DNA of 64,000 bases from Tubulanus polymorphus (lineage: Eukaryota > Nemertea > Palaeonemertea > Tubulaniformes > Tubulanidae), in NCBI RefSeq assembly GCF_964204645.1, contig NC_134033.1, forward strand, positions 12,588,155 to 12,652,154, given 5' to 3'. Below the pieces are notes generated by a model. It was not told where the DNA came from and did not search any database. It worked only from the letters and a program-made list of their open reading frames with translations. The position numbers and the translations under genes are program-made. Below are positions 1-64,000 of this stretch, in pieces. Position 1 is the stretch's first letter, and the number at the start of each line of letters is the position of its first letter.

Positions 1-1057
1 AATCGCTATACAGTCAAAGATAGAAAATCCGGCACACCCGAAAAGGTATTTAATGCATGCATGTTTAGACGCTCGGTTTTCCAGTAACACTGTATACCCC
101 TAATCATAATGGCTCTCAATTTCATGTAACTAATCGTGGTGAAGTTGTATGTGAAAAACCACTTGATGATTAATATATTGTTTGTTATTATCGTGTGTTG
201 GCCAGAACGTATCCTTGCTGGAGAGTTGAATCCTTCCGAAATGAATATTGTTTGCGGAAGGGTATATCAATGAGGACATTTCTTTCATTTGAGTTGGACG
301 TGCGTCCAGCGGGAATTTCATGTACATTCATATGCACAACATCTTCCCGTGGTTTGTTATTGTCGTTTTGATTTATTTGGATAGAAATTAGGTGCTGGTT
401 TAAGATATCCATTTTGTAGAGCATGTACCCATCATTTCAAGCATGCCGTGTGTAGGTGTAGATAGAGCTCTTGCATCCATGTGATTTCTCGACGGAATAT
501 TGGTGGGCGAACACAATGATTGACATGTCGAACCCTTGAAGTTTGTCAATCCGCTGATCATCTTTTGTTGTTATGTACAGCAAGTCTCTCAAGGGCTGGT
601 TGGCAAATAAACAATGATATCACATGCGAGACCTCTGGCATTTCGTGTTTACCTAATTTGCATATATCGAATAATGTAACATACACCCAGCTGCGACTGG
701 CTTGCGAAATTTACATTTTATGTCTACGATACCAATACAAATTCAAATTAGCCGAATTCCAGCTAATTAGTTAATCCTAGTTAATTGATAATTTTTGCTT
801 AATGGGATTACGTAGGTTTAAATCGAATCGCACGTACCCAGCTGTGACGCTTTGAAATTTTAAATCAACTCTTAAATAGATTAGAAACTAGAGCTATACA
901 TTTCTGTCTATAGTATCTTCACATATAATCTTATTTAGGAGAAAATATGTGTTAAGTCTATTTCTTTGTAAATGTGCTAATATTGAAATGATTGCGACAT
1001 ATGTTTCAGTTTTGATGAATTAAAGTAATCCGAATCTAATTTTATGGTTTGATCTAG
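1..1057. other. Upstream plakin intron sequence, no exon recognised
   Basis: The SH3 exon at 1058 is preceded by an acceptor, so this stretch should be intron. I found no in-frame segment resembling the first strands of the SH3 domain. A minus-strand open stretch at 188-424 has balanced composition but no recognisable domain. Confidence 0.5.
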
Positions 1058-2150
1058 GTGAAACTAAAGGAAGGAGAAGCGATGACACTTTTGGATAATC
1101 ACGATCCCGTTCAATGGAAGGCAAGTAAAAGAGGATAAAAGATGATATTTATGGGGAATAGGGACGGGATGGCGAGGTGAAACCAATTTGAGAAAATGTG
1201 CCTTACAATTCAAACGCCACTTGCTTTGGTCTTGAATTGTAAAATTGTTGCTGAAATGTATAGAATACGAAGCAAATACGATCATTTGTTTTTTTATTGT
1301 CTATATGATAGGTTCAACAAATTCCAGAGAAAAAATCGAAGGTACAAATAAAACACGGGTGTTTAATGATGTTTGTTTGTTTGTTTGCTTTCATAACATT
1401 TTTTAACAATCGGTTTTAAAACAACAAGAGTCGCACATATTATCATTCACAATGCATGAATTTTAAAAATCCGCTTTTGACCGTTGGCTTATCTTAATCA
1501 TTGAGCTTCAGAGTTTTAACATACCCAACTAGGGTAGTTAGAGATGGCTTTGAAACAAAGGAAACCATTATCTCTGGTGTTCTTCGACTTTTTCCAGAGC
1601 ACTAAGTCCAAGACTTGTACAAATGAAGCACGAATGAACAGTCCTTATAAGATGGGATTCACATATATATACCCATAGAATAAATCTTCACGAATAACAC
1701 TTTTATCAGTTTGCATGATGCTTGTGTATATGGGCTAGGTTTTTACGAATAACACTTGATTATAAGGTTGGATGATGCTCATTTAAATGTTTGACATTTG
1801 TTTTTTGCTTTGCGTTTGATATTGTGTTTAGTATCCAACCGTAATCGATATTTAGTTATTTTCTGCCGAATTTATTTGCATAAATCCATTTTTGCACATA
1901 CAACTGGTATAGCTGTAGTAGCATGGGCATCTTGGTGATATCTTTTTCAGCGGTTGCGTGGAAATATATGTTCCGCATAATTCTTTATATATACCTTTTT
2001 ACAGAACGTGTAATCAATTAGTTTTTATTTTAAATTTCGAATGGATCAGGTGCGGGCACGAACGATTTCGTCGGAAAAAGTCTACAGCGTTCCTTCCTTG
2101 CTGGTGATGATCCCGGGACCTACCGAAGAAGCGGCACTCAAAGTAAAAAC
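1058..2150 (+). CDS. Plakin SH3-domain exons, split by a probable GC-AG intron
   Basis: The first exon (1058-1120) follows a TAG acceptor and reads VKLKEGEAMTLLDNHDPVQW-K, the RT-loop half of a plakin SH3. It ends AAG followed by GCAAGT, the usual context of a GC donor. The next exon (2050-2150) opens after CAG with VRARTISSEKVYSVPSLLVM and ends with the PGPTEEAALKVKT segment typical of plakins just after SH3. Both sides of the intron are phase 0, and the joined WKVR matches the family (WKV). No GT donor in a suitable phase lies nearby. The start of the SH3 domain is outside the window. Confidence 0.8.
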
Positions 2151-5100
2151 GTACGTAAATATCCTACAAACTGGGTATCCATTTTTTGGGAGTCGAAATC
2201 GGAACCTCAAAAATGATCACATAGATCATCTGTGTACTTGTGAACGTACTAAAGAACGAAGATGGGAGACTGACTGACCAAAATAAAAAACACCTATTGT
2301 TTTATTTTCTAAATGTAATGTATACTTGCAATTTCAGAATTGAAGATAAATTGAGGGCCCGGTTTACTGAAAGCACGTCTGTGATACACAAAACAATGGT
2401 GGTTTATTTTCAAATACTTCTTCAATCGTGGCAGACAATGTTCGTAAGTAGCTGTCCACAATTGTGGGATCCGAACGTTTCAACTATGGAATTAATTCTC
2501 ATTGAGAAAATATTAAAGTTTCTATAGAAATCCGATATAGATGATACTTTTTGTTGCATAATCAAGGGTACCAGGATGAAGGAACTTGATAAGAAGGAAA
2601 AGAAGGAAGTGGAAACTGTTTTCGACATGGTAAGCACTTTGATAAGCCGCCATTGGAAAGACGTCGAAACGAAGAAACTTCAAACGGAGGTGAAGCAATG
2701 GAAGAAACTTTTGTCGAAGGCCGGAAAAGGTAATTCAGAATTGATATTATGATTCCGCGCTATGGCGACAAACACCAAACATCGAATTAATCAATCTATA
2801 ATTTGTTCAACGATATTTCATAGGAAAGACCGGTAAAGAAATAACTGATCATTTTCGACAACTGAAGAAGCTAGCATCAGCAGCAAATGTAAGAATTACC
2901 AAATGGAAACTTATCTCCGTTCAAAATTCAATTATGAACCATTGGAACTCACGAGATAATGCTTATTTTCATGTCCGACTCGTTTCTGTTTAGGATAATG
3001 AGTCAAAGATACCATTGAACCCGGAGAAGATTAAGGTGAATGGAGACCAGCTGATTCCGCTTTTACACGGCGAAAAACGACTGTACGCCGACGAATATAA
3101 ACAAAGCCAACAGCGATATAAAAGGTATACAATTACAACTTCTACTATTATTTCTGTGCTCTAAGCAAATGTATTTTTGTTGAGCAAATAATCTAAACTA
3201 AACTAAAAGAAAAACTAGACAATCACCATGAACTGCGCTCCCCTACGCCCACACAGTTGTGAGAGTAGGGTTTTGCTGAGAACTTACTGTGGCTTCTACA
3301 CTCCCGCATAGAAAGGTGTACCAAGATTGTGGTCTCTACGCTCCCAGACATGTACAAGGGGAAGTGGATTTGCAAAAAAAACCCTATCGTGTTGTTTATG
3401 CAACCACATGTGAGGGAGGATTTTACCAGGTTCATGTTATGGCCGTGGTTCTTACTTTTATAGCTTATCCCTCCCATAATTCATGAGTTACACCAACAGT
3501 CAAATATACCACAATAAAATCGATTTAAAATGAATTTCAGGAGATTAGAAGTGACCTACGTAACGAAGGAGATAGAACGGGTTGAGGAGATAACTTACAT
3601 TCCCGTAGACGCGATAGGTGGCGCTGTGAGCCCTGGAGTGAGGGTTGTTACAAGGTCGGTGATCGTCGACGGTGAAGAATTACCGGAAGAGAATGAAACA
3701 CACGTCATAGCGAAGAAGAAACCGAGGACGGTGGACGAATCGGGAACAACCGACAGCGATGAAGATAAACTGCCAAGTAAAAGCAAGAAAGGTGACCACA
3801 AGAAGGTAAACAGATAACCGAATGTAGTTGGCAAGAATGAGATGAAACTGTTCGATGTTTTCTAGTGGGAGATCACGATATGTATCTTAATGGTGAAATG
3901 CAATTTAGATGCAGATTTTAATTCTTTCAATTGTAATGTAATAGCTTAGAAGATGTCTAGTTATTTTTCCGATTTTAATCGAACTATATTACTATGGAAG
4001 AAGCTCCAGCCCAATAATAGATAGGTACCCGATTCGCATACATATCTTTATATTACAGGTGAAGAAATGGACAGAGACTTCGGAGAAAACCGAAACTCGG
4101 CCAGTACGCAATGGAGACAGTTCTTCAGAAGGTGGTGTCGGAGACGACATGGTTGATGATAGCATAGTGAAGGAAATAGCTGTAATAAAGATGATACCGA
4201 ACGAACCAGTTTCTGTCACGATCAGCGATTCGAAATCGATCCAAAATAGTGAAGTGATTCCGACAGAAGGCGATGGCAGGAACGGCGCTGTGGAAGTCGA
4301 GGAGGATATGGACGTGGATGACAACACACGTCAACCGATGGTCCAAAAACGAACAGTCTTAAGAACTACGACTACAACTACGCGCAAGGAGACGTATACT
4401 ATGAGTGGTGATGAGGACAACAGCGACGATGGAAAGAAAAAAGCTCCGGACGGCGTAGAATTCGACTCATCGGTTACAGCTTTACTGAAAGGCGACGATA
4501 ATATACCAATCAGTGAACTGGATAGCAATGAAAATGGGCAAGTCAGTATCCTAAAGGATGACATAAACGAAGATGAACCGATAACGACTATCTTGACGTC
4601 GCGATCATTAGTGTCCGGAGATGAAGGTGTGACGCTGCCACAATCGGTAGACGGTGGTATCGTCTATAAAACCCAGTCGGTGTACAGCAGTAGAGTCGAC
4701 GGAGATGGCGTGGATAGAGAGAGAATTGTAGAGACGTCATCTGTCGGCACTGATGATGGGGGAGCGGACAGAAGACAAGTTTCAACGACTACGACTACGC
4801 GTACGATTTACGGAGAAGGTCGGCTGGATTCGTCGGAAGCCGGGACAACACCATCGGTAGATCGTTTCGGTAATGTCGTGACGAAAGAGGTGACACTTTC
4901 AACGCAAGTAGGTCCCGTTGGTGAGGACGATATCGTAAGTGCAGCGTCTCCGGACGGGAAAGTCGTCGAGGAAAAGGAAAAATTAACGACGACCGATCGT
5001 TTTGGAAATAAAATCGTCACGACAACAAAAACTAAGAGTATAAGCGGCGCGGATAGTCCGGATCTAAGTGATCGAGCGGGTAAAGAAGTTAGGCAGACGA

Positions 5101-8100
5101 CTCTCGTCACGAAGATGGAATTAGTTCCAGACGACGGCAGGCGTGATGCGTTTGATCGATATCCGACGAGTTCTGAAGTAGATCAAGCTGATCAAATAAC
5201 AAGATCACCTACTGGTCGAGTTATCGTTGGGGATGGTACGGGCGACGCACGTTCAAGGCAAATTGACGGAGCGCGAATAAACAAAACCGACGAGTTTGGG
5301 AACGTCATTCAAACGGTCGACAACTCACAGCCTAATCGAGATTCTTCAGGACAAACATTAGGTCCAGATGACGATGAAAATAGCCAATGGGAAACTGATG
5401 AATTTGGTAATAGAATACGGGTCAGAACCACGCGAACAACAAGTAGCGCAGATGGGGCAGATATTGGAAATGTAATCCAGTCAATGACCACAGAAGGGTA
5501 TGACATAGGTCAGGCTGGAGAAGTAAACACGGAGACTGAACTTGATAGATTTGGAAATGTAGTCCCTATAACGACAACAACCATCTACGGTACTGATGGC
5601 GCTCCTGACGTAGGACGCCAAACAGACAAATTTGGCCAGAGGGCAACCACTGATACAATACCGTACGGCATGAGAGAGGGCCCTGCAGATATCAATGAAA
5701 GACCACAGGGAGATGGTAAGGACCTTGATAGATTTGGTAATGTAGTCATTACCACGAGAACGACAGAAACAATCTATGGTAGAGGTGATGCTCCTGATGG
5801 TGGAAACCATACAGATAAATTTGGTCAGAGTTTAACCACTGACACAATACCGTACGGCATAGGACAGGGACTTGGAGATATCGATGGAAGACCACAGGAA
5901 GATACCAGAGACCTCAATAGATTTAGTAATATAGTTACTACCACAACACCGACGGAAATAGTCTACGGTACAGATGGTGCTCCTGATGGTGGAGGTCAAA
6001 CTGATAGATTTGGCCAGAGCGTAACTGCAGATAAATCACAGTATGGCATAGAACAGGGCCCTGGAGAGACCGAAGATCAATCACAGGGAGATGTCAGGGA
6101 ACTTGATAGATTTGGTAATGTAATTACTACCACGAGAACGACGGAAACAAACTACGTTAGAGATGATGCTCCTGACAGCAGAAGCCAAAACGATAGATTT
6201 GGCCAGAGGGCATCCACTGACACAATACCGTACGGCATGAGAGAGGGACCCGGAGATATCGATGAAAGACCACAGGGAGATAACAAAGAACTTGATAGAT
6301 TTGGTAATGTAGTCACTACCACGAGAAAAACGGAAACAGTCTACGGCAGAGATGATGCTCCTGACAGCGGAAGCCAAACAGACGAATTTGACCAGAGGGC
6401 AACCTCAGGTGCAATACCCTATGGCATAGGGCAGGAAGCTATGGACACCGATGAGAGACAACAGGGAGATACCAGAGACCTCGATAGATTTGGTAATGTA
6501 GTCACTACCACGAGAACGACAGAAACAGTCTACGGCAGCGATGATGTTCCTGATGGTGGAAACCAAATCGACGGATTTGGCCAGAGGCTATCAACTGACA
6601 CAATACCGTACGACATAAGACAGGGCCCCGGAGAAAGACCACAGGGAGATGTTAAGAACCGGGATAGATTTGGTAATGTAGTCACTACCACGAGAACGAC
6701 GGAAACAGACTACGGTAGAGACGATGCTCCTGACAGCAGAAGCCAAAACGATAGATTTGGCGAGAGGGCATCCACTGACACAATACCATACGGCATGGGA
6801 GAGGAACCCGGAGATATCGATGGAAGACCACAGGGAGATAACAAAGAACTTGATAGATTTGGTAATGTAGTCACTACCACGAGAAAAACGGAAACAGTCT
6901 ACGGCAGAGATGATGCTCCTGACAGCGGAAGCCAAACAGACGAATTTGACCAGAGGGCAACCTCAGGTGCAATACCGTATGGCATAGGGCAGGAAGCTAT
7001 GGACACCGATGAGAGACAACAGGGAGGTACCAGGGACCTCGATAGATTTGGTAATGTAGTCACTACCACGAGAACGACAGAAACAGTCTACGGCAGCGAT
7101 GAAGTTCCTGATGGTGGAAACCAAATCGACGGATTTGGCAAGAGGGTATCCACTGACACAATACCATACGACATTGGACAAGGCCCCGGAGAAAGATCAC
7201 AGGGAGATGTTAAGGACCGGGATAGATTTGGTAATGTAGTCACTACCACGAGAACGACAGAAACAGTCTACGGTAGAGACGATGCTCCTGACAGCAGAAG
7301 CCAAAACGATAGATTTGGCCAGAGGGCATCCACTGACACAATACCGTACGGCATGGGAGAGGGACCCGGAGATATCGATGGAAGACCACAGGGAGACAAC
7401 AAAGAACTTGATAGATTTGGTAATGTAGTCACTACCACGAGAAAAACAGAAACAGTCTACGGCAGAGATGATGCTCCTGACAGCGGAAGCCAAACAGACG
7501 AATTTGACCAGAGGGCAACCTCAGGTGCAATACCCTATGGCATAGGGCAGGAAGCTATGGACACCGATGAGAGACGACAGGGAGGTACCAGAGACCTCGA
7601 TAGATTTGGTAATGTAGTTACTTCCACGAGAACGACAGAAACAGTCTACGGCAGCGATTATGTTCCTGATGGTGGAAGCCAAAACGATAGATTTGGCCAG
7701 AGGGTATCAACTGACACAATACCGTACGACGAAGGACAGGGCCCCGGAGAAAGACCACAGGGAGATGTTAAGGACCGGGATAGATTTGGTAATGTAGTCA
7801 CTACCACAAAAACAACAGAAACAGTCTACGGTAGAGACCCAAGAGTGACGGCAGAGCAGACATATAGCGTACTTACAGAACCTGAAACTGATAGATTTGG
7901 TAATATCATTACAACTACTCAACGTTCAATGACTACCTACGGAAGAGAGGAAGGCAAAGGGACAGATGAAGAATCTGGAAACGAACGAGACAAATTTGGA
8001 AATCTTGTTGTAACAACTAGAACTACTGAAACGATGTACGGTGGAGTTATATATCCCGATGAAACTGGTGGATTTGGCCAAACGACATCTACACAAGAAC

Positions 8101-11100
8101 CAATCGCCATGCATGGTATCAGCCAGGAGCCCAAAGATGATGCGACGGGTGAAATGAAACTGGGGAATCTAGAAGAGCCTAAAACCGATCGATTTGGTAA
8201 TATTATCACGACTACTACAACATCAAAAGCAATTTATAGTGATGGAACTTCTGCAAGAGAAAGGAAGGACCAGGAAGTGCCTGAGCGCGATCGATTTGGA
8301 AATGTTATACCAACTAGGAAAATCGATGGTTACGGGTACATTGAAAATGACGAAAATGATCAACAAGCACAGCCTGAGACTGATAGATTCGGCAATATTG
8401 TCACAAATCAAAAAATGTCCAGAAATGATAATGACGATAATAGTCCTGAAGAAGATGTAAAGGGCCGGGAGCAACCTGAAACTGTACGGGATAGATTTGG
8501 AAATGTTATCACGACAACAACAACGAAGACAATATCTGATCGGGGAAATCTGTCCACGGATATTGATCGATTTGGTCAAATTATCACGACAACGACCTCA
8601 ACATCTGAAACTACATATGACACTGAAGAACTTGAAGGGAAAGGAAGCGATCTTGGGCAACCAGGAACCAGAACCTTACGAAGCGACGATCAAGAACAGG
8701 AGCCTGAGCGGGAAAGACAGGAACAAACCGAAACTGAACGAGATAGATTTGGGAATATCATCACGACAACTAGAACTACAGACACAGTGTACGGCCGTGA
8801 AACGAGTCCCGAAAAAGAGAGGGAAGATACCGGTGGGTATGGCCGGAAACCTGATACAACTAGAACATTTGGTTCCACGTACGGTCCAGGTCAGGAACCT
8901 GAAGAAACTGTGGTTGAAGAGAAGAGACAAGTGGAATTCACAGAACCGGAAACTGATAGATTTGGTAATGTTATCACGACTACGCAAACTACACTAAGAA
9001 CCTATGGCATAGATCAAGACGTCGACGATCGTCAACAGGAAATATCTGAAACTGAAAAAGATAAATTCGGTCCAACGACAACTAGAACAACCCGTACTGT
9101 GGGTTCTATGTACGGCGGCGGTCAGGAACTTGATAAAACAGAACCTGAAACCGATAGATTTGGTAATGTTGCCACCGATACGCACCCATCTAGAAAAGAT
9201 GAACAACCAGGTCAAACTGAAATAGACAGATTTGGAAACGTGGCCCCCACTGGAACTACAGAAGCGGTTTACAGTGAGGAGAATAGCCAAGACGATCCAG
9301 GAAGGTTTGGCCAAACGACAACTAGAACAACCCGCACAGTGACTTCCATTGGCCAGGAACCCGATGAAACCGTTACTGATAAGACGCAAGATGTTCTAGC
9401 AAAACCTGAAGCTGATAGATTTGGTAATGTTATCACAGCTACAAGAACGACTAAAACAATTTATGATCGTGAAATCAGTCCTGAAACTGATAGAGAAGAA
9501 TGGGACCAACCTGAAGTAGACAGGTTTGGAAATGTAGTAACTAAGGCGAAAGCTACAGATGCAGTATATGGTAAAGAAAAGAGCTCAGATGAACCAGAAA
9601 GGTTTGGCCAAACTACAACAAGAACAGCTCGCACTGTCAGTTCTATGTATGGGATTGGTCAAGAACCTGAAGAGAGTGTGACAGCAGACGATGATCCAGT
9701 AGATATCACGGAATCTGAAACTGATCGATTCGGCAATGTGGTGACAATTACGACTTCCAAAACGGCTTATGGTGCTCGAACTTCAGGAGAAATTGAAGAG
9801 AATCAACCAGAGATTGAACGTGATAGATTTGAAAATGTAATAACAACTACACAAACAAGAACTGTATATGGACGAGAAAAGATGCCTGGAAATGAAGAAC
9901 AGGAACAACCTGAAACTCAGGGAGATAGATTTGGTCAGACGACAACGAGAACAACCCGTACTGTGAGTTCCGTGTATGGTATCGGTCAGGAACCCGAAGG
10001 AGCGGTTTATGACGAAAGAACAGAAGAGGAGTTCAAAGGACCAGAAACCGATAGATTTGGTAATCTTCTGACAACGACTCGAACTTCCCGAACTGTTTAT
10101 GATGATGTGATCCCTGCAAGCGACAGAGACCTCGAACAACCCGTAACCGAACGAGATCGATTTGGAAATATGGTTACGACGACCCAAACCTCCCGAACCT
10201 TGTCTGATCGAGAAGAAACACCTGACGGCTATGAAGATGATCCCCAACATTTATTAGGAACTGAACGTGATAGATTTGGAAACGTTGTTACAACAACAAG
10301 ATCTTTGGAAACAGTTTCTAATCACGGAAAGTTCTCTGGAGAGACAGACTCATCTGGCTTAACGACTAGAACAACCCGCACCGTTAATTCAGCGTACGGT
10401 ATTGATGGACAAGAACCTGAAGAAACAGGTACTGAGGAAATGACACAAGGAGATCTGACAGAAACTCAAATCGATAGATTTGGCAATGTTATTACGACTA
10501 CTATAACTTCTAAAACAATTTATGGTGCAGGAGTCCCTGAAGAAGATATAGTCCATGGGCAACCTGACAATGGCCGAGAAGGGTCTAGAAATGTTATCAC
10601 AACTATTAGAACTGCAAGGACTACCATTGGGGGAGAACAGATTTCTAAAAATGACGAAGCTTCACAAGATGACCAAGGATCTGAAGCAGACAGACTCGTT
10701 CATACTAAGAGTAAAACTATCTATGGCCGAGATGAGACTCCTGAAAATGAAGGACCCGAAACTGAAGGAAATAGACTTGGTCAAACTACAACAATGACAA
10801 CTCGCACTGTAAGTTCCATGTACGGTATCGACCAGGAACCTGAGGACACCGTCACCGAGGAGAAGAGAAACGAGCAGCTTACAGAACCTGAAACTGACAG
10901 GTTTGGTAATATTGTCACGACTACCACAACTGCAAGAACGTTTTATGATGTCCAAACGCCCGATGATGATAAAAACGAAGATAAACCGGAAACTGTACGA
11001 ATTAAATTTGGAAACGTGATAACCACAACTAAAACTATGCAGTTAGAACCTGATAAAGAAAATTCTCCCGACGAATTCGGTGAAAGGATAAGTGCAGTTT

Positions 11101-14100
11101 CCAAGGAACCAAAAGAAACTGTAGATAACGAAACTACACAAGAGGAATTCACAGAACCCGAAACCGATAGATTCGGTAGAATTGTTATCGAGACACCCGA
11201 GGCACCCGAGGATGACACAACGAGATCAAGAACAACTATCTATGGACGGGAAAGGGCTCCTGACAATGATGAACCGACACATCCAGAAACTGAGGTAGAT
11301 CGATTCGGCCAAACCACAACGAGAACAACCCGTACTGTGAGTTCGATGTATGGTATTGGTCAGGGACCTGGAGAAACTATTCCTGGGGAAATCACACAAG
11401 AGCAGCTCAGAGAACCTGAGACTGATAGATTCGGTAATATGATCACTACTACTACTACTTCCACAACTGTGTTCGGTGCTGAGATTCCTGAAGATGAAAG
11501 GGACCAGTTGCAACTTGAACCAGGGAGGGGTCGGTTTGGTACTGGGAGTTCTATGTACGGCGTTGGTCGGGAACCTGACGAAAACGTTACTAAGGAATGG
11601 ACAGAAAAACAGCTTACAGAACCTGAAACTGATAGATTCGGTAACGTTATTACTAGTACGAGAACGTCGAGAACGGTTTATGATTCTGAAACTCCTGATG
11701 ATGTTGGAGACCAAGAGCAACCTGTAACCAAACTGGACAGATTTGGAAATGTTATAACGACGACCAAAACTACACATGGTCGAGAGCAAACTCCTGAACT
11801 CGATGAACGAGAAGAATCCGAGACTGAGAGAGATCGATTTGGCCAAACAACAACTAGAACAACCCGCACTGTGAGTTCCATGTATGGTATTGGTCGGGAA
11901 CCTGAAGAAGGTGTTGCCGAGGGAAATGAATTTACAGAACCTGAAACAGATAGATTCGGCAACGTCATTACGTCCACAATTGTTGCAAATCCAGATGAAA
12001 CCGACAAGCCTCAACCTAGGATTGACCGTGATAGATTTGGAAATGTTAGAACAACTACACACACTACCAGAACTGTCTATGGACGAGAAAAGACGCCTGA
12101 AAATGATGAACAGGAACAAACTGAAACTGAGGGAGGTAGATTTGGTCAGTCGACAACGAGAACAACCCGTACTGTGAGTTCCATGTATGGTGTCGGTCAG
12201 GAACCTGAAGGTGACCAGGCGCAACCTGTAACTGAACGGGACAGATCTGGAAATGTAATCACGACAACAAGAACTACCCATGGCCGAGAACAGACCCCTG
12301 AAAATGATGAACAGGGACAAGCTAAAACTGATTCAGATCGATTTGGCCAAACGACAACCAGAACAATCCGTACTGTGAGTTCATTGTATGGCATCGGTCG
12401 AGAACCTGATGAAACTGTCACTGAGGAAAAGAGTCAAGAGGTTCTAGCAGAACCTGGAGGGACTGACAGGTTCGGTAATATAATAACTACTACAAGTTCC
12501 AGAACTGACTATGGTGTTGAATCCCAGGGAGAAACGGATGGGACCCAACCTGAGATTGAACGAGATAGATTTGGAAATGTAATAACAACTACCAGAACTA
12601 CAAGAACTATCTATAGCCGAGAAGAGACGCCTGAAAATGATGAACAGGAGAAACCCACAACAGAACGAGATCGATTTGGCCAAACAACAACAAAGACAAC
12701 CCGCACTGTGAATTCTATGTATGGTATTGGTCAAGAACCAGGGGAAACTTTGGCTGAAGGAACACACGGGGATCTCACAGAACCAGAAACTGATAGCTTT
12801 GGTAACATAATCACTACTAGAACTTCGAGAACGGTTTATGGTTATGAAACTCCTGAAGGTGGCCAGGAGCAACCTGTAACTGAACGAGACAGGTTTGGAA
12901 ATGTAATTACGACAACCAGAACTACCCATGGTCGAGAGCAAACTCTTGAAAATGATGGACGTAAACAACCTGAAAGTGATAGAGATCGATTTGGCCAAAC
13001 CACAACTAGAACAACCCGCGCTGTGAGTTCCATGTATGGTATTGGTCAGCAACCTGGAGAAACCGTTACTGGGGAAAAGATACACGAGGTTCTAACAGAA
13101 CCTGAAACTGATCGTTTTGGTAATATAATCGCTACCACAACTTCCAGAACTGTATATGGTGATCAACACCAGGAAGAAACTGGCAAGGATCAACCCGAGA
13201 TTGAACGGGATAGATTTGGCAATGTAATAACAACTACCAGAACCACAAGAACTATTTATGGAGAACAGACCCCTGAAAATGATGATCAGGAAAAACCTGA
13301 AACTGATAGAGATGGATTTGGCCAAACAACAACAAGGACAGCACGTGATGTGAGTTCTATGTATGGTATCGGTCAGGGAAGTGAAGAAACCGTTACTGAG
13401 GAAATTACACAAGAACAGTCCACCGAACCTGAAACTGATAGATTCGGAAATATTGTCACTACCACTAGAACTTCGAGATCTGTTTACGGTTTTGAGGCTC
13501 CTGACGAAGAAAGGGACCAGATGCAACCTGAAGATGAAAGGGATAGATTTGGTCAAACGACGACTACCACAACCCGCACTGTGAGTTCAATGTATGGTGT
13601 CGGTCAGGGACCTGAAGAAACCGTTACTGAGGAAATTACACAAGAGCAGCCCACCGAACCTGAAACTGATAGATTCGGAAATATTGTCACAACCACTAGA
13701 ACTTCGAGAACTGTTTACGGTTTTGAGGCTCCTGACGAAGAAAGGGACCAGATGCAACCTGAAGATGAAAGGGATAGATTTGGTCAAACAACGACTACCA
13801 CAACCCGCACTGTGAATTCCATGTATGGTGTGGGTCGGGAACCTGAAGAAAGTGTAACCGAGGAAAAGACGCAAGAGGAGTTTTCAGAACCTGAAACTGA
13901 TAGACCGGAGCGTGATAGATTTGGAAATATTGTCACAACCACTAAAGTTTCGTTAACAGGAGGTGATGAACCTGATGTAGACAGGGTTGGTAGAGCTACA
14001 ACAAGGACCACGCAGGAAATATACGGTATCACCGGAAATAAGCCGGATGTTAGCCAAACTGAACAAACTGTGATAGTTAAAACCGAACGATTTGGAAACA

Positions 14101-16013
14101 AAATCACCTCTGGTGGGGAGATAGACATAACAGAGTCCGATAGACGGCGCTATGGTGGCTTCGGAGAAAGTAGCACTGACGCCGATATTGCTTCCTCAAC
14201 GACGACCGTGACTACGAAAAGAATGTATGGCCTGGATGACAACGACAATGATGGCGATAAAGAGGGATATTCGGAAACGATAACTGAAACGCGCTACGGA
14301 ATAGAACAATCCGAAGTACCGAGTGAGGTTGTCGACGATGATAGATGGCGCAGTGATAGTGGCTGGCGTGATCGTAGAACGATCACTGAAACGTGGAAGA
14401 CAGAAGAGGGTGATGGTTCCAGACCGGACGACCTAGTAGCCAAAGATGCGGGAGATGATGAAAAATGGAAAACCGATAGAGGCTGGAGTGATACGCGCAC
14501 AGTCACAGAACGATGGAAAACAGGAACTGGTGATGATAGTGGTGATGGTGGTGTTGATGAGAGGAAGGAGGGTGGTGACGATGAGAAATGGAGAAGTGAT
14601 GGAGGATGGAGTGACACTCGTACGGTCACGGAGAGATGGAGAACAAGAGAGGCCGGTGATGGTGACGACGCCTCTGGTGGAGGTGCGGATTCCCGACGTG
14701 AGACTCGTCGTCTGGGTAGATCAGACTCGCAGACGGATAGAGATCGCGATGATCACGCCATCACGAAACGTCATTCATTCATAAAAGCCGGATTCGACGG
14801 CGGCGCTCAGCGACTAGAGATCCAAGTTCGAGCGCCCGAAGACAGTGCTTCACTGCAACAAGACTGGGGTGAAGAGAAGATGATTTCGCTCGGTGAACGT
14901 GAAGAAATGGAATTAGCTGAATCAGAACAAGTTTTACAGGTACGCATTTCTATTTGTATGGGCAATGATAAAGTGAACATTCACAATATTTAGCGGGAAG
15001 TCAGGCCGTGGGTTCGAAACCCATACATTACCATAGTGTCCCCGGGCAAGACATTTAACCTTCAGTGCCTCTCCTCACCCAACTATAGAAATTAAACTAT
15101 TCGAATTACTATCATTATCATTAATAACTTTCCTATTTTTCTTCTCTTTTTGAATTAGTCGAAGGGAGAGGTTACGCAAACGTTCTTTGTCGAGGCGGTA
15201 ATCGATCCGAGAAACGACGAAGCCATTTCGTTAGACGACGCTCGAGCGCTCGGCATAATAGACTCCGCTCATGGGCAATACGTGAATATCCAAACTGGGC
15301 GTCGAATCCCGATCCCTCAAGCGATGAGCGAACAGAAAATCATCATTACCTACGAAACGAAAAGCGAAACTGAAGAACCGTCGAAATCGTACGGAATCAT
15401 CAAGATCAAACACTTGCACGCCCGACCGGCGTCGAAATATAAAATACATCACGTGATACACCCGGTCACCAATCGAGTGCTGACGTTATCTGAGGCAACA
15501 GCGCAGAATGTCGTCGACGAAGCTTTGACTACTTATCGAAACCCGAAATCCGGCAACGAGATACCGCTTTCCGAGGCAATCGAGAAAATGAAGGTATTGG
15601 CAGACGAGCAAGACGAAAACGAACAGCCGAAGACGCCGCTTTCTCCCGGGCCGGACTACGAACCGGACAGCGAGAAGACTTACGTGGTAAGCGCTGTCGT
15701 CGATCGGTTACAAAAGCGACGCGTTTCGTTCCGAGAAGCGGCGAATATCGGACTACTGGATCAACTGAACGGAACTTTCAAGGACAACGTAACCGGAGAA
15801 TCGATGTTCATCGGCGACGCCATACATAAGGGTTTCCTGAAAGTTCGCGAACTCGACTCGAAAGAAACGTTGGATATCGATCCTACCAACCACGTCGTCG
15901 TATCGCGGGTTAACATGTTGAAAAAGAAGATTCTCAACCCTTTGAAAGCGATTCGCGCTTTCCGGTCGTCGAGACTGTCGACAACGCACGAAGACGAAGA
16001 ATCTCACGCTTAA
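1058..16013 (+). CDS. Plakin (spectraplakin/plectin-like cytolinker), 3' half of the gene
   Basis: I place nine coding exons at 1058-1120, 2050-2150, 2338-2443, 2567-2729, 2824-2888, 2994-3124, 3541-3805, 4059-14939 and 15159-16013; all phases agree, giving 4209 residues from the first visible exon to the stop. The order is an SH3 domain of the kind embedded in plakin domains (exons 1-2: LKEGE, MTLLDNHDPVQWK, then VYSVPSLLVMIPGP), a Lys/Glu-rich helical rod (exons 3-6), an acidic Ser/Thr linker (exon 7), the giant repeat exon, and plectin repeats. Plakins link actin, microtubules and intermediate filaments at junctions. The N-terminal half, including any actin-binding domain, lies left of the window. 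No EF-hands or GAS2 domain follow, so this end resembles the plectin/epiplakin type or a plectin-repeat isoform of a spectraplakin. Family call firm; orthology open. Confidence 0.9.
4059..14939 (+). CDS. Giant plakin exon encoding DRFGN repeats (3627 residues without a stop)
   Basis: A single open frame of 10,881 bases runs from a TTACAG acceptor to a CAG/GTACGC donor, phase 0 at both ends. After about 260 acidic residues, the protein is built of repeats with the core D-R-F-G-N-[VI]-[VI]-T-T-T followed by R-T-x-x-T-x-Y-G; I count about 44 exact DRFGN and 25-30 RFGQ variants. Modules near 62 residues fill about 5.5-7.9 kb; from 7.9 to 13.95 kb the units are longer and mix 'PETDRFGN', 'ERDRFGN' and 'RFGQTTTRTTRTVSSMYG' modules. 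The last 220 residues hold three Trp-rich repeats. Composition (Thr, Arg, Asp, Glu, Gly; few Leu, Cys or Trp) predicts disorder and many R-x-T phospho-acceptor sites. I know of no named domain with this core. A linker, spring or multivalent scaffold role is inference. Confidence 0.88.
6172..7845 (+). repeat. 558-bp higher-order tandem repeat inside the plakin giant exon (three copies)
   Basis: The block beginning CTTGATAGATTTGGTAATGT recurs at 6291, 6849 and 7407, exactly 558 bp (186 codons) apart. Each copy holds three roughly 62-residue modules in the same order (NKELDRFGN..RKT, TRDLDRFGN..RTT, KDRDRFGN..RTT). The copies differ at few positions, far fewer than neighbouring modules differ from each other, which implies recent unequal exchange or gene conversion. 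The period is a multiple of three, so copy-number changes would keep the frame. Confidence 0.85.
13390..13850 (+). repeat. 231-bp in-frame duplication in the plakin giant exon
   Basis: The segment starting CCGTTACTGAGGAAATTACA at 13390 recurs at 13621, a 231-bp (77-codon) step, with very few differences. Both copies encode a TDRFGNIVTTTRTS module followed by DRFGQTTTTTTRTV. It is a second local expansion, independent of the 558-bp block. Confidence 0.75.
14331..14650 (+). repeat. Three Trp-rich repeats at the end of the plakin giant exon
   Basis: Three units of about 35-40 residues share the pattern D-[DE]-x-W-[KR]-[ST]-D-x-G-W-x-D-x-R-T-[IV]-T-E-[TR]-W-[KR]-T, separated by Gly/Asp-rich spacers. 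They are unlike the DRFGN modules, which almost lack Trp, and sit directly before the plectin-repeat exon. Regular Trp spacing suggests a small folded or ligand-binding element; that is inference. Confidence 0.75.
14998..15085 (+). repeat. SINE fragment in the last plakin intron
   Basis: A tRNA-type B-box (GTGGGTTCGAAACCC) is followed by GTGTCCCCGGGCAAGACATT and a CCTCTCCTCACCC tail. The same tail plan occurs in the copy at about 36.3 kb, so this is a 5'-truncated SINE. Confidence 0.6.
15159..16013 (+). CDS. Terminal plakin exon with about three plectin repeats
   Basis: This exon begins after TTAG and encodes 284 residues to a TAA. Three plectin-type units are visible: VIDPRNDEAISLDDARALGI with YVNIQTGRRIPIPQAM; VIHPVTNRVLTLSEA with NPKSGNEIPLSEAI; and VVDRLQKRRVSFREAANIGL with NVTGESMFIGDAI. 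The pattern (T-x3-[IL]-S-x-x-E-A, then G-x-x-[IL]-x-x-A) is that of the repeats that bind intermediate filaments in plectin, desmoplakin and epiplakin. The tail is short and basic (LKKKILNPLKAIRAFRSSR), then acidic. Codon use is GC-richer than in the repeat exon. Confidence 0.9.
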   Translation, partial: SKGEVTQTFFVEAVIDPRNDEAISLDDARALGIIDSAHGQYVNIQTGRRIPIPQAMSEQKIIITYETKSETEEPSKSYGIIKIKHLHARPASKYKIHHVIHPVTNRVLTLSEATAQNVVDEALTTYRNPKSGNEIPLSEAIEKMKVLADEQDENEQPKTPLSPGPDYEPDSEKTYVVSAVVDRLQKRRVSFREAANIGLLDQLNGTFKDNVTGESMFIGDAIHKGFLKVRELDSKETLDIDPTNHVVVSRVNMLKKKILNPLKAIRAFRSSRLSTTHEDEESHA

Positions 16014-18105
16014 TGAATAAGGAAAAAAATACTTTGTAAATTAAAAAGTTTATGATTAAGTTGGGGAATATGAATCTCGACACTTACTTGGGCTTAATGT
16101 CTACTACATCGGTTACTGTTTCTGCATCAGACCCCATACCCCTCCTTTATATCATTTTAAATAACGGCCAGGTCGAATGATCAGCAGGTCCAATTTTCTT
16201 TTAATCTATTACGGTAAATTAATGTTCAATGACCACTGACGATTGAATACTTAACCGTTTTATCTGCCCCACGGCGCTTGCGTGGTTATCCAGTGACCGG
16301 CCGTGGCTTCGACAGTAGCCTCTACTAGATTGCATGTATTTATATTTTTTCCTGAGCAGTCACAATTTTATGCACAATAGTTATTCCCAAGTAATTAAAA
16401 GAAACATGTAATTTCCGATTGCTTTTGTCACTACGTACACTCACTGCCTTATTAATTAGACTTCTTGTCATTAATCTCAATTTTGATGGATTCACCCCCT
16501 GTGAATTCTACAAACCATCATTTAGCCCTATTAATGCGATAAATGCATATTATACATTTATAAAGATTAGAAATCTAGGAACAAATAGATTTTCCCTCGA
16601 ACTATCAGAGTGCCAAATTCAAGTCTTTGAAATAGTGTATATTTACTGCTATGAATATTATTCATAATATACTCGTGCCAAATTTAATCCGAATGTGCTA
16701 AAATAACATATACGAATCGTTCACAATTTGTGAATCGTAATAGCCTTAAGCTGCTTGACTTAACAAGTTTATTCTCTTTTAAATCTATTACATTCAAAAA
16801 TGTGTTAATAACGTGATTTAATTCGGCGTCACTGTGTATCAGTGTCAAATCGAAGTCGATTATTTCAATGTACTGTGCTAAGTATCGCAATGCAACGCTT
16901 GAAATGCGTCCTTTAAACGATAGACATTGATTTTGATCAACATTTCTGAAAGTTAAACAGAGATCGGTGTATTTTCACTGGGACGATTGGGAAATTGCAC
17001 CGAATTCAGGGAATACGGAATCACCCACCGTGCTTGTGTTACGATCGTTTTGTTTTCTTTTTGTAAATAGATATTTCGAGTCGAATACGTAGATATTAAT
17101 TGATAGACGTTAAGTTTTATTTAGAAACGCGAATTTTTTTGCTTTAAAATCTGTTCGATCGTAAGAAATGTTTTCTTTGTTTCATATGATTCAAAATCAT
17201 TATAGAATATAAATCACTATGCAAACTGTATTTGTGTATTGTAAGACACATGTATAATCATTTTTTAAACTTGTTGGTATTTTGCGCTGTTCAGCTTATG
17301 AATAAAATGCGTTGTATAGAAGAATATGGAGGTTATTATTTCTCCTTTGTTAGTATTTCACCCCGCTATATCGGAGTACTCATTCTGACCTCAATGTACT
17401 CAGGTTCTTGTATTTCGATGCCCCAAACGGGCACAGATAGATCAGTTGCACAATTATGACCTGGGTCCAACGCGATATTAGCGTTTTAATAAGCAGAGAA
17501 TGAAGACTACTTTGGATCCAAGTCACACGACTCCATGCAGACGTGCCACTTCTATCATACGAATGAAGCAAATCTTTGTTTACCAGTGACATCCTTCTCG
17601 TTCTTTATAACTTCATTAATTCTTGGCAGTCCTCAACAAAATACCACAGGAAACAACAAGATCAAGAATGTATTCATTTATCACATGTATTGAATATACT
17701 TCATATTCATATTTTATTTCACATATCTGAAAAAATACTTGATTTTGGGAAGGGTTTTTATCACAGAGCTTATGTTGATTGTTTACCGAGGTTGTGGACA
17801 GTTATTAATGCGATAAAAAAAACTTAACAGGCTCCCTTACTAACGTCCCTTTGTGAAAACAATACGCCTCATGGACGGTTCCAAATTTCCCCAGGGTTAC
17901 ACCATGGATTCTTAAACAAATTCGTTTTCAGGGTCCATATAGTTAGATTTAGTGCCAAGTCAATATATATATATAGGGCTAGGATGTGTATTGCGGCATA
18001 ACCAAACTTCCACAGTTCTGATGTCCGATTCTTAGTCAAATTTGAATCGAACACTATGTGACCAGATCTTGGTGGACTTCGTTAAGGAGTTCTGTGACTT
18101 TGTTT
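16014..18105. other. Plakin 3' UTR and the spacer to BOK
   Basis: AT-rich sequence follows the plakin stop. An AATAAA at 17301 is a plausible polyadenylation signal. BOK ends on the other strand at 18106, so the two genes converge. The open frames here are short and low-complexity; I see no further gene. Confidence 0.55.
17301..17306 (+). promoter_or_regulatory. Candidate polyadenylation signal of the plakin gene
   Basis: AATAAA lies about 1.3 kb after the plakin stop, in AT-rich DNA. It fits a long 3' UTR; transcript data would be needed to confirm that it is used. Confidence 0.35.
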
Positions 18106-19658
18106 TCATAGTTTAACTGTGGCTAGTAAAGTCGCTATGAACCCGATCATGGCTCCGATTCCGCTGATAATCCATAACATACTCGTATCCGTATTACTTT
18201 TAAAGCTGTTCACGATATCTTCCTGAAATGAGGGTAGAAGAAAGAAATAAGCCATTTATCAAACGAAAATAAAGTGTCGATAATTGATTTTTCTAAATAA
18301 ACTCTGCTTCCACTAACAGGTGAATGATGGTTCAAAGTTAAAAAAGAAAATATCAATAGATTCTTGACAATTAAAGTGACTTCCTTTCTTTGATCAACAA
18401 GTCGACAAGCTGCCAAGTCCTCCTCCCAATCCGTGGAAAACTTCCCAGATTGTCCCCATTATATCCAACGTTACTTTGCAATAATTTCAGTATACATGAA
18501 TACTGCACAGGACAAACAATATATCCTAGCAGAAATAACTTACCCATCCGCCTTGAATGGAGATCCAATTGGCTAAATTTCTATTTACGAATACTCCGAA
18601 ATGTTCTATCAGTTTGTGAACGTATTCAGGGTGACCTTGTTGCACGCAGTCGACAGCTATGCCACCTATTAGCGCGAACAAAGCGACGATTTTACCCCAG
18701 TGAATTTCGCCTTTCATCATGTATTCGCCGATCGATACGAACGTCTTTCTCACTATCTCCTCGTTGCTCATCGTAACGTTGATTTGACGCGAAATGCTTC
18801 GGTAAAGTTCGGGATAGATTCGCTCGAGTTCGGAGCCGATCAGCTGCACTTGATTCGAAACGGCCGAACATTCGTGAACTTCCGGCGCCGGTGGCAGTTT
18901 ACTGCTGTAATATAAACCGGAACGTTTAATCCGATTCAGGATGTAATCCCGGACTAGCTGTTTCGATTCTTCGGTTATCTGGTCCAAATCGGGAGTATCG
19001 ACACTGCTCAGATTTAAACCTGCAAAATACAAAAATCAGCATCCGTACGTGAAAATATGGTATCGCCTTTTCGGTCATACATCATGAATCGTAACCCCTT
19101 TTGCTATCACATTTCTTCTTATTGGGTTAACGCAAAAATCAAACGTTCAAAACAAATTGTAAAGAAACAAACCACTGACAAACTTGTAATTTCACCGGAA
19201 ATATTTTTTTCAATGCCAAAATTAAGTCTCTAAAACCATTTTTAAAACTTCACCACACAACCTGCAGGATAGTATTTAAACGGTCATCATAAAGCGGGGG
19301 GGGGGGGCACTTTTTGAAAGGGTCATAACCTAAGCGTATTCTTTGTACGATTGCCTTTGAAAATAGTTCCGACCCTTTATGAAACGACAATATACTTAAA
19401 AATACTCGACTACAGATATATAGTCTTGTCACCCCGGAAACTGTCGGTAGTCTCCGTATTGGTATTTGTACCTGTTATCACCGTCTGCGATAATTTTCGA
19501 GAGAGACGTTTTACGTTCGTCCTAGTTCGGGAATACGACGGAACCATGTCGGCAAGACTCGGCACTCTCCGCAAACGGATCGGTTTCAGCACGGCTATCG
19601 TCTCAACTGACTTGAATACGTCATCTTCGTTATCATCATAGATACGGTTTGCCGCCAT
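18106..19658 (-). CDS. BOK: BOK-type pro-apoptotic Bcl-2 family protein
   Basis: Three exons, read on the minus strand as 19658-19433, 19019-18544 and 18222-18106, join in phase to 272 residues. A basic, Ser/Thr-rich N-terminus of about 80 residues precedes the Bcl-2 fold. BH3 lies near 133-147 (VQLIGSELERIYPELYRSIS), BH1 near 181-198 (IHWGKIVALFALIGGIAVDC), BH2 near 227-240 (WISIQGGW), and a hydrophobic tail anchor near 250-270. The AVDC and GGW contexts and the exon plan match BOK, which acts at ER and mitochondrial membranes in apoptosis. The usual GDE of BH3 is GSE here. I chose the Met at 19658 (AATGG context); an in-frame Met at 19700 would add 14 residues. Bax/Bak-type paralogues are the alternative, less likely. 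Confidence 0.9.
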
Positions 19659-20148
19659 TATTTTATCCGTATTGAGATTGAGTATGTATTTAAATTCCAA
19701 TTACCAAAAGAAATATCTAGTTTTATATCTGAACATCTGTTCTTTTTCCAACAGATACTGAATGCAACGAGTTTTCAATTGTCAAATATCAATATCCACA
19801 ATACAGCAAAATCAGGTCCTTCCGAAGAGTTTCCACGCAATAATTCAAACGATATATATTTCCATGGAAGTATGAACTAACGATATTTCCAATTTACATA
19901 TTATATCCCCAAAGCCTGGCACTTTAATACTGGAGTCCTTTAAGCATTGACTGGTTTAGCTTATATATACGTATTTAGACTGTACATATATTATTTATAC
20001 ATATTCTATGCTTACGCGGAGCCTAGCTACAAAAACACTGACACGCGAAAATATTCGTCAAATTATCTACGCATAATTACATAGTATATGTCGATGAAAG
20101 AATTGAGAGAACGGCTGTAAATTACACATAAGTTCCACCAATTAGCAA

Positions 20149-20361
20149 TTATGCCTTAATCAGATACGCCGATGAGTATTTAAGGTCGAATTCTCGAATA
20201 TAAATACCGCAGACTTTAAATACTAGTAAAAATACAATCCGGTTTTCGTTGTTCGTATCGCGACGCGATAAATAACAGATCAGTCCTATAGCGGCAGGTG
20301 CTAGTCCGGGCACCGGTTTTGATATGAATATTTCTCTGAAATTACGGCGATAGAAATTCAT
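20149..20361 (-). CDS. Possible small membrane-type protein, 70 residues, unrecognised
   Basis: A complete frame starts ATGAATTTCTATCGC and ends TAA. It has a basic N-terminus, two moderately hydrophobic stretches (PGLAPAAIGLICYL; RIVFLLVFKVCGIYI) and a charged C-terminus, the look of a small mitochondrial or ER protein. I do not recognise the family, and the length is within chance for this AT-rich DNA. Confidence 0.2.
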   Translation of the reverse strand: MNFYRRNFREIFISKPVPGLAPAAIGLICYLSRRDTNNENRIVFLLVFKVCGIYIREFDLKYSSAYLIKA

Positions 20362-21158
20362 TTCAATGTCGATAATGTCGAAGCGTTTGTTTATTACTCG
20401 CGCGCCAGGGCTTGTTTTGAAGCAGTACTGGTGTCGCTACACCGCGGTGAAAAAGGCAAATGTCCTAACGAAACTGTTACTAAAGCCACATGCGCACTCG
20501 CTAGTTAGTCCGGTACCTTAGCCAGTACCTGAGACGTACCCGAACGCACGGCCGCTACGCGTTCACACAAGTTTTGGTCGTTCTTGGTTTCAAACGAAAC
20601 GACTGTCCGATTCAACCTGCTGTGTTGTTGCAGGTTCTCTCGAACCGATGCATCCGCTATAATGGATCCAGCAGTTTCGCAGTACTTTTTCTAGATTCAA
20701 GCGTCGATCGACAAACCCAAGCCCGACCGGGTTCCAAATAGGTTCCACAGTGCATTAACGAACGAAGATATTGAGAAACGATGTTACGAATTATTGAAAA
20801 TAATCCGAATTTGATAACATGAAGTCGAATCTTCAACCAGCAACAACACAAGAACAACATCCCGGAGCTCATGGGTTTTAAAACTGCGTAAAAATGAGAA
20901 GCAACTATCGAAGTATGAACTATTGCTTTCAATCAAACCGCTATCTGTGGTAGTTTTCTGGTGTATTTACCTGTCGACTGCTTGCGAATTCCTTTCGTAT
21001 TCCAAAGAAAAACGCGTGACTGCGCCATATTTCTAAGTCACTGTATGTTATAGCAACCTGTAATGCAAACGTCTCCCAATCCATTAGTGTTGATGATGTT
21101 GACTGCGTGTTTATCATTACTATACGACCATTAAACGTTAACTACCAAGAGACGCTAA

Positions 21159-21335
21159 TTACCCGAAAAGTTCATTGGTGAGGTCAAAATTTCCGCAGCT
21201 GACGATGATTGCGAGATTATCCACGACGCATTGATGGCCATAGCGGATATGACGCGTGAAAGCTGCAGAACGGAACGGAGGAGGGCTGCATATACGGGGA
21301 TCTCAGTGCACAACACCGTGAAGTAAACCGCGCCG
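21159..21335 (+). CDS. Possible terminal exon of an unknown plus-strand gene
   Basis: The frame is open from 21159 and ends at TAA after about 58 codons. Its composition is protein-like, with many charged residues (ISAADDDCEIIHDALMAIAD, then TRESCRTERRRAAY). AG dinucleotides just upstream (GAAAAG, GTGAG) could serve as acceptors. GC content is locally raised. No partner exon was confirmed: a short segment near 20.85 kb looks splice-like but its phase does not fit. Confidence 0.25.
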
Positions 21336-22185
21336 CCATCAGACGCAATTACAGCAGCAGAAATTGAAATGAAATTGTATACTACACCGCGTATTAAAAC
21401 GGTAAAAGGTATATAGGACCACATATACATGGCTATTGATCCTGAAAACTTCAAAAATGTAGATTAAAATTTGTAAGAATTACGAACTTTTGAATGAGAT
21501 GAGCAATAATTCAAGTTGAATTATCGGGAAGACGATATCAATGTTTATAACTTCACCAGTGCGCATTGTTGCATTAACTTAACAAATGAGTGATATCGTA
21601 AAAAAGTTTATTATCAGCCGAGTTCATCGATATTTTTACTTTGTTTCTATCTTAATCAAATCCAGAGATATGAACGAAATAAAAAAATTAAACAGGAGAA
21701 AAATAGGGACAAAAAATTCAACAATGCGGACCCGGCGGGTACCCGAAAAATTGGCGCCTGGAAACTGTAAAAAGGCTTATTCGCTCGATTCAGTGAGCTA
21801 GACTTTCGATATATCAGAACGTACGTAGTTCAAGGGCCTTGAATTTAATTCGGTGTGAATCAGTGTGCACCAGTTTTGTGTGATCTGTTTACAGTTGTAC
21901 AATCGGTGACACTCTGGATCTAGGTCCATTATGTCGGTTTCAGTTGACCCATGACTCATAAATCCATTATATCATCCACTATATAGTACTATGCCGTTCA
22001 TATAAATGTTCTTTCTAATTGCTTTTCGTTGATTCCTTCTCTTTTTTATTTTCATATCATTGACAGTAACTTGATTATGGCGAAACTTAAACCTATCCAC
22101 GAAACGCCTCGTCAGATGTAAATTTTTGAACAAAAGTGATTTCATCCACAACGAATGACCGATCACGCTATTACATGTTACGTAC

Positions 22186-23046
22186 CTTTATAAGTGGCTA
22201 AAATGCATTTCTTCCAAACAAACCGAGCGATTTTTTCGCTACGTCTTTGAAAATGGTCGGCATAGTCGAGTTTGACGTATTTCTTCTTTTCCGCTTCCCT
22301 GAGAACTTCCAGAAACGCCGGTGCCCGAGACACCCTGCGCGTTCGCCCGAGATCCATTGATCGAAATTCGTACTTTTTCCTGTCAACGAAAGGAAATACG
22401 AAATCTAAATACATTTCAAAGCTCAAATTCTTTCGAAGCGTTAATAAACTTCTATGGATACAACCGTTAACCCGTTTTATGGCTCAGATATCTTTAGTAA
22501 TCCATACAAACCGCAAATGTCATAAAAATCAGAACAACGCCAATGAGTCAATGAGAAATGCCGTCTGTTTTGAGTTGTTTCACAATAATGTTCTAATCCC
22601 CGAAACTTAATAATGATATTTGGAGAATTGTAGCCAAAAACGCAACCTGGCATGTCGGGAGAAGTACGAACGCCCTTGTGAAATGTGACATTCGATATAT
22701 CATACACGTACATTGGATCGGGAATCAATAACAGAGCTGGATCGATCTCGGTTTGTATTTCAAGAGATCGTGCGAAACGGGATCACAAGCGGCACGTGAT
22801 GACAACAACAGGCGTTCGATACAAATAACGCTACAATAAACCCAGATTTGTAGCCAATTGCGATCAATTCGAAGATTTACAAATCTATTTATCTATCGAT
22901 GACATAAAGAAAACTAGATTTAATATTCACGTTATACGTGTATATATTCAAGTAACGTACCTGGCGAATACCTCTAAAAGATGTGTACCGTTTATATGTA
23001 TTCGAAGTCCCGTAATGCTATCGTTTGGTATGCGACGTTTTTGCAT
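22186..23046 (-). CDS. Two phase-matched exons of an uncharacterised gene
   Basis: The first exon is 23046-22961 (ATGCAAAAACGTCGC to GCCAG/GTACGT, phase 2); the second is 22379-22186 (GTTGACAG acceptor, AAAG/GTACGT donor, ending in phase 1). Joined, they give about 93 residues starting MQKRRIPNDSITGLRIHING, then a basic helical stretch (FLEVLREAEKKKYVKLDYAD) and SEKIARFVWKKC, which faintly resembles an IQ motif. Both donors are strong and the phases agree, so I believe this is coding. The next exon, at lower coordinates, was not found, and I do not recognise the protein. Confidence 0.45.
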
Positions 23047-24351
23047 AGATATGAGGAGAATATGGTGATAGTACACGCTAGATAGATATGTTTGATCAGT
23101 GCCGTATGACATGTGACCCCATTTGACGAACACTTGTCATTTTTCGCGCCATTTGACTACATAGGACAGTTACTCGTGAGAACTGTTACTCGTGGTAACA
23201 GGTTGGTATTGTAGGTCTATGTCGCGAAGTAACACGTGGATCTATACCCGCATTATGAGACTGGTGTTCTAATGAGCCTGGTTCTAATTGAAGAGAGAGG
23301 CGCTGAGAGGCGCTAACAAATAGAAGTTTTGCTTAAATCTAATTAGATCAACATATAGTTAGGAACAATTTCAATATCGCTGTTGTTTAAGTGATTTTTA
23401 ACACTAGCGAAATTCAAAGTTCTACTTTCTGGAGTTCCATTCTCGATAATCATCTCAAACCATAGGACCAACCAGCAGTTGACCCCTGTACCGTGGCAAA
23501 CCAACCAAAAATGGAGATATCCTTCCTAGGACCGACACGGATAGCTCGAAGTGTTAGTTCCAATCCTGATCCCCGCTGTCACAGATTGGGGAAGTCAAAA
23601 TATAAATCCTAAGATCGCTACGTGTTTCTGTTAGTCCCTGCTGGTGACAGATTGCGATCAGATTCGCGTGTCAACACAAATCGATATATCTGTGTATCAT
23701 AAATTGAACAGATTTTTTTATCTTGGTAGATCGACTGAGCGTATATCTAAGGCGGAATGAATAGCTCGCACGTTTTGTCTTTAATATCTGAACGAGAAGC
23801 TTGAAAATGATTCAAAAATACGTATTTTGATACGAATGAGGCTGAAGTGTTCCGGTAATGCTTTAGACAAGTTTTAATTACTTAAACAATCTGTAAAAGT
23901 ATGGCAAATATGGCATGTATATACGCAGATACGCGGTTTCTAGATTCCCGTGCGATTTTCTTTGAAAGAGCGACTAACGTGTATTCATTTTCCCTCCTTA
24001 TTGAACGCGCAACACTATTGAGCGTTGAGGTTATTTCAACATTTGGTTTTGTTGTTTCGATATTTGCCACAGCCTGCGCTCGAATATTGCATTGCGACCA
24101 TAACGCCATATGTCGCCCGCCAGACGATACGCGCGCGTTGGTTTCCCATTTCCTCACAAATCAAAAACTGTTTTCAATCACGCCCGTGCGGTGTATGTTT
24201 GTGCACAAACTACGCACTAGGAACTAGACGGAAATATCTCGTCAAAACAACGGGACTTTACTTTAAACCTCTACAACAAAGAAAGAAATAGGAATTGTAT
24301 AACTGGTCTGTATCTTTGCAAAATACGACGAAAGAGGGATTTGTTGAAAAC
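23047..24351. other. Spacer before the LicD-family gene
   Basis: This is AT-rich DNA with no recognisable coding sequence. It probably holds the divergent promoters of the minus-strand gene below 23.05 kb and the LicD-type gene above 24.35 kb. A plus-strand frame at 23901-24227 has no protein-like features. Confidence 0.4.
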
Positions 24352-25326
24352 ATGTTTAGCATGACGAGGAAAGTGCGGTTGCCGGGTGTGTTGATTACAG
24401 CGCTGGTTCTAGTACTCATCATCGTTTTAATGATGTTCGGCCGAGGCTATTTAGACGCCGATGCCCTGGCGATTGTTTCCGAAAAAGAAGCCGTCATCGA
24501 AAGGCCGCTACCAGGCCGCGGACTGTTGAAGGAATACGTCACCGATAAAATGAAATTCGTCTCGCAAAACGTGTCGTACACGTTCGAGCCGGGTTTGAGT
24601 AGAGTCGAGAGAATGAAATACATTTCTCTGATAAAAACCATTCACGGTCTGCTGGTCGACAACCGTATCGAATACATGATACATTTCGGGACTCTGTTAG
24701 GCGCGTATCGCCATCACGGGTTCGTACCGTGGGACGACGATTTCGACGTGCTCGTAAAACAGTCCGAAAAACTTCGTTTGGTAGATATATTCAAGCGGGC
24801 GCCCACGGTGAGAGCCTACTATATGCAGGACGAACAGTTCTTCAGGGTATACATACGCGACGAGCCTGTCGTGAATCGTCGGCCTTATTCGTGGCCTTTC
24901 GTCGATGTTTTCATGTACGAAGAATTCGGGGATATCATCCACGACATCTCGAAAGTACAAAATCATTACTGGGCGGATAAGAAATTGATTTTCCCCTTGG
25001 TCGAAGTGCCGTTCGAAGAACTGTGGTTACCGGCGCCGAAATATATGTCGAAAGTACTGGATCTTATGTTTACCATGTCTAACTATAACGATTATTGCGC
25101 CCGAGGCGGCGAGAATCATAAAACGGGCGAAAATCGACATAAAATCAGGTTACTGTGCCACGAAGTGAAACCGCGTCACCCGTTTGTCATGCGCACCTGT
25201 CTAAACGACACCGTCACCGAATCTCTCGTGGTCGGCGATGTAGTTTTGCACAAGTGGAAATATTTGAAAAAGTCGAACGTAGTTCCGCAGGACGATTCGA
25301 TGGTTTGCGATGATGACGATGACTAA
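24352..25326 (+). CDS. LicD/fukutin-family nucleotidyltransferase-like type II membrane protein
   Basis: An intronless frame of 324 residues. A short basic N-terminus is followed by one membrane span (LPGVLITALVLVLIIVLMMF), giving a Golgi/ER type II topology. The hallmark LicD motif follows near residues 120-145: HFGTLLGAYRHHGFVPWDDD, then FDVLV, with the DDD/D metal-binding acidic cluster intact; WPFVDVF and FPLVEVPFEELWLPAP are further family landmarks. Relatives transfer phosphocholine (LicD) or ribitol-phosphate (fukutin/FKRP, on alpha-dystroglycan); the substrate here cannot be told. The C-terminus is a run of Asp. Two close ATGs (24352, 24361) are possible; I took the first, since the frame upstream has no other ATG. 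The gene is GC-richer than its surroundings. Confidence 0.88.
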   Translation: MFSMTRKVRLPGVLITALVLVLIIVLMMFGRGYLDADALAIVSEKEAVIERPLPGRGLLKEYVTDKMKFVSQNVSYTFEPGLSRVERMKYISLIKTIHGLLVDNRIEYMIHFGTLLGAYRHHGFVPWDDDFDVLVKQSEKLRLVDIFKRAPTVRAYYMQDEQFFRVYIRDEPVVNRRPYSWPFVDVFMYEEFGDIIHDISKVQNHYWADKKLIFPLVEVPFEELWLPAPKYMSKVLDLMFTMSNYNDYCARGGENHKTGENRHKIRLLCHEVKPRHPFVMRTCLNDTVTESLVVGDVVLHKWKYLKKSNVVPQDDSMVCDDDDD

Positions 25327-27092
25327 ATATGTATATGAATATAGCCTCGTCTACACTTGCTTCTTAGACCCGAGCTATGCATCTACAATACGCAAAAAAC
25401 ATGGGTTCAATGCATAGTTAACCGTAAAACCCGCATTGTAGAAACTCTTCTTGTCAAAAGAAGGACCACAACCCGCAGCATTAAACCCCACGTTCGCATC
25501 GGATGCATCTAGTTTACACGGTAAACCCGTGTTCAATGCAGCATGTTCGAAGAGCAAAATTGGTGTAATGAGCTAGTGTAGACGTAGCTTCTATATAATT
25601 AGCTCAATGCCATGATACAAAAAGGACTTAAAATGAAAATTTAAAACGCAGCTGCTCTCTCTCTCTCTTTCTCGTCACAGCTGTGAAGGGAAGGGTCGCC
25701 GAGAACTCGTTTGGTGATTACGAGGAAGCTGTGTCGACGGTCATGCTGGTCTCCCGCGACAGCTGTAAAAAGCCGAAGATGGTCACCAAGAGTCCAGTGG
25801 TCTATTTGGTCTCTCTCCTACACTGGTCCACCATGGACCCATGGTCATGTTACTAGGAAAACAGACATGTTCCAAGTGATTCAAATTATTACTTAGAATA
25901 TTTTTATCGTTCTCTGGGCTCCTTTTAGATGTGGTATTAGCAGGTCTTGTATTAATGTATGTATATATATATATATATGGACAGAGTAAGGATCGGGTAA
26001 GTATCACAGTTATGTTTATGTTTTATGATTTTGAGAGCGTGGAACGGATCCCTGTCTTTTTGAGATTATGGCAATTTCAAGGCTAACGTATGCGGGTTTG
26101 AATTCAGCTGTACTGTGACGGCTTGTCTTGCGATGCTGAGCACCGTTTCCCGAAACCCGCCAGCGACGGTAATCAGCGCACATTTCCTACCATGTTGAAA
26201 CCGATCGCGTCGTGTTCACACCGCTCTCAAGTAAACAGATCAGATCCAAGGGGAACTATATCATGTGAAAGATTAAATATATATTTGTTATTATATACCG
26301 TGTAATTAATTAATGTATATAAATATAATGAAATATAATGAAATTTTATTTTTTTTCCGGGATTTCCTTTAATACTTAGAAACACTATTATATAATTCAC
26401 AAGCAACTTATACGGGCCGGATAGTAAACATGTCAGACTCGAAGGGGACAATATCTCATGTTTTTTCTTTGCCGTTATTATTTAAAATTTTCTGAAAGAA
26501 AAGAATTTGTTATAAACATCTTTTGATCGGTGTGTAATTAGCCAGAGTTCAATAAAAAAAGTTTATCTAACGAGTTAATTTTTCACCAGTTTGATTTTCG
26601 GGTTTTTTCTTTTACACTCAGATACTCGCAAACAATCTACGGGACAGCGAAGTGTCGGAAATGCAGGATAAGAGAATAATTTTTGAACTTGGGCCAGACA
26701 ATGAACTTTAGTCCTGCCCCCGTCGGTTTCTGAAGCGAAAATCTAATAAGATATCTAGATTTTCAGCGACCAGATTCACAGAAAATATCACTACTAATTT
26801 GGAAAATTATTATCATTTAATTTTTGAGTTTGTAAAAGATACAAGAAATGACACACGCTAGTGCTTTTTTCCCAAACGAATTTTGTGCAGGCGGCGCAGG
26901 ACAGGCGACCAGTCTAATGCAGGTGGTACAGGCGACCAGTCTACCGCTGAGCCAGTTGAATAAGTGGGATTCGAACCTACTCGACACCGGCTTCAATTTA
27001 ATTCAATGAGGAATATATTGCTCAAGGAAAGAAGACGCCGGTGTGCACAATAATTAAAATTCATTACAAAGCCCAAATATTATAGATGCAAA
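25327..27092. other. Spacer between the LicD-type gene and RBMX2
   Basis: It holds a MITE-like element (25345-25595), a short TA microsatellite near 25.97 kb and a pair of short GACAGGCGACCAGTCTA repeats near 26.9 kb. No coding sequence is recognised. Confidence 0.45.
25345..25595. mobile_element. MITE-like element with terminal inverted repeats
   Basis: The left end (CGTCTACACTTGCT) and right end (AGCTAGTGTAGACG) form inverted repeats around about 250 bp with no coding capacity. Internal half-sites (GGGTTCAATGCATAG and CCCGTGTTCAATGCAGC) are also partly symmetrical. It directly follows the LicD-type stop. The superfamily cannot be assigned, as no clean target-site duplication was seen. Confidence 0.5.
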
Positions 27093-30000
27093 ATGAATCC
27101 TATGAGGTAAGAAATTGAAATTTTAATCAATTACAAATTTCTAATCCATTGATAACGACTGCGATTTCGCGTTGTCGACGAAAATGAGCAGAAAAGACAA
27201 ATTTAAAAGAAACTTTATTACAAATCAAAGTGGCTCGTTTCTGAAGGGGGTGAACTGTAGCTTAGATTATCCCTGGTACTATGGATACTTGATGATCTAA
27301 GCTACAGTTCAACTTCAAACTCCAAACTTCAGATATGAGCCCATGTGACTGTGTTGTGTATAAATGAAATGACATTTAAGTGAACGAAAATGTCCAACAA
27401 ACACACACAGTACACACGACACGACACGGACTTGTCGCAATATGTTAATAGATGGATGGATGATATCAGATATGAGTGTCCTGGGTTCTAACCCTGGTGG
27501 CGACAGAGGTTTTTGGTCGAAGGTCTCATTCCCCATTGGGATAAAGAAACATCGAACCTGTTAATAATGCCCTGCGTGGCTGGCGCTTAGCGGCTTGAGG
27601 GTATTACAAAAAAGTGTCCCTGTATACCAACACCCGGTAGTCTGAATACCAGTCGTTGTTACGGATTCCCTACAACCCTTGTTTGTGGAACGACGGCTAG
27701 CACTACCCGGTATCACGTGAAGCTGGATCTGGAGGCTGTATTCCGCCCGCTCTTGTAGGCTATAGGGTCTATATGTATTGTTTGTTTTTTTTTTCTAGCA
27801 ATGTAAAAGGTATCGAGCGGATGAACAAGAGAGAACTAGATTTAGGGTTATCCGGTACGAGCACGTCGTGGCACGCTAAATATAAAGACAGCGCTTGGAT
27901 ATTCATCGGCGGGTTACCTTATGATTTGACAGAAGGCGACGTCATTTGTGTGTTTTCCCAGTAAGTAAATAGTCATCTAAGGGAGGATGCTGTGCTGTGC
28001 TGCATCTGAGCCAATTTTGAAACTGGGACTCAGGGTGACCCCCCCCCCCCCTGGGAAACTCAGAGAATCTTGAAAAATCTGGGAATTCTTAGAGATTTGG
28101 CAAATTTTACCAAAACCTAGAAAATCTCTGCGAATTTGGATAATACTATCAAGCGTGTGTCTCTTGATAAATATGCGATTTAATGTAAAATAAATGAATT
28201 GTAAAATTTTAACCTAGAAATTCCTTAGATTCACTTAGTAGATTTTGTTAATCCTAGTTTGCCCGAATTGAGCTTGGTTAACCGTGCTGTAGGGATTACT
28301 GAAATAAACAGGACACTCACATTTTAAATGTTCATCCGCGATTAAAGATTGTTTCTCTTCTTCCTTTTATCTAAAATCTGTCTAGGTACGGCGAAATTGT
28401 GAACATCAACTTGGTTCGCGATAAGAAAACCGGTAAAAGTCTCGGATATGGTTTTATTTGTTATGAAGACACACGTAGTCCAATACTGGCTGTCGATAAC
28501 TTTAACGGAATAAAGGTAAAGCCCGTATGAATGTAGAGTTTAGAATGTGCAGATCCATGGTTTGGTGAAAAAATGATATACCTTGTTTCTCATAATCGGC
28601 CGGGTCATTTTGTAAACCACGATAAGATTTGTAATCAGTTCATTTCTAGATCTGTTATGGTTAAATGATAAAATGCATTTCCACATCTGTTATGGTTAAC
28701 CTGATCATCATTTTAAGAAAGTTTATGTAGAGGATAGATAGGTGGCCGGCCGGGTCAACTTTTAGCCTCAGCAGAAATGAGAAACAAGGTATCAATGTTT
28801 TTCAGTCTTAAGACTATAAAGACAGAATTGGAAGAAACTTTATGGCACTTTCTTAAAATGAGGATTCTTCATATATGAACCGATTTGAGATTGTTTGAAT
28901 GATCTAGGACTTAAATCCTGAGCGGACTTAGGATCTGATTCAGGGTGGGGTGTACACTCAAAATAAGGGCATTTAATTAAAAGGACACCTCGAAAGAAAT
29001 CTCATTGGAAAACCTGGAAATACAGAACCAGCATATGAATTTAAACTTTTTAGGTAGCAATTTATTATTTTCATGACAAGTTGATATTTTTAGAGGTGCA
29101 TACTCCCTGCACTACACCCTCCCCATGGATCTGCACCGCTATTATATGGCATTCAGCTTTAGAACGCGCCATCAGAAATATGTCTAGCAAAGTTCTGAAG
29201 GGCATTTGAAGTTCCAGAAGATATCCTCCGGCAATAATGGCTTTTAATTTGTTGTACATTTTCTTTTCTCGCCCTGTTTAGTTGTTGAATCGCACGATCA
29301 GAGTCGACCACGTAGAGAATTACCGAGCGCCGAAAGAGGACGAAACGAGCACAACAGAATTGAAGAAACTGCGTCAGGACGGCTGCGCGCCTCAACTGAT
29401 CGTCGAGGAGGAGGAACCAGTCATTAAAAAACCCGTTAAAATCAAAGGTAGGTCCGATCGATTTTTTCGGGGAATGGGGTATCGGCACCACCAGATGTCG
29501 CAACGAAACGCTGGGTTATTCGTAGCGAAAAATCAATTCGCTTTCAATGATAATTGAACTTGATTTTTTTATGCTTCCGAATCTGAAAATTATCAAATGA
29601 ATCATTGGATCGATATAAGATTTCCTTTCTCACTCAGTGTATTGATTTCAATGAAAATTGATTTACCAATCAGAAAATATGACTCGAATTCGATTTAAGA
29701 TGTAGTAGAAATTGTAATAAAACCCCTCGAATTTTTGAAATTGTTGGTTCAGGAGGAACCCTGAGAACTGTACGGGTATCTGTGGTTGGTTGAGTTAAAT
29801 TTTTTCAAACGGAATATTTTTCAGTCGAAAAAGAGGAAAAGATTAAAAAGGAAAAGAAAGCCAAGAAGAAAAAGAAGAAACGTTCGTCGTCGCTGTCTTC
29901 ATCTGAAAGCATGCCGGACGAGAGTCGACACGCCAAACGGCGCCGTGGCACGCCATCGCCCCCTGGTGGCGGTGATCCAGTTCGAATAAAAACGGAAAAA

Positions 30001-30183
30001 ACAGATCGCGGATACGATCTGAATAGCGGACAATCGACGACGACGACGCGTGATTCACGGGGACGACCTGATTCCCGGACAGATCGGTCGCGCAGTTGTC
30101 ATTATTCACCGGAATATTCGACGAGTCACCGCTCTGCGAAACACGATAAATATTCTAAATCCGACAGACACAGAAAACGTTAA
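27093..30183 (+). CDS. RBMX2: RBMX2, spliceosomal RRM protein
   Basis: Five exons (27093-27106, 27799-27960, 28386-28515, 29282-29447, 29825-30183) join in phase to 276 residues. The tiny first exon encodes MNPM plus part of a Ser codon, matching the conserved MNP-type start. The RRM spans about residues 33-115, with RNP2 IFIGGL and RNP1 [29 protein letters not shown] and [20 protein letters not shown] are near-diagnostic. After the RRM come [14 protein letters not shown] and a Lys-rich then Arg/Ser-rich tail ([16 protein letters not shown]). RBMX2 (Snu17/IST3 in yeast) belongs to the RES complex of activated spliceosomes in the nucleus. A candidate polyadenylation signal (ATTAAA) is at 30234. 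Confidence 0.95.
27251..27312. repeat. Short perfect-stem palindrome in RBMX2 intron 1
   Basis: TGAACTGTAGCTTAGATTAT and ATGATCTAAGCTACAGTTCA form an inverted repeat of about 20 bp with one mismatch around a 20-bp loop. It could be a foldback-element remnant; there is no sign of a structured RNA function. Confidence 0.6.
27440..27562 (+). repeat. SINE-like fragment in RBMX2 intron 1
   Basis: A B-box-like GGGTTCTAACCCTGG is followed by CTCATTCCCCATTGGGATAA, the arrangement of tRNA-derived SINE bodies. No A-box was found, so it is partial. Confidence 0.4.
28578..28792. mobile_element. MITE with ATACCTTGTTTCTCAT ends (family C, intact copy)
   Basis: The terminal repeats TACCTTGTTTCTCAT and ATGAGAAACAAGGTA flank about 215 bp; CCGGGTCA and GGCCGGCC lie symmetrically inside. 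A second copy at about 55.96-56.18 kb carries another element inserted into it, which helps define the family. Confidence 0.6.
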
Positions 30184-30233
30184 TTACTGCCTGTTTAAAA
30201 TACACTTGTAAATACTAACTTACTAACTAACTG

Positions 30234-30239
30234 ATTAAA
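30234..30239 (+). promoter_or_regulatory. Candidate polyadenylation signal of RBMX2
   Basis: ATTAAA lies 50 bp after the RBMX2 stop codon, in AT-rich DNA. This variant hexamer is the nearest candidate. Confidence 0.35.
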
Positions 30240-30382
30240 TGTCTTAGATGTTTAATTTTGTCGTTCATCTCTTTTTGAGCTCGGGGTTTGGAGAGAAATT
30301 GAGTTGTTCCACATCAATTTATTGGTTTGAATCCCATCTTTCAGTTTGTGCTTCTTCGTGGTGCTTTTTAGTACAACCCCTG

Positions 30383-30496
30383 GGTCTGGACCCAGTTTCA
30401 CAGTTGCGAGTTAGAGTTAACTCTAACTTAAAGTTAGTTCATTTTCAATAATGAGTTAACTCTGAGTCAAATCTTAACTCAGAACTGTGGAACTCC
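30383..30496. mobile_element. Palindromic MITE, family B, copy 1
   Basis: GGACCCAGTTTCACAGTTGC and the inverted end AACTCAGAACTGTGGAACTC enclose a symmetrical AGTTAACTC-rich body. Copies 2 and 3 lie near 51.07 and 56.06 kb. Confidence 0.6.
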
Positions 30497-31969
30497 ACTT
30501 CCGAATAGAGAAATAGATCTTCGTGGTTCGAACTCGTTTAATTCCATAAAACTAAAAATTACGAACACGATTCATTAATAAATTAATTACATATTTTATT
30601 ACATTAGAAAATATACAAGCTTCAATCAAACGTATCGCACACACGTTAATATATCTAACAAATGAAAACTTGAATCACCGGTTTATAGACTAGCTGACCA
30701 GATAGATTCATCTAAATATCATCGCCATGGCAATTGCTAGAATTATCAGCACCATAATTTATTCTCAGAATGAACAGGATTAACTTGAAACATTGGAAGA
30801 ACGACGGCCCTAGTACTGTGCTCAGGATGAATACTGTTAAAATATTGAATATTGTTAAAACGATAAATACCAGAAATTCGGATTTGATTTGATTGTAATG
30901 AATTTTTTGAAAAATGGCATGCAGAAATTTGTTGTACAATGAGCTTCCATTACAAGCCCTACAAAACAGGCACAAGATCTGAGAGGAGACAATGATCGAC
31001 CTAGTCCAACGTATCCTCCCTAAACAGGCCCATTGCACATGTGGGTGCTGTTTGACAAAACCAATCAAATTGCCTGTTCTATAGTAAATTCACGGACTGA
31101 ATGAATAGAATAAGAACCGAGCCTTAAATGACATTTGATACATGCGCTCTGGGTCTATTCAGGCTAGGGTTTCATTCACAAGTCAGGCACGAATATTTGC
31201 CAAATGGCAGCAAACCAGAGTTGCTACCAAAGAGTAGGCCTGCCATGGCCACATTACTTATACTAATATATTGCACATGTGTTGAGGACGAAGTTCAAAA
31301 ACGACTTGTGTGAAAATACTTTCAGTGTAAAAAATGTATTTGTTATCAAGTTACAGGGGATCAATTAACAACACTTACCAGCAGTTTACTGCTCAATACT
31401 TCAGAACATATGGCACTGTTTCTGAATGAAGTACATGTAATTGTATATTCTAAGCATAAACACTTCTTGCTAGTTAAAAAGCTCACAATAACTGGCCCAT
31501 AGCGCGAGGAATATGCGGGTGGGTTCGCTTTTAAACTGGTTTGAACAGAACGGGGTCCCCCAGAAAAATTTTGAGAAATTTGAAGCTCTGATATGGCATC
31601 CAAGTGATGCCCTTTGGTATAACGAAGGTTTGCTCAAATTTGATATAGAGTAAAATCTGCTCAATTCGGACCAAGAAAATTCATCCGGTTTATGGGAAAT
31701 CTGGGATAAAAGTAATTTTCTTATATACTAATGAACAAATGGACTGCAAATAGTGCCGGCATTAAACGAAAATCTGCATAAAGCCAATCCGAATTAAGCA
31801 GATATGTTTACATGTATTACGTTGTAGCGTAACGTTCCTGCTTAATATTTCCATTTGGGAGTGGGAGTAAATTTTCTCGGGCAGGGGTTTGACCCTCCCC
31901 CCGCTATGGGCTGGTATAAGTAACAATCAATACTGGCGCACACGCATCCAAAAACCAAATTAGTTATCG

Positions 31970-55519
<23,550 letters not shown>

Positions 55520-55960
55520 TTTGAGGATATTTTTGCGCTGAAAATAGATATGATATGAATATGAACATGGACCTCGAAACTGCATCCAAATCTCCAATCA
55601 CCTAAATTAAAACAACATTGGTTCCTTCGTCTTCAGTAGTCAAGCAACTGTATTTCAAATCGAAGAAAAACCCACAATTTGAAAAATAAAAAATTATGCG
55701 AGTAAAGATGTTTCGAGTGAATTCTATGAGCCATTTTTAAAACATCGAGATTGTTTTGATTTTTTTGGTTAGGGCCTATCTTTAATTGATCTATAGGAGT
55801 TAGGCTAATCCTTTTTGTGAAACAGGGCTTGGTGGCTCGAACCTACCACATTTCAAATTTCATATCGACAAATTCTGTTGCAATAAACTAAGTTGCCTAA
55901 AGAGAAATTAAAACCTCAGCTCATTCTCAAAAGTTGATGAAAGTTAAGGCTAAATAATGA

Positions 55961-56184
55961 TACCTTGTTCCTCCTAATCAGCCGGGAAACTTTTGTAAAC
56001 CTTTCATAAAAATTAATGTACAGAGTAGATAGGCAGCTAGCCGGGTGAACTTCTTGGGTCCAGTTCCACAGTTCGGAGTTAAGATTTAACTCATTGAAAA
56101 TGAACTAACTTTAACTCAGAGTTAACACTAACTCACAACTGTGGAACTGGGCCCTTAAGTTCAGCAGAAATGAGAAACAAGGCA
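55961..56184. mobile_element. MITE family C copy interrupted by a family B MITE
   Basis: The outer ends TACCTTGTTCCTCCTAATCA and CAGCAGAAATGAGAAACAAG match the intact family C copy at 28.6 kb. The inner element at 56056-56154 (GGGTCCAGTTCCACAGTT to AACTGTGGAACTGGGCCC) is a full family B palindrome. So family B moved after family C had inserted here. Confidence 0.7.
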
Positions 56185-56930
56185 TTAAATCTTTTTAGCC
56201 TCACCATTGCATAAATAAACGCTTTATTTTCAATTGTTACTACATCAAATTCTAATCAACTGGCCCAGTTCTGATTTAGGCCTAAAACCAGTTAATTCTG
56301 TACCTTTGAACCCCAATTCAATAAATTAGATTAGTTCGGTGAAAAATCGATGTGCTATCTTTAAGTTTACATAAACATCAAGTTCAGCGTATATAACTAC
56401 AGTTAGGTAATTCTATATCTAACCAGACCTTGGCTGATCTAGTCCAGATTAAAGGGCCTATAGGCAAACACGTATTCAGGCCCCTCAGCAGACTTTCACA
56501 AAGAGAAAAGTACAAAGTTTGTTTGTTTTCACGCGTGGACATCGATCGAAATTCAATACCACGAATCACAAAGATTCTAAGGCCGACGTACCGAAATGCT
56601 TATATATAATCTTGACCAGTGACCTTAAACTTAAAACTGTAGAGGTTTTACAGAATCAGGGTCGAGTTTCACGAAAAAGTTTAAGCCAAAATGGTAAAGT
56701 TTGAATTGTTGTCCTCATTGAAAGCATGGAGTAACCAATAGCAATTAGGCCTAGGCCTACACCAAAAATTTGAGTTAACTTTTTTGTGAAACTGGGCCCG
56801 GAATGCTATTTAAGCGATGGTAAACTTGAATTCAAGATTTGGGCAACTGACCCCTCAATTAGTTTCACAGTGGTTTGATTGTTGAGCCAATCTAATTATA
56901 AAAATCTTGTGACACAAACAGGTTATACTG

Positions 56931-57138
56931 TAGTTACGCAATACAGGACTTGTCACAATTGATAGTGAATGAATAAAACCAGTATCAATGACCAACCCCA
57001 GTATCCCTGTCAGGACCCTGTATAATAAAAAAAAAACTATTATTATAGGCTACAGGGATACTGGGGTTGGTCATTGATACTGGTTTTATTCATTCACTAT
57101 CAATTGTGTATTTGTGACAAGTCCCTGTATTACGCAAC
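56931..57138. repeat. Large snap-back hairpin, about 80-bp arms
   Basis: The left arm 56931-57010 is the near-perfect inverse of 57052-57138; both contain GTATCAATGACCAACCCCAG-type sequence. The differences are mainly a 7-bp insertion on the right arm and single bases near the outer ends. The 40-bp centre is itself partly symmetrical (CCCTGTATAATA / TATTATAGGCTACAGGG). Confidence 0.85.
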
Positions 57139-57584
57139 AAACTGCAGTTTAAGTTTGTGGGTCAACTCACTCTGATTGAAGCCCCCCGAGTGCAAAGGAA
57201 ATACTAGTAGGCCTAGGCTGAATTGAAAAGTTGAAGAAAATGCAACATCAACAACTTTGAAAGCTATTGACAAATAGCAGAGGATTTCAACTGGTGTAAG
57301 CGTGAGACTGATGAGTGAGAGAGGAGAGGTTCGAGCGAGACCGACGAGTCGAGATGCCGGTCTGTTTTTTGCACGCCTAAATTTAACAAATTGACATGGT
57401 TACCTATGGTTTTAAAGATATTTCCGAAAATCACATTTTCAGCCCACTTATTCCATCCTCTTTATTTCCATACACGCAATATTGATATATCAAATATTGA
57501 CGACAGTAAAAAACAGAACCAGGAAATGAAGTAAATTTGACAGTTAGGATATTTCACGTACTCGAAAGGACGGCACGCTTCATT

Positions 57585-57730
57585 GTGCCCTTTATTGGGT
57601 TCGAATCCGGGTACATGAGTGAAATGTTTTACCAGACCGGTTGTCGGTTTCTACGTAGCGGATGCAGGTGGCGCGGATTTGGACAGGCAACCGGTCTAGT
57701 ACACGCTGGGTTGATCTCTTTTTTCAATCT
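57585..57730. repeat. SINE-like repeat with B-box
   Basis: GGGTTCGAATCCGGGTACAT is a good B-box. It is followed by GCAGGTGGCGCGGATTTGGA and CAGGCAACCGGTCTAGTACA, similar to the short repeats near 26.9 kb. It spans much of the frame at 57537-57755, which is not a gene. Confidence 0.45.
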
Positions 57731-58641
57731 ATTTTTAATCCTTTTCTTCATTTAGTTAGTGTTGTCTGCGCGAAAGAATTAAATTTGGAAATCTCATATT
57801 GAAGCATTTGATATTTGGACTAATGGACCGGACAATTTATGAATAATGGAAAGGCAAAGCTCGGACACAAACCACGGACCTACACAAAGAGGCATAGGAT
57901 TAACTGAAAAACCGGTCTCGGATTAGGGGTTACGCTCAGGTACCGACCACGGTGCCCGGTACCTTGGAACGCCTTGGGAACACTTTGAAAGCCAACGTCA
58001 TATATCGAGGAGATAGTTATCAAAATTACTAGAATCATCGGCTAGAATGCATTAAAAAACCAAAGTTTAGTTCAACCGCCAGTCCTTTCTGAAGACGTCT
58101 ATCAGGTATCTACCACAAAGAAAAAATGATTGAGCTAGGCCACCCGGCCTGAAATGCTCTCAGCAGTCAAAAGTTGATTTAGATAGTACCACCCCGGTCG
58201 GGCCGCATACGCGAAACGCCTCAATTTTATCAATCATCTTTATTTTTCCCCTTGAATATGAATTGTTATGGGGCACTCGGTGTAATTCATCCAATATTCG
58301 ATTTGAAATCAGCAAGGGCTGACAAGGCTCCGCTAACTGGGAGAGGCACTGATTATTCATAATATCGACGAGAATCTCCTTTTTCCCATGGAATTTTGAC
58401 TATACTATGTATTGTTTTGAAATCGGACCCATTCGGTCAAAAGGACGGCCTACATCGACTGGCCAGCAGTACCAGGGGGAATCCTAACTAATAGTACCTA
58501 TTGGGGTCAAAAAGTTGATTATGTCCGGCCCCTGTGAGATCAAGGAAACATTTTCGGACTTAACATTATTTTCTCGTTATCATTGTGGGATTTTCTACAT
58601 AGCCTACATATCTTTCCAGGACATTTTACGATATGGTTATT

Positions 58642-59691
58642 TCATTCGAACCAAATACGACAGCGGATTCTCATACAGAAATATTCACGAATTTCCCTCC
58701 CCAATAAAAGATATATGTAGAAATTAACGACATAATTACACAATTCGAACTGAGCGGAAATGTCTAAAAGAATATGTGTCTGTCCCGGTGCGACTGGTAT
58801 GAATACGTTAATAGTGTTTGGAATTGTAAATATCGCAAATGCAAGTGAAACTGTTACAAGCATTATTGTTGTACGTTTTGATTTTGTAGTTTTCTGATCG
58901 GACGAAACCATTTTTGAACCTCCAAATAACTGTACCATTATTAAAGAATTTGATATTATAATCACCGATAAAGGCAGAACAAAAACGTACATAACATACG
59001 TCATAGAAAGTAGAAATTGATCAAACGGCTCGTTGTAACATCTAAAGATATCCACAAAATTCGTTTTCGCTGAATGATGAATGCCAATTACCAATACGTT
59101 CATTACAAAAATGATAACGATAGCGCATCTGGCGAATTTAGGTGTACATATCAAACGGGATTTGAACGGGAAGAGAACAACTCCCGCACGTTCTAGAGAT
59201 ATCGCTACTATCAACCAGGCACTACAAGCACCCATAGAATTCAACAGAGATTCATAAAATTGACAACTGATCAGCGAATTCACTAAGAATATCGGCCCGG
59301 TTTCTAGATGCAATAGAGCAAACTGTAATACGGGCATTAGTGTATAGCCGATACAGAAAACCAAGTCACTGAAAGCCAAAGCGATCAGATAGTTAGCGTA
59401 AGATAAACCGCGGAATCTGCGACTCATCATTACCAGAAAGGAAGCCGAATTCCCAAATGCTCCTAATAAGAACATGATAAGCAGAATGACCATTGACAGT
59501 AAGCGGTAGATTCCAGACTTGTTCATCAGAGACATAAGAACGATGTTACTGCTATAAGCAGGAAGAATCTGCATCTCTTGGGTAGAATTCATTAAAGTTG
59601 TAGCAAATCTAGATTCCGTACAGCGAGTTCCGAGTCTAATAAATGTATAGTCATATATGATAAAGGTAGACCCTATACGTGTATTCATCAT
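58642..59691 (-). CDS. Class A (rhodopsin-like) G-protein-coupled receptor, intronless
   Basis: A frame of 349 residues with seven hydrophobic spans. Landmarks: TM1 GN (80-81), TM2 LIALAFSD (102-109), TM3 start Cys143 pairing with ECL2 Cys218, TM3 end SLERAG (E-R in place of D-R-Y), TM6 FAIFTIP (no CWxP) and TM7 NFYIY at 323-327 in place of NPxxY. N-terminal glycosylation sites NST and NKS. The second in-frame Met (59592, MNSTQEM) is a plausible start and would leave a short extracellular tail; I kept the long form. The pattern is that of orphan peptide-type receptors (FMRFamide/TRH-receptor-like) expanded in invertebrates. Ligand unknown. The E-R, F-x-x-P and NFxxY changes may alter activation. 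Confidence 0.9.
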   Translation of the reverse strand: MMNTRIGSTFIIYDYTFIRLGTRCTESRFATTLMNSTQEMQILPAYSSNIVLMSLMNKSGIYRLLSMVILLIMFLLGAFGNSASFLVMMSRRFRGLSYANYLIALAFSDLVFCIGYTLMPVLQFALLHLETGPIFLVNSLISCQFYESLLNSMGACSAWLIVAISLERAGVVLFPFKSRLICTPKFARCAIVIIFVMNVLVIGIHHSAKTNFVDIFRCYNEPFDQFLLSMTYVMYVFVLPLSVIIISNSLIMVQLFGGSKMVSSDQKTTKSKRTTIMLVTVSLAFAIFTIPNTINVFIPVAPGQTHILLDISAQFELCNYVVNFYIYLLLGREIREYFCMRIRCRIWFE

Positions 59692-61420
59692 TTTATTTGT
59701 AAACGAGATGAAAATTATGGTTTACTGCGAGGTTAAAATCAATTCTCACAAATCTAACACAATCAACTCAGATTTTGTCAAATGTTTTATTCTGTAGAAT
59801 TTAACTGAATCATTTAATGCCACCAACGTAGAAATTTAGTAATATGATTACTGTATTCGGAGTTAGTGGAAATGTCTATTCGTAATTTTCTCTGGACAAA
59901 AGGGTTAGGTACTATTATAGCGATAGTGGTCGGAAGTCAAATATTGCAAATGCGAGTGAAACTGGTAGGTTTTGATTTAGTTATTGGTCGCCAAGTCCGA
60001 TATACGGGTATAGTGCAATATATAGAGTTACTTTGGAAGTAAATCACGAAATTTGCGCAAGCTGAAATCTAAAAGAGTAGTAATATACGGAACTCAAATA
60101 AGCTCCATGAAAATAGATTGGGGATCAACTTCCACGAACCCCGTCCAAACCCGACACTTTCACATTCAGCTCTGAGTCGTCTCCAAAAACCATTCCAAAC
60201 CCTGGATGCCATTTTCAACTCCAAAACCTTTACACAAAACCGACGATTTGAAACTCATCATTAGGATCTCTAGCGACATATCGAGTCAAATTGGAAGATG
60301 TGCTTTACAGTTAAATCGATCTCTTGACCTTAAATCGAAACTCTAATGCGCGCAGTATATGGCGGATACTGAAAACCGTCAATGCGCTTCTAGGATCATT
60401 ACGCTTAAAATGGATTCTAAAATTCTCATTGAATCTAAAAAAAAAGATTCGCTAATGCGTGTTGAAGGGGGTCGTCGCTGTGCCCTATTGATCAGCAGCA
60501 CGAATAGCGCGGAAACTATGATTGCATGAGTTTTCTTATTTAATATCGAGTTTTCGGCGAGTCGGTTTTATAGCGCGCGCTCTGAGCAGACGACTCGGGT
60601 GGCGACCTGCGCCGCGAGAACTCACGATTTTACCATATCCAACACCGAGGCAATAGATAATCTTTTAAATTAGAACTAGATTACTGTCTATTACTACATG
60701 AAATATGTTTTATTCCGTTGAAAGATATTTGAATTCCAATTCAGTCGAGATTAATGTGTCCCTTCAAGATTTATTTTCTAACATAATTCTTTTTTTGTAG
60801 ATAAGAACATTTGATAAGGACTCAGTCCGGGTCCTTTTCTTCCCGAAAATTGATTTCTGATTAGTAATTCTTTTCGATGAATTGCATACGCTGCGATAAG
60901 TACGACTAAGAGTTTGCCCAGAAGGAGTAAAATCGTTTATTAGGGAATTTATGATTTATCATATGGACTCAAATTTCATATGAGCATTTGTGGACTCAAA
61001 TTTCATTCATATAATGCATTCTAGCCACTGTTCCGTTGTTAAGATCTCGTGTACGGAAGTTGCTCATCTTTGAAACGGGTTTAAAGTCTGAATCGTTATT
61101 TTCATCGAAAACATTAAGTAACCAATAGCAATTAAACAAGAAAATCTAAATCTGAATTTCTTCCCTAAAACTGATCAAAAAGTTATAAGCTATCAAAAAT
61201 GGTCTACAAAACAGTTGCGCGTACGTCTGACCCCAACGTTCAACTTGTCATGAATATATCTAAAGTTGAGAACCCGGTGCGTTAAGCATTAACGTATATA
61301 TTCAATATATTTAATGATATATAGCAACTGGTGGTTATTTTAGTATAATTATCATTTCGATTAGTGCAGGTTGAAATTACGGTGAGGCCATATGGTGCCC
61401 GGGTGCACTTGGAATATCAA
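59692..61420. other. GPCR upstream flank and unassigned DNA
   Basis: Apart from the receptor fragment at 59.84 kb, I see no coding sequence. A GC-rich patch near 60.57-60.62 kb (GCGCGCGCTCTGAGCAGACG, GGTGGCGACCTGCGCCGCGA) could be a promoter. Confidence 0.4.
59836..59995 (-). pseudogene. Decayed fragment of a second GPCR copy
   Basis: Sequence such as GTTAGTGGAAATGTCT, CAAATATTGCAAATGCGAGTGA and GGTTTTGATTTAGTTATTGG parallels 58.75-58.90 kb in the intact receptor (CGGAAATGTCT, AAATATCGCAAATGCAAGTG, CGTTTTGATTTTGTAGTT), the TM6-TM7 coding region. No open frame survives. It marks a tandem duplication of the receptor that was lost. Confidence 0.7.
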
Positions 61421-61562
61421 CTATTGTGAGTACAAATTAATTCTATCGAATTCCAACTCCAGACGTCGAGGCCGGACTCGACTCTTCAATTCGTCTCTGA
61501 TCAGTGGACATTTACGATGCGACGATCGCGAATATGTTAAGTAAGCTTTGTGTAATTTCATT
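61421..61562 (-). CDS. Candidate terminal exon of an unknown minus-strand gene
   Basis: A very good acceptor (T-rich tract, ATATTTAG) precedes a frame that opens in phase 2 with MKLHKAYLTYSRSSHRKCPL and ends ELEFDRINLYSQ-stop. It is basic and balanced in composition. I do not recognise it, and upstream exons were not linked. Confidence 0.3.
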
Positions 61563-63526
61563 CTAAATATAAAAAAAAAAAACCAGTTTGTTGATTGGAC
61601 TTTTAGTGCTTTAGGGTAAATCACGTTCGTTGTAGCCGGGGCTTTGTAAACTAGATCTAATCATGGCCCGTTTAAGATCATTGTCTAAAACCGTCGGGCC
61701 ATCAAAAAATGTAGAACGCCGATTCAATATCGCCACAATTTTACCTCATTCTTAAAAAAAAAAATTTCATTCATCGCTTAAGAAAATTGACTTGGCAGTT
61801 GTTTGGCTGCTAGTGCAAGAAACGAAGAAAGCGTTTAGCATTTAGTATATCCAATCTTATCACACACGGTTTATTACCTACATAGAATTTTTCAAGTGTT
61901 TTTTGATAATATTACGTAATATTCAAATTATTCAAATTCTTCAGCGATATTCGTCTCTTCATGTCTCTTCCGCTTTAAGGATTAAAACGTATCTTTACGA
62001 ATTGCCTAAAATCAAACCTATTACACTGAATTATTACAAGGAATACTATAACATTTTATATGATATATTATATGATACATACAACACTGCGTAATATGAA
62101 CGCTGTGTTTGTTAAACACCAGTTCAAAATATAACGGTTATCTGTCAGCAGCTGTCATTAGGAACCCGGTGATTACTGCTCTGGGAATATTAATTCAAAA
62201 TGCTAATTAGATCTCGCGGGGTTGTTAATTGCCGTTTACAATGCGAAACATCGAATATTAACTATCGTTTTTGTCGTGAATCAAAACCAAATGTAATATA
62301 GAGGGCTTTTAAGGGATATGTACGAACAGCCTATGAAAATTAAGTGGAAATTTATTACTGATGTGATCCGTAAGGATTGCCAGTCCGATTGCTAGTCCGA
62401 TTGTTCGTACCAAAATTGAAGATTCTTCTTCAAAAATTAATCGATGTTTTGTTAAAGATTATATATAGCTGCACGGAAAACCGGGGAACGCGTACTGAGA
62501 TATACGTTGTATCCTTCAGACAATCTTGATGGAACACCGCCCAGGTTTAAAAACGACAAAAATACGATAAGATCGCGCATTACGAAAGGAAAAATTAGTC
62601 CGAAAGGTTTTCTTATTTTACTAAATCAGTTATCAGACTGACCATCGTCCAGCAGAAATGAACTGCGTGCGTCCGCCGTTCAGTCTGATTAATCCAAAGG
62701 TTTATTTCAACCAAAAAACTGTTTCGACTTTATGCTAATAGTCATTTTCATACGAAGATACAACAGAAAAAACGGGTTTTCTGTTGATGACTATCGGAAT
62801 ATAGTCGGAACGTTAGAATAAGCTTAGGCATCGTTTTTCTTTATCGTTTTGCTGGATTTAACCGTCATCCTTCGGTTTATTCTTGTAGCGTGTTAGATAT
62901 TTATTTAAACCGTCGACGGAGTTTATCAAACAATCCCGAAAATCCCAAGTCAAATATGGCAAATATCAATCATATTTCATGTACCGACAGCGGGTAAACA
63001 ATCGTTTCGGCAGTTTTTTGAGTCAACACAAAATGGTCGAGAGATTTCGCACGTAATTCCAAATACACTGGTGTAATGTGGCTGTCACGTCTGACCTGAA
63101 TGCAATCCTACACTGATAAAACTACATTTTTCTTTTTATTTCAACCCGAAAGAGACTTCCTATGGTATATTGGAAATATCGGTGATTCACCTTTCGTAGA
63201 AGATTTAACCAGCTACAAGATAGGTAGTTATTATCAAACGTTGCATGGTCAATATTTTCGCAGTGAGTAAAAGTTTACGTAACTCAGTGTTTAACCACTT
63301 GTTGATCCCAGCAAAGGATTTCGTTCTGAATATGATAATCGATTTCTCCTTGATTCGGTATGATACCAAAATGTTTTTCATACGGATAGTTTTTTTAAAC
63401 AAAATCTTGGATGGTAACATTGAGGAAGCTTGAGGCTATGATCTATGAGACATTGACCTCTCGGCCCCTGGAATCGGCGATATTTTCGACCATTCATGGG
63501 TTTCAGGTGCTGTGGATGATGTTTAC
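61563..63526. other. Unassigned AT-rich DNA
   Basis: A plus frame at 61903-62094 follows a CTTCAG acceptor-like site and reads RIKTYLYELPKIKP in its middle, but ends in TA-rich low complexity. I found no supported gene. Confidence 0.4.
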
Positions 63527-63608
63527 CAAAAATGCATATTTCATGCGTAATCGTCTTCGATTTCGCCTGGATAATATCTTCGTTTGGAACCGGAGACGTT
63601 TTTGCCAT
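63527..63608 (-). CDS. Candidate first coding exon of an unknown minus-strand gene
   Basis: ATG at 63608 has a good context (AAGCGATGGC) and is followed by MAKTSPVPNEDIIQAKSKTI and a TTTTG/GTAAAC donor in phase 1. The sequence looks coding, but no downstream exon with matching phase was identified; the exon at 61421-61562 needs phase 2, so at least one exon would have to lie between. Unrecognised. Confidence 0.22.
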
Positions 63609-64000
63609 CGCTTAAGTTTCTTTAACGTTAATAAAAGTACCACCGATAACGAGGTATTATAGTTATCGAAGAAAACTAATATTGAAAATGCATATTTCAT
63701 CAGGTTTGTTTGTACAAACTCGGCTGATTGCAGACGTGCTCCCCGTCTGGCGTTCGATGCTAAGATATTCGAATATGAATATTTCATTACTTTGCATATA
63801 AGTGTTCGCACGTTCCTATACGGAAAAATCGTCAAATATGTGACATATGAAAGCGTTATTCGCTTGCGTACCGGGGCTTCGACTGTCGCGACGCACCGTG
63901 TAACTGATGATTCTGTTCGTTACATTAGAGTCTATGCTGTCGGGCAACACCATTTTTCTTCTTTTGATTGGATTAAAAACCACACACGAAGCGCATTTTG

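Follow-up and report, generated by a model that had tools for sequence, protein, structure and literature searches.

A giant exon of a Tubulanus polymorphus plakin gene probably encodes a selected, disordered array of Thr/Arg-rich motifs with a short likeness to intermediate-filament heads

In a plakin gene of the nemertean Tubulanus polymorphus, the usual position of the rod is occupied by a 10.9 kb exon that very probably encodes a selected, disordered array of short motifs. The exon lies within a window of 64,000 nucleotides, the whole stretch of DNA analyzed here (NC_134033.1, positions 12,588,155 to 12,652,154 of the forward strand). We see an even chance that the array works as a disordered and multivalent docking device in place of the plakin rod, with intermediate filaments (IFs) as its most likely partner through imitation of their heads; it may also bind something else, or nothing. 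What is new here is the motif GNVTTT(K/T)T in three IF heads encoded by the same genome, which resembles the repeated cores of the plakin. Even without the link to IFs, the gene would be a case of a plakin in which a disordered array of selected motifs has taken the place of the rod; a nearby paralogue retains the short form.

The gene was followed as a chain of exons from approximately 500 bases before the window to its end, with a plectin-repeat exon, at position 16013, and the phases agree at every junction (Table 1); upstream of 3541 the chain is a hand-read model, supported by the phases and by the SH3 match. The joined upstream exons match Pfam SH3_10 with an E value of 1.2e-12 (positions 2-65 of 65), and their product matches the spectrin-SH3 structure of plectin (3pe0) at E 6e-4 over 13-155, with no spectrin Pfam model above its cut-off. 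At the other end, the last exon matches Pfam Plectin (PF00681, E 1.1e-12) and, by blastp, the repeats of a spectraplakin encoded on C2 of this genome (E 1e-26). Its nearest solved sequence is the desmoplakin C-terminus (1lm5), and its AlphaFold model contains repeated hairpin-helix elements at moderate confidence, the best Foldseek matches being desmoplakin repeats (1lm7/1lm5), which are weak (E 0.05). The SH3_10 and 3pe0 matches upstream, the Plectin repeats downstream and the matching phases together indicate that the gene is a plakin, as the earlier note had proposed. Not all plakins have a rod in the stretch that separates plakin domain and plectin repeats, and a gene can belong to the family without one. 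An exon-wise search at E 1e-3 found no CH domain on C9 near the gene, the 5' end of which lies beyond the model, and an IF rod (PF00038, Filament) was found neither in the giant exon nor on C9.

Several statements of the earlier note on the surroundings of the giant exon can be retained. The single frame of 3627 codons is indeed uninterrupted, with no stop in 4059-14939; the plectin-repeat exon follows in phase; and the array sits in the usual rod position, between the SH3 part and the terminal plectin repeats. The proposed in-phase join to an SH3 exon was right as to the phase and as to a plakin SH3 lying upstream, but the adjoining exon (3541-3805) is not the SH3, which is spread across exons ending at 2150, and five more exons precede the giant exon.

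Table 1. Exons of the plakin gene and subdivisions of its giant exon (positions in the window)
Feature	Position	Strand	Details
Plakin SH3 exon, middle part (VKLKEGEAMTLLDNHDPVQWKA)	1058-1124	+	phase 0 in, 1 out; weak SH3_10 genome match
SH3 mini-exon (SSTNSREKIE)	1312-1341	+	phase 1 in, 1 out; splice signals; within SH3_10 match
SH3 end (VYSVPSLLVMIPGPTEEAALKVK)	2081-2150	+	phase 1 in, 2 out; splice signals; within SH3_10 match
Putative helical (spectrin-repeat-like) exon after SH3	2338-2443	+	phase 2 in, 0 out; splice signals; presumed helical
Helical exon (KELDKKEKKEVETVF...KKLLSKAGK)	2528-2729	+	phase 0 in, 1 out; splice signals
Short helical exon	2824-2888	+	phase 1 in, 0 out; splice signals
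Exon DNESKIPLNPEK...QSQQRYK	2994-3124	+	phase 0 in, 2 out; splice signals
Exon adjoining the giant exon upstream (RRLEVTYVTKEIERVEEITYIP...)	3541-3805	+	phase 2 in, 0 out; splice signals; no Pfam match
Giant exon	4059-14939	+	3627 codons; phase 0/0; no Cys; Thr 16%; about 80 DRFG(N/Q)-type units
Unique acidic/Thr-rich N-terminal segment of the giant exon	4059-4859	+	267 residues; no Pfam match
Zone A: regular N+Q pairs, about 63 residues each	5544-7889	+	Tandem Repeats Finder period 189 bp, 12.3 copies
Zone B: older, diverged N-N-Q and N-Q units	7890-14084	+	periods 327 and 231 bp near the end; synonymous near-saturation
Second repeat type, W(R/K)(S/T)DxGWxDxRTxTExW(K/R)T, 3 copies	14346-14645	+	starts 14346, 14466, 14589
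Last exon: plectin (plakin) repeats and stop	15159-16013	+	phase 0 in; Pfam Plectin

The frame without a stop spans 3945-14993, and the exon within it translates into 3627 residues. Its borders read TTACAG followed by GTGAAG at the start and TTACAG followed by GTACGC at the end, both in phase 0. Apart from Thr, the product is rich in Glu, Gly and Asp (approximately 10% each) and Arg (9%), with Cys at none of the 3627 positions. The repeat unit is composed of a Thr/Arg core of 17-20 residues and an acidic spacer whose length differs between units; the core is either of N type, DRFGN(V/I)(V/I)TTTRTTxTVYG, or of Q type, DRFGQTTTRTTRTVSSMYG. Exact counts in the exon are 44 for DRFGN, 13 for DRFGQ, 61 for RFG[NQ] and 25 for TTTRT, and there are approximately 20 degenerate cores in addition. 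When the sequence was shuffled 1000 times with its composition kept, no shuffle had DRFG[NQ] more than once (as compared with 57 exact occurrences observed) or TTTRT more than twice. The earlier count of about 44 DRFGN cores is thus exact, while that of 25-30 RFGQ variants was too high, since about 16 are exact and the others are degenerate Q-type cores (DEFDQ, DGFGQ, DKFGQ, DRFGE).

Along the exon, N-Q pairs make up the first third, followed by N-N-Q units (327 bp) and then by N-Q units (231 bp), and Tandem Repeats Finder accordingly reports periods of 189, 327 and 231 bp. The 62-residue module described earlier applies to the first third, as an N+Q pair of two units of 29-34 residues, but not further on. 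Zone A also contains higher-order copies of 558 bp (186 residues), two of which (6294-6851 and 6852-7409) share 96.6% DNA identity, which points to recent growth in one part; the greater portion of the array is old. Two further observations were made in this region. The Trp-rich repeat at 14346-14645 shows no relation to the DRFGN core, and an antisense ORF of 368 codons (11226-12332, minus strand) lies opposite the repeats, where it is explained by the codon make-up of the repeats and needs no gene.

The IF genes of this genome comprise a lamin-like gene on C5 and cytoplasmic IF genes on C7, and the heads of the C7 cluster (C7:15680413-15685620) share GNVTTT(K/T)T. The three head exons (C7:15680413, 15682737 and 15685045) contain HGNVTTTKTIY, SGNVTTTKTTMEY and CGNVTTTTTKVTY, respectively, and follow the pattern M(A)ST.T......(K/A)x(H/S/C)GNVTTT(K/T)T or one close to it. 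A codon pattern built from the heads had four matches in 268 Mb, namely the three heads and one out-of-frame match in a nuclear-receptor exon, and none in the reversed controls. GNVTTT(K/T)T is the best conserved block in the N-terminal half of the head, and its conservation among the three paralogues, despite third-position change in all eight codons, indicates that the motif matters to the animal.

The plakin cores GN(V/I)(V/I)TTTRT and GQTTTRT resemble this head motif; compared with it, the N core has one inserted residue (GNVVTTTKTT) and the Q core has one missing (GQTTTRTT). When scored with a profile of the plakin cores, the three heads were outscored by only 23, 2 and 7 of 3000 shuffles; their scores, 4-7 bits, are not significant in a database sense, the heads are paralogues and hence not independent, and the motif was found by a deliberate look at the heads. 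No IF head was among the matches, up to an E value of 10, of a 59-residue repeat query against the genome. The shared motif is short (6-8 residues) and Thr-rich, and the DRF part, which is conserved more than any other in the plakin core, is absent from the heads. The likeness between cores and heads, short and confined to three paralogues, is suggestive.

IF heads, which are also rich in Ser, are like the cores in being Thr/Arg-rich and disordered and in carrying a short GN-TTT-(K/R/T)-T motif. In IF proteins, however, each chain bears a single head, attached to a coiled-coil rod, whereas a single plakin chain bears approximately 80 motifs, lacks the IF rod and has the added DRF. Heads of vimentin, desmin and neurofilament proteins self-associate through labile cross-beta contacts, which are reversed by phosphorylation (PMC12054801, PMC11189308), and an isolated IF head of C. 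elegans localizes to hemidesmosome-like organelles, where it has an interfering effect (PMC4351089). Binding of plakins to IF heads (type II keratin) has been reported and disputed, and desmoplakin has been reported to bind IFs via coil 1 and not via the head (PMC6171917); the coil 1 report concerns binding by plectin repeats, not by a DRFGN array.

We propose that the usual rod would be replaced by a disordered chain of approximately 3600 residues, in which some 80 short Thr/Arg-rich motifs would be held apart by acidic spacers. Each core would represent a weak binding site, and many of them on a flexible tether, with a contour length of about 1.3 um, could together hold a polymer tightly but in a reversible manner. 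With the plakin domain at one end and the plectin repeats at the other, the array would be placed between a membrane junction and the cytoskeleton. The short shared motif would point to the IF itself as the most likely partner: given the resemblance to GNVTTT(K/T)T of this animal's IF heads, the cores could take part in the cross-beta contacts between heads by which IFs are held together, and a chain bearing some 80 head-like motifs would lend itself to entering such labile contacts. The outcome could be decoration of filaments or their nucleation at the junction, and Thr phosphorylation might control the binding. In its strictest form, in which the array consists of tandem mimics of the IF head and the plakin binds, nucleates or gels IFs with its copies joining the cross-beta head assembly, the proposal is a tentative one. 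If true, plakins would have a second grip on IFs, distinct from that of the folded plectin-repeat groove at the IF rod; head motifs, copied many times along one extended chain, could become part of the low-complexity assembly by which filaments are kept together; and cross-beta head domains and the junctional anchoring of IFs would be tied to one naturally amplified motif. A synthetic peptide of the shared motif would allow a direct test.

The same array could also dock, in a multivalent way, to a partner other than IFs, such as a folded adaptor, microtubules, the membrane or a kinase scaffold. The selection pattern described below would fit such a partner equally well, the Thr/Arg-rich cores and 145 basic-x-(x)-S/T sites would fit phospho-control, and DRFG, the best conserved piece, is missing from IF heads. 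No candidate partner of this kind was found, though, and it is to IF heads that the sole motif shared within the genome points. We see this as a possibility of the lesser sort, well short of an even chance.

Evidence that the cores do something comes from a comparison of the repeat units with each other. In the diverged part of the array, N units show synonymous differences of 0.64-0.78 per site in every codon block, with pN/pS values of 0.47 for codons 5-11, 0.91 for codons 11-19 and 0.92 for codons 19-27, and Q units give 0.25, 0.39 and 0.57 over successive codon blocks from core to spacer. Codons 0-4 (pN/pS 0.03) were left out of this evidence, as the units had been picked by those codons. 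With synonymous sites near saturation while the core is conserved, these values indicate that selection acts on the repeat protein, and that the core was kept while the copies had time to change. They also bear on the idea of a passive spacer, that is, a charged and disordered chain acting as an entropic spring and setting how far apart plakin domain and plectin repeats can lie, with cores that are relics of tandem duplication and bind nothing specific. Such a spacer would be in agreement with the disorder suggested by AlphaFold and composition, with the recent, homogenised copies of zone A, which show growth driven by duplication, and with the small paralogue on C9, which manages without an array. 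Nevertheless, a pure spacer needs no fixed core, and the contrast between core codons 5-11 and the N spacers (approximately 0.9), at near-saturated synonymous sites, makes it unlikely. Between the alternatives named in the earlier note, a disordered linker or a docking array, the docking array is thus favoured over a passive linker, the core being under selection and the spacer drifting.

As for the state of the chain, AlphaFold, run on a ten-row alignment of repeat blocks, gave a mean pLDDT of 32.4 with no residue above 50, and placed strands on some cores without confidence. Mean hydropathy lies well inside the disordered side of the charge-hydropathy line, and mean net charge is +0.7 for the cores (near neutral to basic) and -4.0 for the acidic spacers. 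The array therefore looks disordered, which these predictions support without proving, and the earlier suggestion, from composition, of a disordered chain is supported by both the absence of Cys and the charge-hydropathy result; in vivo, too, the chain would be disordered. A new folded repeat domain, such as a beta-solenoid or an array of beta-hairpins, could be imagined from the beta-prone V/I/T stretch and the strands modelled on some cores, but with every residue below a pLDDT of 50, inconstant spacer length, low hydrophobic content and no Cys, it is very improbable, and we rejected it on the AlphaFold result. That the exon is an artefact (a separate gene, a pseudogene or an untranslated tandem repeat open by chance) is still less credible, in view of 3627 open codons, divergence biased to synonymous sites and consensus splice sites with phases that match on both sides.

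No Pfam family matches the DRFGN repeat over its full length, in keeping with the earlier remark that no named domain with this core is known, and no Pfam rod match was found in the giant exon. On the whole exon protein, SAM_HAT_C (PF20257) reached E 2.9e-47, a value that is the sum over many copies of one match of 13-20 residues (DRFGNVVT); a single block of 109 residues scored 20.7 bits against a cut-off of 25.5 and aligned to 13 of 84 positions. Membership in this family was rejected, and the match taken as chance local resemblance or convergence of the short DRFGNVVT string. In this genome the repeat has a single locus, with no others at E up to 10 apart from two poor matches. Outside the locus, the pattern GN[VIM][VIM]TTT had five stray matches as compared with 13 in reversed controls, and the generic Q pattern GQTTTxT, with 21 matches of which nine lie elsewhere and as many in reversed controls, is unspecific; neither pointed to a further gene. 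Collections of prokaryotic and viral contigs contained no relative of the repeat, solved structures gave no match for the array, and a literature search for the strings DRFGN and GNVTTT returned no paper.

Two other plakin loci of this genome can be compared with the gene. The spectraplakin at C2:23.13-23.17 Mb encodes a CH domain, and in it two ORFs, of 4320 and 4750 codons, follow one another (23142742-23155701 and 23156087-23170336); they are largely plectin repeats, the second being very Thr-rich (10.7%); in their 9070 residues there is no G[NQ]x(0-2)TT. Spectraplakins (the C2 copy, MACF1, dystonin, Shot) share with our gene the SH3-bearing plakin domain, plectin repeats and giant exons, but the C2 copy differs in its CH domain, in its two giant exons of plectin repeats and in having no DRFGN cores. 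The small paralogous plakin, at C9:15377810-15379853, has an SH3 (15377882-15378079) and a plectin-repeat exon (15379545-15379853; Plectin E 5.9e-9) that is homologous to the last exon of the giant-exon gene (E 2e-10). Its SH3 and plectin repeat are approximately 1.5 kb apart, with no rod exon, other long exon or array between them, which indicates that the giant exon is an acquisition peculiar to this gene or to the lineage it belongs to. Moreover, as the 0/0 phase of the giant exon keeps the frame when it is skipped, an isoform without it, resembling the short paralogue, is possible.

Among plakins with a short rod or none, envoplakin, periplakin, desmoplakin and C. elegans VAB-10A have, like this gene, an SH3-bearing plakin domain followed by terminal plectin/plakin repeats, which in those proteins bind IFs. 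In them the middle part is taken up by a coiled-coil rod, by spectrin repeats or by a short linker, unlike the Thr/Arg array found here. We know of no short-rod or rodless plakin that carries a Thr/Arg repeat array, and our search of papers found no plakin with one. Giant exons of ankyrins and other giant alternative exons have the same layout as this plakin exon, in that each is huge, preserves the frame and encodes a long disordered insert between folded domains; sequence and host protein are unrelated.

As to the neighbourhood of the plakin gene, a Rab6-like gene was read by eye upstream of it. Further along the window there are a BOK-like exon of the Bcl-2 family (18526-19035, minus strand; PDB structures of BOK at E of about 1e-31), a single-exon protein of the LicD family (fukutin-like; 24292-25326, E 3e-18) and a single-exon GPCR of the rhodopsin type (58642-59721, minus strand; Pfam 7tm_1, E 1.1e-18).
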